From assembly GCF_000152945.2 (NCBI RefSeq), contig NC_020830.1, positions 434,001-498,000 of the forward strand: a DNA stretch of 64,000 nt, in the 5' to 3' direction. Made by a program: the position numbers and the translations under genes. Each line of letters starts with the position of its first letter. Within the stretch, counting starts at the first letter, position 1. Shown here piece by piece: positions 1 through 64,000 of this stretch. A model generated the notes under the pieces. It saw nothing but the letters and a program-made list of their open reading frames with translations, was not told the origin of the DNA and searched no databases. The stretch is from Polaribacter sp. MED152. Lineage in GTDB: Bacteria; Bacteroidota; Bacteroidia; Flavobacteriales; Flavobacteriaceae.

Positions 1-377
1 ACTGGGAAGCAATTATGTATGCATCAGCTAAAAAAGTAGATAATTTAATTGCTACAATCGATTTGAATGGAAAGCAAATTGATGGTGCTACAGATGATGT
101 TTTACCAATGGGAAGCATCAAAGCAAAATTTGAAGCTTTTGGTTGGGATGTGATAGAAGTTAAAGAAGGTAATGACATTGAAGCAATTTTAGCAGGATTA
201 GCTGAAGCAAAATCATTAACGGGTAAAGGAAAACCAATTTGTATTCTTTTAGAAACAATGATGGGTAATGGAGTTGATTTTATGATGCACACTCATGCAT
301 GGCATGGTAAAGCACCAAATGATGAGCAATTAGAAAGTGCTTTGAATCAAAATCCTGTTACTTTAGGAGATTATTAA
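1..377 (+). CDS. Transketolase, N-terminal subunit (3' end only)
   Basis: The gene enters from the left edge; the reading frame is open from base 3 and ends at TAA 375-377. The visible 125 residues match the C-terminal part of the thiamine-diphosphate-binding N-terminal half of transketolase. They include a GKPICILLETMMGNGVDFM stretch and the HAWHGKAPND motif that closes this domain. Because the protein stops here and is not followed by the pyrimidine-binding domain, this is the split form found in many Bacteroidota and Archaea, where a separate C-terminal subunit completes the enzyme. That partner is not downstream, so it would have to lie upstream, out of view, or elsewhere. The enzyme moves two-carbon ketol units in the non-oxidative pentose phosphate pathway. 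A strong hairpin terminator follows. Confidence 0.85.
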   Translation, partial: WEAIMYASAKKVDNLIATIDLNGKQIDGATDDVLPMGSIKAKFEAFGWDVIEVKEGNDIEAILAGLAEAKSLTGKGKPICILLETMMGNGVDFMMHTHAWHGKAPNDEQLESALNQNPVTLGDY

Positions 378-403
378 AAAAAAATAATAAATATTTTAAA
401 AGA

Positions 404-432
404 GTTGCACAGAATCAAGTGCAACTTTTTTT
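404..432 (+). terminator. Rho-independent terminator after transketolase subunit
   Basis: Seven-base arms gttgcac (404-410) and gtgcaac (419-425) enclose an 8-base loop and are followed by a run of seven T. It sits 27 bases after the transketolase stop. Confidence 0.85.
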
Positions 433-560
433 GTTTTTAGAGATTGCGATCATCATATTTTATGATTTTATTTAACACCTAAATGTAATAGAACTTTTAT
501 CTTTACAACTATAATGATAAAATCAATTAGATTTAAATTCATTTAACTTATAACTAACTT

Positions 561-1694
561 ATGAAAATTGGTATTGTTTGTTATCCTACCTTTGGTGGTA
601 GTGGAGTAGTAGCAACAGAATTAGGTATGGCTTTGGCAGATAAAGGGCATGAAGTTCATTTTATTACTTATAATCAGCCAGTTCGTTTAGACTTTATATC
701 TCATAAATTACATTTTCACCAAGTTTTAATAGAAGAATATCCTCTATTTCAATACCAACCTTACGAATTAGCATTGTCTAGTAAAATGGTTGAGGTTGTT
801 AAAAAATATAACTTAGAAGTTTTGCATGTACATTATGCTATACCTCATGCATATGCAGCATTTATGGCAAAACAAATGTTATTAGAAAAAGGCATTCACA
901 TAAGAGTTGTAACTACTTTGCATGGTACAGATATTACGTTGGTTGGTAGTCATCCTACCTATAAAACAGCAGTTGAATTTAGTATTAACAATTCTGATGT
1001 TGTAACTGCAGTATCTAATAATTTAAAAGACACTACGAATCAACTTTTTAATATTCATAAAAATATTGAGGTTGTTTACAATTTTATTGATGTAGATAAA
1101 TATAGTAAAGCAGGTGAGGAGGAATGTAAACGGATTGCTTTGGCGAAACCAAATGAACGAATTCTAACCCACATTAGTAATTTTAGGCCTGTTAAAAGAG
1201 TGGAAGATGTTATTAGGGTGTTTTATGAAGTTCAGAAAGAAATTCCTTCTAAATTATTAATGATAGGTGAAGGTCCAGAGAGAATAAAAGCAGAAATTTT
1301 AACGAAAGAATTGGGCTTAAAAAAGAAAGTTTTCTTTTTAGGAAACAGTACTGAAATAGATCAAATTTTGTGTTATTCAGACATTTTTTTACTGCCCTCT
1401 AAAACTGAAAGTTTTGGTTTAGCTGCTTTAGAAGCGATGGCTGCAAAAACTCCTGTTATTTCTACAAATACAGGTGGTTTACCAGAAGTTAATATACATG
1501 GAGAGACTGGTTATTTAAGTAATTTAGGTGATGTTAATGATATGGCTAAAAATGCGATATCTATTTTAAAAGATGATGAAACCTTAGAGCAATTTAAGCG
1601 AAATGCAAAAGAACACACTAAAAAGTTTTCATTAGAAAACATATTACCAGTCTACGAAGAAATTTATAAATCTTGTTATAAGAGTAAGGTTTAA
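561..1694 (+). CDS. bshA: N-acetyl-alpha-D-glucosaminyl L-malate synthase BshA
   Basis: GT4-family glycosyltransferase of 377 residues that joins GlcNAc from UDP-GlcNAc to L-malate, the first step of bacillithiol synthesis in the cytosol. The N-terminal MKIGIVCYPTFGGSGVVATE, with its glycine-rich loop, is highly typical of BshA. HGTD (121-124) lies in the acceptor/donor cleft, and the EX7E motif of GT4 retaining enzymes is E283/E291 in KTESFGLAALEAM. Length is normal for the family. It is monocistronic: a terminator lies on each side. The presence of BshA implies that bacillithiol, not glutathione, is the main low-molecular-weight thiol here, which matters for the Kef-type genes at 21-23.5 kb. 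A TATCTTTA element at 498-505 may be its -7 box. Confidence 0.93.
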   Translation: MKIGIVCYPTFGGSGVVATELGMALADKGHEVHFITYNQPVRLDFISHKLHFHQVLIEEYPLFQYQPYELALSSKMVEVVKKYNLEVLHVHYAIPHAYAAFMAKQMLLEKGIHIRVVTTLHGTDITLVGSHPTYKTAVEFSINNSDVVTAVSNNLKDTTNQLFNIHKNIEVVYNFIDVDKYSKAGEEECKRIALAKPNERILTHISNFRPVKRVEDVIRVFYEVQKEIPSKLLMIGEGPERIKAEILTKELGLKKKVFFLGNSTEIDQILCYSDIFLLPSKTESFGLAALEAMAAKTPVISTNTGGLPEVNIHGETGYLSNLGDVNDMAKNAISILKDDETLEQFKRNAKEHTKKFSLENILPVYEEIYKSCYKSKV

Positions 1695-1700
1695 ACATAA

Positions 1701-1736
1701 AAAAAAGCTCGAATGTTAAATTTCGAGCTTTTTTTA
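1701..1736. terminator. Bidirectional terminator between bshA and DUF937 gene
   Basis: Arms gctcgaa (1707-1713) and ttcgagc (1722-1728), flanked by A-run and T-run on opposite sides, so the hairpin can end both convergent transcripts. Confidence 0.88.
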
Positions 1737-1753
1737 TTCTTTGTAAAATCTGT

Positions 1754-2389
1754 TTATTTACCAAACATTCCACCTAGCATTCCTCCTAAACCAGATTTCT
1801 TACTATCTCCTCCTAAAAACATTCCTGCAACATCATCTACCACACTTCCATCTCCATCAGCATCTAGTACTTTCTCTAAAAAGCTCTGGTTATTATCAGC
1901 AGAACTTCCTCCAAGTAAACCACCAAGTAAACCAGTTAAATCACCTGCAGAACTTGCGTTATTGGCGTTTTTTTGTTTCCCTAAATAACCCATTAATATA
2001 GGTGCAGCAATTTTTAAAATTTCGCTAACAGAACTAGCATCCAAACCAGCTTTCTGACTTATAACTTGTTCTACACCTTGTTGTTTAGCTCCTAAAATAT
2101 GACCTAAAATTCCAGCACCATCTTTCTTTACGCTTCTATCAACTCCACCACCAAATAGGCCACCTAAATTATCTAAGATACTTCCATCATGTTTGCTAGA
2201 TAAGGCACCCATTAAACCTTCTGCTCCTTCTGGAGTAGAGGCATTTCTTTCCATAGCCTTCATTAAAACTGGCATTGCCATAGTTAATACTGAGCTAGTT
2301 TTACTAGTATCTGTTCCTGTAGAACCTGCAACCCCACTTACAATTGATTTTCCTAAATCACTATTTAATAAATCTAATATTCCTGACAT
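1754..2389 (-). CDS. DUF937 domain protein
   Basis: A 211-residue Gly/Ser/Leu-rich protein that begins MSGILDLLNSDLGKSIVSGVAG, the typical opening of the DUF937 family, followed by an alanine/methionine-rich helical repeat (VLTMAMPVLMKAMERNA near 34-50, ILKIAAPILMGYLGK near 125-139). The C-terminal part is low complexity with GGLLGG and GGMLGGMFG runs. Near residue 177 there is DADGDGSVVDDV, which has the D-x-D-x-D-G spacing of an EF-hand or dockerin calcium loop. No signal peptide is visible. The family is widespread in Bacteroidota and proteobacteria (YidB-like), with no firmly established function. The start was taken at the only well-placed ATG. Confidence 0.85.
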   Translation of the reverse strand: MSGILDLLNSDLGKSIVSGVAGSTGTDTSKTSSVLTMAMPVLMKAMERNASTPEGAEGLMGALSSKHDGSILDNLGGLFGGGVDRSVKKDGAGILGHILGAKQQGVEQVISQKAGLDASSVSEILKIAAPILMGYLGKQKNANNASSAGDLTGLLGGLLGGSSADNNQSFLEKVLDADGDGSVVDDVAGMFLGGDSKKSGLGGMLGGMFGK

Positions 2390-2472
2390 TTTATGTGTAA
2401 TTTTTATGATTGATATTCGGTTTTAAAAACACAATATACAAAGAAATACCCTCATGTTTTTAAATAATTTTC

Positions 2473-2480
2473 TATCTTTC
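2473..2480 (+). promoter_or_regulatory. Candidate -7 box of the symporter gene
   Basis: TATCTTTC, one base off the Bacteroidota TAnnTTTG consensus, 26 bases before the symporter start codon. No convincing -33 element. Confidence 0.35.
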
Positions 2481-2506
2481 AGCCTTAAATAATTTTAAAT
2501 AGATAG

Positions 2507-3832
2507 ATGAAGAAATTAGCATTACATTGGAAGATTTTAATAGGAATGGTTCTTGGAATTCTTTTTGGTTTTATAATGAATTCTATAGATGGTGGTAAAG
2601 GTTTTGTCACAGATTGGATTAAACCATTTGGAACCATATTTATCAATCTTTTAAAGTTAATTGCTGTTCCTTTAATTTTAGCATCATTAATAAAAGGTAT
2701 ATCAGATTTAAAAGATATTTCTAAGATAAAAAAAATGGGTCTTAGAACTATGATTATTTATATGATGACTACGTTAGTTGCTATTGTAATAGGGTTAGGT
2801 ATCGTAAATTTAGTAAAACCAGGTACAGGAATGTCTGCAGATACCATAGAAAAAATTAAAGCGAAATACGAAACTTCTTCTGGAGTTGTAGATAAATTAA
2901 CCAAAGCTTCTGCTCAAAACGATGCAGGGCCATTACAAGCTCTTGTAGATATATTTCCAAGCAACATTTTTAATGCTTTGGGTAATGCAAGCATGTTGCA
3001 AATAATATTTTTTGCATTATTCGTGGGTATTTCATTATTGTTAATTCCAGAGAAAAAAGCAAAACCATTAATGGACTTTTTTGATTCATTAAATGAAGTT
3101 GTAATGAAAATGGTAGATTTAATCATGTTATTTGCACCTTATGCAGTTTTTGCATTATTGGCAAACGTTATAATTGCTTTTGATGATACAGAAATTTTAC
3201 TAAAACTTTTAGTCTATGCACTATGTGTTGTGGGTGGTTTATTATTAATGATAGGTTTCTATCTTTTATTAGTAAGTGTTTACACAAAAAAATCACCAGT
3301 TTGGTTTTTAAAACAAATTAGTCCAGCACAATTATTAGCGTTTTCAACAAGTTCAAGTGCAGCCACATTGCCTGTAACTATGGAAAGAGTTGAAGAGCAT
3401 ATAGGTGTTGATAAAGAGGTTTCTGGTTTTGTGCTTCCTGTTGGTGCAACTATTAATATGGATGGAACAAGTTTATACCAAGCGATTGCAGCCGTATTTA
3501 TTATGCAAGTAGTTTGGCCAGAAGGTTTATCTTTTTCAAATCAATTAATTATTGTTGCTACAGCATTATTAGCCTCTATTGGTTCAGCAGCTGTGCCAAG
3601 TGCAGGTATGGTTATGTTAGTAATTGTATTAGAATCTATTAATTTTCCATCTGAATTATTGCCAATTGGTTTAGCCTTAATTTTTGCAGTGGATAGACCT
3701 TTAGACATGTGTAGAACTACCGTAAACGTTACTGGTGATGCTACTGTTTCTATGATTGTTGCAAAATCTTTAGGTAAATTGAATGATCCTAAACCCAAAA
3801 ATTGGGATGACAATTATGATGCCGTTAAATAA
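2507..3832 (+). CDS. Dicarboxylate/amino acid:cation symporter (DAACS family)
   Basis: A 441-residue inner-membrane secondary transporter of the GltP/DctA (SLC1) family, which takes up C4-dicarboxylates or acidic amino acids with H+ or Na+. Family motifs are all present: the serine-rich hairpin loop STSSSAATLPVTMERVEEH (around 283-301), NMDGTSLYQ (around 318-326), and the TM8 signature DRPLDMCRTTVNVTGDATVS near 395-414. In this family the arginine of the TM8 region points to aspartate/glutamate substrates, but the exact substrate cannot be read from sequence. Length is typical. The TerB-like gene follows after 9 bases and is probably co-transcribed. Confidence 0.9.
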   Translation: MKKLALHWKILIGMVLGILFGFIMNSIDGGKGFVTDWIKPFGTIFINLLKLIAVPLILASLIKGISDLKDISKIKKMGLRTMIIYMMTTLVAIVIGLGIVNLVKPGTGMSADTIEKIKAKYETSSGVVDKLTKASAQNDAGPLQALVDIFPSNIFNALGNASMLQIIFFALFVGISLLLIPEKKAKPLMDFFDSLNEVVMKMVDLIMLFAPYAVFALLANVIIAFDDTEILLKLLVYALCVVGGLLLMIGFYLLLVSVYTKKSPVWFLKQISPAQLLAFSTSSSAATLPVTMERVEEHIGVDKEVSGFVLPVGATINMDGTSLYQAIAAVFIMQVVWPEGLSFSNQLIIVATALLASIGSAAVPSAGMVMLVIVLESINFPSELLPIGLALIFAVDRPLDMCRTTVNVTGDATVSMIVAKSLGKLNDPKPKNWDDNYDAVK

Positions 3833-3841
3833 CTGAAAGTG

Positions 3842-4171
3842 ATGAATACTTTAAATTGGAGTAAAAAAGAATTCGAAGTTTATGTACTTCTTTTCGCAGC
3901 TCATTGCAATCATTTCGAATCTCAAGAAGAGCAGGAATATATTTTAAATAGGGTTGATGAAAATTTGTATAACAAAATTCATACAGAAGTTGTTATTGAT
4001 TCTGAAGAAACAAATTTGAATAAAATTCAACAATATTTATCAGAAAATGATTTTTCACAGTCAGAAAAAGAAGCTTTAATTAAAGATATTAAAAATGTAT
4101 TTTTTGCAGATGGTACAGTAGATGCTATAGAAAAGAAGATTTTTGCACTGCTTAAAAAAATTATAGATTAA
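3842..4171 (+). CDS. Small TerB-like helical protein
   Basis: A 109-residue acidic, all-helical cytosolic protein. The pattern of an N-terminal ALLFAAHC-like helix, a FADGTVDAIEKKIFALLKKI C-terminus and an acidic residue in each helical hairpin resembles the TerB/DjlA-N metal-binding helical bundle; this is a fold-level guess, not a family match. An in-frame GTG precedes the chosen ATG by one codon; ATG 3842 is preferred because it lies 9 bases after the symporter stop and matches the usual start codon. It probably belongs to the symporter transcript. Confidence 0.7.
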   Translation: MNTLNWSKKEFEVYVLLFAAHCNHFESQEEQEYILNRVDENLYNKIHTEVVIDSEETNLNKIQQYLSENDFSQSEKEALIKDIKNVFFADGTVDAIEKKIFALLKKIID

Positions 4172-4200
4172 TTATTTAACAAAAATTTTCAGCTTTAGTT

Positions 4201-4233
4201 TTTGGTATAATTAAAATAAAAGTAAGATATTTG
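4201..4233 (+). promoter_or_regulatory. Candidate his operon promoter
   Basis: TTTG at 4201-4204, 21 bases of spacer, then GATATTTG at 4226-4233: the Bacteroidota TTTG-N(19-23)-TAnnTTTG layout with one mismatch. Transcription would begin near 4239, just before the His leader ORF. Confidence 0.5.
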
Positions 4234-4250
4234 TAACAACAAAATAAGAC

Positions 4251-4307
4251 ATGACATTTATTCAAAATCATCATCATCATTTTTACAATTGCTCTCAAGC
4301 GATTTAA
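4251..4307 (+). CDS. hisL: Histidine operon leader peptide (HisL-type)
   Basis: An 18-codon ORF, MTFIQNHHHHFYNCSQAI, with four consecutive CAT histidine codons at 4269-4280. It starts about 12 bases after the predicted transcription start and ends 30 bases before a strong intrinsic terminator that precedes hisG. This is the arrangement of a ribosome-mediated attenuator: ribosomes stalling at the His codons when charged tRNA-His is scarce would favour an alternative RNA fold and let transcription reach hisG. His leader peptides are well known in enterobacteria; here the peptide sequence is unrelated but the logic is the same. It is shorter than usual annotation cut-offs, which is why it is easily missed. 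Confidence 0.82.
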   Translation: MTFIQNHHHHFYNCSQAI

Positions 4308-4350
4308 AAATGTATTGAATAAATTCAAGATATTTATAAACCTGTTTGAG
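4294..4350 (+). promoter_or_regulatory. Candidate antiterminator pairing of the his attenuator
   Basis: CTCAAGCG (4294-4301, the last codons of the leader ORF) can pair with TGTTTGAG (4343-4350) over 8 positions, including two G-U pairs. This would occupy most of the 5' arm of the terminator. The intervening loop contains a small hairpin, ttgaa/ttcaa (4315-4328). A ribosome stalled on the His codons would leave 4294-4301 free; one that reaches the stop codon would cover it. Read by eye, not by a folding program. Confidence 0.55.
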
Positions 4351-4374
4351 CAAATCAAACAGGTTTTTATTTTT
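4338..4374 (+). terminator. Attenuator terminator upstream of hisG
   Basis: Perfect 12-base arms aaacctgtttga (4338-4349) and tcaaacaggttt (4355-4366), a 5-base loop, and a T-rich tail to 4374. It lies between the His leader ORF and hisG, not after a gene, so it can only serve as a regulatory terminator of the his transcript. Confidence 0.88.
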
Positions 4375-4415
4375 AAACCGAATTTGCTCAAACCACTTTT
4401 AATTAAAATTTAAAA

Positions 4416-5273
4416 ATGAGTTATTTAAGAATTGCAGTACAAAAATCAGGAAGATTAAATGAAGATTCAATGAGAATCTTAAAAGACATTGGAATTTCTA
4501 TAGACAATGGTAAAGATCAGTTAAAAGCAGCTGCTAGAGATTTTCCTGTAGAAGTATTTTATTTAAGAAATGGTGATATTCCTCAATATTTAAGAGATGG
4601 AGTAGTAGATGCAGCCATTATTGGTGAGAATGTTTTAATTGAAAAAGGGAGCGATTTAGATTTTGTAGAACGTTTAGGTTTTTCTAAATGTAGAGTATCA
4701 ATTGCTGTTCCAAAAGATTCTAAAGCAAATTCTTTAAAAGATTTAGAAGGCAAAAGAATAGCAACTTCTTATCCAGAAACTGTAAAACAGTTTTTGAAAA
4801 AACAAAATATAGATGCTCAATTGCACATCATTAACGGTTCTGTAGAAATTGCACCAAATATAGGGCTTGCAGATGGTATTTGTGATATTGTTTCAAGTGG
4901 TAGTACATTATTTAAAAACGGACTAAAGGAAATTGAAGTACTATTAAAATCGGAAGCTGTTTTAGCAGTCTCTCCACAAATAGATGAAGAAAGAAAACAA
5001 ATTTTAGAGAAAATACAGTTTCGAATTCAGTCTGTTTTAAAAGCAAGAAACTCAAAGTATGTACTTTTAAATGCACCTAATAATAAATTAGATAAAATTT
5101 TAGATTTATTACCAGGTATGAGAAGTCCAACTGTTTTACCATTAGCAGAAGAAGGTTGGAGTTCAGTTCACACTGTAATTAGTAAGAATGATTTTTGGGA
5201 GATGATAGATGAGTTGAAAGCCAATGGTGCAGAAGGCATTTTGGTATGTCCAATAGAAAAAATGGTACTTTAA
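4416..5273 (+). CDS. hisG: ATP phosphoribosyltransferase HisG (long form)
   Basis: First enzyme of histidine synthesis; condenses ATP with PRPP to phosphoribosyl-ATP. At 285 residues it is the long, hexameric form: catalytic lobes to about residue 210, then a C-terminal ACT-like regulatory domain (LPGMRSPTVLPLAEEGWSSV onward) where histidine binds in this form, so no HisZ partner is needed. The N-terminus YLRIAVQKSGRLNEDS and the GLADGICDIVSSGSTLF PRPP-binding loop (about 150-167) are typical. First structural gene after the attenuator; hisD follows after 10 bases. Confidence 0.96.
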   Translation: MSYLRIAVQKSGRLNEDSMRILKDIGISIDNGKDQLKAAARDFPVEVFYLRNGDIPQYLRDGVVDAAIIGENVLIEKGSDLDFVERLGFSKCRVSIAVPKDSKANSLKDLEGKRIATSYPETVKQFLKKQNIDAQLHIINGSVEIAPNIGLADGICDIVSSGSTLFKNGLKEIEVLLKSEAVLAVSPQIDEERKQILEKIQFRIQSVLKARNSKYVLLNAPNNKLDKILDLLPGMRSPTVLPLAEEGWSSVHTVISKNDFWEMIDELKANGAEGILVCPIEKMVL

Positions 5274-5283
5274 TATTTTTACA

Positions 5284-6567
5284 ATGAAGGTTATTTTAAA
5301 TCCTAAAAAAGAAACTTGGTCTAAAATACTAGAAAGACCAACAAAAACTGTAGATGATATTGAAGCTTCAGTTTCTAGAATTTTTAAAGAAGTTCAAGAA
5401 ACAGGTGATGATGCTGTTAATAAATATACCAACCAGTTTGATCAAGTTCAGTTAGCCTCTAATTTGGTTTCTGAAGAAGAAATAAAAAATGCAGCAAACA
5501 ATGTTTCTGAAAGTTTAAAAACAGCTATTAATACTGCATATAATAATATTAGTAAGTTTCACGAGGCGCAGAAAACAAGTAAGGTTGCTGTAGAAACTAC
5601 GAATGGTGTAAAATGTTGGCAGGAAAAAAGACCTATCCAAAAAGTAGGTTTATACATTCCAGGAGGGACAGCTCCTCTTTTTTCTACAGTGCTAATGTTA
5701 GCAATTCCTGCTCAAATTGCAGGTTGCAAAGAAATTGTTTTATGCTCACCACCAAATTCAGAAGGTGAGATCAATCCAGCCATATTATATACCGCTAATT
5801 TATGTGGTGTAACTAAAATAATTAAAGTTGGAGGTATACAGGCCATAGCTGGTTTAACTTTTGGTACTGCAAATATTCCACAAGTTTATAAAATTTTTGG
5901 ACCAGGAAATCAATACGTAACAGTTGCAAAACAATTGGCTACAAAATTTGGTGTTGCCATTGATATGCCTGCAGGACCTAGTGAATTGTTAGTAGTTGCA
6001 GATGATGCAGCTAAAGCAAGTTATGTAGCTTCAGATTTATTAAGCCAAGCAGAACATGGAGTAGATTCTCAAGTCATCCTGGTGTCAACTTCTCAACAAT
6101 TGATTGATGATGTTGAAATTGAATTAAATACTCAAATTGAACAATTGTCTAGAAAAGAAATCGCTAAAAAGGCCATTGCAAATTCAAAATCTATTCTGGT
6201 TGATAATGATGAAATAGCATTAGATTTAATAAACGATTATGGTCCAGAACACTTTATAGTTTGTACTAAAGACAATGATTATTATATAGATAACATAGCA
6301 AATGCTGGTTCTGTTTTTATTGGTAATTATACTCCAGAAAGTGCAGGAGATTATGCTTCAGGAACAAACCATACATTACCAACAAACGGATTTTCTAAAG
6401 CCTATTCAGGTGTTAACCTAGATAGCTTTATGAAAAGTATTACGTTTCAAGAAATATCTAAAGAAGGAATTTTAGATATTGGTAGTGCCATAGAAATTAT
6501 GGCTGCAGCAGAAGGTTTAGATGCGCACAAAAATGCGGTGACACTTCGTTTAAAAGATTTGCAATAA
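5284..6567 (+). CDS. hisD: Histidinol dehydrogenase HisD
   Basis: Catalyses the last two steps, L-histidinol to L-histidine, with NAD+. The 427-residue length is normal. The IPGGTAPLFSTVLMLAIPAQ region near 124-143, the GPGNQYVTVAKQ loop and the IDMPAGPSELLVVADDA signature are intact. QAEHGVDSQV supplies the zinc-binding Gln/His, and GPEHF supplies the catalytic Glu-His pair. Starts 10 bases after hisG and ends one base before hisC, so the genes are translated from one message. Confidence 0.96.
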   Translation: MKVILNPKKETWSKILERPTKTVDDIEASVSRIFKEVQETGDDAVNKYTNQFDQVQLASNLVSEEEIKNAANNVSESLKTAINTAYNNISKFHEAQKTSKVAVETTNGVKCWQEKRPIQKVGLYIPGGTAPLFSTVLMLAIPAQIAGCKEIVLCSPPNSEGEINPAILYTANLCGVTKIIKVGGIQAIAGLTFGTANIPQVYKIFGPGNQYVTVAKQLATKFGVAIDMPAGPSELLVVADDAAKASYVASDLLSQAEHGVDSQVILVSTSQQLIDDVEIELNTQIEQLSRKEIAKKAIANSKSILVDNDEIALDLINDYGPEHFIVCTKDNDYYIDNIANAGSVFIGNYTPESAGDYASGTNHTLPTNGFSKAYSGVNLDSFMKSITFQEISKEGILDIGSAIEIMAAAEGLDAHKNAVTLRLKDLQ

Positions 6568-6568
6568 T

Positions 6569-7615
6569 ATGAATGTTTTAGATTTAGTTAGAGATAATAT
6601 TAAAAATATTAAACCTTATTCATCAGCTAGAGATGAATATAAAGATGCTACTTCAGAAAGTATGATTTTCTTAGATGCTAATGAAAATCCTTTCGAAAAT
6701 GGTGTAAATCGTTATCCTGATCCTCAACAAAATGATGTAAAAGAAATTTTGTCAACTATTAAAAATGTTGGTAAAGAAAATATTCTATTAGGTAATGGAA
6801 GTGATGAAGTTTTAGATCTAATTTTCAGAGCCTTTTGTGAACCAAATCAGGATAATATCATCACATTACCACCAACTTACGGTATGTACAGTGTTTTGGC
6901 AAATATCAATGCAATTACAAATACAGAAGTGCTATTGTCATCAGATTTTCAGCCAAAGGTTCAACAGATTTTAGAATTGGCTGATGAACATAGTAAAATT
7001 TTGTTTTTATGTTCACCAAACAATCCGTCAGGAAATAGCTTTTCAACAGAAAATGTTAAAGAACTACTGAACAAATTTAAAGGTTTAGTGGTTGTAGATG
7101 AAGCATATATTGATTTTTCAGATCAACAAAGTTGGTTAAATCGTTTAGAAGAATTTCCAAACTTAATAATTACCCAGACACTTTCTAAAGCTTATGGTTT
7201 AGCAGGTATTCGATTAGGAGTTTGTTATGCATCCAAAGAGATTATTGCTGTTTTAAATTCAATAAAACCACCTTATAACGTTAATGAACTTACGCAACAA
7301 AGAGCTTACGAGCGTTTAAATAATAAGGATCAAGTAGCTGCAGAAATTAAAGCAATTAAAATTGAAAGAGAAAAACTAATACAGTCTTTAGAGCTTATAA
7401 ATTATGTAGATAAAATTTATCCTTCAGATTGTAATTTTGTTTTAGTAAAGGTAGATGATGCCACAAAGAGATACAATCAGTTAATAAATTTGGGCATTGT
7501 AGTTAGAAATAGAACTACCCAACCTTTATGCGAAAATTGTTTAAGATTTACAGTTGGAACTGAGGAAGAAAACATAAGATTATTGGAAGCTTTAAAAGAA
7601 TTACAAAATGGCTAA
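6569..7615 (+). CDS. hisC: Histidinol-phosphate aminotransferase HisC
   Basis: PLP-dependent class II aminotransferase of 348 residues converting imidazole-acetol phosphate to histidinol phosphate. [18 protein letters not shown] (73-90) is the typical N-terminal signature, NNPSGN (151-156) contacts the cofactor, and [14 protein letters not shown] carries the Schiff-base lysine K207. The coding end overlaps the hisB start by 8 bases, which suggests translational coupling. Confidence 0.95.
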
Positions 7616-8747
7616 AAAAGTACTTTTTATAGATAGAGATGGAACTTTAGTATTAGAACCACCTGTAGATTATCAATTAGATAGTTTAGAAAAATTAGAA
7701 TATTACCCAAAGGTATTTCAATATATGGCTAAATTAGCCAACGAGCTAGATTATGAATTGGTAATGGTTACCAATCAAGATGGTTTAGGTACAGATTCGT
7801 TTCCTGAAGATACATTTTGGCCTGCACAGAATAAAATTATCTCAGCATTTGAGAAAGAAGGAGTTGTGTTTTCTGAAGTTTGTATTGATAAAACTTTTCC
7901 TCATGAAAATGCAGAAACTCGCAAACCTAGAACAGGTTTGTTAACCAAATATTTTTCTGAAGAATATGATTTAGAGAATTCTTTTGTTTTAGGTGATAGA
8001 ATTACAGATATGGAACTAGCAAAGAATTTAGGAGCAAAAGGTATTTATTTATCTGAGAACCCAGATTTAGGTGCAGATGAAATTGAAAGTTCGAAAAAAG
8101 AAATTATAGACGCAATTGCTTTAACAAGCACAGATTGGGCAAAAATCTATGAATTTTTAAAATTGCAAGATCGTGTTGCAGAAATCACTAGAAATACCAA
8201 TGAAACTAAAATTTATATCAAACTAAATTTAGACGGTTCAGGTAAAAATGATATTGATACTGGTTTAAAATTCTTCGATCACATGTTAGATCAAATTGGT
8301 AGGCATGGAAATATGGATTTAACCATAAAGGTCGATGGCGATTTAGAAGTGGATGAGCATCATACAATAGAAGATACCATGATTGCTTTTGGAGAGTTGT
8401 TCCACAAAGCTCTAGGCAATAAATTAGGTATTGAAAGATATGGTTTTTGTTTACCTATGGATGATTGTTTAGCACAAGTTGCTGTAGATTTTGGAGGTAG
8501 AAATTGGTTAGAATGGGATGCTGAATTTAAACGAGAAATGATTGGTGATATGCCAACAGAAATGTTTTATCACTTGTTTAAATCATTCACAGATGGTGCT
8601 AAGTGCAATTTAAATATTAAAGCAGAAGGTGTAAATGAACACCACAAAATAGAAGGTATTTTTAAAGCTTTTGCAAAAGCGATGAAAATGGCAGTGAAAA
8701 GAGATGCTAATAAAATGTTTTTACCCTCAACAAAAGGAATGTTATAA
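7608..8747 (+). CDS. hisB: Bifunctional histidinol-phosphatase / imidazoleglycerol-phosphate dehydratase HisB
   Basis: A two-domain fusion of 379 residues. Residues 1 to about 165 form a HAD phosphatase with the DxD nucleophile motif FIDRDGTL (D9, D11) and a zinc loop region. Residues about 185-379 form the dehydratase, with [13 protein letters not shown] and [16 protein letters not shown] manganese-binding motifs and a matching [20 protein letters not shown] repeat near the C-terminus. It thus covers two pathway steps, as in E. coli and most Bacteroidota. Starts inside the 3' end of hisC. A 32-base gap containing an AGC/GCAAA-type repeat (see findings) separates it from hisH. Confidence 0.96.
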
Positions 8748-8779
8748 AAAGCTGTTTGCCAATAGCAAAAAGATATTAA

Positions 8780-9361
8780 ATGAAATTAGTAATTATTGAT
8801 TATGGTGCAGGAAACATTAAAAGCATTCAATTTGCTTTTAAAAGGTTAGGTGTAGAAGCTGTTTTATCAAATAATATTGATGAAATTAAAGCTGCGGATA
8901 AAGTAATTTTTCCTGGTGTTGGTGAAGCAAGTTCAGCAATGCAAATGTTAAAGGAAAGTGGTTTAGATAAAGTAATACCTACTTTAACACAACCTGTTTT
9001 GGGTATTTGTTTGGGTATGCAACTAATGTGCAATTCATCTGAAGAAGGCAATACCAAAGGTTTAGCAATTTTTGATGTAGCTATTAAGAAGTTTTCTGAA
9101 AATGTGAAAGTACCTCAAATGGGTTGGAATGTTATTTACAATTTAAAATCAGACTTATTTAAAGGCATAAAAGAAAAAGAATTCATGTATTTGGTACACA
9201 GTTTTTATGCAGAAAATTGTAAGGAAGCTATAGCTACAACAGATTATGAAATAGAATATGCATCTGCACTACAAAAAGATAATTTTTACGGAGTACAATT
9301 TCATCCAGAGAAATCATCTAAAGCAGGTGAACAAATATTAAAGAACTTCTTAGAATTATAA
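8780..9361 (+). CDS. hisH: Imidazole glycerol phosphate synthase glutaminase subunit HisH
   Basis: Class I glutamine amidotransferase of 193 residues that feeds ammonia to HisF. The nucleophile is C77 in [11 protein letters not shown]; the His/Glu of the triad lie in QFHPEKS near the C-terminus; the oxyanion strand is PGVGEAS (45-51). Works as a heterodimer with the hisF product two genes downstream. hisA starts one base after its stop codon. Confidence 0.95.
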
Positions 9362-9362
9362 A

Positions 9363-10100
9363 ATGAGAATAATTCCAGCAATAGATATTATAGATGGTAA
9401 ATGTGTTCGTTTAACAAAGGGCGATTACAATACCAAAAAAATATATAATAAGAATCCAATTGAGGTTGCCAAAGAATTTGAAGATTCTGGTATAAAGTAT
9501 TTACATGTAGTAGATTTAGATGGCGCAAAAGCAAGTGAAATCATCAATTATAAGGTACTAGAACAAATTGCAACAAAAACCAATTTAAAAATAGATTTTG
9601 GTGGTGGTTTAAAGTCTGATAAAGATCTAGAAATTGCTTTTAACTCTGGTGCAAACCAAATTACAGGTGGTAGCATTGCTGTTAAAAATCCGACTATTTT
9701 TGAAAATTGGATTTCTAAATATGGTGCAGAGAAAATAATATTAGGTGCAGATTTTTATCCTGATACTTCAGGAGGAAAAATAGCAACCAATGGTTGGCAA
9801 GAAGAAAGTAGTTTGGCTTTAATTCCTTTTGTAGCTGATTATCAGAAAAAAGGAATTCAATATGTTATTTGCACAGATATTTCTAAAGATGGTATGTTGC
9901 AAGGCCCGAGTTTCGAAGTTTATTCAGAGTTGTTGGCTTCTGTAAATCCTTTAAAACTAATTGCTTCTGGTGGTATTTCTACTTTTGAAGAAATTCCAAA
10001 ATTAGCCGAGAATGGTTGTGAAGGTGTTATTATAGGCAAAGCCATTTATGAGAATAAAATCAGTTTAAAACAATTAGAACAATTTATCATTAATAAATAG
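9363..10100 (+). CDS. hisA: ProFAR isomerase HisA
   Basis: (Beta-alpha)8-barrel isomerase of 245 residues that opens the ribose ring of ProFAR to give PRFAR. The catalytic Asp of the first strand is D8 in [14 protein letters not shown], and the second is in [14 protein letters not shown] (about 172-185). Phosphate-binding glycines are in DFGGGLKS and IASGGIST. Paralogous with HisF, which lies next. Confidence 0.95.
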
Positions 10101-10164
10101 CCTTAAGCTATTAGCGTTTAGCACTTTGCTAAAAGTTAAAAGCCAAATGGCAAAAGCTATCATA

Positions 10165-10920
10165 ATGTTAACAAAAAGAATTATTCCTTGTTTAGATATT
10201 AAAAACGGACGAACTGTAAAAGGTGTGAATTTCGTGAATTTAATTGATGCAGGAGACCCAGTAGTATTAGCAAAACAATATGCAGATTTAGGTGCAGACG
10301 AACTTGTTTTTCTAGATATAGCTGCCACATTAGAGAATAGAGGCACAACTCTAGATATGGTTTTAAAAGTAGCAGAACAAGTTAATATTCCGTTTACTGT
10401 TGGTGGTGGAATTTCTTCTGTAGATCATGTAAATGCGCTTTTAAAATGTGGCGCAGACAAGGTTTCTATAAATTCATCTGCAGTAAAAAGACCAGATTTA
10501 ATCAATGAATTATCAGAAAAATTTGGTAGTCAATGTGTGGTTGTTGCCATAGATGCAAAGCAAGTTGATGGTGAATGGCTCGTTCATTTGGCTGGAGGTA
10601 CAATTCCTACAGATATCAATCTTTTTGAATGGGCAAAGGAAGTTGAAAAACGTGGAGCAGGAGAAATTTTGTTTACATCCATGAACAATGATGGCACTAA
10701 AGCAGGTTTTGCAAACGAAGCTTTAGCAAAATTATCAACAGAATTAAATATACCAATCATAGCCTCTGGAGGTGCAGGTTCTGTACAGCATTTTATTGAT
10801 ACTTTTGTAGACGGTAAATCTGATGCTGCATTAGCTGCAAGTGTATTTCACTTTGGTGAAATTCCTATTCCAGATTTAAAACAAGAATTAAAAGAAAATA
10901 ATATTCCAATTCGATTATAA
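10165..10920 (+). CDS. hisF: Imidazole glycerol phosphate synthase cyclase subunit HisF
   Basis: Barrel subunit that uses ammonia from HisH to turn PRFAR into imidazole glycerol phosphate and AICAR. The catalytic aspartates are in [11 protein letters not shown] (D10) and [11 protein letters not shown] near residue 170. In-frame ATGs at 10126 and 10147 would add 13 or 6 residues, but those fall in a repeat-like spacer and are not family-like; starting at 10165 gives 251 residues beginning [12 protein letters not shown], the normal HisF N-terminus. Confidence 0.95.
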
Positions 10921-10938
10921 ATACCAATTTTAAAACTG

Positions 10939-11538
10939 ATGACAATAGATTTTAATAAAAATAATGATGGGTTAGTGCCAGCAATCATACAAGATGCTAC
11001 AACAAAAAATGTTTTGATGTTGGGGTATATGAATCAGGAAGCTTACAATAAAACCTTAAAAACCAATAAGGTTACTTTTTTTTCCAGATCTAAAAATAGA
11101 TTATGGACTAAGGGCGAGGAAAGTGGAAATGTTTTGCATTTGGTAGATATTAAGAACGATTGTGATAATGATTCATTACTTATTCAGGTAAATCCTAAAG
11201 GACCAACTTGTCATAAAGGTTCAGATACCTGTTGGAATGAGGATAACACATCTAATTTCGGTTTTTTATCAACCTTAGAAAACGTAATTAGTGAGAGAGT
11301 TGCCAACAAAGAAACTAAGAAATCTTATGTGGCTAGCTTATTTGATAAAGGAATAAATAAAATTGCTCAAAAAGTAGGAGAGGAGGCTGTAGAAACAGTA
11401 ATTGAAGCTATGGATAACAATGATGAGTTGTTCTTATACGAATCTGCAGATTTACTTTTTCATTATTTAATGTTACTGCAAGCTAAAGGCTTTACTTTAA
11501 AAGATATTGAAGCCGAATTAATAAAAAGACAGAAATAA
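10939..11538 (+). CDS. hisI: Phosphoribosyl-AMP cyclohydrolase / phosphoribosyl-ATP pyrophosphatase HisIE
   Basis: Fused enzyme of 199 residues for steps two and three of the pathway. The HisI domain (1 to about 105) has the zinc and magnesium motifs SRSKNRLWTKGEESG, DCDNDSLLIQ and GPTCHKGSDTCW. The HisE domain (about 110-199) is the helical MazG-like pyrophosphatase with KVGEEAVETVIEA and ESADLLFHYLMLL. It is the last gene of the operon and is followed by a strong terminator, so the operon encodes every step from PRPP to histidine. Confidence 0.95.
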   Translation: MTIDFNKNNDGLVPAIIQDATTKNVLMLGYMNQEAYNKTLKTNKVTFFSRSKNRLWTKGEESGNVLHLVDIKNDCDNDSLLIQVNPKGPTCHKGSDTCWNEDNTSNFGFLSTLENVISERVANKETKKSYVASLFDKGINKIAQKVGEEAVETVIEAMDNNDELFLYESADLLFHYLMLLQAKGFTLKDIEAELIKRQK

Positions 11539-11540
11539 AA

Positions 11541-11569
11541 AAAGCCTCACAATTGTGAGGCTTTTTTTT
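11541..11569. terminator. Bidirectional terminator at the end of the his operon
   Basis: Arms aaagcctcac (11541-11550) and gtgaggcttt (11555-11564) around a 4-base loop, with A and T runs outside. It serves hisIE and the convergent small gene. Confidence 0.9.
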
Positions 11570-11576
11570 ATTGTTA

Positions 11577-11858
11577 TTAGTTTATAGTATCAATCTCTAA
11601 ATTTTCATTGTCATCACTTCCTAAGCTATACAATTGATTCTCTTCATCTTTTAGAGATTTTTTAGAAGTTGATTTTGGTATTTTTCTACCAGGTACATCT
11701 AATTCTTTCCCTATAAAATCTGGTTCGTTTACTTTGTTTTTAAGCAATTCGTCATCACCATTATCATTTCTTAAATTACCAGCTTTATCACCTAAAGCTT
11801 GTAAATCGTCTTTTGTAATTTCTGAATTATAATCTATTTCTTTCTCTTTCTCTTTCAT
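11577..11858 (-). CDS. Small hydrophilic hypothetical protein
   Basis: 93 residues, very rich in Asp, Glu, Lys and Asn, with no hydrophobic segment, so probably soluble and partly disordered. The start is ATG with the A-rich context usual here. It lies 8 bases downstream of the small YqaE-like gene in the same direction, suggesting a two-gene unit. Not recognised as a named family. It ends next to the his terminator, which it shares. Confidence 0.6.
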   Translation of the reverse strand: MKEKEKEIDYNSEITKDDLQALGDKAGNLRNDNGDDELLKNKVNEPDFIGKELDVPGRKIPKSTSKKSLKDEENQLYSLGSDDNENLEIDTIN

Positions 11859-11866
11859 AATATTTT

Positions 11867-12022
11867 TTATTTACTGTTTACATAAAATGCATGTATTACT
11901 CCTGGTAACCAACCTAAAATGGTTAATAATAAATTAATCAAAAAATCTTTACCTAAACCTTTATTTAAAAATACGGCTAATGGTGGTAATAAAATGCTTA
12001 TTAAAATTGTTAAAATTGACAT
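11867..12022 (-). CDS. YqaE/Pmp3-family small membrane protein
   Basis: 51 residues with two hydrophobic segments: ILISILLPPLAVFL near the N-terminus and the NLLLTILGWLPGVIHAFYV C-terminal pattern, which is the UPF0057 (Pmp3/YqaE) signature. Members are small inner-membrane proteins often linked to salt, cold or membrane stress. An upstream ATG would add 14 residues (start 12064) but these overlap the promoter-like CAAAATTA (12049-12056 on the plus strand), so the internal ATG is preferred. Confidence 0.85.
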   Translation of the reverse strand: MSILTILISILLPPLAVFLNKGLGKDFLINLLLTILGWLPGVIHAFYVNSK

Positions 12023-12048
12023 ATTGTTTGTTTTTTTAGTTTCTATAA

Positions 12049-12056
12049 CAAAATTA
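12049..12056 (-). promoter_or_regulatory. -7 box for the YqaE-like gene
   Basis: Reads TAATTTTG on the minus strand, a full match to TAnnTTTG, 26 bases before the start codon. Confidence 0.5.
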
Positions 12057-12199
12057 AACAACAAGTAAAGTTGGTTTTGTCTTAAAAGATTTTAATCTTA
12101 ACTCTATTGAAAATATTATTTTTAATTTATTGAAATATAGTTATTTACATATAATTATTAAAGTAATCATTTAATTGTAGTATTTTTTCAAATAGAATA

Positions 12200-12222
12200 A
12201 ACGCTCACAAAAGTGTGAGCGT
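12200..12222 (-). terminator. Terminator of the TraB-like gene
   Basis: Arms acgctcac (12201-12208) and gtgagcgt (12215-12222). On the minus strand it is followed by a T-rich but interrupted tail. It lies 28 bases past the stop codon. Confidence 0.7.
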
Positions 12223-12249
12223 TTTCCAATTAGAAGTAAAATAGAAAGT

Positions 12250-13197
12250 TTAATACTCGTTCATTAGAATAACTTTCAAATTCGGAAATCTTGTTTTAAG
12301 TTCCTTCTCTAAACCTATAACATGAGCTGCACCAACAACAACTAAGTTTTTGTATTTATCTAAATTCTCAATCTGATTAGCAATATTATTTGCCATTCGC
12401 ATATTTCTTTCATTCCAATACTTTCTTCCTTCTTTACATCCTTCTGTATCTTCTATCACATAGCTAAAAGAACTCATTGTATGCAATCTATTTAAAGATT
12501 TTCTATTATTGGTATGTTTACCTAGCTTTCTAAATACAGCTGGTAAAATAGCTGAATTGTAATCTTTTTTATACAATTTAGAATTGGCTTCATTATTTCC
12601 ATTTTTACTTCCTTCTCTAGCACATTTATTCCAAGCCTTATGATAAATTCCATTTGTTTGTTGATCATCCATATTTGTGACCTTAAGGTTTTGGTGTATG
12701 GCCAGTTTGTAAGTTAAATCTCCATCTTCATGTCTAGTAGGTTTTTTAGCACCTTGCAAACCATAATTTTTAATGTAGCTCATCAATTCATAATTGCCAT
12801 TATCTCTTTTGTAGATATAAGATTTAATTAAATAATCAATTTCTGTAGATGTTAGCGCTTCAAATTTTTTGGCTGCAAGTGTTTCAAATTTATTGGCGTC
12901 AAACTGAAAATTCGATTTCATTTCTTCAGACATTTTATAAAACTCTTTATAGTTTTTAGACCAACCATTTTTAAGATAGTTCCAAGAAATACTATCATTT
13001 GGCATTGGTGATTCTACAAAAATTGCTTCAGGATTGTATTTTTTTGCAAAACGTAACATAGGTTTGTAGCTATGTTTTACAATTTTTGGCACTGTGTGCA
13101 TTGTACCAATAATTACAACTTCTTTTTGATTTTCTTGTGCAACTGAATTAAAAATAGATACTAATAATAAAGTAAAAAGAGTGATTCTAGATTTCAT
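12250..13197 (-). CDS. Secreted TraB/TIKI-superfamily protein (DUF5694-like)
   Basis: 315 residues with a Sec signal peptide (MKSRITLFTLLLVSIFNSVAQ). The two conserved G-x-x-H motifs of the TraB/GumN/TIKI superfamily are present: IIGTMHTV (around 29-36) and VVGAAHVIGLEKEL (around 287-300), with acidic residues nearby (FVESP near 60-64). TIKI proteins are metalloproteases; whether this bacterial branch is proteolytic is unknown. It would act in the periplasm or outside. Monocistronic, with its own promoter element and terminator. Confidence 0.75.
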   Translation of the reverse strand: MKSRITLFTLLLVSIFNSVAQENQKEVVIIGTMHTVPKIVKHSYKPMLRFAKKYNPEAIFVESPMPNDSISWNYLKNGWSKNYKEFYKMSEEMKSNFQFDANKFETLAAKKFEALTSTEIDYLIKSYIYKRDNGNYELMSYIKNYGLQGAKKPTRHEDGDLTYKLAIHQNLKVTNMDDQQTNGIYHKAWNKCAREGSKNGNNEANSKLYKKDYNSAILPAVFRKLGKHTNNRKSLNRLHTMSSFSYVIEDTEGCKEGRKYWNERNMRMANNIANQIENLDKYKNLVVVGAAHVIGLEKELKTRFPNLKVILMNEY

Positions 13198-13229
13198 AAT
13201 GATGTTTTTAATGATTAAACTTTCTGATA

Positions 13230-13237
13230 CAAAACTA
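13230..13237 (-). promoter_or_regulatory. -7 box for the TraB-like gene
   Basis: Reads TAGTTTTG on the minus strand, matching TAnnTTTG, 32 bases before the start codon. Confidence 0.5.
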
Positions 13238-13290
13238 GAAAGTAACCAAGTAAAAACTCAATAAATAAAGGCGATTGGGGTGAAATACAG

Positions 13291-14088
13291 TTATTCTGTG
13301 GTAGAATTCAAAACCGCTTTTACATCATTTTGATAGGTTCTGGAGACTGGTACTTCTATGTGGTGAAATAACAATACAAACAATTTACTTTTTTCTGTTT
13401 TCCATTGTAAAAAATGAAAAGGATTAATCAAATAAGAACGATGTGTTCTTAAAAGCAAAGGAAACTCATCTGCAACTGCAGATAGTTTATTTCTAATTAG
13501 ACTCTTTTTAATTTCTCCATTAGATTTGTAAAAAACTTCTACATAATTGTCTGAAGATTTGATACAAACAATATCATTAAAAAATAAGCGTAAGCCTTCA
13601 TAATTGCCTTCTCCTTTAATCTCTATCTTTTTTGCTTCAGTTTGCTTGTTTTTATATTTTCCAAAAGCAAATCTTCCAAAAATTATAATGGGCAAAATAG
13701 TTGCTAAAGCAGGTAGTATAATTCCAGTTAAATGATATTGAAAAGAATAAGGATTTCTGTCAGGCTGAACAACGTATAAATAAAAAAGTCTTGCAGCTAT
13801 AATTGCTACTAAAACAAAAATAATTAGAAATAGAAGTTCTGTTTTTACATACCAATTTTTATCATTTTTGTAATATAAATATCGCTGAATAGGCAAGAAC
13901 AGAGAATAACAGGTTGCGCCTAACAATCCATACAAAGGCAAATAAATCAGTTTTTCTGTACTTCCAAACTCGTTAACATCTAAAGGTTCTGTAAAGTATA
14001 AGAATATAAAAATCCATAAGGCTAAACCTAAAGCAATGATAAAGTGATGCTTTAAAGAAGAGTCAAAAGGATATTTTTGATGTAACAA
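13291..14088 (-). CDS. Membrane-anchored LytTR transcriptional regulator
   Basis: 265 residues. The N-terminal half has four predicted membrane helices (about 16-36, 48-66, 84-106, 120-142). The C-terminal half, from about 165, is a LytTR DNA-binding domain with IVCIKSSDNYVEVFY, KKSLIRNKLSAV and LLRTHRSYLINPFHFLQW, the core LytTR strands. There is no receiver domain, so the signal presumably acts through the membrane part. This architecture is common in Flavobacteriia and usually has no partner kinase. Target genes cannot be assigned. It is divergent from the EamA transporter. Confidence 0.85.
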   Translation of the reverse strand: MLHQKYPFDSSLKHHFIIALGLALWIFIFLYFTEPLDVNEFGSTEKLIYLPLYGLLGATCYSLFLPIQRYLYYKNDKNWYVKTELLFLIIFVLVAIIAARLFYLYVVQPDRNPYSFQYHLTGIILPALATILPIIIFGRFAFGKYKNKQTEAKKIEIKGEGNYEGLRLFFNDIVCIKSSDNYVEVFYKSNGEIKKSLIRNKLSAVADEFPLLLRTHRSYLINPFHFLQWKTEKSKLFVLLFHHIEVPVSRTYQNDVKAVLNSTTE

Positions 14089-14115
14089 TAGGTTTAATTA
14101 AGGTCAATAGCTTAT

Positions 14116-14123
14116 CAAATATA
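14116..14123 (-). promoter_or_regulatory. -7 box for the LytTR regulator
   Basis: Reads TATATTTG on the minus strand, a full TAnnTTTG match, 27 bases before the start codon. Confidence 0.5.
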
Positions 14124-14200
14124 ACTAAATATAAACATTCTGCTTTATTAATCTTTTAGAACTTTTTTAGTAGTATTTTTGACATCTAAATTTAGAGAAA

Positions 14201-15088
14201 CTGAAAAATTCTAAGGTTTTAATAATACTTTCATTCATCTCCATTTATGTTATTTGGGGCTCTACTTATTTATTCAATAAAATAGCAGTTACAGAATTAC
14301 CACCATTCTTTTTAGCTTCTATACGTTTTTTCGTAGCAGGAATTTTAATGATTATTATGGCTTTAATTTTAAAGCATCCTTTAAAAATATCAAGAAAGCA
14401 AATTCTAAATTCTGCAATAGCATCTTTTTTCTTTCTGGTGTATGGTAATGGAGTTTTTGTTTGGGCACTAAGATATGTAGATAGTGGCTTTGGTGCTTTA
14501 ATAGCATCTACTCAACCTTTATTTGTATTGTTTTTGTTAAGATTGACGGACAGAAAACCTTTTCAAAAGAAATCTATTATTGGAGTTATTTTGGGAATGT
14601 TTGGTATGTATCTTTTGGTTAGTCAAAAAGAATTGGTAACCTCAGAATATACTTTGTTGGGTATTTTTATGATGCTAACGTGTGTTTTAAGCTGGAGTTA
14701 TGGTAGTGTTTTTGTTTCTAAAGCAGATTTGCCCAAAAGCTTTTTAGTAACTACTGGTTATCAAATGTTGGTGGCAGGTGTTTGTTTAGTTGTAATGAGT
14801 CTTGGCTTTAATGAAACTTGGATTTCACCTATTAATTGGAGTGTAGAAGTTAAAATAGCCATGTCTTTATTAGTGGTTTTTGGAGGAATTATCGCATTTA
14901 CGGCTTTTAATTATTTATTAAAAAAAGTGAGCCCCGAAAAAGTATCTACTTCTGCATACGTAAATCCTGTAATTGCACTTTTTATGGGTTGGTATTTTTT
15001 AGACGAAAAACTTAGTGCACAATCTTTTGTTGCATCTTGTATTTTACTTACGGGTGTTTATTTTATTACTTCAAGAAAAAGAAAGTAA
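14201..15088 (+). CDS. EamA-family (DMT) transporter, apparent CTG start
   Basis: Drug/metabolite-type inner-membrane exporter with ten membrane helices in two EamA repeats. The first ATG, at 14348, would remove the first helix and a half. Upstream, the same frame is open back to a TGA at 14180 and encodes family-typical sequence, including SIYVIWGSTYLFNKIAV and PPFFLASIRFFVAG. No ATG, GTG or TTG is available there; the only usable codon is CTG at 14201, giving 295 residues beginning (M)KNSKVLIILSF, which is the normal length. So either CTG is the real start or an ATG has been changed by mutation or sequencing error. Substrate unknown. Confidence 0.78.
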   Translation: MKNSKVLIILSFISIYVIWGSTYLFNKIAVTELPPFFLASIRFFVAGILMIIMALILKHPLKISRKQILNSAIASFFFLVYGNGVFVWALRYVDSGFGALIASTQPLFVLFLLRLTDRKPFQKKSIIGVILGMFGMYLLVSQKELVTSEYTLLGIFMMLTCVLSWSYGSVFVSKADLPKSFLVTTGYQMLVAGVCLVVMSLGFNETWISPINWSVEVKIAMSLLVVFGGIIAFTAFNYLLKKVSPEKVSTSAYVNPVIALFMGWYFLDEKLSAQSFVASCILLTGVYFITSRKRK

Positions 15089-15128
15089 ATCACTTATTTA
15101 TAGCGTTTTTTACTTGAATAAGACCTAA

Positions 15129-15180
15129 AATTAGATTTGAATATTTCTGATAAATATTTTTTAAAATCAAAAATCTAATT
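15129..15180. other. Nested inverted repeats upstream of the secreted T9SS protein
   Basis: Outer arms aattagattt (15129-15138) and aaatctaatt (15171-15180), inner arms aatattt (15140-15146) and aaatatt (15152-15158). It sits 41 bases after the EamA stop and 200 bases before the next gene. Could end the EamA transcript or be an operator; there is no clear T tract. Confidence 0.4.
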
Positions 15181-15380
15181 ATACCACAACATTAATACAA
15201 CATTAACTTTATTTTAAAATTTAGATTGATAATAAAACATCCTTAAGGCCTTGTATTTATTGATTAATTAAAATATTATAAAAATAATTAGTATTTGTAT
15301 ACTTTTTATGCATGTAAATTATATTAATGATAAATAGTTATAAGGTAATTTGAAAACAATTAATTCTAAATTCTTATATA

Positions 15381-17267
15381 ATGAAAAAAATTACATTCTT
15401 AATTTTATTAATAACTTCTACAATGATTTCTGCACAGAATGGAACTGTAGATTTTGAATCTGGAGGCCAAGGTGATAGTTGGACTTGGACTGTAGATCAA
15501 AATGATTCCAATCCTCCACTAGAAATTGTAGATAATCCTAACACAGCAGGATTAAATACATCTGCTAAAGTGGCTAAGTTTACAGCAAAAGCTGCTGGAA
15601 ATGATTGGGCACTAGTAATTAGTGATGATATTGGTTCTTTTACGTTTGATGATACTAACAGTCTTGTAAAGCTAATGGTAAGAAAAGACATTGCCTCAAA
15701 TGTTGGTGTAAAATTTGAAGGGCCAGGAGGTGTTTTTAAAGAAATTAAAGTGGCTAGTTCAGTTACCAATGGTGATTGGGAAGAGTTAACTTTTGATTTT
15801 AAAACAGAAATTGGAGTTACCTACAACAAATTAGTAATCATTCCAGATTTTGATACAAGAAGTCAAGATAACATTGTTTATTTCGATAATTTAAGTTTTA
15901 ATGCACAACCAGCAGATACTGTTAATTATAATCTAGAACCAATTGATTTTGAAGATGATGGCTTTGGTGCTAATTTCACATGGACAGTAGATCAAAATGA
16001 TTCAAATCCTCCATTAGAAATTGTAGCTAATCCTAAAACTAACGGAGCAAATACTTCAGCTAAAGTAGCAAAGTTTACAGCAAAAGATGCTGGTAATGAT
16101 TGGGCTCTTGTAATTAGTGATAATGTTGGTTCTTTTACTTTTGACGATACAAATAGTATTGTTAAAATAATGGTGAAAAAAGATGTAGCTTCAGATGTTG
16201 GTGTAAAGTTTGAAGGCCCAGCAAATGCTGCTAAAGAAATTAAAGTAGCTAACTCTGTTACTAATGGAGATTGGGAAGAGTTAACTTTTGATTTTACATC
16301 AGAAATTGGAGTTACTTATAATAAATTGGTAATTATTCCAGATTTTGCTGCTAGAAGTCAAGATAACATTGTTTATTTCGATAATTTAACATTCAATGCA
16401 AAAGCAGATGACACTAATAATGGTAATACTAATGTTGTAACAGTAGATCCTGCTGCTGCTTGGATAGGTTATATGACTGTAACAAATACGAGTGATGGTT
16501 TTGAATTTCAAGACTTCTGGGGATTTGCAGATTTAAAGTCATCTTTTGATGGACAAAACATAGTGCTGCAACCTAATTTTAGTACATATGCAGCAGCATT
16601 GAATGGTAATGATAATGATAGAGCTTATTGGACAAATTCTTCTGATGGAGGTGCAACAGCTGGTGATAAAGGGAATAAAAACATGCAAGCGTCTAGTTTT
16701 GTGGAGCCAGGAGACACTTTTAATGGTAAAGATTTAACTTTTCAAGGAACAATCAGCTCAAATACACTTAGTTCTGATTATACAGCAAAGTTTTTCATTA
16801 AAGCATTAGACCCAAGCAATAGTTATATTGATGTATTTAATGGTAGTAAAGTTATGGATTTACCAGCAAGTGGTAACTTTTCTATATCAGCTACAGCATC
16901 AGAATTGCCTGCAGGTTTAGTAATTCAATATGGTTTTGAAATTAAAGGTCTTAATGCAAATCCAGATGATGAAACTGCTTTAGGAAGTATTATCATAGAA
17001 CCAAATACTACGTTAAGTACAGAAACGATAAATCAAATTTCCGTAAGTGCTTATCCCAATCCTTCAAAATCTAATTGGACAATTAGTACTCAAGATTCAA
17101 ATATAGAAGCTATTGAAGTATATAATTTACTAGGTAAAAAAGTTTTTGTATCAACAGAAATTGGTAATAGAACAGTTATCAATTCTAATGGCTTAAGCCA
17201 AGGAGTTTATTTAGCTAAAATTAAAACAGATAGAGGCCAAATGACTTTAAAGCTAATAAAAGAATAA
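15381..17267 (+). CDS. Secreted T9SS protein with two tandem glycan-binding-like modules
   Basis: 628 residues. Signal peptide MKKITFLILLITSTMISAQ. Two near-identical modules follow (about 22-178 and 190-350). Each starts with DFE followed by WTWTVDQNDSNPPLEIV and ends with QDNIVYFDNL, a jelly-roll pattern like the carbohydrate-binding modules attached to flavobacterial laminarinases. A third, different beta-rich region spans about 355-540 (WIGYMTV, DFWGFADLK). The last about 80 residues are a type A T9SS sorting domain (SAYPNPSKSNWTIS ... GVYLAKIKTDRGQMTLKLIKE), so the protein is exported and probably surface-attached. No catalytic domain is visible; surface glycan binding is inferred. No SusC/D pair is nearby. 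Confidence 0.85.
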   Translation: MKKITFLILLITSTMISAQNGTVDFESGGQGDSWTWTVDQNDSNPPLEIVDNPNTAGLNTSAKVAKFTAKAAGNDWALVISDDIGSFTFDDTNSLVKLMVRKDIASNVGVKFEGPGGVFKEIKVASSVTNGDWEELTFDFKTEIGVTYNKLVIIPDFDTRSQDNIVYFDNLSFNAQPADTVNYNLEPIDFEDDGFGANFTWTVDQNDSNPPLEIVANPKTNGANTSAKVAKFTAKDAGNDWALVISDNVGSFTFDDTNSIVKIMVKKDVASDVGVKFEGPANAAKEIKVANSVTNGDWEELTFDFTSEIGVTYNKLVIIPDFAARSQDNIVYFDNLTFNAKADDTNNGNTNVVTVDPAAAWIGYMTVTNTSDGFEFQDFWGFADLKSSFDGQNIVLQPNFSTYAAALNGNDNDRAYWTNSSDGGATAGDKGNKNMQASSFVEPGDTFNGKDLTFQGTISSNTLSSDYTAKFFIKALDPSNSYIDVFNGSKVMDLPASGNFSISATASELPAGLVIQYGFEIKGLNANPDDETALGSIIIEPNTTLSTETINQISVSAYPNPSKSNWTISTQDSNIEAIEVYNLLGKKVFVSTEIGNRTVINSNGLSQGVYLAKIKTDRGQMTLKLIKE

Positions 17268-17290
17268 ACACTCAAATCCAACATAAACTA

Positions 17291-17322
17291 AAAGGATGAT
17301 CTTTAATGGTCATCCTTTTTTT
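17291..17322 (+). terminator. Terminator after the T9SS protein
   Basis: Arms aaaggatga (17291-17299) and tcatccttt (17310-17318) with a 10-base loop and T tract. Confidence 0.85.
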
Positions 17323-17485
17323 ATTTCTATCAACAGTAAACTAAATACAGAAATATTTATAAGCTCTACAATCTTCTTAAAAATCTGTTAAGAGTTCAAA
17401 AGAGTTCATCTTAATAGCATTTAAGCAAACCAAAACACCAGTTTTAGAATAATTTTATATCAATATTAATTTAAAACAAAATAAG

Positions 17486-17788
17486 ATGACAATTAATTTC
17501 GAATATCATGATGTAGAAGGTAGTGAAAGATTAGAGGCATATACCACAGAAAAATTAGAAAAATTATATAATAAATTCCAAATGATTGTAAGAGCAGATG
17601 TTTTCTTTAAAACAGAAAATACATCTTCAGATAATACAGGTATGATTTGTAATATTAGGTTAAGTGTACCTGGACCGCGTTTATTTGCAGAAGCTAGTCA
17701 CGATAATTTTATCAGTTCTATTAACGAATCTGTAAAAGATTTAGACACACAGTTAACTAAGAAAAAAGATAAAATGTCTACTTATTAA
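17486..17788 (+). CDS. Ribosome hibernation-promoting factor, short form
   Basis: 100-residue member of the HPF/RaiA (sigma-54 modulation) family, which binds the 30S decoding region and stores or protects ribosomes in slow growth. The beta-alpha-beta-beta-beta-alpha order fits: ITINFEYHDVEGSERLEAYTTEKLEKL-like first half, then the PGPRLFAEASHDNFISSINESVKDLDTQL end, which contains the conserved acidic/aromatic patch. There is no C-terminal dimerisation domain, so it is the short type. The old yellow enzyme gene follows after 39 bases. Confidence 0.88.
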   Translation: MTINFEYHDVEGSERLEAYTTEKLEKLYNKFQMIVRADVFFKTENTSSDNTGMICNIRLSVPGPRLFAEASHDNFISSINESVKDLDTQLTKKKDKMSTY

Positions 17789-17827
17789 TCACAGATAATT
17801 AGAATATTAATCTTTAAATAAATTAAA

Positions 17828-18934
17828 ATGACAAAAGAATTTTTATTACAGAACTTTAATAATATAACAGATTTACCATTAACTAATAGAGTTGTAATGG
17901 CACCTATGACTAGAAGTCGTGCAAATAATAAAGGTAATGTGCCTACAAATGATTTACATGGTTTGTATTATGAACAAAGAGCCTCTGCTGGTTTAATTAT
18001 TACAGAAGGTTCTCAGGTGTCAGAAAGGGCAGTGGGTTATATCAACACACCAGGAATTCATTCTCAAGAACAAGTTGAAGGATGGAAAAAAGTAACAGAA
18101 AGAGTTCATGCTAAAGGAGGTAAAATATTTATTCAGCTATGGCATGTAGGTCGAATTTCGCACCCAGATTTTCATAATGGAGATTTGCCTTTAGCTCCAT
18201 CTGCTTTGAACGCTAACGTAACTGTCTACACTCCAGAAGGAGAAAAAGATACTGTTACACCAAAAGCAATGAGTAAAGAAGATATTAATCAAACTATAGA
18301 AGATTTTAAAAATGCAGCTTCAAATGCAATAAAGGCTGGTTTTGATGGAGTTGAAATACATTCTTCAAACGGATATTTATTTCATCAGTTTTTTAACAAA
18401 TCTTCTAATGTAAGAGATGACGAGTATGGAGGAAATATTGAAAATAGAGCGCGTTTCTTCTTTGAAGTTTTAGATGCTGTAAAAGAGGCAATTCCAGAAA
18501 AGAAAATAGGAGTAAGGTTTAACCCTTCTTTGCATGGTATTTTTGGAATGGAGATGGATGAAGAAACTATAACAACATTTGAATATATTATGAAAAGGTT
18601 GAACGATTACAAATTAGCCTATGTTCATTTATCAGAACCATTCAATGATGTTTCAGAGGTTAAATATGCCGTACAAAATATTGCAGAACATTTTAGACCA
18701 ATCTACAATGGTACTATTATCATTAACTCAGGATTTGATCAAAAGTCAGCAAATAAAGTGTTAGAAGAAGGTAATGCAGATTTAGTCGCGTTCGGAAAAC
18801 CATATATATCTAATCCAGATTTGGTAGAAAGATTTGAAAGAAATCAAGATTTAGCAGATTGGAATCAAGATACATTTTATACTCCAGGACCAGAAGGTTA
18901 CACAGATTACCCAAAATTAGAAGAAAATAAATAA
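17828..18934 (+). CDS. Old yellow enzyme-family alkene reductase
   Basis: 368-residue FMN-dependent NAD(P)H oxidoreductase of the NemA/OYE type, which reduces alpha,beta-unsaturated carbonyls, maleimides and nitro compounds. NRVVMAPMTRSRA (20-32) begins the barrel with FMN contacts, QLWHVGRISHP (around 101-111) holds the His of the flavin site, and the substrate pair is HSSN (H177/N180) in VEIHSSNGYLFHQFF; most family members read HxAN here. VRDDEYGG supplies the proton-donor Tyr. The peroxiredoxin-like gene follows after 10 bases, so the two are probably co-transcribed, which fits a detoxification role. Confidence 0.92.
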   Translation: MTKEFLLQNFNNITDLPLTNRVVMAPMTRSRANNKGNVPTNDLHGLYYEQRASAGLIITEGSQVSERAVGYINTPGIHSQEQVEGWKKVTERVHAKGGKIFIQLWHVGRISHPDFHNGDLPLAPSALNANVTVYTPEGEKDTVTPKAMSKEDINQTIEDFKNAASNAIKAGFDGVEIHSSNGYLFHQFFNKSSNVRDDEYGGNIENRARFFFEVLDAVKEAIPEKKIGVRFNPSLHGIFGMEMDEETITTFEYIMKRLNDYKLAYVHLSEPFNDVSEVKYAVQNIAEHFRPIYNGTIIINSGFDQKSANKVLEEGNADLVAFGKPYISNPDLVERFERNQDLADWNQDTFYTPGPEGYTDYPKLEENK

Positions 18935-18944
18935 AAAATAAATT

Positions 18945-19454
18945 ATGATTAAACCAAGAGAAAAAGCACCAGAATTAAAAATTAACTTAGTAAATGATAC
19001 AAAATGGAGTTTGTCTGAACAAAACCCAGAAAACTTTACATTGATATTATTTTATAGAGGATTGCATTGCCCAGTTTGTAAAAAACAGTTGGAACAATTG
19101 AAAGAGAAAATGAACGATTTTACAGAGAGAGGTGTAAACTTAATAGCCATTAGTGCAGATTCAGAAGAAAGAGCAAAGAAAGCTTATAAAGAATGGGATG
19201 TAGAATCTTTACCAATAGGTTTTGAATTCTCAATTGAAGAGGGTCGAAAATGGGGCTTATTTGTTTCAAAAGGAATAAGTGATAAGGAACCTGATACTTT
19301 CTTAGAGCCAGGCTTATTTTTAATTGATAAAGAACAAAAAGTATACTGGCAATCAATACAATCTATGCCTTTTGGAAGACCAGAATTTAGAGATGTTTTA
19401 AATGGAATAGATTATATTTTAAAAGAAGGATACCCTGCAAGAGGTGAAGCCTAA
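18945..19454 (+). CDS. Peroxiredoxin-like AhpC/TSA-family protein
   Basis: 169-residue thioredoxin-fold protein, no signal peptide, probably cytosolic. The FYRGLHCPVCKKQLEQL motif puts two cysteines (C42, C45) in a CxxC; this subgroup is annotated peroxiredoxin-like or redoxin domain. ISADSEERAKKAYKEW and LFLIDKEQKVYWQSIQSMPFGRP are typical of it. Substrate (peroxide or thiol-disulfide) is not defined. It forms a likely operon with the upstream old yellow enzyme. Confidence 0.85.
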   Translation: MIKPREKAPELKINLVNDTKWSLSEQNPENFTLILFYRGLHCPVCKKQLEQLKEKMNDFTERGVNLIAISADSEERAKKAYKEWDVESLPIGFEFSIEEGRKWGLFVSKGISDKEPDTFLEPGLFLIDKEQKVYWQSIQSMPFGRPEFRDVLNGIDYILKEGYPARGEA

Positions 19455-19532
19455 AATTTAGGTAAATTGTAAAAAAAATTAATAGAAATAGAGAACAATC
19501 TTTATACATCACTGATATTAAAGGTTTAATAA

Positions 19533-19565
19533 TTTGTTTCTGTTAATTTTTTTTATTTATATTTG
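19533..19565 (+). promoter_or_regulatory. Promoter of the first small winged-helix gene
   Basis: TTTG (19533-19536), 21 bases, TATATTTG (19558-19565): a full match to the Bacteroidota housekeeping promoter, 27 bases before the start codon. Confidence 0.7.
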
Positions 19566-19592
19566 TTGATAACTTTTAAATTTTAACCCCTT

Positions 19593-19796
19593 ATGTTAAA
19601 CCCTAATTTGACAGCTCAAGAGCAGTCTGTACTCAAGGCAGTACAAGCAGAACACCTAACCAGTTTCGAAATTCTTAAAAAAGTAGAAGATGTTTCTATG
19701 ATATTATCATTGTATAATATTTTAGATCAACTAAACAACAAAGGTGTAATTAAAAGCTACATGAAGCAAGATCTTAAGTATCACTATGCAGCTTAA
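19593..19796 (+). CDS. Small winged-helix-like protein, copy 1
   Basis: 67 residues. The order helix (AQEQSVLKAVQ), helix (LTSFEILKKV), helix (SLYNILDQLNNKG) and beta wing (VIKSYMKQDLKYHYAA) resembles the N-terminal winged helix of PadR-type regulators, where SLYxxLxxLxxKGxI is the recognition helix and wing. There is no room for an effector or dimerisation domain. It is 40/67 identical, without gaps, to the next gene, so the two come from a tandem duplication. It has its own strong promoter and its own terminator. Function unknown; DNA binding is inferred from fold only. Confidence 0.75.
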   Translation: MLNPNLTAQEQSVLKAVQAEHLTSFEILKKVEDVSMILSLYNILDQLNNKGVIKSYMKQDLKYHYAA

Positions 19797-19821
19797 ATAT
19801 ACTTTGTATTAAAATTTTTAT

Positions 19822-19862
19822 AAACGTTGTTAATCTTAATTGGTATGTTAACAACGTTTTTT
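19822..19862 (+). terminator. Terminator between the two winged-helix genes
   Basis: Perfect 12-base arms aaacgttgttaa (19822-19833) and ttaacaacgttt (19848-19859) and a T tract. It separates the duplicates into independent transcripts. Confidence 0.88.
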
Positions 19863-19898
19863 TATGCTTTAAATTCTGATTTTTAGCTGAATAGCATT

Positions 19899-19906
19899 TA
19901 ATTTTG
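19899..19906 (+). promoter_or_regulatory. -7 box of the second small winged-helix gene
   Basis: TAATTTTG, a full TAnnTTTG match, 20 bases before the start codon. Confidence 0.55.
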
Positions 19907-19926
19907 TACATTAGTCAAAAAAGAAA

Positions 19927-20130
19927 ATGAAAAAGCAAAACCTATCAGCTATAGAGCATTCTGTTTTAGAAGCAATTCAAGAAAAAGCACTTACAAGTTT
20001 TGAGATTTTAGATAAAGTAGAGAACTTAGATATGATATTACCTCTTTATTCTGTTTTAGACAATTTAAACGATAAAGGAGTTTTGAAAAGTTATATTTCT
20101 AATGATATTAAATATCATATAGCTCAATAA
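19927..20130 (+). CDS. Small winged-helix-like protein, copy 2
   Basis: 67 residues, same length and layout as copy 1: AIEHSVLEAIQ, LTSFEILDKV, PLYSVLDNLNDKG, VLKSYISNDIKYHIAQ. Differences are concentrated in the N-terminal tail, the loop between helices 1 and 2, and charged surface positions, while the helix 2-3 core and the GV(I/L)KSY wing are kept. This suggests both copies are under selection and fold alike. Its own promoter element lies just upstream, and a convergent terminator is shared with the DJ-1-like gene. Confidence 0.75.
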   Translation: MKKQNLSAIEHSVLEAIQEKALTSFEILDKVENLDMILPLYSVLDNLNDKGVLKSYISNDIKYHIAQ

Positions 20131-20144
20131 CTTTGGGCATAAAA

Positions 20145-20168
20145 AAAGGCCTGCATCAGCAAGCCTTT
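20145..20168. terminator. Shared terminator of winged-helix copy 2 and the DJ-1-like gene
   Basis: Arms aaaggc and gccttt extended by tgc/gca across one mismatch, with an ATCA loop. The T run is stronger on the minus strand. Confidence 0.7.
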
Positions 20169-20187
20169 CTCATTCGTTTAAGTTTTT

Positions 20188-20868
20188 TTATTTTTTTAAC
20201 GAATTGTGTAATTTTTCTGCAACTAATTTAGATGATGCAGGGTTTTGACCTGTAATCAGCAAGCCATCTTGAATGGCATGTTCTGCCCAATCATCTTTTT
20301 TAGAATAGATTCCACCATTTTCTTGCAACATATCTTCTACCAAAAATGGTACTACATCAACTAGGTTTACAGCTTCTTCTTCAGAATTTGTAAAACCGGT
20401 TACATTTTTACCTTTTACTAAGTATTCACCATTTTGTGTTTTTACACTCTTTAAAGCAGCTGGTGCATGACATACAAACGATACTGGTTTATTTTGCGCA
20501 TAAAAGGTTTCAATTAAAGTAATTGATTCTGCATCATTTGCAAGATCCCATAAAGGACCATGACCTCCAGGATAAAATACTGCATCAAAATCTGAAGGAT
20601 TCATCTCTGCTAATTTATGCGTGTTATTTATTAAATGCTGAGCATTCTCATCGCTTTTAAAACGTTTTGTATCTTCTGTACTTGCGTCTTCAGTGTCACT
20701 ACTAGGGTCAATTGGCGCTTTTCCTCCTTTAGGAGTTGCCAGTGTAATTTCTGATCCTTTATCTAATAAAGTATAATATGGGCCTGCAAATTCTTCAATC
20801 CAGAAACCAGTCTTTTTACCTGTGTCACCTAATTGATCATGTGATGTTAATACGAATAATATTTTCAT
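20188..20868 (-). CDS. DJ-1/PfpI-family protein (Hsp31-like, glyoxalase III candidate)
   Basis: 226 residues of the class I glutamine-amidotransferase-like fold. The nucleophile is C133 in SFVCHAPAALK, with E26 in FWIEEFAGPY and the FYPGGHGPLWDL oxyanion loop (98-109). Close relatives are the HchA/Hsp31 group, which converts methylglyoxal to lactate without glutathione or acts as a holdase. An ATG nine codons upstream (20895) is in frame, but MKILFVLTSHDQLGDTG is the family-typical N-terminus and the upstream site overlaps the promoter box. Divergent from the KefF-like gene. Confidence 0.9.
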   Translation of the reverse strand: MKILFVLTSHDQLGDTGKKTGFWIEEFAGPYYTLLDKGSEITLATPKGGKAPIDPSSDTEDASTEDTKRFKSDENAQHLINNTHKLAEMNPSDFDAVFYPGGHGPLWDLANDAESITLIETFYAQNKPVSFVCHAPAALKSVKTQNGEYLVKGKNVTGFTNSEEEAVNLVDVVPFLVEDMLQENGGIYSKKDDWAEHAIQDGLLITGQNPASSKLVAEKLHNSLKK

Positions 20869-20892
20869 TTTGTTGTTTATTTTTAGTTCTAA

Positions 20893-20900
20893 CAAAATTA
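20893..20900 (-). promoter_or_regulatory. -7 box for the DJ-1-like gene
   Basis: Reads TAATTTTG on the minus strand, full TAnnTTTG match, 24 bases before the chosen start. Confidence 0.5.
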
Positions 20901-20997
20901 AGCCTCATTAAATAGCAGGATTAACTCACATCAAAAATTTATGAACGCTATTCAAAAGTTTTATACCTCAATCGTTTAATTGATAGGCATTCTTCTA

Positions 20998-21029
20998 AGC
21001 TTATTTTAAGCTAAATTTAATTACATTCG
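20998..21029 (+). promoter_or_regulatory. Dyad and -7-like box upstream of the KefF-like gene
   Basis: A perfect inverted repeat AGCTTA-TTT-TAAGCT (20998-21012) lies 9 bases before TACATTCG (21022-21029, one mismatch to TAnnTTTG), which is only 4 bases from the ATG. The dyad would cover the -33 region and could be an operator. Confidence 0.35.
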
Positions 21030-21033
21030 TTTT

Positions 21034-21627
21034 ATGAAAAGAGTACTTGTATTATTTGCCCATCCAAAATTTGAGAAATCGAATGTGAATAAGGCTTTAA
21101 TTGATGAAATAAACGGATTAGAAAATGTTACTGTTCATGATTTGTATGAAGAATATCCAGATTTCCATATAGATATAAATCGAGAAAAACAGCTCTTAGA
21201 AAATCATGATATTATTATTTGGCATCATCCATTTTATTGGTATAGTTGTCCGCCTTTAATGAAACAGTGGATAGATCTTGTTCTTGAATTCAATTGGGCT
21301 TATGGTCCTCAAGGAGATGCTTTAAATGGTAAGATTTGTTTGAATACAATTACAACAGGTGGTTCTAAAGAAATGTATTGTTCAGAAGGTAATAACAGTT
21401 TTACTATTAGACAGTTTTTAAGACCTTTTGAGCAAACAGCAGTTTTGTGTGGTATGATTTATTATCCTCCATTTACTGTAATGGGTACACACAAAATTAA
21501 AGAAGAAAAATTGCTAGTTGCTAAAGAGAAATACAGCAAAATTTTAAATTTATTACAAGATGGCTTAAGTTTAAATGAATTTGATAATTCTGCATTTTTA
21601 AATGAAATACCACAACTTAATTCTTAA
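21034..21627 (+). CDS. KefF/KefG-type flavodoxin-fold oxidoreductase
   Basis: 197-residue NAD(P)H dehydrogenase (quinone) family protein. KRVLVLFAHPKFEKSNVNKAL is the FMN-binding N-terminus, IIIWHHPFYWYSCPPLMKQWIDLVL is the quinone oxidoreductase signature, and LNTITTGGSKEMY closes the flavin site. In E. coli such proteins are ancillary subunits that activate the KefC/KefB K+ efflux channels and reduce quinones. The KefC-like gene starts 6 bases downstream, confirming the pairing. The -7-like box nearly abuts the start codon, so the mRNA may be leaderless. Confidence 0.9.
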   Translation: MKRVLVLFAHPKFEKSNVNKALIDEINGLENVTVHDLYEEYPDFHIDINREKQLLENHDIIIWHHPFYWYSCPPLMKQWIDLVLEFNWAYGPQGDALNGKICLNTITTGGSKEMYCSEGNNSFTIRQFLRPFEQTAVLCGMIYYPPFTVMGTHKIKEEKLLVAKEKYSKILNLLQDGLSLNEFDNSAFLNEIPQLNS

Positions 21628-21633
21628 ATAAAA

Positions 21634-23517
21634 ATGACAGGAAGTATACTTTTTCAGGCCATAATGTTTTTAGCAGGTGCAATATTATGTGTTTCTATAG
21701 CTAAAAGATTTGGGTTAAGTTCGGTAATTGGTTATTTATTGGCAGGTGTTTTAATTGGCCCATATGTATTAGGTTTTATTGGTAATGAAGGTGATGATAT
21801 TTTGCATTTTGCAGAATTTGGAGTGGTAATGATGCTGTTTCTTATAGGTTTAGAAATTGAGCCCAAAAACTTCTGGAAAATGCGTAAAACCATTATAGGA
21901 ATGGGAGGATTACAAGTTGGGGCAACTATGCTTCTGGCTTATTTACTTTTTATTGCTTTGGGTTTTGATGGCAAAGTAGCTTTGGTGGTTTCTATGGCTG
22001 TAGCATTATCTTCAACAGCAATTGCTATGCAAACTATAAAAGAAAAAGGTTTAATGGATACCACTTTTGGCAATTCTGCTTTTTCGATTTTACTTTTTCA
22101 AGATATTATTGTCATTTTTATGTTGGGTTTTATTCCTTTATTGGCCAACTCAGAACAAACATCTTCAGAAAATTCTCACAGTGAATCTTTTAGTTTAATT
22201 CAAGATTTACCTGTTGCTTATCAAACCATTGCTATTATTTTATCGGTAGTTTTGATTGTTGTTGCAGGGAATTATTTAATAGTACCAATGTTACGTAAAG
22301 TTTCTAAAACTGGTGTAAGAGAGTTGCTTATTGCTGCTGCACTTTTAATTGTTTTTGGTATTTCTTTTTTAATGGAATTTGTTGGTATAAGTCCTGCATT
22401 AGGTGCTTTTTTAGGTGGTGTAGTTTTGTCTAATAGTGAATTTAAGCATGAATTAGAAAGCACTTTAGAACCTTTTAAAAATTTACTTTTAGGCTTGTTT
22501 TTTATGGCAGTTGGTGCTTCTATCAACTTTATAGTAATTGCGAATAATCCTTTAACTATTATTGGGACATTATTTGTTATTATACTTTTAAAAGCCCTCA
22601 TTTTATTTATAACCGGAAGTGTTTTTAAGTTAAAATTAGATCAAAAATTAATGTTGACTTTTAGTTTAGCTCAAGTAGGGGAGTTTGCTTTTGTTCTTTT
22701 ATCTTTTGCCTTTGGTTTAAATATTCTAGGTCAAGATCAAATGGATATGCTTTTAGTAATAACTGCACTTTCTATGTCTTTAACACCAATTATCACAATG
22801 ATTAATGAGCGATTAATTTTACCCAAAATTGGTACAAAAGAATCTATAAAAAGGCCAATGGATCATATTGCAAAATCGCAAAAAATAATACTGGTTGGTT
22901 TTGGGCATTTTGGAAGCACAGTAGGTAGATTTTTAAGGTCTCATGGAGTAGAAGCAACTATTTTAGATCAAGATTCTAATAGAGTAGATTTTTTAAGGAA
23001 AATGGGATTTGAAGTTTATTATGGTGATGCAACAAGAATAGATTTATTAGAATCTGCAGGTATAGCAGAAGCAAAAATTATAATTTGTGCAACCAATAGA
23101 TTATCAGTTTCAAAGGCAATTAGTAAAATTGTGAAAGAGAAATATCCTCATGTAGATTTAATGATTAGAACCAAAAACAGGTATGATGCTTATGAGCTTT
23201 TAAATATGGGGCATGAAAAGGTGTATAGAGAATCTTTAGATACATCTTTACTATTGGCAAGAGATGTTTTAAGCAAAATGGGGTATCGTAAATATACACT
23301 TAATACACAGCTTCAAAACTTTAGGAAATATGATGAAGAAAGTTTAAAACGTTTAGCTCAAGAACCTAAAAGAGATGAAAAGTATATTTTTAAAGTAAAA
23401 GAGGAATTAAAACAGCAAGAAAAATTCTTAAATGATGATTTAAAAAGGGGAGTAGTAGACTTTGATAATCATTGGGATAGTGAATCTATGAAAGAGGCAC
23501 TTAAAGACAAAAAGTAA
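21634..23517 (+). CDS. KefB/KefC-type monovalent cation:proton antiporter
   Basis: 627-residue CPA2-family transporter. The membrane part (about 1-390, 12 or more helices) has GYLLAGVLIGPYVLG near 30-44, the GVVMMLFLIGLEIEPKNFW motif and ALSSTAIAMQTIKEKG. A TrkA-N/RCK domain follows (about 412-530) with the Rossmann loop VGFGHFGSTVGRFLRSHG and the ILDQDSNRVDFLRKMG ribose-binding strand. In E. coli Kef is closed by glutathione and opened by its electrophile adducts. This organism appears to use bacillithiol, so the ligand may differ. Cytosolic acidification upon K+/H+ exchange protects against electrophiles. Confidence 0.9.
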   Translation: MTGSILFQAIMFLAGAILCVSIAKRFGLSSVIGYLLAGVLIGPYVLGFIGNEGDDILHFAEFGVVMMLFLIGLEIEPKNFWKMRKTIIGMGGLQVGATMLLAYLLFIALGFDGKVALVVSMAVALSSTAIAMQTIKEKGLMDTTFGNSAFSILLFQDIIVIFMLGFIPLLANSEQTSSENSHSESFSLIQDLPVAYQTIAIILSVVLIVVAGNYLIVPMLRKVSKTGVRELLIAAALLIVFGISFLMEFVGISPALGAFLGGVVLSNSEFKHELESTLEPFKNLLLGLFFMAVGASINFIVIANNPLTIIGTLFVIILLKALILFITGSVFKLKLDQKLMLTFSLAQVGEFAFVLLSFAFGLNILGQDQMDMLLVITALSMSLTPIITMINERLILPKIGTKESIKRPMDHIAKSQKIILVGFGHFGSTVGRFLRSHGVEATILDQDSNRVDFLRKMGFEVYYGDATRIDLLESAGIAEAKIIICATNRLSVSKAISKIVKEKYPHVDLMIRTKNRYDAYELLNMGHEKVYRESLDTSLLLARDVLSKMGYRKYTLNTQLQNFRKYDEESLKRLAQEPKRDEKYIFKVKEELKQQEKFLNDDLKRGVVDFDNHWDSESMKEALKDKK

Positions 23518-23562
23518 ACGGATAAGCTTTTAATTTTAAAAGACTATTGGTACAAATAAAAA

Positions 23563-23606
23563 TGATAGTATAGATCAAAGAATTTAAACTTTAATTTATA
23601 CTATCA
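23563..23606. other. Inverted repeat between kefC-like and CsgG-like genes
   Basis: Arms tgatagtata (23563-23572) and tatactatca (23597-23606) with a 24-base loop between convergent genes. Possibly a weak terminator; there is no T tract. Confidence 0.35.
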
Positions 23607-23626
23607 ATTCTAAAATTAGCAAGAAT

Positions 23627-24481
23627 TTATCTTTTGTAAATTGGAGTTCTTTTTGCTAAGAAACCTAACGTAATCTTATAGGCATTAGGAGTTTGCCAAA
23701 AAGATTGATGATCTTTGGTAAAGATGTTTTCACCTTTATCATTATAAATATTCATAGTAATATTGGTAGCATAATTTTGTTGAGTAGTTCCAAATGTGCT
23801 GCTATTTGTTTTTCGTTTATTGCTATTCCAAATATCTCCAATAATATGTCCATGTCTGTCTACTCTAAGACTATTATTTCCATTTCTTTTAGTAGTTGTA
23901 TTTGTATTACTGTAAGAAGTTACTGTAGTTTTTTCTATGGAAACCATACCTTGTACCAAATACTCAACACCTAAAATATTTGCAATTTCGCCCATTGTAT
24001 AACCTGCAATATTATTATTGTTGATACCAGCTTTGGCCAATAATGCATTAGTTGTATTAGGGTCTTGAAACTTTAAAGAAGCTGACTTTCGTTTAAAAAT
24101 ACTAAAGGTTTCTTGTTGAATTTTTTTCTGCATGGTAGCATTACTAGTTTGCTGATCTTTTAAGTAGCCAAAAGGTAAAATTGCCACTTTGTTATGATGA
24201 TCTTCTAGGTTATAATTGTTGGATTTTGTATTTAGTTTATTAAAAAATTCAACTCTACCAGAACTAAAAGTAATTTTTACGATGTCAGATTTTTTAACTG
24301 TATACTCTATGGTTTCATTTTCATATACAAACTGTATTGTGCTTTCACCCATTTTTAAAACCTTACCTTTCATTTCTTCACCAGTCGTTTTTAGAATGAT
24401 GTCACTTTGGGCTAGTGCAATGTTTGTGAATAAAAAACAAACTAGGGCTAAAAGTAGATTTGTGTTTTTAGCTTTAATCAT
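23627..24481 (-). CDS. Secreted protein with CsgG/TolB-like domain
   Basis: 284 residues with a Sec signal peptide (ALVCFLFTNIALAQ, cut near residue 25). The N-terminal part (about 26-80) is a small beta-rich segment (ILKTTGEEMKGKVLKM, TVKKSDIVKITF) of the kind that precedes many Bacteroidota secreted proteins. The middle (about 93-190) has KVAILPF ... GYTMGEIANILGVEYLVQGMVSI, the pattern of the CsgG/GNA1162/TolB-N anticodon-binding-like fold. The C-terminal part is rich in Asn/Thr/Ser. It lacks the lipobox of true CsgG. Role unknown. Confidence 0.7.
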   Translation of the reverse strand: MIKAKNTNLLLALVCFLFTNIALAQSDIILKTTGEEMKGKVLKMGESTIQFVYENETIEYTVKKSDIVKITFSSGRVEFFNKLNTKSNNYNLEDHHNKVAILPFGYLKDQQTSNATMQKKIQQETFSIFKRKSASLKFQDPNTTNALLAKAGINNNNIAGYTMGEIANILGVEYLVQGMVSIEKTTVTSYSNTNTTTKRNGNNSLRVDRHGHIIGDIWNSNKRKTNSSTFGTTQQNYATNITMNIYNDKGENIFTKDHQSFWQTPNAYKITLGFLAKRTPIYKR

Positions 24482-24614
24482 TATGAATTATTTTAAATTT
24501 AGGTTATTATTTAAATCAAGTGTAATTTTTCTAATGAAAATTACTGCTACTAATTTAAATATTATTTTGTTAACTATTTATCCTGAAGTAAAAATATCAA
24601 GTTATAAAAATTAA

Positions 24615-24649
24615 AAAAAGTGATTCAAATTAAATTTAAATCACTTTTT
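24615..24649 (-). terminator. Terminator of the ACR3 gene
   Basis: Arms aaaaagtgatt (24615-24625) and aatcacttttt (24639-24649) with a 13-base AT loop; T run on the minus strand. Confidence 0.8.
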
Positions 24650-24673
24650 AAGATTGTTGTTGAGTTTAATATA

Positions 24674-25714
24674 TTAAGCTTGTTTTGCTTTATAATATTT
24701 TTTTCGCAGCCAGAAAGACACTCGAACCAGTAATATTAAAGCAGGTACTTCAACTAATGGACCAATGACTCCTGTAAACGCTTGACCTGAATTTAAACCA
24801 AATACAGCTATAGCTACAGCAATTGCAAGCTCAAAGTTATTACCTGCAGCAGTAAAAGCTACAGCAGCAGTTTTATCATATTCTGCACCAGTTGCTTTTG
24901 TAAAAAAGAATCCAATAATAAACATTAATGTAAAGTAAATTAATAATGGTACTGCTATAATTAAAACATCCATAGGTATTTCTACAATTAATTCTCCTTT
25001 TAAAGAAAACATAATTATAATAGTAAATAATAATGCTATCAAGGTTAATGGAGATATTGTAGGAATAAATTTTTGAGTATACCAAGCTTCACCTTTAAGC
25101 TTCACTAAAATTACTCTACTTAAAATACCTAAAACAAATGGTAAACCTAAATAAATGGCAACACTTTCAGCAATTGTTGCTATAGAAATATCTATAATTG
25201 CGCCTTCAAAACCAAAGTAGGGAGGAAGCACGGTTATAAAAATCCAAGCATAAAAGCTATAGGCAAATACTTGAAAGATACTATTTAAAGCTACTAAACC
25301 TGCTCCATATTCGCTACTACCATCAGCAAGATCATTCCAAACTAAAACCATAGCAATACATCTTGCTAAACCAATAAGAATAAGGCCAACCATGTATTCT
25401 GGATAATCTTTTAGAAAAATGATCGCCAAAAAGAACATTAAAACTGGTCCTATAATCCAATTTAATAATAATGAGATTGATAAGATTTTTGTATTTCTAA
25501 ATACTTTTGGTAATAATGCGTAATTTACTTTTGCTAAAGGAGGGTACATCATTAAAATTAAACCAATGGCAATTGGTATGTTGGTTGTACCACTATTAAA
25601 AGAATTAATAATATCTGGAAATGTGGGTATAAAGTAGCCCAAAGCTACACCTATAGCCATGGCTATAAATATCCAAAGTGTTAAATTCTTGTCTAAAAAG
25701 CTTAATTTTTTCAT
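24674..25714 (-). CDS. acr3: ACR3-family arsenite efflux transporter
   Basis: 346-residue inner-membrane exporter of the bile acid/arsenite/riboflavin (BART) superfamily with ten helices. The ACR3 signature is clear: [16 protein letters not shown] with the essential cysteine C119, and [15 protein letters not shown] with E295 in helix 9. It pumps As(III), and in some members Sb(III), driven by the proton motive force. It stands alone: no arsR, arsC or arsM is adjacent, although an ArsR-type operator lies upstream. A stand-alone exporter needs a reductase elsewhere if arsenate is the source. Confidence 0.93.
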
Positions 25715-25762
25715 TTGATTTTCAATCTATATTTGGTTCGTTACTATATCTTTAATAACTAT

Positions 25763-25778
25763 ATTGCAATATTACGAT
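25763..25778 (-). promoter_or_regulatory. Putative ArsR operator upstream of acr3
   Basis: The 16-base imperfect palindrome ATTGCAATATTACGAT (25763-25778; its halves match at 6 of 8 positions) resembles SmtB/ArsR-type sites, which are AT-rich dyads. It lies 49 bases upstream of the acr3 start codon. Confidence 0.45.
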
Positions 25779-25801
25779 TAAAGATTGAATTTATTCAAAT
25801 T

Positions 25802-26146
25802 TTATTCTTTTTTTAAATACTCATTAGAGCCGTATTCTGTAAATAGTATCATCTTATTAGAGTTAGGCATTTCAATTTTATAAGCCATTTTATCAATAGA
25901 CGACGCTCCATTTCCAATACTTTTCATGGTAAGAATTAATGAATCACCTTTTAATTCCCATTTTTGATAAAGAAGTGTTTCCATATTGTCTGATCGTGCA
26001 ACGCCATTTTCTAATAAGGTAAAATTTAGCTTGGCCTCAGACAGATCTATCCAAGAACCTAAAACATCTTCATTTTTAATACTAGTTGATTGACAAGCCA
26101 TTACTAATAATAGCGTCACAAATAAAAGTTTGAATATATTCTTCAT
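25802..26146 (-). CDS. Small lipoprotein, lipocalin-like
   Basis: 114 residues with a lipoprotein signal peptide whose lipobox LVMAC puts the lipidated cysteine at 18. The mature part has a lipocalin-like opening, VLGSWIDLSEAKLNFTLLENG, with alternating strands (YQKWELKGDSLILTMKS, MAYKIEMPNSNKMILFTEY), as in small Bacteroidota lipocalin-like domains. It is probably anchored in the outer membrane facing the periplasm. Ligand unknown. It lies upstream of acr3 in the same direction but the acr3 operator region separates them. Confidence 0.7.
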   Translation of the reverse strand: MKNIFKLLFVTLLLVMACQSTSIKNEDVLGSWIDLSEAKLNFTLLENGVARSDNMETLLYQKWELKGDSLILTMKSIGNGASSIDKMAYKIEMPNSNKMILFTEYGSNEYLKKE

Positions 26147-26224
26147 AAATGCTGTTTTTAGAATTACAATATAAATAAAATATAAATTCTTGAAACTTAT
26201 GGATGATTAATAAATTGTTATCTG

Positions 26225-26247
26225 GTAAATTGATGTTTACAATTTAC
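26225..26247. promoter_or_regulatory. Perfect dyad between lipoprotein and RDD genes
   Basis: GTAAATTG-N7-CAATTTAC. It lies 79 bases upstream of the lipoprotein start and 95 bases downstream of the RDD gene. Could be an operator or a weak hairpin; no T tract on either strand. Confidence 0.3.
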
Positions 26248-26341
26248 TAAGGGAATACTTTTAAATAGAATAGAAATTAAAAACATTTATATTGTTCTAT
26301 AATTTATATTATGTAAAATAGAAAATAATAAAACCTCTATC

Positions 26342-27154
26342 CTACATATTTTGTGTATAATAATTGTAATCTTTTAAAACAGTGCTTATAAACTCTTTGT
26401 CACTTTTGTGAATAGATTGAATTTGAGTTACTTCCAAGATTTTCGATCTAAGTTTTATCAAAGTTGAATAATCATCAAACTTTGCAGAACTCTCAAAGGT
26501 TTCTTTTATGATTCGTACGTCATTATCAGATAATTTAACAACACTTGGATATGTAGGTTTATACGTGTCTTTTATTTCCTGCAAAATGGTTTGTGAGAAT
26601 TTTACTTCATCCTTTAAATAAATAACAATGGTATTTGCAATAATATCTCCAAAACGTTGGCTTTTATTTGTGAATAAGATTAAAAAAAAGCCAATTAATT
26701 TACCAAATATAAAAAGTAAAACGAGCAAAATATATTCATCTGTTAATCCTAAGGAAGCCACATAAACAAACAATAAACTGAATAAATTAAAATCGATAAC
26801 TCTTAAAAACCATCTAATAATAAAATCGGTTGTTGTTGGCTTATACCCTTCAATATTAATTACTTTTAAGTGCAATAACTTTTTACCCAATGTTTGACCA
26901 TTCAATAAAATTTCTGAATACAAAGAATAGAAAGTTATAGGTATTAATACTAAGGCTTCTATGGCTTTGATGTCCCAACTATCGCCAGTTAAAGCATTTT
27001 CAAGAGAAGAAAAATCAAAAAATTCAAAGATTAAATATAGATAAGCAAACTTTATAATATTGTCTATAATAAACGCTAAAAGTCTTTGAAATACACCAGC
27101 CAAAGTAAATTTTATATTTACATTTTGTGCAGTTTTTATTTGGAGTGTTTTCAT
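26342..27154 (-). CDS. RDD-family membrane protein
   Basis: 270 residues. The RDD domain (about 18-170) has the characteristic arginine and aspartates: GVFQRLLAFIIDNIIKFAYLYLI in helix 1 (R24, D31) and the NGQTLGKKLLHLKVINIEGYKPT loop before helix 3, then FIIRWFLRVIDFNLFS. The C-terminal 90 residues are soluble and helical. RDD proteins are often near SpoIIM/MoxR modules in Bacteroidota, and here it is divergent from exactly such an operon with only 22 bases between start codons. It is probably a functional partner. Transport of small solutes has been proposed for some RDD proteins, but not for this type. Confidence 0.85.
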   Translation of the reverse strand: MKTLQIKTAQNVNIKFTLAGVFQRLLAFIIDNIIKFAYLYLIFEFFDFSSLENALTGDSWDIKAIEALVLIPITFYSLYSEILLNGQTLGKKLLHLKVINIEGYKPTTTDFIIRWFLRVIDFNLFSLLFVYVASLGLTDEYILLVLLFIFGKLIGFFLILFTNKSQRFGDIIANTIVIYLKDEVKFSQTILQEIKDTYKPTYPSVVKLSDNDVRIIKETFESSAKFDDYSTLIKLRSKILEVTQIQSIHKSDKEFISTVLKDYNYYTQNM

Positions 27155-27176
27155 GCAATGATTAAATTCGCTCTAT

Positions 27177-28145
27177 ATGAGAGAGGTCGCTTTTATAAAG
27201 CAAAATAAAGAAAAATGGCTAGAATTTGAACAATTAATTTCAAATAAAGAGAAAAAAAGTCCAGACCTAATTGCCAATTTGCACATAAAGATAATGAACG
27301 ATTTAGTTTATGCGCAAACTTACTATCCTAAAAGCAAGGTTACCAGGTATTTAAATAAATTAGCCAAATCTAGTTTCAATAAAGTCTATGACTCTAAAAA
27401 ACGAAACAAAAATGCAATCCTATATTTCTTTTTAGACAAGGTTCCTCTACTCTGCTATCAATACAGAAAAATTATATACTTCTCATTTATAGTATTTTTT
27501 GTTTGTTTTTTTATTGGTTTATTAAGCACATTTAATGATGCTGATTTTGCAAGACAAATTCTTGGTAATAATTATGTAGATCAAACTCTAGAAAATATTG
27601 AAAGTGGTGATGCTATGGCTATTTACAAAAGTGGTAGCAACTGGGCTACTTTTATTGGTATTTATAATAATAATCAAAGAGTTGGGCTAAATATGTTTCT
27701 TTCAGGTCTATTTTTAGGCTTTGGTACAGCTTATTATATTGTGGTAAATGCTATAATGGTTGCAGTTTTTCAAGCATTTTTCTATCAATACAATAGTCTT
27801 TACGATAGTTTAAAAGGAATTTGGATTCATGGAACCTATGAGATTTTTGGTATAATAATAGAAGCTGCAGCTGGCTATATAATTGGAGCTAGTATTCTTT
27901 TTCCTGGCACATTAAAAAGATTAGAATCTTTTAAAATTGGCATTAGAGACGCCTTTTATATTTTTATCAGTACAATTCCTTTTACCATTATTGCTGCATT
28001 TTTAGAGGGTTATATTACTAGGTACTCTAATCAAATGCCAGATATATTTTGTTTCGCTATTATTTTCTTTTGCTTAATTACAATCAGTTATTACTATCTC
28101 ATTTTGCCATTTAAAAGAGCAAAACAATATCAAGGAACTGCATGA
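27177..28145 (+). CDS. SpoIIM-like (DUF95) membrane protein
   Basis: 322 residues. A soluble N-terminal helical region (1 to about 95, with EKWLEFEQLISNKEKKSPD) precedes five to six membrane helices. The SpoIIM signature is ATFIGIYNNNQRVGLNMFLSGLFLGFGT (about 160-187), followed by GIWIHGTYEIFGIIIEAAAGYIIG (about 220-243). Bacillus SpoIIM acts in peptidoglycan remodelling during engulfment; in non-sporulating Bacteroidota the role is unknown. First gene of the five-gene operon, overlapping the next by 4 bases. A TAAATTCG box 6 bases before its ATG suggests a leaderless message. Confidence 0.87.
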   Translation: MREVAFIKQNKEKWLEFEQLISNKEKKSPDLIANLHIKIMNDLVYAQTYYPKSKVTRYLNKLAKSSFNKVYDSKKRNKNAILYFFLDKVPLLCYQYRKIIYFSFIVFFVCFFIGLLSTFNDADFARQILGNNYVDQTLENIESGDAMAIYKSGSNWATFIGIYNNNQRVGLNMFLSGLFLGFGTAYYIVVNAIMVAVFQAFFYQYNSLYDSLKGIWIHGTYEIFGIIIEAAAGYIIGASILFPGTLKRLESFKIGIRDAFYIFISTIPFTIIAAFLEGYITRYSNQMPDIFCFAIIFFCLITISYYYLILPFKRAKQYQGTA

Positions 28146-28840
28146 AAAATTTAATAGCTTCCCTCCTTTTATTGTTATGCTTTAATAGTTTTGGCTTTAA
28201 TCAACCAGACACTACAGATTTAAATTCTAACCATGTAGTTGGGTTAAATACTTACCAAAGAGAGTTGCCAAAAAACCTTAAAGAAAAATACAATGATGAT
28301 GATTTTATTTACAAAGAGAAAAAGGAAAAGCCAAAAAAATCATCAAATATAAATTCAGCCTTTTTAGACGGATTTATCATTTTTATGAAATTTATATTTC
28401 CCTTTCTGTTAGGTATTTTTATTGTTTATATTATTTTAAAGACTGTTTTAAATATCGATATACGATTTTGGAAAAAACAAAATAATGCAACGAATACAGT
28501 TCAAAAATTAGAGTTTGATAATGATGATATTCATGAATTAGATATTGATTCTTTATTGAATACTGCTTTAAATAACAATGATTATAGACTAGCCACAAGA
28601 TATTACTACCTAAAACTATTAAAATATCTAAGTGACTTAAATCATATCGATTATCAAATCGAAAAGACTAATTCAGACTATTTGTTGGAAATCAAAAAAG
28701 ATGAAATTATTCCTGATTTTTCTTATCTATCTTACATCTATGCTCATATTTGGTATGGTAAATTTGCTATAGACGCAATTGGTTTTAAAAATGTGGAAAG
28801 TAAATATCAGTCATTTTTTAAAAAATTAAAGGATGACTAA
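28142..28840 (+). CDS. DUF4129-type membrane protein
   Basis: 232 residues. Signal peptide-like N-terminus (MKNLIASLLLLLCFNSFGF), a linker with a charged KEKKEKPKKS stretch, one membrane helix (about 77-102) and a soluble C-terminal domain. The RLATRYYYLKLLKYLSDLNHIDYQIEKTNSDYL segment is the DUF4129 pattern, which in other families sits at the end of transglutaminase-like proteins. It overlaps spoIIM by 4 bases and the next gene by 8, indicating coupled translation. Probably part of an inner-membrane complex with its neighbours. Confidence 0.75.
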   Translation: MKNLIASLLLLLCFNSFGFNQPDTTDLNSNHVVGLNTYQRELPKNLKEKYNDDDFIYKEKKEKPKKSSNINSAFLDGFIIFMKFIFPFLLGIFIVYIILKTVLNIDIRFWKKQNNATNTVQKLEFDNDDIHELDIDSLLNTALNNNDYRLATRYYYLKLLKYLSDLNHIDYQIEKTNSDYLLEIKKDEIIPDFSYLSYIYAHIWYGKFAIDAIGFKNVESKYQSFFKKLKDD

Positions 28841-30029
28841 ATATTTCAATCATTTTGCTGCATTTATAGTTACTTTAACAATATTCAGTTGTTCAGAAAC
28901 CAACTGGGAAGAAAACTTCAATTATAAAGAGAAAAGTCCTTTTGGTACATACATAATGCATGAAGAAATAAATAATTTATTTCCAAATGATAGCATCATC
29001 ACCATAAAGAAAAACTTTAGAGATTATTTGGCTGATGGTAATTTTGATTCAATTTCAACTGCAAATTATGTTTGCATTAATTACAGCATGAATAAGCTAG
29101 AATATGAGGGTGTAGATTCATTGCTATCTTTTGTAAGTAAAGGAAATAATGCTTTTATTGCTCTAGAGTATTTTAGTAAAAACTTTCGTAAAAAATTAGA
29201 ATTTACCTCTAACAATTTAAGTAAAGATTCTTATTTCTATGAAGATTTGAAGAAACTAAAAGGTCAGTTTTATTTGGATTCTTTGAGAACTGAAACTTAC
29301 AATTTTGATCGAAATATTAAAAGAAATTATTTTGTTACCTATAATAAAAACAATACCTCAATTTTAGGATTTGCTGAAATTGATACTGAATTAGTACCTA
29401 ATTTTATTCGAATAAAACATGGTAAAGGCTATTTCTATTTGCACACAAACCCTATTGTTTTTACAAATTATTATTTGTTAAAAGATGAGAATTCTTATAT
29501 TAATCAACTACTCTCTTACCTCCCATCAGGAAACATTATTTGGGATCCACAATTAAGATACAGTAAGAATTCCGATAACAATAAAGACAACACCTCAGTT
29601 TTTGATTTCTTCTTAAAACACAACACGCTAACTTGGTTTTTAATTGTGTTATTAGTAGGTATACTATTGTTTATGTTATTTAATGCCAAAAGAAAACAAA
29701 GACCAATACCTAGCATTCCAAAATTAGAAAACACTACAGTTGCTTTTACACAAACAATTGCTAGTTTGTATTTAAAGGAACAAAATCATAAAAATTTAGT
29801 TGATAAAACAATTCGCTTTTTCCTAGAGAAAGTTAGAACAAAATATTTATTAAATACCAATAGACTTAATACTGAATTCATAAAGAATTTAGCATCAAAA
29901 TCTGGTAATAAATTGGCAAATACCAAGTATTTAATCAATACAATTAAAACTTTAAATAAAAAGACAGAATGTACTCAAGAAGAGTTATTTGTCTTGCAAA
30001 AAATGATTACAAAATTCTTAAAAAAATAA
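28833..30029 (+). CDS. DUF4350-type membrane lipoprotein
   Basis: 398 residues. The N-terminus ends in a lipobox-like IFSC (C20). The extracytoplasmic region (about 21-260) has the DUF4350 layout: KSPFGTYIMHEEINNLFPN, then YVCINYSMNKLEYEGVDSLLSFVSKGNNAFIA. One membrane helix lies at about 268-286 and a cytosolic helical C-terminus follows (about 290-398). Proteins of this type sit between DUF4129 and MoxR genes throughout Bacteroidota. The function is not known. The predicted lipid anchor plus a later membrane helix is unusual, so the N-terminal signal may instead be an uncleaved anchor. Confidence 0.72.
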   Translation: MTKYFNHFAAFIVTLTIFSCSETNWEENFNYKEKSPFGTYIMHEEINNLFPNDSIITIKKNFRDYLADGNFDSISTANYVCINYSMNKLEYEGVDSLLSFVSKGNNAFIALEYFSKNFRKKLEFTSNNLSKDSYFYEDLKKLKGQFYLDSLRTETYNFDRNIKRNYFVTYNKNNTSILGFAEIDTELVPNFIRIKHGKGYFYLHTNPIVFTNYYLLKDENSYINQLLSYLPSGNIIWDPQLRYSKNSDNNKDNTSVFDFFLKHNTLTWFLIVLLVGILLFMLFNAKRKQRPIPSIPKLENTTVAFTQTIASLYLKEQNHKNLVDKTIRFFLEKVRTKYLLNTNRLNTEFIKNLASKSGNKLANTKYLINTIKTLNKKTECTQEELFVLQKMITKFLKK

Positions 30030-30033
30030 TAGT

Positions 30034-31038
30034 ATGGATATGCATAATGAAGACCAAAATACTGGTGAATTATCTTTTGAAAATAGAATAGATTTATCTG
30101 AGTTACAGGCAAGTGTTCTAAAAATTAAAAAACAATTGCAAAAGGTAATTGTAGGTCAAAAAGAAATGGTAGATCTACTTCTAGTTTCACTGTTAGCTAA
30201 TGGTCATTTATTAATTGAAGGTGTACCAGGAGTTGCCAAAACTATAACAGCAAAATTATTATCAAAAACCATAAATGTTGGATTTAGTAGAATTCAGTTT
30301 ACGCCAGATTTAATGCCATCAGATATTTTAGGAACTTCTGTATTTAATGCCAAAACCTCAAACTTTGAGTTTAAGAAGGGGCCCATTTTTTCGAATATGA
30401 TTTTAATTGATGAAATCAATAGAGCACCTGCAAAAACTCAAGCAGCATTGTTTGAAGTAATGGAAGAAAAGCAAATAACTATGGATGGTACAACTTATAA
30501 ATTGGATGAACCTTTTGTAGTTTTAGCTACTCAAAACCCTATAGAACAAGAAGGTACATATAGATTACCAGAAGCACAATTAGATAGATTTTTATTTAAA
30601 GTTATCGTTGAATATCCTAATGCAGAAGAGGAACTAGAAATTTTAATGAAAGAGCAGGCTTTAGAAAATAGTACTAAAACCAGCCAAATAGAAACTATAA
30701 TTGAAGGTTCTAAAATTGTAGAATATAGAGCTCTTGTTAATCAAATTAAAATTGAAGAAAATCTATTAAAATATATAGCAAATGTAGTTGTAAATACAAG
30801 GTCTAATTCGTTTTTATATTTAGGGGCTTCTCCAAGAGCTAGTATTGCTATTTTAAATGCTTCTAAGGCTTTTGCAGCTATTGAGGGCAGAGATTTTGTA
30901 ACTCCAGAAGACATTAAAAAGGCAACAGTACCTGTTTTACAACATAGAGTAATTGTAACTCCAGAAAGAGAAATGGAAGGTTTAACGAGTAAACAAATTA
31001 TTAAACAAATCATAGAAACAGTAGAAATTCCTAGATAG
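30034..31038 (+). CDS. MoxR-family AAA+ ATPase
   Basis: 334 residues. Walker A is GVPGVAKT (63-70), Walker B is ILIDEI (123-128) followed by NRAPAKTQAALFEVMEE, sensor 1 is ATQNPIEQEGTYRLPEAQLDRF, and the C-terminal lid carries GASPRASIAILNASKA (sensor 2). MoxR ATPases act as chaperones that remodel or activate VWA-domain and metal-dependent proteins. Here the adjacent DUF58 protein is the usual partner. The start could be Met-1 or Met-3 with no functional difference. It begins 4 bases after the DUF4350 gene. Confidence 0.92.
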   Translation: MDMHNEDQNTGELSFENRIDLSELQASVLKIKKQLQKVIVGQKEMVDLLLVSLLANGHLLIEGVPGVAKTITAKLLSKTINVGFSRIQFTPDLMPSDILGTSVFNAKTSNFEFKKGPIFSNMILIDEINRAPAKTQAALFEVMEEKQITMDGTTYKLDEPFVVLATQNPIEQEGTYRLPEAQLDRFLFKVIVEYPNAEEELEILMKEQALENSTKTSQIETIIEGSKIVEYRALVNQIKIEENLLKYIANVVVNTRSNSFLYLGASPRASIAILNASKAFAAIEGRDFVTPEDIKKATVPVLQHRVIVTPEREMEGLTSKQIIKQIIETVEIPR

Positions 31039-31040
31039 TC

Positions 31041-32375
31041 TTGAAATACTTTTACAACTCATTATTTATAAATAAACGGTTTTTCTATGCGTTAAGCATA
31101 ATAGCCTCACTTTTTGTGATTGGTTTTTTCGTTGCTATATTTTTTGAAATTGCAAAAGTGCTATTATTAGTATTGGTTGGTTTACTTATCATAGATATCA
31201 CTTTGTTGTATAACACAAAAAACGGAATTTCAGCAGAACGTTTTTTACCTGAAAAATTATCTAATGGCGATGAAAATAAAATTACCCTAGATATTCAAAA
31301 CAAATATAATTTTGAAGCTCATATAGAATTGATTGAAGAATTGCCTTATCAATTTCAAAAAAGAGATTTTAATTTTCAACTTAGTTTACAAAAGAAAGAA
31401 ATTAAAGCAGTAAAGTATAGTTTAAACCCAAAAGAAAGAGGACTTTATGAATTTGGTAATCTTAATGCTTATGCAAATACAGGTTTAAAATTGGCTACTA
31501 AAAAATACATATTAGCTAAAAAGAAAGAGTTAAAATGTTATCCATCCTTTTTAAAATTAAGAGAGTTTGATTTTCAAACATTCAATAATTCTGTAGTTTC
31601 TTATGGTACTAAGAAAGTAAGAAGAATAGGTAATTCTTTAGAATTTGAACAAATCAAGGAATACGTCTCTGGTGATGATATTCGTACTTTAAACTGGAAA
31701 GCTACAGCCAAAAGCAATCAACTTATGATTAATCAATATATGGAAGAGAAATCTCAAGCTGTATATTGTATTATTGACAAAGGTAGAGCCATGCAAATGG
31801 AATTTGAAGGTTTAAGTTTGTTAGATTATGCAGTTAATGCCACTTTAGCTATCAGCAATGTAATTTTAAAGAAACAAGATAAAGCTGGTATTTTATCATT
31901 TTCTAAAAAGCTTGAGGATATTGTAGTTGCCGAAAAACGAAATTCTCAAATGAGTTTAATTTCTGAAGCTTTGTATAGAATTAAAACTAATTTTTCTGAG
32001 TCTGATTTTAGCAGTTTGTATACAATTGTTAAAAGAAAAATTAGACAGCGAAGTTTACTTGTTCTCTTTTCCAATTTTGAAACTTTAGATGGTTTAAATA
32101 GGCAACTTCCCTATTTAAGAGCTTTAGCTAAAAATCACTTAGTTTTGGTTGTGTTTTTTAAAAATACAGAATTGAATGTATTAATTGAAAAAGAATCAAA
32201 AAATATTCAAGATGTTTATGATGCTATTATTGCAGAAAAGTTTCTGTATGAGAAAAAGCAAATTGTAAACGAATTAAAAAAATACGGTATACAATCTGTA
32301 TTGACAACGCCTAAAGATCTTACAGGAGATACTATTGAAAAATATTTAAGTTTAAAATCGAGAGGATTATTTTAA
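31041..32375 (+). CDS. DUF58 (VWA-like) protein, TTG start
   Basis: 444 residues. Two N-terminal membrane helices (about 13-60), a beta-rich region, and the DUF58 core GDDIRTLNWKATAKSNQLMINQYMEEKSQ (about 214-242), followed by a VWA-like fold (YCIIDKGRAM). DUF58 proteins are cognate partners of MoxR ATPases. Translation begins at TTG 31041, two bases after the moxR stop; no ATG is nearby, and the N-terminus KYFYNSLFINKRFFYAL is family-typical. It is the last gene of the operon. Substrate or client unknown. Confidence 0.87.
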   Translation: MKYFYNSLFINKRFFYALSIIASLFVIGFFVAIFFEIAKVLLLVLVGLLIIDITLLYNTKNGISAERFLPEKLSNGDENKITLDIQNKYNFEAHIELIEELPYQFQKRDFNFQLSLQKKEIKAVKYSLNPKERGLYEFGNLNAYANTGLKLATKKYILAKKKELKCYPSFLKLREFDFQTFNNSVVSYGTKKVRRIGNSLEFEQIKEYVSGDDIRTLNWKATAKSNQLMINQYMEEKSQAVYCIIDKGRAMQMEFEGLSLLDYAVNATLAISNVILKKQDKAGILSFSKKLEDIVVAEKRNSQMSLISEALYRIKTNFSESDFSSLYTIVKRKIRQRSLLVLFSNFETLDGLNRQLPYLRALAKNHLVLVVFFKNTELNVLIEKESKNIQDVYDAIIAEKFLYEKKQIVNELKKYGIQSVLTTPKDLTGDTIEKYLSLKSRGLF

Positions 32376-32436
32376 TTTATTATTATATTTCCATATTGAA
32401 ATTAACCAAAATTATAACGAATAATTAATAAAAAAA

Positions 32437-32820
32437 ATGAATTGGTATTTAAAAGTATTAAGACAGTATGCAGATTTTAAAGGTAGAGCTAGAAGAAAAG
32501 AATTTTGGATGTTCTACTTATTCAATACAATAATAACCTTATTTTTTCGAATATTAGATCATTTATTAGGAACAAATTATGGTGATTATGATGATCAAGG
32601 AATTTTAGAATCTATTTACGGTTTAATCGTTATAATTCCGTTTATAGCAGTAACAGCAAGAAGAATGCACGATGTTGGTAAAAGTGGATGGTTTATGTTA
32701 ATTCCTTTTTACAATTTCTACTTAAGTGTTATTGATGGTGAACCACATGCAAATAAATGGGGAGATAACCCAAAAGGCATAGGTAACGACTCTATGATTA
32801 ATCAAATTGGTAAAGAATAA
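32437..32820 (+). CDS. DUF805 membrane protein
   Basis: 127 residues. The family N-terminus MNWYLKVLRQYADFKGRARRKEFWMF-like pattern leads into membrane helices (about 27-45, 62-78, 86-104), with TARRMHDVGKSGWFMLIPFYN as the conserved middle signature. The short C-terminus GDNPKG also matches. YhaH/DUF805 proteins are inner-membrane proteins of unknown function. It stands alone, 61 bases after the DUF58 gene. Confidence 0.88.
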   Translation: MNWYLKVLRQYADFKGRARRKEFWMFYLFNTIITLFFRILDHLLGTNYGDYDDQGILESIYGLIVIIPFIAVTARRMHDVGKSGWFMLIPFYNFYLSVIDGEPHANKWGDNPKGIGNDSMINQIGKE

Positions 32821-32821
32821 T

Positions 32822-33355
32822 TTACTCTTCTAATTTAGCCCATTTACCATAATAAATAATGGTAGTTCTAATGCTACTATTAATTCTTAAAGTACTGGTA
32901 TTATTGGCAAATAAAGTTAGGTTAGCAGTTAAGCTTTCTTTATTGGCATTAAGAATATAAGTTAAGTTGTACCTGTTTTTACTACTGTCAAATTCTATTT
33001 TAGTTCTGGCAGGTACACCTTTAAACACAAGTCCACTCTCAGAAGTGTAATCACCACCTATTTGTTGTTCTCCATAATAAGGTAGGTACAAATCGATACT
33101 ATCGTTTTTAATTTTAAAGAAATTGGGATTATTAATTAAACTAATTCTAGCCAAGTTACTTCCTGGAGGTAGTAAATTTTCTAATCCTCTTGTATTTGTG
33201 AATGCAACAGGGTTTGCTGCATCAGAAACTATTTCTATTTGAGCATTTTCTACAGCACTTTTTAAATTTGCAATTTGAGTTGCACTAACTTTATTTTTAG
33301 AACTGGCACAACCTACAATAACCATAGAAAAAATGCCTAAAATTAAATATCTCAT
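32822..33355 (-). CDS. DUF4251 lipoprotein
   Basis: 177 residues. Lipoprotein signal peptide with lipobox VIVGC (C16). The mature domain has the DUF4251 features: a FEI-like first strand (AQIEIVSDAANPV), NFFKIKNDSIDLYLPYYGEQQIGGDY, and a terminal strand NSSIRTTIIYYGKW. A Bacteroidota-specific periplasmic or outer-membrane lipoprotein family of unknown role. It is divergent from the pseudouridine synthase gene and shares a compact promoter region with it. Confidence 0.82.
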   Translation of the reverse strand: MRYLILGIFSMVIVGCASSKNKVSATQIANLKSAVENAQIEIVSDAANPVAFTNTRGLENLLPPGSNLARISLINNPNFFKIKNDSIDLYLPYYGEQQIGGDYTSESGLVFKGVPARTKIEFDSSKNRYNLTYILNANKESLTANLTLFANNTSTLRINSSIRTTIIYYGKWAKLEE

Positions 33356-33382
33356 AATGTTATTTTTTCACTTAAAATACAT

Positions 33383-33390
33383 CAAAATTA
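33383..33390 (-). promoter_or_regulatory. -7 box for the DUF4251 gene
   Basis: Reads TAATTTTG on the minus strand, a full match, 27 bases before the start codon. Confidence 0.5.
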
Positions 33391-33414
33391 ATACCACATT
33401 CTGCGAATTGAGAT

Positions 33415-33422
33415 TATATTTG
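33415..33422 (+). promoter_or_regulatory. -7 box for the pseudouridine synthase gene
   Basis: TATATTTG, a full TAnnTTTG match, 23 bases before the start codon. It lies 24 bases from the divergent DUF4251 box, so the two promoters overlap. Confidence 0.5.
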
Positions 33423-33445
33423 ACGATTAAAGATAAGATTTTAAT

Positions 33446-34150
33446 ATGAGCTTAGAAATTATTTATGAAGATGCATATTTGTTATGTGTAACCAAACCTA
33501 ATAATGTTTTGGTACATCATGCCTACCATTCCAGAAATATGGCCGATGAAAAATCACTTCTTCAACTAGTTTCTGAAGAAACTGGGTTAAAAGTTTATCC
33601 TATTCATAGATTAGACAGAAAAACTTCTGGAGCAATTTTATTGGCAAAAGAAAAAGAATATGTGGCTAAATTTCAAGATTTGTTTACTAAGAATCAAATT
33701 CAGAAAATATATTATGGGGTTGTACGTGGTTTTTCACCATCTACAAAACGTATAGATTCTCCTGTAAAAGGTAGAGATGCTAATGTGCATAAAGAGGCGT
33801 TAACAGAATTAAAAACCTTAGCGAAAATTACTTTAGATATTGCTGTAAAACCTTATGATAGCAGCAGATATAGTTTGATTGAGCTTTTTCCAAAAACGGG
33901 TAGAATGCATCAATTAAGAGTGCATAGTAATAAAATTAGTCATCCATTAATAGGTGATGCAAAATATGGTGATAAAAATCATGATATGATGTTTGAGCAA
34001 AACTTCGGATTTAAAAACCTTTTTTTACATGCAGGTAAATTGGAATTTATTCATCCTTATACCCAAGAAACCTTAATTTTAAAATCAACTTTTCCAACTG
34101 ATTGGATTCAGCTTTTTGAAAAGTTCAATTGGAAAAACCCTTTAGAATAA
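33446..34150 (+). CDS. truC: RluA-family pseudouridine synthase (TruC-like)
   Basis: 234 residues with the RluA catalytic domain and no S4 domain. The catalytic aspartate is D57 in HRLDRKTSGAILLAKE. KTGRMHQLRVHSNKISHPLIGDAKYGD is the conserved second motif, and LFLHAGKLEF the third. The overall length and lack of S4 match TruC, which modifies U65 of tRNA; the target base here is inferred from family. Monocistronic with its own promoter and terminator. Confidence 0.85.
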   Translation: MSLEIIYEDAYLLCVTKPNNVLVHHAYHSRNMADEKSLLQLVSEETGLKVYPIHRLDRKTSGAILLAKEKEYVAKFQDLFTKNQIQKIYYGVVRGFSPSTKRIDSPVKGRDANVHKEALTELKTLAKITLDIAVKPYDSSRYSLIELFPKTGRMHQLRVHSNKISHPLIGDAKYGDKNHDMMFEQNFGFKNLFLHAGKLEFIHPYTQETLILKSTFPTDWIQLFEKFNWKNPLE

Positions 34151-34152
34151 AA

Positions 34153-34178
34153 AAATCCTGCATTTGCAGGATTTTTTT
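34153..34178. terminator. Bidirectional terminator after truC
   Basis: Arms aaatcctgca (34153-34162) and tgcaggattt (34165-34174), with A and T runs outside. It also touches the end of the convergent CPXCG gene. Confidence 0.85.
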
Positions 34179-34362
34179 ATTGTTCTATAGATTGTGCTTG
34201 AAAAGCAACCAAAGTACTTTCTTCAAATTGAGGAGATATTTCTATGGGGTTGCAGCATACTTCACAATCTTCTATATAAGTTTGTTGTCTTACACTGCTG
34301 TCTAAAATCATTGAGATTTCTTCCCAACAATAAGGACATTGAAAAAAATGTTCTTGCTCCAC
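34177..34362 (-). CDS. CPXCG-motif cysteine-rich protein
   Basis: 61 residues. CPYC (9-12) and CEVCC (33-37) form two cysteine pairs for one zinc ribbon. The family name comes from this motif, although the first pair here reads CPYC. Small cytosolic proteins of this family are common in Bacteroidota and proteobacteria and have no established function. It begins 2 bases after the upstream oxidoreductase stop codon and is probably co-transcribed with it. Confidence 0.85.
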   Translation of the reverse strand: MEQEHFFQCPYCWEEISMILDSSVRQQTYIEDCEVCCNPIEISPQFEESTLVAFQAQSIEQ

Positions 34363-34364
34363 CT

Positions 34365-35372
34365 CTAGTCTTCGATCACTTTTAATACTAATTTTCCTTT
34401 TTTATCTCCAGAAAACAATCTGTTATAGGTTTCATGGAAATTCTCAATGCCTTCGTAAATATCTTCTTTAGATTTTAATTTACCCTCTTTCATCCATATT
34501 CCCATTTGTTTTGCGGCTTCTCCAAATTTCTTCGTATAATCCATTACAACCATACCTTGCATTGTAGAACGAGTTACTAATAATGATAAATAATTACTTG
34601 GCCCATCCACTTTAGACTTGTTATTGTATTGAGAAATGGCACCACAAATTACAACTCTAGCATGCATTCTTAATTTGCTTAGTGCTGCATCTAAAATTTT
34701 ACCACCAACATTATCAAAAAAGACATCTACACCTTGAGGACACTTTTGTTTTAATGCAGAATAGATGTTTTCTGATTTGTAATCAATAGCATCATCAAAA
34801 CCTAATTCATTTACAATGTAATCGCATTTTTCTTTACCACCAGCAATTCCAATTACTGTACAGCCTTTAATCTTGGCAATTTGTCCAACAATACTACCTA
34901 CAGCACCAGCCGCTCCAGAAACCAAGACAATATCACCTTCAACTATTTTACCCACTTCTGTAATTCCGAAATAAGCCGTCATTCCTGGCATACCTAAAGT
35001 TCCAATATACATAGGCATAGGTGCTAAATTCGTATCTACTTTATACCAACCATCACCATTTGTTATGGCATATTGTTGCACACCACCCCAACTTGTAACT
35101 GTATCACCAATTTCGAATTTAGGGTTTCCATTATTTTTAATGACTTTACCAACTGATCCAGCTCTCATTACTGCATCTATTTCAACTGGAGGAATGTATG
35201 ATTTTGTATCATTCATCCAGCCACGCATTGCAGGATCTAAAGAAATATAATGATGTTGTACTAAAATTTCTCCTTCTTCCAATTCAGGAACTTCATTTGT
35301 TTGTAATTCCCAAGTATCTGCATCTGGCACACCTGAAGGTCTCTTTTTAAATATAATCTGTTTATTCGTCAT
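34365..35372 (-). CDS. NADP-dependent medium-chain reductase (CurA/prostaglandin reductase-like)
   Basis: 335 residues of the zinc-independent MDR superfamily. The N-terminal domain carries PAMRGWMNDTKSYIPPVEI (about 48-66), the signature of the leukotriene/prostaglandin and curcumin reductase group. VSGAAGAVGSIVGQIAKIKG (about 152-171) is the Rossmann loop, followed by GVDVFFDNVGGKILDAALS. These enzymes use NADPH to reduce the carbon-carbon double bond of enones, so it probably detoxifies alpha,beta-unsaturated aldehydes and ketones. The exact substrate is unknown. Confidence 0.9.
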   Translation of the reverse strand: MTNKQIIFKKRPSGVPDADTWELQTNEVPELEEGEILVQHHYISLDPAMRGWMNDTKSYIPPVEIDAVMRAGSVGKVIKNNGNPKFEIGDTVTSWGGVQQYAITNGDGWYKVDTNLAPMPMYIGTLGMPGMTAYFGITEVGKIVEGDIVLVSGAAGAVGSIVGQIAKIKGCTVIGIAGGKEKCDYIVNELGFDDAIDYKSENIYSALKQKCPQGVDVFFDNVGGKILDAALSKLRMHARVVICGAISQYNNKSKVDGPSNYLSLLVTRSTMQGMVVMDYTKKFGEAAKQMGIWMKEGKLKSKEDIYEGIENFHETYNRLFSGDKKGKLVLKVIED

Positions 35373-35402
35373 GAATTGATCTGTTTTGAACCCTAAATTT
35401 AA

Positions 35403-37394
35403 TTAATAATTATTTATTTCTAAAATAACATTTGTTAAGATTGATTTACTCAAATATTGTTGCTCTAAGTCTGATTGAAAGGGTATTGGAGTATCTAAAC
35501 TACCTACTCTTTTAACAGGTGCATCTAAACTATTAAAACAATTTTCTGTAATTAACGCAGAAATATCACTAGCAATTCCTCCAAACAAAGAGTCTTCTTG
35601 TACAATGACAGCTTTATTGGTTTTACGTACTGATTTGTAGATGGTTTCTGTATCTAAGGGTTGTAAAGTTCTTAAGTCAATTACATCTGCAGATATTTCT
35701 TTATGTTTATTTAACACTTCTAAAACCCAATGTACAGTAGCTCCATAAGCAATAATGGTTAGATTTACACCTTCTTTTATCAGGTTTGCTTTACCAATTT
35801 CTACAGTATAGTTATTCTTTGGAACATCTTGATATACTGATCTGTATAAAGCTTTGTGCTCAAAAAATAAAACCGGATTTGGATCTTGAATTGCACTACC
35901 TAATAATCCTTTTGCATCTTCAGGAAATGCTGGATAAACTACTTTTAAACCAGGGGTTTTTGTAAACCAAGCTTCATTCGTCTGCGAATGAAAAGGGCCA
36001 GCTCCTACTCCTGCTCCACAAGGCATTCTAATGACTACATCTGCATTTTGAGCCCATCTGTAATGAGATTTTGCTAATAAGTTTACGATGGGATTAAATC
36101 CTGAAGATACAAAGTCAGCAAATTGCATTTCAACAACAGCCTTTATTCCATTTAAAGACAAACCATAGGCTGTAGAAACGATTGCAGACTCACAAATGGG
36201 TGTATTTCTGACTCGATCTTTACCAAATTTATCTGTGAAACCATCCGTAATTTTAAAAACACCACCATAACCTGCAACATCTTGACCCATAATAACAAGA
36301 TGATCATCTTGTTCCATTGCCTGTTCTAAACCTTCTGAAATGGCATCTACAAAACGTATATTATTCGTTAATTTTGATGGTTTTATCTCTTTAAATTGAA
36401 ATGGTTTGTAAACATCATTTAACTCTTTTTCTAAATTAGGAATGATTTTTTCTTCAGCGTAAGCGATTTCTAAATGCTCATTTATTTCTGAAGTGATGAT
36501 TGTCTTAAATTCATTATCTATTTCATCATTCAAAATAGATTTGCTTCTAAGGTAATTTTCAAAATTGATAATTGGGTCTTTCGCTCCCCAAAAATCTAAC
36601 AATTCTTGAGGCACATATTTAGTACCACTTGCCTCTTCATGACCTCTAACTCTAAATGTTTTGAATTCAATTAAAATAGGTCTGGGTGTTAATCGCATAC
36701 TTTCCGCTAATTCTTTAACTTTAGTATACACCTCTAGAATATTATTACCTTCTATAATATGGCTTTCCATTCCATATCCTATTCCTTTATCTGCTATATT
36801 TTTACAGTTAAACTGTTCTGATGTAGGTGTTGATAAACCATAACCATTATTTTCTACACAAAATAAAACTGGTAAACTCCATACAGAAGCTATATTAAGA
36901 GCCTCATGAAAATCTCCTTCACTAGTGCCTCCTTCACCTGTAAAAACAGCACAAACTTTTTGTTTATTTTGTAGTTTATTAGCCAAAGCAATACCATCTG
37001 CAACCCCTAATTGAGGCCCCAAGTGAGATATCATTCCAATAATATTGAATTCTTGAGTACCAAAATGAAAGCTCCTATCTCTACCTTTGGTGAATCCGCT
37101 CATCTTTCCTTGCCATTGAGCAAATAATCGATATAAAGGAATTTCTCTGGTTGTAAAAACACCTAAATTTCGATGCATAGGTAAAATATATTCGTCTGTA
37201 TCTAATGCTTTAGTTACACCAACAGAAATGGCTTCTTGACCAATACCAGAAAACCATTTAGATATTTTTCCTTGACGTAATAAAATCAACATCTTCTCCT
37301 CTATTAATCGAGGTTTCAACATTGATTGATATAAATTTAATAATGTGGAATGATCTAAATTATAATTTGAATTATAATCAATATTATCTGTCAT
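35403..37394 (-). CDS. 2-oxoacid dehydrogenase E1, fused alpha and beta subunits
   Basis: 663 residues in two halves. Alpha (1 to about 335) has the thiamine diphosphate motif from G153 to the NN pair at 182-183; the usual GDG is GEG here. Beta (about 344-663) has [28 protein letters not shown] and [21 protein letters not shown], as in branched-chain or acetoin dehydrogenase E1. In Flavobacteriaceae this fusion is generally taken as the branched-chain 2-oxoacid dehydrogenase E1, feeding E2/E3 encoded elsewhere. The nearby Lrp-type regulator agrees with amino acid catabolism. A full-match -7 box lies at 37419-37426. Confidence 0.88.
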
Positions 37395-37418
37395 AAATTA
37401 TCAATTTATTAATTATAA

Positions 37419-37426
37419 CAAACATA
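37419..37426 (-). promoter_or_regulatory. -7 box for the fused E1 gene
   Basis: Reads TATGTTTG on the minus strand, full TAnnTTTG match, 24 bases before the start codon. Confidence 0.5.
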
Positions 37427-37452
37427 ATGAAAGATGAATTCATTGCATAAAA

Positions 37453-37479
37453 AAATCCTTATCAATTTGATAAGGATTT
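37453..37479 (-). terminator. Terminator of the Lrp gene
   Basis: Arms aaatccttatca (37453-37464) and tgataaggattt (37468-37479), T run on the minus strand. It separates lrp from the E1 gene. Confidence 0.85.
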
Positions 37480-37501
37480 AGTTTTATATAAAAAGTTAGA
37501 A

Positions 37502-37981
37502 TTATAGCTCTGCAAAAATTGCATGCATCATTCTTTTCTTGTCATTAATACTCTCTTCTAAGGCAATCATAGTTTCTGTTCTGTTTACACCTGGAACATC
37601 ATCTATTTGATAAATAATATCTTTTGCATCGTTTGTACCTTTCGCTCTTACTTTACAAAAAATATTGTATTTACCTGCTGTAACGTATGCTACTGTTACG
37701 TTTGGTATACGTCTTAAGTTTTCTATAACGCTTTGAGTCATTGAAGTTTTCTCTAAATAAACACCAACATGAGCTATAAAAGAATATCCCATTTTCTCAT
37801 AGTTTAGCGTTAAAGTAGATCCTTGAATAATACCTTCATCTTCCATTTTTTTAACACGAACGTGTATTGTTCCAGCTGATACTAAAAGTTGTTTAGCAAT
37901 GTCTGTAAATGGTGTTCTTGCATTCTCGATCAAAATATCTAATATTTGGTGATCTATTTCGTCTAAGATGAATTTTTTCAT
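37502..37981 (-). CDS. Lrp/AsnC-family transcriptional regulator
   Basis: 159 residues. N-terminal winged helix (about 1-60: LDEIDHQILDILIENARTPFTDIAKQLLVSAGTIHVRVKKMEDEGII) and the RAM/ACT-like effector domain (about 70-150: AHVGVYLEKT, VTVAYVTAGKYNIFCKVRAK, VNRTETMIALEE), where amino acids bind at the dimer interface. The target could include the E1 gene just downstream on the same strand, but the terminator between them shows they are separate transcripts. Own promoter box at 38008-38015. Confidence 0.92.
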   Translation of the reverse strand: MKKFILDEIDHQILDILIENARTPFTDIAKQLLVSAGTIHVRVKKMEDEGIIQGSTLTLNYEKMGYSFIAHVGVYLEKTSMTQSVIENLRRIPNVTVAYVTAGKYNIFCKVRAKGTNDAKDIIYQIDDVPGVNRTETMIALEESINDKKRMMHAIFAEL

Positions 37982-38007
37982 TTTTGTGTTTTATTCAATT
38001 TATGTGG

Positions 38008-38015
38008 CAAATTTA
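38008..38015 (-). promoter_or_regulatory. -7 box for the Lrp gene
   Basis: Reads TAAATTTG on the minus strand, a full match, 26 bases before the start codon. Confidence 0.5.
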
Positions 38016-38056
38016 TAAATTTAATTTAATCTAATTGAATAAAACATGAGAAAAAT

Positions 38057-39112
38057 TTAAATATTTTTCGATTCGAAAACGATTTCGTAATGTCCTGTTT
38101 TACCAATTACGTCATTATTTGGTACTTTCTCTAACTTAGAAACCAGTCTATTATCTACAATTTCATCTATGTATTGATAGCCTTCTAGTGAACCGTTTTT
38201 ATATTTATGTATTACATCTAAAAACTTTTTATCATTATTTGGAATAGTAAAATAAGCTTCGTAATCTATAAAAGTGTCTGAAATTGCAATATGATGCAAG
38301 CCCTGCAAAATACTGTAAAATGTATATTCTCTTGTTTTTTCTCTTTGATAATCTTCAGGATAATGACCAGATTCAATTAAAATAGTATTGTAACCTAATT
38401 TTTGAAAATTATCTCCTGTTGCTGTTGGGTAAAATTCATCTGTATATCTACCCACAAAAATCGGAATTAGCTGCTGTAACATGGCATTCATTGCCACAAT
38501 TACATTCATTGTTTCAATTCTACCTTTTGTAAGCGCTCTAGTTTCTTCTTCTGAAGGTGCTAAAAATGAAATGGTTGCAGGGTTTTGAGTGCCTTCTACA
38601 TTAAAAATGGTTCTTTGATCGTGTAAATTAAAGCAAAAAGAAGGATGGAAATCTTCTAAAACCTTTCTTAGTAAAATGCTTTCTTTTGCTACCCTATCTA
38701 CAGCATCTCTATTTAAATCGACTTTATTGGCGTTAACTCTGGTATAGTTTTGAGCACCATCAGGATTTAAAATTGGGATAAATAATAAGGTACATTCCTT
38801 TAAAATTGTTTTAATTTCATCTGAGTTATTAGCAGTAAAGCAATTAAACAAATCAAAAAGGGCTCTAGTTCCTGTACTCTCATTTCCATGCATTTGCGAC
38901 CAAAGCAAAACTTTCTTTTTACCAGAACCAATTTTAAATGTAAAAATGTCTCTACCTTCTTCTGACACACCTATTTTATGAATGGAAAATGCATTTTTAT
39001 GCTTTTCAAATAAAGGTAAGATTTGCTCTAGGGTAATCCATTTACCAAAAAGCTTTTCTTCTTTTTGATTTTTATATAATTCTTGTAAAATTTCTGGAGA
39101 TATAATATTCAC
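38057..39112 (-). CDS. M14-family zinc carboxypeptidase-like protein
   Basis: 351 residues, no signal peptide. The zinc ligands are H75 and E78 in SQMHGNESTGTRAL and H164 in FNLHDQRT; NPDGAQNYTRVNANKVDLNRDA (about 116-137) gives the substrate-binding Asn-Arg pair; IESGHYPED near 255 is close to where the catalytic Glu is expected. Proteins of this cytosolic subgroup probably cleave small peptides or acyl-amino acids; the substrate is unknown. Own promoter box at 39135-39142. Confidence 0.87.
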   Translation of the reverse strand: MNIISPEILQELYKNQKEEKLFGKWITLEQILPLFEKHKNAFSIHKIGVSEEGRDIFTFKIGSGKKKVLLWSQMHGNESTGTRALFDLFNCFTANNSDEIKTILKECTLLFIPILNPDGAQNYTRVNANKVDLNRDAVDRVAKESILLRKVLEDFHPSFCFNLHDQRTIFNVEGTQNPATISFLAPSEEETRALTKGRIETMNVIVAMNAMLQQLIPIFVGRYTDEFYPTATGDNFQKLGYNTILIESGHYPEDYQREKTREYTFYSILQGLHHIAISDTFIDYEAYFTIPNNDKKFLDVIHKYKNGSLEGYQYIDEIVDNRLVSKLEKVPNNDVIGKTGHYEIVFESKNI

Positions 39113-39134
39113 TCAATATAATTTTTAACCGAAA

Positions 39135-39142
39135 CAAATTTA
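39135..39142 (-). promoter_or_regulatory. -7 box for the M14 peptidase gene
   Basis: Reads TAAATTTG on the minus strand, a full match, 22 bases before the start codon. Confidence 0.5.
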
Positions 39143-39404
39143 CACTAATGATGGCTAGCTAACAATTCTATCTTATGAAATAACACGATTTTCAAAGAAA
39201 TAAACTAGTAAGATGATTTATTAAAACAAATCACTATTTTTAAATTGATTCATCATTGCTAAATATTTGAAAACGCAACTTTAAATGTATTTAAAACCCT
39301 GATATTTAAATAAATATAATTTATTAGTTAGACTTTTAGATTAAATGCAAATACTATCTTATCATTCAAATAGTTTAGGTTTAGGAATAAGATTATTATT
39401 ATTT

Positions 39405-39412
39405 TATATTTG
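39405..39412 (+). promoter_or_regulatory. -7 box for the Xre-family gene
   Basis: TATATTTG, full match, 19 bases before the start codon. Confidence 0.5.
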
Positions 39413-39431
39413 GTACCCTTAAAATTTTACA

Positions 39432-39776
39432 ATGTTAAACACAGTAGCTTTTATCAATAGATTAAAACAGATTATGGAGCATCATCAATTTTCAGCTTCT
39501 TCTTTTGCTGATAAAGTTGGTGTTCAAAGATCTAGCATTTCGCATATTTTATCTGGTAGGAATAAGCCAAGTTTAGATTTTGTATTAAAAATTAATACGG
39601 TTTTTAATGATTTGGATTTAGAATGGTTGCTAAATGGCACAGGGAGTTATCCAAAGTCTCAAGATGAATTCTCAAATTCAGGTACTACAATTAAAAATAC
39701 TTCAAAGTCCAAAAAGGAAATTCAAAGAATTGTAACTTTTTATACTGATGGTACTTTTGAAGAATTTATAAAATAA
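39432..39776 (+). CDS. Xre-family helix-turn-helix regulator
   Basis: 114 residues. The HTH is at about 9-66: FINRLKQIMEHHQFSASSFADKVGVQRSSISHILSGRNKPSLDFVLKI-type pattern, with VQRSSISHILSGR as the recognition helix, followed by DLEWLLNGTGSY, which is typical of flavobacterial Xre proteins. The C-terminal about 45 residues end in a conserved-looking IQRIVTFYTDGTFEEFIK tail. No toxin-antitoxin partner is adjacent. Target unknown. Confidence 0.88.
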   Translation: MLNTVAFINRLKQIMEHHQFSASSFADKVGVQRSSISHILSGRNKPSLDFVLKINTVFNDLDLEWLLNGTGSYPKSQDEFSNSGTTIKNTSKSKKEIQRIVTFYTDGTFEEFIK

Positions 39777-39798
39777 TTTATTGACTATAAAACAATGA

Positions 39799-39826
39799 AA
39801 AAACCAGCTATAAAGCTGGTTTTTCT
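39799..39826. terminator. Bidirectional terminator, Xre gene / prohibitin-like gene
   Basis: Arms aaaaaccagct (39799-39809) and agctggttttt (39814-39824) around a 4-base loop. Confidence 0.88.
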
Positions 39827-39848
39827 ATAAAATATATGAGGTATATTT

Positions 39849-40679
39849 TTACTGGTTTCCTAAAATAATAGGTAATCCATCTTTTCCAGAACCAATAACA
39901 ATTACCTTACTGTTTGGAGACTTAGACAATTCTAATGTAGCATCTATACCTTTTTCTTGTAAGATTTTTTCTGTTAATGAAGCACTTAATATTTTATTTG
40001 CAACAGCTTTACCTTCAGCATCAATTTTTTGTCTTTCAGCCTCTTTTTTAGCTTTTGCAAGTCTAAACTCATATTCTAAAGATTCTTGTTCTTGCTTTAA
40101 TTTCGTTTCAATTGCAGTTCTAATTGTAGTTGGTAATTTAACGTCTTCTACTAATACTCTCTTTACCGTTAAAAACTGTCCTTCCAACACTAATTTTACT
40201 TCGTCTAAGATTTCTTGCTCAATTACATCTCTCTTACTAGAATATAATTGCTCTGGTGTATAACGCCCTACAACGCTTCTTGCTGCTGCATTAATTGCAG
40301 GATCTAATAATTCGCGTTCATAATCTTCACCTTTCGTTTTAATTAAAGAACCTAAGTTTGAAAATTCTGGCTCATACCAAATTGTACCATTTACTTTAAC
40401 TTCTAAACCGTTTACAGAAAGTACATTCATTTCATCAGAAATAGACTGCTGACGTACTTTTCTAATAATCATTCTGTTCCAAGGCGCTACAATGTGAAAA
40501 CCTTCACCATACGTTTTCTCTGTATTAATACCATCTCCTAAGGTTTCAAAGATTACTCCACCTTCACCTGGACCAATTGTTACTGTTGATTTAGAAAAAA
40601 GAATAATAACTGCAATTACAATAAGTACTAAAAAAACTCCACCTTTTGGGAAGTTGAATTCCATTTGATTATTTGCCAT
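39849..40679 (-). CDS. Prohibitin/SPFH-domain membrane protein
   Basis: 276 residues. One N-terminal membrane anchor (about 14-30), then an SPFH/band 7 domain (about 32-200: IGPGEGGVIFETLGDG, GFHIVAPWNRMIIRKVRQQ, PAINAAARSVVGRYTPEQLYSSKRDVIEQEI) and a coiled-coil tail rich in Lys/Glu (about 205-245, EFRLAKAKKEAERQKIDAEG). It most resembles prohibitins: multimeric membrane rings that scaffold proteases such as FtsH. Own -7 box at 40702-40709. Monocistronic. Confidence 0.9.
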   Translation of the reverse strand: MANNQMEFNFPKGGVFLVLIVIAVIILFSKSTVTIGPGEGGVIFETLGDGINTEKTYGEGFHIVAPWNRMIIRKVRQQSISDEMNVLSVNGLEVKVNGTIWYEPEFSNLGSLIKTKGEDYERELLDPAINAAARSVVGRYTPEQLYSSKRDVIEQEILDEVKLVLEGQFLTVKRVLVEDVKLPTTIRTAIETKLKQEQESLEYEFRLAKAKKEAERQKIDAEGKAVANKILSASLTEKILQEKGIDATLELSKSPNSKVIVIGSGKDGLPIILGNQ

Positions 40680-40701
40680 TTTGTATTTTATTTATTTTTA
40701 T

Positions 40702-40709
40702 CAAATTTA
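40702..40709 (-). promoter_or_regulatory. -7 box for the prohibitin-like gene
   Basis: Reads TAAATTTG on the minus strand, full match, 22 bases before the start codon. Confidence 0.5.
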
Positions 40710-40743
40710 CGATTTATAACCTTTAAAGACAATTCATTCAAGG

Positions 40744-42771
40744 CTATATTTTGCCATTATATTTTCTTACAAACCATTCTATACTTAATAAACCTATAGC
40801 AACGAATAAAAGCCATTTCCAATTGATTAAATTTTCTTCGATTTTATTAGATTTTTGAATTGTGTAATAATTTTCATTACTCATTAATTCTTGACTAAGC
40901 TGCTCAATTTCATTAGGATAATACAATTGGCCATCTGTATTTAAAGCAAGTGTATTCAGTTTGTCTTTATTTGCATTTGTAAATTGTTGTTCAATTTCGA
41001 ATTCTGACACTTTAAATCTACCAGTTTTTCGAATGTTTTGATTTTCAACAGTAACTTCATAGAAATAATCACCAGAAGCTAAGTTTTCTATTTCTGCTTG
41101 ATACGACTTTTTTATCAAAGAAAATGGAATGGATGTAACCTCTTTACTTTCAGAATTTGTAACTTTTATTTCTAAATTTGCTCTATCATCAAATCTGTAA
41201 TTTTTATCAGTATAAAAAGCAGCAATTTTAATACTTGAATTTGCAGGATGAATACTTTCAACATTTACCTCTAACCTATTTCGTTTTTTAGTAGAGGCTA
41301 AATATTGAATAATGTTTCCTATAAAATTATCAAATTCTTCAAACGAATTTGTATTTAAGTAGCTGGTAGCTCTCCATTTCCAAATACCTTCTCCTAACAA
41401 AAATCCTTTTTTAGTAGAGTTCGATTCTAAGAAAGTTAATAATGGCTGCTTGGTTATTACTCCATTTAAATTTTGAAAAATCAAAGTTTGTTTTTCACCT
41501 GAAATGGTAACATCTCCAAATTTATCGGTTAAAGGAGGCAAATTATTAAAGTTGATATCTTCTTGTAAGAAAGTTAAAAAGCTTTCATTATAAAATGGAA
41601 TTAAATTTTCAGTTTGATTAATCGCATTTTTAGAAATACCTATATTTTGCTGATTGATAAAACTCCAATTCGTATTTGCACCAGAAATTAACCAATAATT
41701 AGATTCCGATTTTTTAAGTTGATTAAGTATTGCATTAAATTTTATTGTTGGTTGATAGAGTATGACTAATTGGTAGTCATTTACGTTTTCTTTAAATTTA
41801 TCAATGCTAAAAATTTCTAAAGAACGTTGTTTATTGCTTTCAATAGCTTTTTTTAAGGCCCCTAAATCAGGATGAACTATTGAGCTAATTAAAGCTATTT
41901 TAGTTTGTTCGTTAATTACTTCTATAGAAAATGATTTAACATTATTCTTACTATTTTTTTCGTTCTCTAGTTTTCCTACAGAAACTGTATAATATTGTAA
42001 ACCCTCAGTAAGTGATTTTAGTTCTGCTGAAATGGTAGCAGACTTTTTAGTTTTGCTAAAATTTACTTGTTTTTGATAAATTCTTTTTCCGTTTTTAATA
42101 ATAGATACAGGTAATCTATTAGAAAGGGTTCCATCATAATTTAGTATGATTTCTACAGGAAATTTATTGTTTAAATAACTGTATTTATTCACATTTACTT
42201 GAGCTATACTAACATCTTCATACTTTGTAGTATCGCCAATAACTATAGGATAAATAGATTGTTCAGATGTTATAAAACTATAATCTAAACCTTTAGTTTG
42301 ATTGCCATCAGTTAGAACTACAATAGGAGATTTTTTTCCTTTCTGTAATTCATTTACATCTTGAATTGCCTTAGAAATGTTAGTATTTGTATTATCAAAA
42401 CTTAAGCTATCTAATATTTGTAAATCATTACCAAACGAAAATTTTTCTATTGAAAATTTATTGGCTAATGCTTTATTTCTTTCTAATAGTGTAATTAAAT
42501 CGTTTACGGTTTGATTTTCTTCAAAGTAATCTATAGAGCTAGAATTATCAACTAATAAAGATAAAACAGGCTTTTCGTTTGTAGTTTTTGTGCTTTCTAT
42601 TTTAGGGTTAATTAAAAGAATTAGCAGTAAAAATAGACTACTAAATTTTAAAACGAATAAAATCTTGGGAAGTGTACTATTATCACTCTGCTTATAAAAA
42701 TATTGATAGTAAGCAATTAAAACACTTATTAAAAGTGCCAAAAGAATTAGAAAATAAGTAATTGCAGTCAA
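40744..42771 (-). CDS. Membrane protein with VWA-like domain
   Basis: 675 residues. Two N-terminal membrane helices (about 4-22 and 38-58), then a VWA-like domain starting at LSLLVDNSSSIDYF (about 70-83), whose D-N-S-S-S is the MIDAS motif, with VVLTDGNQTKG near 152-162 giving the second metal Asp. A long beta-rich region (about 180-620) follows, and one C-terminal membrane helix (about 650-668, NWKWLLFVAIGLLSIEWFV). The layout is like the Bat/aerotolerance-type and other Bacteroidota envelope VWA proteins. Most of the protein lies in the periplasm. It is not next to a MoxR gene; the MoxR operon is 9 kb away. A -7-like TATCTTTC lies at 42787-42794. Confidence 0.78.
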   Translation of the reverse strand: MTAITYFLILLALLISVLIAYYQYFYKQSDNSTLPKILFVLKFSSLFLLLILLINPKIESTKTTNEKPVLSLLVDNSSSIDYFEENQTVNDLITLLERNKALANKFSIEKFSFGNDLQILDSLSFDNTNTNISKAIQDVNELQKGKKSPIVVLTDGNQTKGLDYSFITSEQSIYPIVIGDTTKYEDVSIAQVNVNKYSYLNNKFPVEIILNYDGTLSNRLPVSIIKNGKRIYQKQVNFSKTKKSATISAELKSLTEGLQYYTVSVGKLENEKNSKNNVKSFSIEVINEQTKIALISSIVHPDLGALKKAIESNKQRSLEIFSIDKFKENVNDYQLVILYQPTIKFNAILNQLKKSESNYWLISGANTNWSFINQQNIGISKNAINQTENLIPFYNESFLTFLQEDINFNNLPPLTDKFGDVTISGEKQTLIFQNLNGVITKQPLLTFLESNSTKKGFLLGEGIWKWRATSYLNTNSFEEFDNFIGNIIQYLASTKKRNRLEVNVESIHPANSSIKIAAFYTDKNYRFDDRANLEIKVTNSESKEVTSIPFSLIKKSYQAEIENLASGDYFYEVTVENQNIRKTGRFKVSEFEIEQQFTNANKDKLNTLALNTDGQLYYPNEIEQLSQELMSNENYYTIQKSNKIEENLINWKWLLFVAIGLLSIEWFVRKYNGKI

Positions 42772-42816
42772 TTTTAAAATTTAAAGGAAAGATATACATA
42801 TCACATCAAAAAAAAA

Positions 42817-42842
42817 ACCTACAACGAATAAAGTTGTAGGTT
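42817..42842 (-). terminator. Minus-strand terminator with no obvious coding gene
   Basis: Arms aacctacaac (42817-42826) and gttgtaggtt (42833-42842), 7-base loop, long T run on the minus strand. The nearest upstream gene in that direction, fabG, ends 246 bases earlier. Confidence 0.82.
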
Positions 42843-42956
42843 AGTTTTTATCAAATTGATATGGTTTCTATAGGGATTCCCAAAAGGGGTTTAGGGTTTA
42901 CGTTTTCAGAAAGCAATAAAATTTAGGGAAATTTTTTAGGGCCTACTTTCTTTCTA
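42817..42956 (-). ncRNA. Candidate small RNA
   Basis: On the minus strand a TATCTTTA box (42969-42962) would start a transcript near 42956 that ends at the terminator at 42817, about 140 nt. It contains three CCCTAAA repeats and a CCC-CTTTT-GGG hairpin near 42877-42889, and can pair agaaag near its 5' end with ctttct further on. No start codon with a sensible ORF is inside. Alternatively it is the long 3' untranslated end of fabG. Not recognised as any known RNA family. Confidence 0.35.
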
Positions 42957-43088
42957 CACTGTAAAGATACAATGCGTTTGAAGTTAAATTTCTGAAAATT
43001 AGATAGAAACCTTGTAAGCTTAGATAATCAGTAATAAAGATTAGATAAGCTGAAATTTGTTATTATTTTTCTTTTTAGAATTGGTATT

Positions 43089-43835
43089 CTATGTTAGCAT
43101 ACCCCCATCAACAGAAAGTGTTTGTCCTGTAATGTATGCACTCATATCTGAAGCTAAGAATATGCAAGCATTTGCAATATCTTCTGGCTTCCCTCCTCTT
43201 TTTAAAGGAATAGAATCTCTCCAACTTTGAACAGTTGCTTCGTCTAATTTATCTGTCATTTCAGTTTCTATGAAACCTGGAGCAATTACATTACTTCTTA
43301 CATTTCTAGAACCTAATTCTAAAGCCACTGATTTAGAAAAACCTACTATACCAGCTTTTGATGCTGCATAATTTGTTTGACCTGCATTTCCTTTTAAACC
43401 AACAACAGAACTCATGTTAATTATAGAACCAGCTCTTTGCTTCATCATTGGTCTAATTACTGCTTTTGTTAAATTAAAAACAGACTTTAAGTTTACTTCA
43501 ATTACTTTATCAAAATCATCTTCAGAAATACGCATCAATAAATTATCTTTTGTAATTCCTGCGTTATTTACCAAAATATCTATTGAACCAAATTCTGCTA
43601 AAACTTCTTTAGCTAATTCTTGAGCAGCATCAAAGTTTGCTGCATTAGATTGGTAACCTTTTGCAGAAACACCTAAAGCTTTTAATTCTTCTTCTAAAGC
43701 ATTTGCTGCATCAACAGATGAACTGTAAGTAAAAGCTACATTTGCACCTTGCTTAGCAAATTCGATGGCTATTCCACGACCAATACCTCTTGTTGCTCCT
43801 GTAATTATTGCTGATTTATTTTCTAATAATTTCAT
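43089..43835 (-). CDS. fabG: 3-oxoacyl-ACP reductase FabG
   Basis: 248-residue short-chain dehydrogenase for the first reduction of the fatty acid cycle, using NADPH. ITGATRGIGRGIA (11-23) is the cofactor loop, NNAG (90-93) follows, and the catalytic set is Ser143 in INMSSVVG, Tyr156 and Lys160 in TNYAASKAG. The C-terminus YITGQTLSVDGGM is typical FabG. It is downstream of sucD but the sucD terminator separates them. Confidence 0.93.
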   Translation of the reverse strand: MKLLENKSAIITGATRGIGRGIAIEFAKQGANVAFTYSSSVDAANALEEELKALGVSAKGYQSNAANFDAAQELAKEVLAEFGSIDILVNNAGITKDNLLMRISEDDFDKVIEVNLKSVFNLTKAVIRPMMKQRAGSIINMSSVVGLKGNAGQTNYAASKAGIVGFSKSVALELGSRNVRSNVIAPGFIETEMTDKLDEATVQSWRDSIPLKRGGKPEDIANACIFLASDMSAYITGQTLSVDGGMLT

Positions 43836-43872
43836 AAAGTTTGATTTTGTTTAACTCTAATATAAAAAAGAA

Positions 43873-43893
43873 ATTCCCGTTTTTAACGGGAAT
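43873..43893 (-). terminator. Terminator of sucD
   Basis: Arms attcccgtt (43873-43881) and aacgggaat (43885-43893) with a 3-base loop and a T-rich tail on the minus strand. Confidence 0.82.
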
Positions 43894-43925
43894 ATTCTCT
43901 TCTATATAATTAAATATGTAGTTTC

Positions 43926-44798
43926 TTATTTTAAAACGCTTGCTACCATTTCTCCTATTTTTGCAGGAGAACTTACTACGTGCACACCATTTTCTTCTAA
44001 TATTTTCATTTTAGCTTGTGCAGTATCATCTGCTCCACCAACAATAGCTCCTGCATGTCCCATAGTTCTACCTGCAGGTGCAGTTTGCCCAGCAATAAAA
44101 CCAACAACAGGTTTTCTATTACCATCAGCTTTAATCCACTGTGCAGCTTCAGCCTCTAGGTTTCCACCTATTTCACCAATCATTACAATTGCTTCAGTTT
44201 CATCATCATTCATTAACATCTCTACAGCTTCTTTTGTAGTTGTTCCAATAATAGGATCACCACCAATACCAATAGCAGTTGTTATTCCATAACCTTGTTT
44301 TACAACTTGGTCTGCAGCTTCGTAAGTTAAAGTTCCTGATTTAGAAACAATACCTACTTTACCTTTTTTAAAGATAAAACCTGGCATAATACCTACTTTA
44401 GCTTCGTCTGGAGTAATAACTCCTGGACAGTTAGGCCCAACTAATCTAGTATCTTTATCTGCTATATAAGCTTTAACTTTAACCATGTCTGCTGTAGGAA
44501 TACCCTCAGTAATACAAATGATAACTTTTATTCCTGCATCAGCAGATTCCATAATAGCATCAGCTGCAAATGCTGGTGGTACAAAAATTATTGAAGTATC
44601 AGCACCTGCTTTTTCTACAGCTTCTACAACTGTATTAAAAACTGGCTTTCCTAAATGTTCTTGACCTCCTTTACCTGGAGTAACACCACCAACAACATTG
44701 GTACCATAATCAATCATTTGGCCAGCGTGAAAAGTACCTTCACTTCCTGTAAAACCTTGTACAATAATTTTTGAATTTTTATTTACTAAAACACTCAT
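43926..44798 (-). CDS. sucD: Succinate-CoA ligase, alpha subunit
   Basis: 290 residues. [24 protein letters not shown] opens the CoA-binding domain, [11 protein letters not shown] is a conserved middle motif, and the active-site phosphohistidine is H248 in [13 protein letters not shown]. Makes ATP or GTP from succinyl-CoA in the TCA cycle together with a beta subunit. sucC is not adjacent; separated sucC and sucD genes are usual in Flavobacteriaceae. Own -7 box at 44823-44830. Confidence 0.94.
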
Positions 44799-44822
44799 GG
44801 TTCTTTTTTTAATTTAGTTACA

Positions 44823-44830
44823 CAAAAATA
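44823..44830 (-). promoter_or_regulatory. -7 box for sucD
   Basis: Reads TATTTTTG on the minus strand, full TAnnTTTG match, 24 bases before the start codon. Confidence 0.5.
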
Positions 44831-44866
44831 GTTATTGTTTACTTTTATAAAAAACTTATTTGCGAT

Positions 44867-45784
44867 TTATTTTTCTTTTAGCAGTCTTTTTAATCCTGCT
44901 AATTGTTTTAACTTTTCTCTTGATTCTTCGATTGGTGTTCCGAAATAAGATTTACCTCCTGGAACTGATTTAGTAACACCTGTTTGCCCTAGAATTACAG
45001 CCCCTTTTCCTATAGTGATTCCGCTATTTGTACCTACTTGTCCCCAAATGGTTACTTCATCTTCTATAACTACACAACCTGCAATACCTGTTTGTGATGC
45101 AATTAGACATTTCTTACCTATAACTGTATCATGACCAACATGAACTTGATTATCAATCTTAGTGCCTTCTTTAATAGTAGTATCACCAGTAACTCCTTTG
45201 TCTATTGTACATGAAGCACCCAAATCTACATGATCTTCCAAAATAACTCTACCTCCAGAAATAAGCTTATCAAAACCACTTGGTCTATTTTTATAATAAA
45301 AAGCGTCTGCTCCTAAAACTGTATTTGCATGGATGGTGCAGTTATTACCAATGATTGCATTATCATAAATGGAAACGTTTGGATGTATGATACAATTACT
45401 CCCAATTTTTACGTTATTCCCAATAAATACATTAGGTTGTATTGTTGTGTTATCGCCAATAATAGCTGTTTCTGAAATACTTACAGAAGAAGCAATAAAA
45501 GGATTAAAATGATTGGTAATCTTATTAAAATCTCTAAAAGGATCATCTGAAATTAAAAGAGCTTTACCTTCAGGACAATCTACTTTTTTATTGATAAGAA
45601 TCGTTGTTGCAGCAGAATTTAAAGCTTTATCATAATATTTAGGATGATCTACAAAAACAATATCACCTTTTTCAACCACATGAATTTCGTTGATTCCTAA
45701 GACTTCAAAATTTGCATCACCAATAAATTCAACATTTAGCAGTGTTGCAATTTCTTGTAAAGTTTGCGGTTTTTTAAATTTCAT
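44867..45784 (-). CDS. LpxD paralogue (left-handed beta-helix acyltransferase)
   Basis: 305 residues. An N-terminal uridine-binding-like domain (about 1-98) precedes a long hexapeptide-repeat beta helix (about 100-270, IGDNTTIQPNVFIGNNVKIG and so on) and a short helical tail. QVHVGHDTVIG contains the His in the catalytic position (LpxD normally reads QIAHNV). It differs from the lpxD of the same operon in length and in the YKNRPSGFDKLISGGRVILEDHVDLG segment. Many Bacteroidota have this second LpxD-like gene. The acyl chain or acceptor is not known. Last gene of the lipid A operon, 18 bases after efp. Confidence 0.85.
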   Translation of the reverse strand: MKFKKPQTLQEIATLLNVEFIGDANFEVLGINEIHVVEKGDIVFVDHPKYYDKALNSAATTILINKKVDCPEGKALLISDDPFRDFNKITNHFNPFIASSVSISETAIIGDNTTIQPNVFIGNNVKIGSNCIIHPNVSIYDNAIIGNNCTIHANTVLGADAFYYKNRPSGFDKLISGGRVILEDHVDLGASCTIDKGVTGDTTIKEGTKIDNQVHVGHDTVIGKKCLIASQTGIAGCVVIEDEVTIWGQVGTNSGITIGKGAVILGQTGVTKSVPGGKSYFGTPIEESREKLKQLAGLKRLLKEK

Positions 45785-45802
45785 AAAAAGCTAAAAGCAC
45801 TA

Positions 45803-46369
45803 TTACTCTTTAATTCGCTCTTGGTAAGTACCCTTAGTTGTCTCTACCTTAATTTTATCTCCTTCATTGATAAATAAAGGGACGTTTACAGTTGCTCCTG
45901 TTTCTACAGTTGCTGGTTTAGTTGCATTAGTAGCTGTATTTCCTTTTACACCAGGTTCAGTATGCGTAACTTCTAAAATTACACTTAATGGCATTTCTAC
46001 AGATAAAGGCATATCATCTTCTGAGTTGATAATAATAGTTACCACTTCACCCTCTTTCATTAATTCTGGCGTATCTAAAGCATTTTTCTGTAATTGAATC
46101 TGAGAATAATCTTGTTCATTCATAAAATGATAAGTATCACCATCATTATATAAATACTGAAATTTGTGAGTTTCTACTCTAACATCATCAATTTTTCTAC
46201 CTGCAGGAAAAGTATTATCTACCACTTTACCATTGGTAACACTTTTTAATTTAGTTCTTACAAAAGCAGGACCTTTACCTGGTTTTACGTGTAAAAATTC
46301 TATAATCTTATAGATATCATTATTATATCTAATACATAATCCGTTTCTAATATCTGATGTTGTTGCCAT
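45803..46369 (-). CDS. efp: Elongation factor P
   Basis: 188 residues in three beta-barrel domains: KOW-like (1-65), OB (about 67-128) and OB (about 130-188). The tip loop KPGKGPAF has lysine K32, the position that is modified (beta-lysyl or hydroxyl) in many bacteria. It rescues ribosomes stalled at polyproline. Its place between lpxA and the second lpxD-like gene is a fixed arrangement in many Flavobacteriaceae, though it has no direct part in lipid A synthesis. Confidence 0.95.
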   Translation of the reverse strand: MATTSDIRNGLCIRYNNDIYKIIEFLHVKPGKGPAFVRTKLKSVTNGKVVDNTFPAGRKIDDVRVETHKFQYLYNDGDTYHFMNEQDYSQIQLQKNALDTPELMKEGEVVTIIINSEDDMPLSVEMPLSVILEVTHTEPGVKGNTATNATKPATVETGATVNVPLFINEGDKIKVETTKGTYQERIKE

Positions 46370-46378
46370 TTATCTATT

Positions 46379-47164
46379 TTAATTTGCTTTGTAATATCCT
46401 TTCATGATTCCTCTATGAGAATCTTTTATAAATTGTATAATTTCATCACGTTCTGGAGTTGCTTCCATTTCTGCCTCAATTATATCTATTGCTTGTGTGT
46501 AATTGTAATTTTTTTGGAAAAGAATTCTGAATATATCCTGAATTTCTCTAATTTTTTCTGTGGTAAATCCTCTTCTTCTTAAACCAACAGAATTTATACC
46601 AACATATGATAATGGTTCTCTTGCTGCTTTAACATAAGGAGGTACATCTTTTCTTACCAAAGAACCACCTGTAACAAAGGCATGATTTCCTACAGATGCG
46701 AATTGATGTACAGCAACCATACCTGCTAATACTACATTTGCTCCTATAGTTACATGACCTGCCAAAGTTGTATTGTTTGAAAAAATACAATTTTCACCCA
46801 CAAAACAATCGTGTGCAATATGACAATAAGCCATAATTAAACAATTGTCTCCAATTTTAGTAATCATTCTATCTTTTGTACCTCTATTGATGGTAACACA
46901 TTCTCTTATGGTTACATTATCACCAATTTCTACAGTACTTTCTTCATCATCGAACTTTAAATCTTGTGGAATTGCAGAGATTACAGATCCTGGAAAAATT
47001 CTACAATTTTTACCAATTCTTGCACCTTCCATAATTGTTACGTTAGAACCTATCCAAGTTCCTGAACCAATCACTACATTATTATGTATGGTTGTAAAAG
47101 GTTCAATTACCACGTTTCTGGCAATTTTTGCTTGGGGATGAACGTAAGCTAATGGTTGATTCAT
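46379..47164 (-). CDS. lpxA: UDP-N-acetylglucosamine acyltransferase LpxA
   Basis: 261 residues. Left-handed beta helix of hexapeptide repeats (1 to about 185), then a helical C-terminal domain (about 190-261: INSVGLRRRGFTTEKIREIQDIFRILF). The catalytic histidine is in YCHIAHDCFVG. It starts lipid A synthesis by O-acylating UDP-GlcNAc with a 3-hydroxyacyl-ACP. Four bases downstream of lpxC-fabZ. Confidence 0.94.
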   Translation of the reverse strand: MNQPLAYVHPQAKIARNVVIEPFTTIHNNVVIGSGTWIGSNVTIMEGARIGKNCRIFPGSVISAIPQDLKFDDEESTVEIGDNVTIRECVTINRGTKDRMITKIGDNCLIMAYCHIAHDCFVGENCIFSNNTTLAGHVTIGANVVLAGMVAVHQFASVGNHAFVTGGSLVRKDVPPYVKAAREPLSYVGINSVGLRRRGFTTEKIREIQDIFRILFQKNYNYTQAIDIIEAEMEATPERDEIIQFIKDSHRGIMKGYYKAN

Positions 47165-47167
47165 AAT

Positions 47168-48559
47168 TTATTTTTTCTTGGCTATTTGTGCCATTAATTC
47201 TGCTTCTGCAACTAATTTGCCATTAGCATAAGCATAGGCTTGCATATGGCAAATTCCTCTTCTAATAGGTGTAATTAGTTCAGCTTTAAATATTAAAGTA
47301 TCTCCAGGTAAAACCTTTTGTTTGAACTTAACATTATCCATTTTCATGAAATACGTTAAATAATTTTCTGGATCTGGAACTGTACTTAAAACTAAAATCC
47401 CTCCACATTGAGCCATTGCTTCTACTTGTAAAACACCTGGCATTACTGGTGCTCCTGGAAAATGACCAACAAAGAAATTTTCGTTCATTGTTACATTTTT
47501 CATACCTACAACATGTTTGTCAGAAAGTTCTAAAATACGATCTACTAATAAAAAAGGTGGTCTATGAGGAAGAATATCCATAATTTGATGAATATCCATA
47601 AGTGGTGGTTGATTTAAATCGTAAGCAGGAACATTATTTCTTTTCTCTGCTTTTATAATTTTTGCCAACTTTTTAGCAAATTGAGTATTCACTAAATGAC
47701 CAGGTTTATTTGCAATAACCTTACCTTTAATCCTAGTGCCTACTAACGCCAAATCTCCAATAACATCTAATAATTTATGACGAGCTGCTTCATTTGCCCA
47801 ATGTAAATTTAAGTTGTCTAAGATTCCATTTGGTTTTACTGCAATATCATCTTTCTTAAAAGCTTTCTTTAATTTTTGCATAGTGCTTTGAGATAACTCT
47901 TTATCTACATAAACAATTGCATTATTTAAATCTCCACCTTTAATTAAATCATTTTCTAACAACATTTCAATTTCGTGTAAGAAACTAAAAGTTCTTGCAG
48001 CAGCAATTTCTTCTTTAAAATCAGAAATATGATCTAAAGTAGCATTTTGTGTACCCAAAATTTTAGTACCAAAATCTACCATTGTTGTAACTTGATATTC
48101 GTCTGCAGGCATTAAAATAATTTCGCTACCTGTAACTTCATCTTTATAAGAAATAATTTCTTTTACAACATACTCTTCAATTTCTGCATCTTGCTCTTCT
48201 ATACCCGCTTTTTCTAAAGCTTCTATAAAATACTTAGAAGATCCATCCATAATAGGTGGTTCTGAAGCATCTACTTCTATCAATAAATTATCAATATCTA
48301 AACCCACAGCAGCAGCTAAAACGTGTTCTGATGTTTGTATTTGAACGCCGTTTTTCTCTAAATTAGTTCCTCTTTGAGTAGTAACTACATATTCTGCTTT
48401 GGCCTCTATTGTTGGAACACCTTCTAAATCAACTCTACTAAAAGCAAAACCGTGATTAACTGGGGCTGGTTTTAGGGTCATTGAAACTGTATTACCAGTG
48501 TGTAAACCTACACCTGATAACGTAACTTCTTTTTGTATTGTTTTTTGCTTTTTACTCAT
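47168..48559 (-). CDS. lpxC: LpxC-FabZ fusion protein
   Basis: 463 residues in two enzymes. LpxC (1 to about 300): zinc ligands H79 (QTSEHVLAA), H261 and D265 (ARHKLLDVIGD), with SGVGLHTG at the start. FabZ (about 315-463): H332 in DILPHRPPFLLVDRI and E380 in PGVLQVEAMAQCGG. LpxC is the committed deacetylase of lipid A, and FabZ dehydrates 3-hydroxyacyl-ACP, competing for the same substrate pool as LpxA/LpxD. This fusion is typical of Bacteroidota and would link lipid A and phospholipid synthesis in one polypeptide. Confidence 0.96.
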   Translation of the reverse strand: MSKKQKTIQKEVTLSGVGLHTGNTVSMTLKPAPVNHGFAFSRVDLEGVPTIEAKAEYVVTTQRGTNLEKNGVQIQTSEHVLAAAVGLDIDNLLIEVDASEPPIMDGSSKYFIEALEKAGIEEQDAEIEEYVVKEIISYKDEVTGSEIILMPADEYQVTTMVDFGTKILGTQNATLDHISDFKEEIAAARTFSFLHEIEMLLENDLIKGGDLNNAIVYVDKELSQSTMQKLKKAFKKDDIAVKPNGILDNLNLHWANEAARHKLLDVIGDLALVGTRIKGKVIANKPGHLVNTQFAKKLAKIIKAEKRNNVPAYDLNQPPLMDIHQIMDILPHRPPFLLVDRILELSDKHVVGMKNVTMNENFFVGHFPGAPVMPGVLQVEAMAQCGGILVLSTVPDPENYLTYFMKMDNVKFKQKVLPGDTLIFKAELITPIRRGICHMQAYAYANGKLVAEAELMAQIAKKK

Positions 48560-49593
48560 TACTTCTGCTTTTGAGTATTTAATTCTTTTTCTATGTTACT
48601 AACAGATGCTGCAATTTTAGGCAGATTTCTAAAGTATACATAACTTTTGTTAAAGTCTGTATATCCGAAAGCTGGTGTGCCTTGAACAACATCATTGTTT
48701 TTTAAATTTTTAGTGATTCCAGATTGCGCCTGAATCTTTACTCCATTACCTATTGTTAAATGACCAACAATACCAACTTGGCCACCAATCATACAATTTT
48801 CTCCAATTTTAGTAGAACCTGCAACCCCTGTTTGCGCTGCAATTACAGTGTTTTTACCAACTTCTACATTGTGAGCAATCTGAATTTGATTGTCTAATTT
48901 TACACCTTGTCTAATAATTGTAGATCCTAAAGTTGCTCTATCTATTGTAGATCCAGATCCAATATCTACATGGTCTTCTATGATAACATTACCAATTTGT
49001 GGAACTGCTTTAAACTGTCCTTGTTCATTTGGTGCAAAACCAAATCCATCAGAACCTATAATACAGCCTGAGTGAATTTTACATTGATTACCAATTTGTG
49101 TTTCTGAATAAATTTTAACTCCAGAAAATATAACACAATCATCGCCAATGGTAGTATTATCTCCTATATAAGTATTCGGATATATTTTTACATTATTACC
49201 AATACTTACATTCTCACCAATGTAAGAAAATGCGCCTATGTATTCATTTTCGCCAATTTTAGCAGAATCTGAAATAAAATGAGGTGCTTCTCTACCTTGT
49301 TTGTTATTCTTTACTTCATTGTAAAATTCTAACAATTTAGAGAAAGACTTATAAGCATTATCTACTTTAATTAAAGTTGTACTAATCTCTTTTTCAGGCA
49401 CAAATGTTTTATCAACTATAGCAATAGAAGCATTTGTAGTATATAAATAAGGATTATATTTTGGATTAGACAAAAAGGTTAATGAACCATTTTCACCTTC
49501 TTCTATTTTAGATAATTTAGAAACTTCTTCATTTGGGTTTCCCTCAATTTCGCCTTCTAAAATGTCTGCTATTTGTTGTGCTGTAAATTTCAT
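48559..49593 (-). CDS. lpxD: UDP-3-O-acylglucosamine N-acyltransferase LpxD
   Basis: 344 residues. N-terminal uridine-binding domain (1 to about 100, with [16 protein letters not shown]), beta helix (about 105-310) and C-terminal helix. The catalytic His is in [11 protein letters not shown] and [15 protein letters not shown] is an LpxD hallmark. It adds the N-linked hydroxyacyl chain of lipid A. The reading frame extends three codons further to a TTG at 49602, but the ATG at 49593 gives the family N-terminus [12 protein letters not shown]. The stop overlaps the lpxC-fabZ start by one base. A full-match -7 box only 6 bases upstream suggests transcription starts at the ATG. Confidence 0.93.
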
Positions 49594-49599
49594 TAACGG

Positions 49600-49607
49600 C
49601 AAAAGTA
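49600..49607 (-). promoter_or_regulatory. -7 box immediately before lpxD
   Basis: Reads TACTTTTG on the minus strand, full TAnnTTTG match, separated from the lpxD ATG by only 6 bases, so the transcript would be leaderless. Confidence 0.5.
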
Positions 49608-49638
49608 TAAAATTTATAAGTATTTGGCTAATTTCATT

Positions 49639-50880
49639 TTACTTTGGGTAGCAAATGAAATGTTTTATTACTGGTTTTGTAAGCGCTTGTAAATTTAATT
49701 GGTCTGATGCTTTAGCAATATCTTTTAATTTGCCTTTTTTACTTAAAATAAAAACTGGCTTTTCTGATTGATATGCTTGATTTCTAATTTCTCTTGTAAA
49801 CACAAAATATTTTAGTTCTTCAGCTGTAATATCTAGCTTTTTAGCAAACTTAGTTTTAATCTTAGTTACTTTTTCTTCGCTAAATTCATTCTTCTGAATT
49901 TCTATTTTTAGAAGTTTTCTATTTACAATCATTTGAGATAATAATGATAGTACTTTATCTGAATGATTCGTCCATTCTTTAATGGCAGAAAGAATATCAA
50001 AATCATCTAATTTGGCAAATTGCTGTAGTGTGTTTTCAGAAAAATTATTAGATGTAATTTGATTTTTTAAGAAGTAAGTAAATGCTGAACTAGCATACAG
50101 CTCCTCACCTTTTTCAGCCAATTCCTTTGCTCTTTTTAATATATTAACCAATATATTTTCGGCAACCAAACCTGTTTTATGCAAGTAAACTTGCCAATAC
50201 ATAAGTCTTCTAGCAATCAAAAATTTCTCTACAGAATAAATTCCTTTTTGTTCAATAACCAATTCATCATTTTTAACATTCATCATTGTAATTAATCTGT
50301 CTGATGAAATATTACCTTCTGTAACACCTGTATAAAAGCTATCTCTTCTTAAATAATCTAAACGATCTATATCTAATTGACTAGAAATTAATTGGCATAA
50401 AAACTTACGTGGATATTTACCTTCAAAAATTTGAATTGCCAAACTAAGTTTACCTCCGAATTCATTATTTAAATCTTTCATGAATTTAAGTGATATTTCT
50501 TCATGAGATATTCCGTTTACAATACTATTTTCTAAGGCATGAGAAAAAGCACCATGACCAATATCATGCAAAAGAATGGCAATACACAGAGCATTTTCTT
50601 CCTCTTTCGAAATTTCTATTTGTTTAAATCTTAAAACACGAACAGCTTTTTGCATTAAGTGCATACAACCAATAGCATGATGAAATCGAGTATGATTAGC
50701 TCCAGGATAAACCAAACTAGAAAACCCCATTTGTGCAATTCTTCTTAATCGCTGAAAATAAGGATGTTCTATAATATCAAAAATTAAGGTGTTTGGAATT
50801 TGAATAAATCCGTAAATAGGATCGTTTAAAATTTTAAGTTTATTCGGTTTTTTTTTCTTCAAAAGATGCTGTTTTGTCAA
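49639..50880 (-). CDS. HD-domain phosphohydrolase (SAMHD1/YdhJ-like)
   Basis: 413 residues. The HD core is at about 55-170: NHTRFHHAIGCMHLM gives the first His, AILLHDIGHGAFSHALE the H-D pair, and QLDIDRLDYLRRDSFYTG the last Asp, with the D-R-L-D-Y-L motif typical of the SAMHD1-like group. Some members are dNTP triphosphohydrolases, others act on nucleotides of unknown identity. It is upstream of lpxD on the same strand (46 bases), a conserved neighbourhood in Flavobacteriaceae, but a promoter box between them means lpxD need not depend on it. Confidence 0.87.
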   Translation of the reverse strand: MTKQHLLKKKKPNKLKILNDPIYGFIQIPNTLIFDIIEHPYFQRLRRIAQMGFSSLVYPGANHTRFHHAIGCMHLMQKAVRVLRFKQIEISKEEENALCIAILLHDIGHGAFSHALENSIVNGISHEEISLKFMKDLNNEFGGKLSLAIQIFEGKYPRKFLCQLISSQLDIDRLDYLRRDSFYTGVTEGNISSDRLITMMNVKNDELVIEQKGIYSVEKFLIARRLMYWQVYLHKTGLVAENILVNILKRAKELAEKGEELYASSAFTYFLKNQITSNNFSENTLQQFAKLDDFDILSAIKEWTNHSDKVLSLLSQMIVNRKLLKIEIQKNEFSEEKVTKIKTKFAKKLDITAEELKYFVFTREIRNQAYQSEKPVFILSKKGKLKDIAKASDQLNLQALTKPVIKHFICYPK

Positions 50881-50993
50881 TTTCTAGCAAAGTACGAACA
50901 TTATTTTTTTTGGCAATAATTTATCATTTAGAACCTTTTAAAAATATAACAAATTGGTACTTTTAACGTTCAATTTATAAATAAAACAATAGA

Positions 50994-52541
50994 ATGAGCA
51001 ATATACAGATATTATGGGTTGATGATGAAATAGAACTTTTAAAGCCTCATATTCTATTTTTAGAACGTAAAAATTATAATGTAACAACCTGTACAAATGG
51101 TGCAGATGCTATAGACTTGGTAGAAGAACAAAATTTTGATATTGTTTTTCTTGATGAAAATATGCCTGGTTTAACTGGTTTAGATACCTTATCTCAAATT
51201 AAACAGAAACAAGCCAATTTGCCTGTGGTAATGATTACCAAAAGTGAAGAGGAATATATTATGGAAGAAGCAATTGGTTCAAAAATTGCAGATTATCTTA
51301 TAAAGCCCGTAAATCCAAGTCAGATTCTTTTAAGTTTAAAAAAGAATTTAGATAATTCTAGATTGGTGTCAGAAAAAACAACATCTAGTTATCAACAGGA
51401 ATTTAGAAAAATTGCCATGGATTTGTCTATGGTAAATTCATACGAAGATTGGATTGAGCTTTATAAAAAACTTGTTCATTGGGAATTAGAGTTAGAAAAT
51501 ATTAGCGATACTGGAATGCTAGGGATTTTAGAAAGTCAAAAACAAGAGGCTAATAATCAGTTTTTTAAGTTTATGAAAAGAAACTACGAAGACTTTTTAA
51601 CTTCTAATGATAAACCTACATTTTCACATACCTTATTTAAAGATTATGTTGTTCCAGAATTAAACAAAGAACAAGGTGTTTTATGGGTTGTTATTGATAA
51701 TTTAAGGTACGATCAATACAGAATTTTAGAGCCTCTAATAAACAATCATTATAAAAAAGACGAAGAGTATTCTTACTTTTCAATTTTGCCAACTGCCACT
51801 CAGTATGCAAGAAATGCCATTTTTTCTGGATTAATGCCTTCTGAAATGGAAAAGAAGTTTCCGAATTTCTGGAAAAACGATACAGATGAAGGTGGAATGA
51901 ATTTGTACGAAAATGATTTTTTAACGGCTCAAATAAAAAGATTAAGTTTAGACATAACTCACGAGTATTACAAGATTACTACTTTAAAAAGTGGTAAAGA
52001 ATTAGCAGACAATTACAATGGTACAAAACAAAACGATTTAACAACTGTCGTTTATAATTTTGTTGATATGCTTTCGCATTCTAAAACAGAAATGGAAGTA
52101 ATTAAAGAATTGGCAGGTGATGATAAAGCATATAGAAGCTTAACATTAAGTTGGTTTAAGAATTCACCACTGTTTGAAATTATACAAAAAGCTCAAAATT
52201 TAGGTCAGAAGTTAATTATTACTACAGACCATGGAACAATAAATTGCAAACATCCAACAAAAGTAATTGGAGATAAAAATATTAGTTCTAACCTTAGGTA
52301 TAAAACAGGTCGAAGTTTAACGTATGAAGAAAAAGACGTCTATGCTGTTCGTAATCCTAAAGATATTTTCTTGCCAACTGTGGCAATGAATAGTCCTTTT
52401 ATTTTTGCTAAAGAAGATTTCTTCTTTGCTTACCCTAACAATTTTAATCATTTTGTAAAGTATTATAAAAACACATATCAACATGGAGGTATTTCTTTAG
52501 AAGAAGTAATAATACCTTGTGCTGTGTATTCTCCTAAATAA
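50994..52541 (+). CDS. porX: PorX-type response regulator with PglZ domain
   Basis: 515 residues. Receiver domain (1 to about 120) with D10, D11, phospho-acceptor D54, T82 and K104. After a helical linker, a PglZ/alkaline phosphatase-superfamily domain (about 215-515) has metal-site residues in VVIDNLRYDQ (D235), LPTATQYARNAIFSG (Thr 267-269 as nucleophile), FVDMLSHSK (D358, H362), TTDHG (D412, H413) and YQHGG (H497). In Porphyromonas gingivalis PorX, with kinase PorY, controls type IX secretion genes and cleaves oligonucleotides. No kinase is next to it here, as is usual. Confidence 0.93.
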   Translation: MSNIQILWVDDEIELLKPHILFLERKNYNVTTCTNGADAIDLVEEQNFDIVFLDENMPGLTGLDTLSQIKQKQANLPVVMITKSEEEYIMEEAIGSKIADYLIKPVNPSQILLSLKKNLDNSRLVSEKTTSSYQQEFRKIAMDLSMVNSYEDWIELYKKLVHWELELENISDTGMLGILESQKQEANNQFFKFMKRNYEDFLTSNDKPTFSHTLFKDYVVPELNKEQGVLWVVIDNLRYDQYRILEPLINNHYKKDEEYSYFSILPTATQYARNAIFSGLMPSEMEKKFPNFWKNDTDEGGMNLYENDFLTAQIKRLSLDITHEYYKITTLKSGKELADNYNGTKQNDLTTVVYNFVDMLSHSKTEMEVIKELAGDDKAYRSLTLSWFKNSPLFEIIQKAQNLGQKLIITTDHGTINCKHPTKVIGDKNISSNLRYKTGRSLTYEEKDVYAVRNPKDIFLPTVAMNSPFIFAKEDFFFAYPNNFNHFVKYYKNTYQHGGISLEEVIIPCAVYSPK

Positions 52542-52578
52542 AATTGCAACCTACTTTTTAACTCAAAAATGCCAAAAA

Positions 52579-53256
52579 ATGAAAAAGATAACACTATTAG
52601 TGTTGGGCTTACTATGTTTAAACTTAGTAAATGCTCAAGATAAAGAACTACAATTATTAGAAAAAGCAACATATTTATATAAACAGAAACAACATAAACA
52701 TGCAATTTTAAAGTTAAATGAATTGATAAAAATAAATCCTAATTTTGTTGCAGCTTACTTGTATAGAGGAAACAACAAATCTGAATTAAATCAATTTAAT
52801 AGCGCTCTTACCGATTTTAAAAAAGTAGTACAACTGGACTCTTTGAACATGTTGGCACTTTTTGAAATAGCGAACAACTACTCTAATCTTTTAGATTATA
52901 ATTCTGCAATTTTATATTATAACAAATCTGAAAGTTTGCATAAAAATACACCGAAATTAAGTTATTCTGGATTTATGAAAAGGTCTTTTTTAAAAGAGAC
53001 TAACATGTATTTTGTAGAAGAAAATGATATTTTTTTTAATAGAGGTTTAAGTTATTTTGCATTAAAAGAATATTTGCTAGCATTTAAAGATTTCTCTAGT
53101 ATTACTAATAAAGGTGTAGATGCTGACTCTAAATATATGTTAGGTTTAACTCTGTTAAAATTAAAAAAGACTAAAGAATCTTGTAAAGAATTAGATTCCG
53201 CCATTCTTTTAGGCAGTAAAAAAGCCATTATTCTAAAACAGAAAAATTGTAGTTAA
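52579..53256 (+). CDS. Secreted TPR-repeat protein
   Basis: 225 residues. Signal peptide MKKITLLVLGLLCLNLVNAQ, then at least three or four TPR units: LLEKATYLYKQKQHKHAILKLNELIKINPN, FVAAYLYRGNNKSELNQFNSALTDFKKV, and DIFFNRGLSYFALKEYLLAFKDFSSI. An in-frame ATG 20 codons upstream overlaps the porX end but gives no signal peptide, so 52579 is preferred. Probably a periplasmic scaffold; function unknown. It lies 37 bases after porX. Confidence 0.8.
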   Translation: MKKITLLVLGLLCLNLVNAQDKELQLLEKATYLYKQKQHKHAILKLNELIKINPNFVAAYLYRGNNKSELNQFNSALTDFKKVVQLDSLNMLALFEIANNYSNLLDYNSAILYYNKSESLHKNTPKLSYSGFMKRSFLKETNMYFVEENDIFFNRGLSYFALKEYLLAFKDFSSITNKGVDADSKYMLGLTLLKLKKTKESCKELDSAILLGSKKAIILKQKNCS

Positions 53257-53271
53257 TTACTACTTTTTAAA

Positions 53272-53307
53272 AATAAAAAAAGAGCTGATAAATCAGCTCT
53301 TTTTTTC
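53272..53307. terminator. Bidirectional terminator between TPR gene and giant adhesin
   Basis: Arms agagctga and tcagctct (53281-53300) around TAAA, with A and T runs on opposite sides. Confidence 0.88.
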
Positions 53308-53336
53308 GAAAATACGATCCAAATTATAATTAGGGA

Positions 53337-56300
53337 TTATTTTTTGAAAACTATTTTCTTGGTTCCAAAGTTTGCATTAGGAGATATAATTTTTAAGAAC
53401 ATTATTGAGTTTCTAACATTAAAATTAAATTCTAATTCATTGATTCCTGCTTTCAATTCTATAGTTTGATTTAAAATAACCTTACCAGTTACATCAAATA
53501 AATAAACCATTGCACTAGTTGCAGTTTCACTTTTTACTGTTGTTTTAACATAACCTACAGATGGGTTTGGATAAGCTGTAAAGCTATTATCAAATAAGTT
53601 ACTTGAAGTATTTGATTTTGAAGCTACAGCAGATAAAGTTACGTTTACTGTTGCTGTAGATGCATCACCATTAGCATCTGTAATTGTATACACAAAACTG
53701 TCTGAAGTTATATTTTCATCATTTGTTGAATAGTAAGCTATTCTATCATCTGAAGGATCATTTTCTGTTCCATTATCGTCAATTTTAATTCTCATTCCGT
53801 TATTACTAGCTGTATCTGTTTTACCATTTAGTAATACTAAAGGATGATTTGCATTCTGGCCATCAGTTCCAAAATCATCATTTGCAGTTACATGTATATA
53901 AATAATTTGATTAGGCTCTGCTTCTGTTCTATTTACAGTTACTGCGTCATCTACTGCAGTTGGTGTACCATTTTGGAGTACAATTGCTTCTACAGTAATT
54001 GTAACCTTGGCACTAGAAGTATCTCCTGAATTATCTGTAATAGTATATGTAAAGGTATCTACACCTACAAAATTTGCAGCAGGGCTGTACAACACCTGAT
54101 TGTTGGCTACACTTAAAGTTCCTCCTAAATCTGAATTAGCACCCACTGTTAGAGCATCATTTTGTGCTGCTCCATCATCACCATAGGTATCGTTTACTAA
54201 AACATCTATACTTGAAGAACTATCTTGATCTACTGTAACTGAATCATCTACTGCATTTGGCACATCTGTAGGAATTGCAACTGTAACAGTTACTGTTGCA
54301 GTTGATGCATCACCTGTAGCATCTGTAATTGTATAGTTAAATGAATCTTCTCCAACAAAATTTGCAGCAGGCTCATATACAATAACATCATCTGAAGTAT
54401 CATTTGTACCTTTATTATCTACACTAATTAAAGCTCCATTTGCAGTAGCACTAGAAAGTGTACCATTTGTCATGGTTAACCCATTATCAATAGCACCATT
54501 TAAACCAAAATCGTCATTTAATAAAACATCAATTTCAGTTGAATTTTGTAATGCATTTATATTTACAGCATCATTATTAGCAGTAGGTGTTGCAACTGCT
54601 CCTGAACCAGTTACTGTTATTGAAACAGTAGCTATTACAGCATCTCCACTTGCATCTGTAATTCTATAGTTGAAAGTATCTTCTCCACTAAAATCTACAC
54701 TTGGCGAATATAAAATTACATCATCAGATAAATCATTTGGAGTGTTATTATCACCAATAGTTAAAGAACCACCTTTAGCACTGGCATTTACCATAGATCC
54801 GTTTGCGAAGGTTAAAGGGTGTGTTGCATTAGGACCATCTGTTCCAAAATCATCGTTTACTGTTACATTTATAACATTATCTGAACTATTTTGATTTACA
54901 GTAATTGTATCATCTGTAGCAGTTGGAAGACCATTATCTGAAACTATTTCTGTTAAAGTAATAGTAACACTTGCTGTATCTGTATCTCCATTTACATCTT
55001 CTATAGTATAAGTAAAACTATCTACGCCTACAAAGCCTGTGGCTGGAGTATACACAACTAAATCATTTGCGATACTCAATTGTCCTCCTAAATCTGAGTT
55101 TGAAGGAACTGATAACGCATCACTTTGTGCAGCCCCATCTGTACCAAAACTATCATTAGATAAAACATCGATATTTATTGTTGAATCTTGTTCTAAAGTA
55201 AATGCATCATCTACAGCAAAAGGTACATCTTCTACTCTAGCAACAGTTACAGTAACTTCACCTATTGAAGCATCTCCACTTGCATCTGTAATTACATAGC
55301 TAAAAGTATCTGTACCTTCAAAACCTGTGGCTGGTGTATACATAAAAATATCATCTGATGTATCTGCGGTACTTTTATTGTCTATAGAAATGGTTGCACC
55401 ATTTGCAGTGGCACTATTTAATGTTCCATTTGTCATGGTTAAACCTCCATCTATAAAACCATCTAAACCTGCTGTATCATTATATAAAACATTAATTTCA
55501 TTATTTACACTATCTGTAAACACTGATACTGCATCGTTATTTGCTGTTGGTGTACCATTTACAACATCTCCTGCAATTACTGTAATTGTTACAGTTGCTG
55601 GGTCTGAAACTCCTGATGCATCTTCTAAGCTATATTCAAAAGTATCAATACCTGTGAAGTTTTCAGCTGGTGTATATTCTATTGTATAATCTAAAGGATT
55701 TCTAGAAAAATTATTCTTTACCACTAATGTACCTCCTTGAGAAGTTGTAAGATTATTAATAATTAATCTTCTTAATAGAACTCTAGCACCAATAATATCA
55801 TTGTCAAAAATTGATATTTCATTACTTACGCTATTCTCATCTACTTCAACACTATCGTCAATTAAAGCTAAAAGCGTTAAATCTTCTTCTACAGTTACTG
55901 TTACAGTTGCAGTTGAAGCATCTCCATTTGCATCTGTAATTAAATAATTAAAGGTATCTGTTCCTGTAAAGTTTGTTGGAGGTGTATATGTGATATAATA
56001 ATCTCCATAAGGTGAATTGTCATCATTTTTATTGATACAGAATAATGCTCCAATTGAAGTGGTTTGCATCATCCAACCTTTGTCTGTTGTTACTGGGTCA
56101 TGACTTGTGATTGGTCCTTCGTTTCCAAAAGAATCGTTAGGTAAAATATCTATTACTGCTCTAACACTATTCTGAGTTATAGTAATTACATCATTTTGTG
56201 CAACAGGAACATCATTTACAAATTCTGCAGGTGTAACCATTACTGTTACTGTTGCAGTTGATGTTTGTGCTGTAGCATCTGTAATTGTATAATTAAAAGA

Positions 56301-59300
56301 GTCTGTACCACTAAATCCTGTTGCTGGTGTATACACAATTTTGTCATCTACAATCGAAATTGAAGCTCCATTTGTGATTGTTGGAACATTAATAGCGAAC
56401 GAATTATTTTGTGCTCTACCTTCTGAACCAAAAGCATCATTTATTAAAACGTCTATAATATTATCTGAACTATCTTGTTCTAAAACTACTGCATCATTTT
56501 CTGCAGTTGGCACATCAAAAATTTCTACTTCTACAGTAATTGTAACTGTAGCTGTTGAAGCATCTCCATTTATATCTGTTATTGTATAATCAAAAGTATC
56601 TTCACCAACAAAACCTGTTTGCGGTACATAGTTAATAACATCATCTGTAGTTGTATTAGTGCCTTTATTGTCTACAAAAATGATTCCTCCATTAGATGTA
56701 GCACTACTTAAAGTACCATTTGTCATGGTTAAACCACTATCAATTAAACCATCTAATCCTTCACTATCATTTGATAAGACATTAAATTCATTTGATAAAC
56801 TTTCTGAATAAACTGTATAGGCATCATTAACAGCAGTTGGACTTGTACTGTCATTATTACCTTCTACAACTGTTACTGTAACAAGAGCTGAAGTTGCATC
56901 TCCATCAGTATCAGTTAAGATATAAGTAAATGTATCTTCACCAACAAAATCGGCAGCTGGTGTGTATAAAATAACATCATCTAATAAGTTATTAGGGGTA
57001 TTATTATCAGAGATAGTAAGTAAAGCACCATTATTACTAGCACTATTTAAGCTTCCGTTTAAAAAGGTGAAAGGATGTTCTACATTCGCTTCATTACCTC
57101 CAAAATCATCATTAGATAATACATCAATACTATTATTCGTGCTATTTTTATCTACTGTTGCAACATCATCTGTTGGTACTGGAATAATTGGCCTTACAAT
57201 AATAGTAACAGTTGCTGTTGCTGAATCTCCATTTGTATCTTCTAAAGTATACGTAAAAGAATCTGAACCATTATAGTTTGGTTTTGGTGTAAATTGAATA
57301 AAATCATCAGTTACATCTGTTGTGCCATTATCGTTTAAAACAACAGTTCCGTTTTCCGTAGATGTTGCTCCACTAATTGTAAAACTTAAAGCACCATCTG
57401 TACCAAAACTATCATTAACTAAAACGTTTAAAGTGTTGTTAGATGAATCTTGATTTAAAGTAAATGTATCATTTACTGGTTCAGGTACAACTGCTAGAAC
57501 GTTAATAGTTACTGTAATGTTTTCTGTTTCATCTCCATTACCATCTGTAATTGTGTAGGTAAAAGAATCTTCACCTACAAACTGCACTACTGGAGTATAA
57601 ACAACCTCATTGTCTGAGTTTAGGCTAATTGAACCACCTTCTGTTGTGTTTGCTCCAATAGTTAAGCTACCAAAACCATCTAAATCTATATCATCATTAT
57701 CTAAAACATCCAAAATGTTGTTTGAACTATCTTCGAATACAGATAATGCATCTGCAGAACCACTAGGCAATCTGTTAATAGTAATAGAAACAGTAGCTGT
57801 TGTTTTATCTCCATTTCCATCTTCTATACCATACACAAAAGAGTCTGTAGTTACATTACCTGTAGGTGTATACTCTATACTATTGTTCTGTAAATTTACA
57901 TTTACTGTTCCATTAGATGGCGCAGTTTCTATATAAATTGAATTTGTATTTGCAGCTGCATCAGGACCAAAAGAATCGTTAGTTAATACTAAAATTGAGT
58001 TGTTTGTAGTACCTTCTGTTACTACAATTGCATCGTTTGATGCTGATGGTAAACCATTAACAATTACAGTTCTTGATACCACTGTAGATTCATTGTTTGA
58101 ACCGTCTAAAGCTTTGTAAGTTAATGTATAACTACCAGAATTATTGGTGTCTACTGTACCAGTTATTTGTATTGTTGTGGTAGAGCAATTATCTGCACCT
58201 GTTGCTCCAGGATCAGTAAAAGTTGTACCATGTAAAATATTAATTGTCTCATCTCCATTTAAAGTGATAGTTGGTACAATATTATCTACAACTGTTATTG
58301 TAGCTGTTGCCGAAGCCGAATTATTTGCTTCATCTGTAACTGTTAAGGTTACTGTGTTACTACCTAAATTGGCACAGTTAAAAGTATCATTGTCTAAACT
58401 TAAAGTTAAATTTGATGAAACATTATCTGATGAACCATTATTTACTTGAGCTGCAGTAATTAAAGCAGCTCCATTAGTATCTAAACTTACTTCTAAATTT
58501 TGTACTACTACTGTTGGTGGTGTAGTATCTGTATTATTACTTAACCCATTATTGAATATGTAAGCAGAGCCTGAACTACTACCATTATCATCATTCGCAT
58601 AAGCTCCAATAATAATGTTATTTCCATCAATTGCTGAGGCCAATCCAAAATAATCATTTGAAGCCCCATCTGAAGCAAGTAATTTAGATTGTTGAGACCA
58701 TGCTGTACCATTTCTTTGAAAAACGTAGGCAGATCCTGAATTAGATCCTTTGTCATCATCTAACCTAGCACCTACAACAACTACATCTCCAGAAATATCT
58801 ACAGAAATACTAAATTGGTCTCCTGCTGCTGCATCTATAGCTGTGATTATGCTTTCTTCCATCCATCCAGAATTTGTCTTATGATATATATATGCAGAGC
58901 CTGAATCACCTAAATTTGAGTTATCATTACCAAACGCTCCCACTACTATATAATCTCCATCAATTCCTATAGATTGATAACTAAAATAATCGTATGCACT
59001 TGCATCTGAAGCCGTTAATTTAGCTTCTTGGGTCCATGTATTTCCATCATTATTAAAAATATAGGCAGCACCAGCATAGCTATTATCACCAAATGCGCCT
59101 ACCAATATATTATTTCCACTAATGTCTACAGCCCTGCCAAACTCTTTATATTGAGAAACATCTGCAGGTTGAATTTTTTGGGTTTGGGTCCATGATGACC
59201 CATTATAGTTAAAAACATATGCACTTCCAGAATTTACACCATTATTGTCTGTATACATTGCACCAATCACAGCTGTATTACCATCAATGGCAACATCATA

Positions 59301-59834
59301 GCCAAAATGATCGTATTGAACACCATCTGAAGCCAATAGTTTAGCTTCTTGATTCCACGTATTTCCAGATTTTCTAAAAACAAAAGCAGCACCATTTCTT
59401 TGGTTATTAGTTACATCATAAAAGGCACCCACTATAACTAAATCTCCTTTAATGGCAACAGAATTCCCAAAATATTCTGAAGATGCTGCGTCATTTGGAA
59501 TTAGTTTAACTTGCTCTTCCCAAGTATTTAAAGCAATATTATATTTTAAAATATAAGCAGATCCAGAATTTGAACCATTATCATCATTACCTCTTGCTCC
59601 AACAATAGCGTATTCTCCATCAATAGCTACGTCATACGCATAGAAATCACTAGCAGCAGCATCAGAGGCTGTAGCTTTTACAATTTCAGTCCAGGTTTGT
59701 GCATTTAAGCCAGAGTTATAAGTTATTGTAAGCAAAAGTGCTATTACAAAATTATAATCTTTAAAAAACTTGTTACAAGTTTCTTTTAAGTTATTTACAC
59801 AAGTAAATAACCTACAATAGGTAGTTTTTAACAT
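53337..59834 (-). CDS. Giant T9SS-secreted adhesin with cadherin-like repeats
   Basis: 2165 residues. Residues 1-45 carry an extended N-terminus and signal peptide (IALLLTITYNSGLNA). Residues about 50-430 hold seven FG-GAP-like repeats, each with an IDG/ISG then (I/V)VGA core: one full beta-propeller. Residues about 437-592 form HYR-like and DUF5011-like Ig folds. Residues about 593-2067 form 14 modules of 95-110 residues ending in variants of DTFNYTITDANGDASTATVTVTV, the Big_9/cadherin-like tandem type. Residues about 2080-2165 are a type A T9SS sorting domain (NSFTAYPNPSVG, FGTKKIVFKK). Aspartate-rich loops suggest calcium binding. Probably a surface adhesin for substrates or other cells. 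No conserved catalytic motif seen. Confidence 0.9.
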   Translation of the reverse strand: MLKTTYCRLFTCVNNLKETCNKFFKDYNFVIALLLTITYNSGLNAQTWTEIVKATASDAAASDFYAYDVAIDGEYAIVGARGNDDNGSNSGSAYILKYNIALNTWEEQVKLIPNDAASSEYFGNSVAIKGDLVIVGAFYDVTNNQRNGAAFVFRKSGNTWNQEAKLLASDGVQYDHFGYDVAIDGNTAVIGAMYTDNNGVNSGSAYVFNYNGSSWTQTQKIQPADVSQYKEFGRAVDISGNNILVGAFGDNSYAGAAYIFNNDGNTWTQEAKLTASDASAYDYFSYQSIGIDGDYIVVGAFGNDNSNLGDSGSAYIYHKTNSGWMEESIITAIDAAAGDQFSISVDISGDVVVVGARLDDDKGSNSGSAYVFQRNGTAWSQQSKLLASDGASNDYFGLASAIDGNNIIIGAYANDDNGSSSGSAYIFNNGLSNNTDTTPPTVVVQNLEVSLDTNGAALITAAQVNNGSSDNVSSNLTLSLDNDTFNCANLGSNTVTLTVTDEANNSASATATITVVDNIVPTITLNGDETINILHGTTFTDPGATGADNCSTTTIQITGTVDTNNSGSYTLTYKALDGSNNESTVVSRTVIVNGLPSASNDAIVVTEGTTNNSILVLTNDSFGPDAAANTNSIYIETAPSNGTVNVNLQNNSIEYTPTGNVTTDSFVYGIEDGNGDKTTATVSITINRLPSGSADALSVFEDSSNNILDVLDNDDIDLDGFGSLTIGANTTEGGSISLNSDNEVVYTPVVQFVGEDSFTYTITDGNGDETENITVTINVLAVVPEPVNDTFTLNQDSSNNTLNVLVNDSFGTDGALSFTISGATSTENGTVVLNDNGTTDVTDDFIQFTPKPNYNGSDSFTYTLEDTNGDSATATVTIIVRPIIPVPTDDVATVDKNSTNNSIDVLSNDDFGGNEANVEHPFTFLNGSLNSASNNGALLTISDNNTPNNLLDDVILYTPAADFVGEDTFTYILTDTDGDATSALVTVTVVEGNNDSTSPTAVNDAYTVYSESLSNEFNVLSNDSEGLDGLIDSGLTMTNGTLSSATSNGGIIFVDNKGTNTTTDDVINYVPQTGFVGEDTFDYTITDINGDASTATVTITVEVEIFDVPTAENDAVVLEQDSSDNIIDVLINDAFGSEGRAQNNSFAINVPTITNGASISIVDDKIVYTPATGFSGTDSFNYTITDATAQTSTATVTVMVTPAEFVNDVPVAQNDVITITQNSVRAVIDILPNDSFGNEGPITSHDPVTTDKGWMMQTTSIGALFCINKNDDNSPYGDYYITYTPPTNFTGTDTFNYLITDANGDASTATVTVTVEEDLTLLALIDDSVEVDENSVSNEISIFDNDIIGARVLLRRLIINNLTTSQGGTLVVKNNFSRNPLDYTIEYTPAENFTGIDTFEYSLEDASGVSDPATVTITVIAGDVVNGTPTANNDAVSVFTDSVNNEINVLYNDTAGLDGFIDGGLTMTNGTLNSATANGATISIDNKSTADTSDDIFMYTPATGFEGTDTFSYVITDASGDASIGEVTVTVARVEDVPFAVDDAFTLEQDSTINIDVLSNDSFGTDGAAQSDALSVPSNSDLGGQLSIANDLVVYTPATGFVGVDSFTYTIEDVNGDTDTASVTITLTEIVSDNGLPTATDDTITVNQNSSDNVINVTVNDDFGTDGPNATHPLTFANGSMVNASAKGGSLTIGDNNTPNDLSDDVILYSPSVDFSGEDTFNYRITDASGDAVIATVSITVTGSGAVATPTANNDAVNINALQNSTEIDVLLNDDFGLNGAIDNGLTMTNGTLSSATANGALISVDNKGTNDTSDDVIVYEPAANFVGEDSFNYTITDATGDASTATVTVTVAIPTDVPNAVDDSVTVDQDSSSSIDVLVNDTYGDDGAAQNDALTVGANSDLGGTLSVANNQVLYSPAANFVGVDTFTYTITDNSGDTSSAKVTITVEAIVLQNGTPTAVDDAVTVNRTEAEPNQIIYIHVTANDDFGTDGQNANHPLVLLNGKTDTASNNGMRIKIDDNGTENDPSDDRIAYYSTNDENITSDSFVYTITDANGDASTATVNVTLSAVASKSNTSSNLFDNSFTAYPNPSVGYVKTTVKSETATSAMVYLFDVTGKVILNQTIELKAGINELEFNFNVRNSIMFLKIISPNANFGTKKIVFKK
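53634..57191 (-). repeat. Higher-order module repeat in the giant adhesin
   Basis: Modules 4-14 (residues about 882-2067) fall into three types. Type A (4, 7, 11, 14) has HP or a related pair after an FGxxG motif; type B (5, 9, 12) has GLTMTNGTL(S/N)SAT; type C (6, 10, 13) has DVPxA at the start and a short GAAQ- or RAQN-type loop. They run A-B-C, A-8-B-C, A-B-C, A, so the three-module block was duplicated at least twice, with module 8 as an odd insert. Confidence 0.7.
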
Positions 59835-60316
59835 CTTAAAGAGGATTTAATGTTAGTTAAAGTTTGGTTAGTATGTGAAAATTATGAGTATTTAAGAATC
59901 TTAAGTTGTGATTCTTGATAATTGTATATACAGATTTGCATAAACAACCTTTGTAAAGTAGTTTTCATTTTAGAGGTATTAAGGGGTTAAAAATAGATCG
60001 CTTATTATTTTTTCTGAATAACAAACTGGAATAAAATTACTTAAATTCTTGATTGCTAAGTTATAACGAAATTGATAATTAAAGGTATCATTAATAATAC
60101 ATTTTGTATTTTATTTCATAAAATACTGTTTATCAGTACTTTAAATTTAATGAATTCTGTAATTTTAACAAATGAGTTGCTGAAAATGAGTACAAAGAAG
60201 TACTAATTAAATAGCCTTTTCACATTAAATTTAGTTCTAAAAAGCGAATTGTAACAAAATACTAAAATTTATTAGGGAATTACAATCTATATAAAATAAC
60301 TCCTTATTTTTACCTT
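59835..60316. other. Gene-free stretch (482 bases) between divergent genes
   Basis: Upstream region of the giant adhesin and of tsaE. Very AT-rich. A TATTTTTA box at 60304-60311 lies 5 bases before tsaE. No full-match -7 box for the adhesin, no ORF and no strong hairpin were seen; it may hold binding sites for regulators of the adhesin. Confidence 0.55.
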
Positions 60317-60724
60317 ATGATTACTACATACTCGTTAAACGATTTGCCAAAAGTGGCTAATTCTATTATTACCAATGCAAAGCATAAAGTATTACTTTTT
60401 TACGGAGAAATGGGCGTAGGAAAAACAACTTTAATTAAACAAATTTGCAAAGAACTTGGTACAGAAGATAACATCTCTTCACCCACCTTTTCTTTAGTTA
60501 ATGAATATATTACCCATGATAACAATACCTTGTATCATTTTGATTTCTATAGAATTAATCATGAAGAAGAGGCTTTAGATATAGGAGTTGAAGATTATTT
60601 TTATAGCGATAATTGGTGTTTAATTGAATGGCCAGAGAATATCGAAAATTTATTACCTTTAGATGCTGTTGCAATTCATCTTTCTATTTTAGAGGATGGT
60701 CAACGTAAAATTGAACTAAAATAA
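60317..60724 (+). CDS. tsaE: tRNA threonylcarbamoyladenosine ATPase subunit TsaE
   Basis: 135-residue P-loop protein. Walker A is GEMGVGKTTLIK (30-41), the switch-like SSPTFSLVNEY follows, and YHFDFYRI and LIEWPENIE are family hallmarks. It is needed with TsaB, TsaD and TsaC to make t6A37 on ANN-decoding tRNAs. The alanine dehydrogenase gene begins 9 bases downstream, so the two are probably co-transcribed, an order often seen in Flavobacteriaceae. Confidence 0.94.
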   Translation: MITTYSLNDLPKVANSIITNAKHKVLLFYGEMGVGKTTLIKQICKELGTEDNISSPTFSLVNEYITHDNNTLYHFDFYRINHEEEALDIGVEDYFYSDNWCLIEWPENIENLLPLDAVAIHLSILEDGQRKIELK

Positions 60725-60733
60725 ATACACTAT

Positions 60734-61930
60734 ATGAGCCAGTTTTCTCCTTTTAGTAAAGAAGAATTATTACCACAAACAGAAATGTTGGAAATAAAGA
60801 AAAAGAAAGGAGAACTTTTTATTGGTCTACCCAAAGAATCTCATTTAGGAGAAAAACGTGTTTGTTTAACTCCAGACGCTGTAACCGCTTTAACTGCTAA
60901 TGGTCATAGAATTGTTATAGAAACTGGTGCTGGAGATGGCGCAAATTTTACAGACAAAGAATATTCGGAAGCAGGTGCAAAAATTTCTTATGATACAGAA
61001 GAAGCATTTAAATGTAATATCATATTAAAAGTTGCACCACCTACTGAACAAGAAATTGAATATATAAATCCTCAGGCAGTATTAATATCATCACTTCAGC
61101 TAAAAACTCAATCTAAAAAGTATTTTGAGTGTTTGGCTAAAAAAAGAATTACGGCTGTTGCATTCGATTATATTAAGGATGAACATAATACGTTTCCTGT
61201 AGTAAAATCACTAAGTGAAATTGCAGGGACAGCTTCTGTATTGATAGCAGGTGAATTAATGAGTGGTGTTAATAAAGGTAATGGATTGTTATTTGGTAAT
61301 ATTGGTGGAGTGCCACCTACTAGTGTAGTTATTTTTGGAGCTGGTACTGTAGGCGAATATGCAGCAAGAACAGCTTTAGGTTTAGGTGCAAGAGTAAAGG
61401 TTTTTGACAATTCAATATCCAAATTAAGAAAATTACAACATGGCTTATCATCACCTATTTATACATCAACTTTACAACCAAAATCTGTTTCTAAAGCTTT
61501 AATGAGATGTGATGTTGCTATTGGTGCTATAAGAGGTAAAAACAGATCTCCTATTTGCGCCACAGAAACTATGGTAGAAACCATGAAAGAAGGGTCTATT
61601 ATAGTTGATGTTAGTATTGATAGAGGTGGTTGTTTTGAAACTTCAAATGTAACCTCGCACAACAAACCAACTTTTGTGAAGCATGGAGTAATTCATTATT
61701 GTGTGCCTAATATTCCTGCAAGATACTCTAGAACAGCTTCTGTTTCAATAAGTAATATATTTACACCTTATTTATTAAATATTGCTGAAGAAGGTGGTTT
61801 TGAAAATGCTGCCAGATTTGATAAAAGTCTAAGGAATGGAATGTATTTTTATCATGGAATTTTAACAAATAAAACTGTAGCAGAATGGTTCGATTTGCCA
61901 TTTAGAGATATCAATTTATTAATTTTGTAA
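60734..61930 (+). CDS. ald: Alanine dehydrogenase
   Basis: 398 residues. NAD+-dependent, reversible oxidative deamination of L-alanine to pyruvate. GLPKESHLGEKRVCLTPDAV is the N-terminal signature (Arg and Lys for pyruvate), VIFGAGTVGEYAARTALGLGARVKVFDN is the Rossmann dinucleotide loop (about 198-225), and IRGKNRSPICATETMVETMKEGSIIVDVSID the C-terminal core. A 25-residue N-terminal extension before the core, with little similarity to classical Ald, is a feature of the Bacteroidota type. Could be annotated NAD(P) transhydrogenase alpha-like, but length and motifs favour Ald. Confidence 0.9.
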   Translation: MSQFSPFSKEELLPQTEMLEIKKKKGELFIGLPKESHLGEKRVCLTPDAVTALTANGHRIVIETGAGDGANFTDKEYSEAGAKISYDTEEAFKCNIILKVAPPTEQEIEYINPQAVLISSLQLKTQSKKYFECLAKKRITAVAFDYIKDEHNTFPVVKSLSEIAGTASVLIAGELMSGVNKGNGLLFGNIGGVPPTSVVIFGAGTVGEYAARTALGLGARVKVFDNSISKLRKLQHGLSSPIYTSTLQPKSVSKALMRCDVAIGAIRGKNRSPICATETMVETMKEGSIIVDVSIDRGGCFETSNVTSHNKPTFVKHGVIHYCVPNIPARYSRTASVSISNIFTPYLLNIAEEGGFENAARFDKSLRNGMYFYHGILTNKTVAEWFDLPFRDINLLIL

Positions 61931-61952
61931 TTCTTTTCTGAACTTAAAATCT

Positions 61953-61960
61953 TAAATTTG
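61953..61960 (+). promoter_or_regulatory. -7 box for the DUF4258 gene
   Basis: TAAATTTG, full match, 17 bases before the start codon. Confidence 0.5.
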
Positions 61961-61977
61961 CCACTCAAAATTTATTG

Positions 61978-62346
61978 ATGTTACTAAAACGTATTGGATA
62001 TTTTTTAATTGGTGCTAGTATTAGTTCTATTGGGGTGTATTTTTTCTGGCAAAAGAAAAACGCCACTTTTGATTATGGTATGGATGCTAGAACGCTTAAA
62101 ACTATTAGAATTAGAGAAAGAGTCTATTCTAATGAGGCCAAAAAAGTGATGCAAACTTCAGATATTGATAGCCTTAAGATAGAAAAGATTTTAAACTTTG
62201 GCGATGTGGATTTTGGGAAAGGAAAACCAAGACAGAAGCCTTGTGCTGAGTACTTTGTTACTGGAAAGAAAGAATTAGAAAATGTTAGTTTATACATTTC
62301 TAGATGCGACTCTACTTCTACTATTCAAAAAATAATGATACAATAA
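61978..62346 (+). CDS. DUF4258 protein with N-terminal membrane anchor
   Basis: 122 residues. One membrane helix at about 5-22, then a small soluble domain with LKTIRIRERVYSNEAKKVM and FGDVDFGKGKPRQKPCAEYFV, the DUF4258 pattern. A TTG one codon upstream (61975) is in frame, but ATG 61978 is the natural start. Function unknown. It lies between alanine dehydrogenase and a convergent gene. Confidence 0.72.
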   Translation: MLLKRIGYFLIGASISSIGVYFFWQKKNATFDYGMDARTLKTIRIRERVYSNEAKKVMQTSDIDSLKIEKILNFGDVDFGKGKPRQKPCAEYFVTGKKELENVSLYISRCDSTSTIQKIMIQ

Positions 62347-62934
62347 TTATTTATATTTATCATTTAAGCCTTTTCCTGCTTTAATTAGAGGAATAATTTT
62401 CTCAATTCTAGAATTTTTAGTGTTTTCTCTTTTGGCTGTAGAAATATACTCAGCATATTCTCTTTGCTTTGATAAGGTTAACTTATAAAATGCAACCTTT
62501 AGAGCTTTATTAGAATTCAAAACCAATTTAAGTTCAGAAGGTAAAGCAACAGGCTTGGTATTTCTAGTTGGTTTAATTTCTTTACCAGCTTTACAGTTTT
62601 CAATTGCTTCTAAAACATAAATCTTAACTAGCTCTTTATCAATTTCAGCAATAGAGCTAAATCTCATTTGCCTTAAAGCTTTTGTTTTATTCTCTTGAGC
62701 ATTGATTAATAGATTTGCTTTATCCTTTAAAAATACCCCTTGATGAAACCAAAGACCCACATAATTTTTAAAAGCTGACATTCCTAAAATATTTTTACCA
62801 TTAAAAATATAAGCAGGTATACCCCATTTTATATCTTCAACTAAAGGCAACTCATTTAAAATTGAACGAAGTAAAACTAACTCTTCTTTCCAAAAATCTT
62901 GTTTGGTAATGTATTCCGTAATTTCCTTATTCAT
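62347..62934 (-). CDS. YdeI/DUF1801-family protein
   Basis: 195 residues. N-terminal DUF1801-like fold (about 15-110, with VEDIKWGIPAYIFNGKNILGMSAFKNYVGLWF-type strands) and the YdeI C-terminal helical region (about 130-195: ALPSELKLVLNSNKALKVAFYKLTLSKQREYAEYI). The iron-chaperone-like fold of DUF1801 (frataxin-like) is known from structures, but function is unclear. It overlaps the start region of no other gene; its start overlaps the end of the SpoU gene by 8 bases, so they form an operon. Confidence 0.82.
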   Translation of the reverse strand: MNKEITEYITKQDFWKEELVLLRSILNELPLVEDIKWGIPAYIFNGKNILGMSAFKNYVGLWFHQGVFLKDKANLLINAQENKTKALRQMRFSSIAEIDKELVKIYVLEAIENCKAGKEIKPTRNTKPVALPSELKLVLNSNKALKVAFYKLTLSKQREYAEYISTAKRENTKNSRIEKIIPLIKAGKGLNDKYK

Positions 62935-63604
62935 CCTCTAATTGTTGGTAAAACCTTTCTTCTATTTTAGTAACATTCTTAATAGTTTCTTTAATCCATT
63001 GCAGATATAGTTGTTCCTTTTCATCGTTAGAAAGCATCCAATCAATACGTGAATTTTTAAGTCTAGTTGTTACATCTTGTAAAATAATAGCTGCAGCTAC
63101 AGAAATGTTAAAACTTTCTGTAAACCCAACCATCGGAATTTTTAAAAAACCATCTGCATGTTCTTTTACAGTATCTGAAATACCTGTTGCTTCTGCTCCA
63201 AAAACAAAAGCCGTTTTTTTATCAATTTTGAAATCTTGTAAAAGATTGGCATCAGCATGTGGAGAGGTTGCTATAATCTGATATCCAGCTGTTTTTAAAT
63301 GATTTAAACATGTTTTCGTATTATCACCATCTGTTTTGTATCTTTTAGTGGTAATCCATTTCTGGGCACCTTTTGTAACATATTTAGATACTCTATTAAT
63401 GTACCTATTCTCTATAACATGTAAATCTTGAACACCAAAAATATCGCAGGTTCTAACTACTGCACTTGCATTATGAGGTTGATAAATATCTTCTAAAACA
63501 ACTGTAAAATGTCTAGTTCTTTCTGCCAAAACTTTCTGAAAAGTCTGTTTTCTTTTGTCAGTCAAAAAACCTTCTAGATACTCCAATAACTTTTTATCTA
63601 CCAT
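62927..63604 (-). CDS. trmH: SpoU/TrmH-family RNA 2'-O-methyltransferase
   Basis: 225 residues. SPOUT knot with motif 1 EDIYQPHNASAVVRTCDIFGVQDLHV (about 38-63), motif 2 FVFGAEATGISDTV (about 133-146) and motif 3 IPMVGFTESFNISVAAAIIL (about 156-175). The EDIYQPHN-ASAVVRT segment and short helical flanks match TrmH, which methylates G18 of tRNAs. The start at 63604 (MVDKKLLEYLE) is preferred over 63616 because the -7 box overlaps the latter. It is divergent from the sirtuin gene. Confidence 0.88.
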   Translation of the reverse strand: MVDKKLLEYLEGFLTDKRKQTFQKVLAERTRHFTVVLEDIYQPHNASAVVRTCDIFGVQDLHVIENRYINRVSKYVTKGAQKWITTKRYKTDGDNTKTCLNHLKTAGYQIIATSPHADANLLQDFKIDKKTAFVFGAEATGISDTVKEHADGFLKIPMVGFTESFNISVAAAIILQDVTTRLKNSRIDWMLSNDEKEQLYLQWIKETIKNVTKIEERFYQQLEDE

Positions 63605-63609
63605 AAATA

Positions 63610-63617
63610 CAAACATA
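63610..63617 (-). promoter_or_regulatory. -7 box immediately before trmH
   Basis: Reads TATGTTTG on the minus strand, full match, only 5 bases from the chosen ATG, consistent with a leaderless message. Confidence 0.45.
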
Positions 63618-63642
63618 TCATTTTATTATTATTTTTACTAAT

Positions 63643-64000
63643 ATGAAAAATGTAGTAGTACTTACAGGTGCAGGAATTTCCGCAGATAGTGGTATAAAAA
63701 CTTTTAGAGATGCTGATGGTTTATGGGAAGGTCATGATGTTATGGAAGTTGCCTCTCCAAGAGGTTTTAGAAATAATCCTGAATTAGTTTTAGACTTTTA
63801 TAATCAAAGAAGAAGGCAATTGTTAGAGGTAGAACCTAATAAAGCGCATTTAAATTTAAAGAAATTAGAAAAATATTATAAGGTAAATATCATTACTCAA
63901 AATGTAGATGATTTGCACGAAAGAGCAGGTAGTATTGCTATTACTCATTTGCATGGAGAGCTATTAAAAGTTAGAAGCACTAAAAATGAAGCAGATGTTC
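63643..64000 (+). CDS. cobB: Sir2-family NAD-dependent deacylase (5' part)
   Basis: 119 codons before the window ends. [21 protein letters not shown] is the sirtuin NAD-binding start, with the FRDADGLWE loop. [14 protein letters not shown] gives the conserved Q-N-x-D site, and HLHGE the catalytic histidine. The [11 protein letters not shown] segment matches the class III (CobB/Sirt5-like) group, whose R-x-x-Y-type residue pair would lie near DFYNQRR. It removes acetyl or succinyl groups from protein lysines. The rest of the gene lies outside the window. Confidence 0.9.

Follow-up and report, generated by a model that had tools for sequence, protein, structure and literature searches.

Leader-peptide attenuation of his operons has long been known, and the short His-rich open reading frame (ORF) ahead of hisG in Polaribacter sp. 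MED152 raises the question of whether this flavobacterial operon is controlled in the same manner and, if so, by which RNA pairings. The locus lies in a 64,000-nt stretch of DNA (hereafter the window; NC_020830.1, positions 434,001 to 498,000 of the forward strand), to which all coordinates refer (Table 1), in a genome of 2.96 Mb on a single contig. Among the matches listed, from which the genome's own record may have been excluded, the closest hisG is that of a Polaribacter MAG, with 97% identity. A first-pass annotation, made from the DNA letters alone, had read the region as a His-codon attenuator of hisG with only two alternative pairings.

Table 1. Features of the his leader and operon in the window
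Feature	Position	Strand	Basis
Promoter-like pair: TTTG (4201-4204), N21, GATATTTG (4226-4233)	4201..4233	+	Read directly
Leader peptide ORF, 18 codons, MTFIQNHHHHFYNCSQAI*, ATG at 4251, stop at 4305-4307	4251..4307	+	Read directly; conserved
Four tandem His codons (CAT x4)	4269..4280	+	Read directly
Hairpin 1:2, last His codon to just beyond leader stop	4278..4312	+	Covariation; -10.0 kcal/mol; 13 pairs in ribosome-free window fold
Strand 2, CTCAAGCG, 5' side of antiterminator, final leader codons	4294..4301	+	7-bp core paired in 65-68/68
Middle hairpin TTGAATAAATTCAA, within antiterminator	4315..4328	+	94.5% of cells paired; 7 double-change cells, at one pair
Strand 3, 5' arm of terminator, partner common to strands 2, 4 and 5	4338..4349	+	Terminator search; pairing counts
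Loop of terminator, GCAAA; takes part in pairing to strand 5	4350..4354	+	Duplex and covariation
Strand 4: 3' arm of terminator (4355-4366) and T-rich tail (4367-4374)	4355..4374	+	99.4% of cells paired
Strand 5, ATTTGCTCAAAC, partner of 4344-4355 (end of terminator 5' arm, loop, first base of 3' arm)	4382..4393	+	Duplex; covariation
hisG, first gene of the controlled operon	4416..5273	+	TIGR00070 match, E 6e-55
hisD, hisC, hisB, hisH, hisA, hisF, hisIE, after hisG	5284..11538	+	NCBIfam equivalog models

A His-rich leader ORF is conserved upstream of hisG

The 18-codon ORF with four tandem CAT codons that had been annotated ahead of hisG can be read directly in the window. We searched the regions upstream of hisG for ORFs of 6-50 amino acids with at least three His within six residues. 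Such a His-rich leader was found in 80/80 related loci, the best 80 of 545 and mostly from Flavobacteriaceae. For this close set with the window added, the count is 81/81 upstream regions compared with 5/243 dinucleotide shuffles, and QA are the two residues preceding the last leader residue in 76 of the 81 leaders.

In a wider sample of Bacteroidia, hisG was found in 78/148 genomes sampled from the order and in 108/247 sampled from the class, and 123 upstream regions were taken from these matches (genome G005 contributing two). A His-rich ORF is present in 113 of the 123, compared with 9/369 shuffles, and the 10 regions without one include three from 600-kb genomes (L159, L170, and L171). It is combined with a terminator in 50/60 regions of the order sample, family included, and in 45/62 outside the order, where the terminator sequences are unlike those within Flavobacteriales. 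Since an ORF with three Leu within six residues is also present in 81/123 of these same regions, the run criterion alone is unselective for AT-rich codons, although with His it is passed by few of the shuffles.

Upstream of the leader, the promoter-like TTTG-N21-GATATTTG of the first-pass annotation is indeed present, and we take it to resemble the Bacteroidota promoter consensus. Matches to sigma-70-type consensus sequences around the leader are at chance level (6 vs. 6.4 expected). A -7-like box is found 7-20 nt upstream of the leader ATG in 80/81 loci by raw count. The distance from box to ATG is 17 nt in the window. In 12 of the 80 box-bearing loci it is 7-8 nt, so the 5' untranslated region from which the leader is translated may be very short.

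The leader RNA holds a classical three-state set and a fourth pairing

Between the leader ORF and hisG, a terminator search found a hairpin at 4338-4366 with 12 pairs, a 5-nt loop and a T-rich tail, in agreement with the 12-base-pair terminator annotated there. It is the one terminator in the surrounding 1-kb region, where shuffles gave 0.2 (SD 0.5), and the leader RNA folds with a z score of -6.1 relative to shuffles. Conservation of the pairings was scored in an alignment of the window and 67 of the 80 loci (68 sequences, hereafter A1). A1 omits the 10 loci with a gap of at least 70 nt between terminator and hisG (L004, L009, L012, L018, L032, L047, L049, L061, L067, and L078) as well as L026, L034, and L080. 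In A1, 99.4% of the cells of the terminator (3:4) are paired, with 11 double-change cells compared with 0.6 in shuffles, a control that, here and in the other pairing counts, ignores kinship among the sequences.

Strand 2, at the end of the leader ORF, had been annotated as complementary to the 5' arm of the terminator, and this complementarity stands: CTCAAGCG (4294-4301) and TGTTTGAG (4343-4350) form 8 bp, including two G-U. Each of the seven positions of the core, UCAAGCG:CGUUUGA, is paired in 65-68 of the 68 sequences, and the eighth pair is kept in 42/68. Taken together with the middle hairpin, 2:3 has 94.6% of its cells paired vs. 24-56% when slid, a comparison biased toward the actual structures, here and below, since these were derived from the same sequences on which they were scored. 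Because changes in the 2:3 core are few and all to G-U, with no double changes, its support comes from invariance more than from covariation, and the fact that strand 2 doubles as coding sequence is a point against reading that invariance as RNA pairing. For the arrangement as a whole, both the His codons and the 4294/4343 complementarity are thus conserved upstream of hisG in relatives, which was one of the checks suggested with the first-pass annotation.

A further hairpin precedes the antiterminator. In A1, 90.2% of the 1:2 cells are paired vs. 31-54% when slid, and there are 69 double-change cells compared with 24.1 (SD 5.4) in shuffles, within a structure that overlaps the control codons. 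Because this pairing, from the last His codon to the region past the stop, covaries, the leader has the classical 1:2, 2:3, and 3:4 three-state layout. A fourth pairing, 3:5, lies past the terminator and is described below. The claim of only two alternative pairings is therefore not supported, and the two-state description is incomplete.

The leader codons ahead of the His run (TTTATTCAA, 4256-4264) can also pair with TTGAATAAA (4315-4323), which would extend 1:2 and compete with the middle hairpin. For this pairing, z is -3 or lower in 45/68 sequences, with a mean of -6.25 for own and -4.48 for cross combinations.

Folding of the leader is consistent with kinetic antitermination

We folded the leader RNA with different segments masked, using ribosome footprints from general knowledge. 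When the window RNA was ended at 4354, 1:2 formed with 13 pairs and 2:3 was absent in the ribosome-free state. Masking the leader at 4251-4290, as for a stalled ribosome, gave 2:3 over 8 pairs, and masking 4287-4317, as for a ribosome at the stop codon, left neither 1:2 nor 2:3. As the first-pass annotation had anticipated, blocking 4294-4301 abolished 2:3 and the terminator formed. Once the RNA was extended to 4366, the terminator prevailed in every state, stalled included.

The same states were found among the 68 sequences. Under the stalled mask, 2:3 forms in 67 of them as long as strand 4 is missing; with strand 4 present, 3:4 forms at equilibrium in 68/68. It likewise forms in 68/68 with the ribosome at the stop. 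The ribosome-free state is less uniform: before strand 4 is made, 1:2 is predicted in 28 sequences and 2:3 in 36, and with strand 4 present 1:2 is predicted in 57 and 3:4 in 68. When the ribosome-free fold is begun at the last His codon, 2:3 appears in 64/68, compared with the 36/68 obtained when the 5' part of the leader is included. In these models, the window gives a clear no-translation state, but across the 68-sequence set this state is only split. The antiterminator overlaps the end of the leader ORF, is exclusive with the terminator, and forms before strand 4 but not at full-length equilibrium. Since 3:4 wins at equilibrium even with the leader masked, antitermination must be kinetic, with 2:3 forming first and delaying 3:4. 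We regard an equilibrium win of the terminator and split ribosome-free folds as ordinary for attenuators.

On the strength of the conserved His-rich ORF and the conserved pairings, attenuation of hisG through its His codons, as first annotated, is well supported at the sequence level. Very probably, the leader controls the his operon by ribosome-mediated transcription attenuation and has four pairings in competition; for this mechanism we infer the ribosome positions, the histidine response and the role of 3:5. When histidine is scarce, a ribosome would stall on 4269-4280 and mask strand 1, leaving strand 2 (4294-4301) to pair with strand 3 (4343-4350), so that the terminator would be delayed and RNA polymerase would enter hisG. 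When histidine is plentiful, the ribosome would reach the stop at 4305-4307 and cover strand 2, and 3:4 would terminate transcription. Were the leader not translated, 1:2 (4278-4312) would sequester strand 2, again with termination by 3:4. In RNA that has been read through, strand 5 (4382-4393) would compete for the 5' arm and loop of the terminator. The hairpin could also be a plain terminator of the upstream ORF that happens to lie beside a chance His-rich ORF, and it does start 167 nt past the point where that ORF ends. Against this, the pairings are conserved and covarying and the His-rich ORF is rare in shuffled regions, which leaves this explanation with a negligible likelihood.

The leader differs from known his attenuators

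The enterobacterial his attenuator (hisL; Rfam His leader family) combines a His-codon leader peptide, a three-state RNA and an intrinsic terminator ahead of the his operon, and the leader described here has the same elements. It differs in having an additional strand past the terminator and in lacking an Rfam match: the scan gave none at gathering level in the window, and at E <= 1 the seven matches in 4180-4500 were all under gathering scores, with none a His leader. The first-pass annotation had considered the RNA unrelated to hisL, and we likewise detect no relation to any Rfam family, the His leader included. Another difference from the enterobacterial system is the host, which belongs to a group not known to rely on Shine-Dalgarno pairing. 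Attenuation would imply that transcription and translation are coupled at this leader in such a group. Candidate attenuators in Bacteroidetes/Chlorobi were reportedly described by Vitreschak et al. in FEMS Microbiol Lett in 2004, and we claim no priority for a his leader in Bacteroidetes. In the open-access literature searched, we found no recognisable description of a his leader from Bacteroidota or flavobacteria, and as far as these searches reach only the arrangement with strand 5 is new.

In the accessible parts of the papers concerned, a close parallel comes from another phylum. For Firmicutes his operons, comparative genomics has described a His leader peptide with a terminator and an antiterminator upstream (PMC9413887), as seen here. 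Attenuators in which a structure sequestering the ribosome-binding site stands in for the terminator are also known (PMC9413887), but there the structure replaces the terminator, and the two are not described within one leader. A 2010 survey stated that, ermC-type systems aside, leader-peptide systems had then been shown only in Proteobacteria and Actinobacteria (PMC2965389). Relative to that statement, the present leader adds a leader-peptide system that has covariation behind it in Flavobacteriaceae and that, judged from ORF content, extends to most of the Bacteroidia regions sampled upstream of hisG. Leader genes in Bacteroidetes are treated by distance only in the accessible text of PMC4833913, and ORFs in 5' untranslated regions of Bacteroides thetaiotaomicron are called "reminiscent of leader peptides" in that of PMC7366714, where histidine and hisG go unmentioned.

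Strand 5 has retained complementarity to strand 3, on which termination hinges

The fourth pairing joins strand 5 to the end of the 5' arm of the terminator, its loop and the first base of its 3' arm. In the window, this duplex has an energy of -15.9 kcal/mol (z -6.8), and in the full 4239-4415 RNA 3:5 is the pairing of lowest energy. In A1, where strand 5 was anchored by the sequence alignment alone, 87.3% of 13 x 68 cells are paired vs. 27-51% when slid by 1-4; because the ten omitted long-gap loci fail the 3:5 rule given below, these percentages describe loci without long inserts. In the loop part, 380/476 cells are paired; 2000 permutations gave 283 on average and 315 at most. Over the six invariant positions of strand 3, 46 of the 62 non-Watson-Crick cells are G-U (48 distinct strand pairs), a pattern that favors RNA pairing over a DNA-binding site.

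Strand 5 also fits its own partner better than those of other loci. Own duplexes have a mean of -13.7 kcal/mol, compared with -9.3 when combined with the downstream regions of loci with another loop, and the own duplex is within the best tenth for 48/72 loci. By parsimony on a quick hisG tree, there have been at least 23 changes in the five bases after GTTTGA. In tree-aware swaps between 15 path-disjoint pairs of relatives differing in strand 3 or the loop, the own combination was better in 9, worse in 0 and tied in 6 (p 0.004). Independent-pair tests on single positions of strand 5 were not significant and had too little power. As a whole, these findings show that complementarity to the strand deciding termination is maintained in strand 5.

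We determined how widespread strand 5 is with a fixed rule (z <= -3 and E <= -9). In the close set, the rule holds for 60/81 loci and fails for 21; the 60 comprise 60/71 loci with a gap of <70 nt and 0/10 with a longer one, and include L080, where the pairing lies in a G+C-rich stretch and may be due to chance. In the order sample, the rule holds for 37/60 regions (48 of the 60 being testable), and the mean of the own duplex is -14.3 vs. -8.8 for others, the own duplex being within the best twentieth for 24/48. Outside the order, it holds for 5/62 regions (30 testable), one of which, G148, probably by chance. The position of strand 5 is rather constant: counting one unpaired flanking base, its end lies 14-16 nt upstream of the hisG ATG for the central 50% of the 60 close loci, and in 28 of the 37 order-level cases the distance is 12-19 nt; in the window 22 nt separate the two. 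G003 has an unrelated terminator, yet a strand 5 ending 13 nt upstream of the hisG start, and G014 likewise has one, ending 12 nt upstream, but with a z of -2.5 it falls short of the rule.

The trp leaders of the same family offer a comparison. The Bacteroid-trp motif (RF01692) is, by its name and table entry in PMC2864571, a Bacteroidetes RNA linked to trp and resembles the present leader in being an RNA of this phylum, the difference being trp rather than his. Leaders are also found upstream of trpE in Flavobacteriaceae: among 30 loci from 41 genomes of the family, 29 have a leader ORF that encodes two or more Trp (WWW in 28), and the best terminator is at most 62 nt from trpE in 25. By the fixed rule, strand 5 was found in 0/17 testable trpE upstream regions, in four of which the chosen terminator sat upstream of the leader; of the untestable regions, 12 had no more than 25 nt past the terminator and one had no terminator found. 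Since none of the 17 regions had a strand 5 by this rule, it does not seem to be a by-product of the attenuators of this group. The window genome itself has a leader ORF with three tandem Trp codons and a terminator just upstream of trpE (G000:C1:2690200-2692400, L243).

Strand 5 may add a second layer of control at hisG

That strand 5 covaries predicts a further level of control over hisG. As its transcription follows the termination decision, we infer that strand 5 is unable to act on termination itself; it can instead work within read-through RNA or serve as the site to which the terminated RNA binds. We compared the energies of 3:4 and 3:5 in 69 of 71 loci, the two without the pairing being skipped, and 3:5 is the lower in 30/69, or in 14/69 with 40 nt of hisG added. 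Relative to the 3:4 state, the 3:5 state closes positions -30 to -13 (unpaired 0.28 vs. 0.62) and opens -12 to -1 (0.99 vs. 0.71). In these models the accessibility pattern is ambiguous, being no plain sign of repression.

We rank a translational brake in cis first, refolding for stability second and action in trans third. In the cis-brake model, which we regard as a good possibility somewhat short of an even chance, 3:5 would form in leaky read-through RNA without a stalled ribosome and lower initiation at hisG, and 2:3 would release it, so that one leader would then control both transcription and translation. The near-fixed distance of strand 5 from the ATG, the rivalry of strands 2 and 5 for strand 3, and the pairing-up of -30 to -13 argue for such a brake; the open -12 to -1 segment, the closeness of the 3:4 and 3:5 energies, and the relatives in which the strand-5 rule fails argue against it. 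A dual transcription/translation leader requires a conserved alternative pairing near the start of the first gene, and this is present. The B. subtilis trp leader controls termination and, in read-through RNA, translation, as proposed here, but its sensor is the TRAP protein, whereas we propose a stalled ribosome. The greater openness of -12 to -1 in 3:5 could instead point to a structural element, by which 3:5 would refold the terminator in read-through mRNA and so protect its 5' region or keep the hisG initiation site open. This is rather unlikely, as such insulation gives no reason for the existence of strand 5 and trp leaders manage without it.

Less probable still is action of the terminated leader on existing his mRNAs, in which its terminator loop and arm would bind strand 5 and silence hisG translation. 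The covariation does take in loop bases that are free in 3:4, as a seed would, and the accessible text of PMC7143759 provides a precedent, rnTrpL of Sinorhizobium meliloti, an attenuation-made RNA that pairs with a biosynthetic mRNA, trpDC. That system, however, is a trp leader of an alphaproteobacterium, for the his leader a trans role is only a possibility, the results do not distinguish cis from trans, and the pairing is absent where long inserts part terminator and hisG, as for a cis element. A sequestration of the hisG start codon by strand 5 (5:6), relieved by 3:5, is very improbable: strand 5 can pair strongly with the start in some loci (-11.0 kcal/mol in both L063 and L074, for example), but in 66 loci there is no coevolution (own -4.77 vs. 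cross -4.52; mean rank 0.54), and we rejected this candidate. Whether by a brake in cis or via the terminated RNA, we consider it an evenly balanced proposition that one terminator strand with three partners (strands 2, 4, and 5) makes this a Flavobacteriales leader controlling both transcription and hisG translation.

In the window's own genome, a search with an RNA model of the leader returned the his leader as the only clear match (E 1.7e-19), the 21 others being at 0.009 or weaker. L009, L012, L018, L032, L047, L061, and L067 have long inserts between terminator and hisG and fail the strand-5 rule; in some long-gap loci the inserts look by eye like short palindromic repeats. In other Bacteroidia (L119-L141 and L173-L212), His leaders occur with other terminators, many of the GGCTTACC/GGTAAGCC type, and the terminator ends <25 nt from hisG in 15/45, thus abutting the start region. 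Finally, ACTCAT directly follows strand 5 in L019, L052, L054, L064, L065, L068, L070, and L075 and is complementary to a hisG start of ATGAGT, a possible pairing that appears in the folds of L019 and L052.
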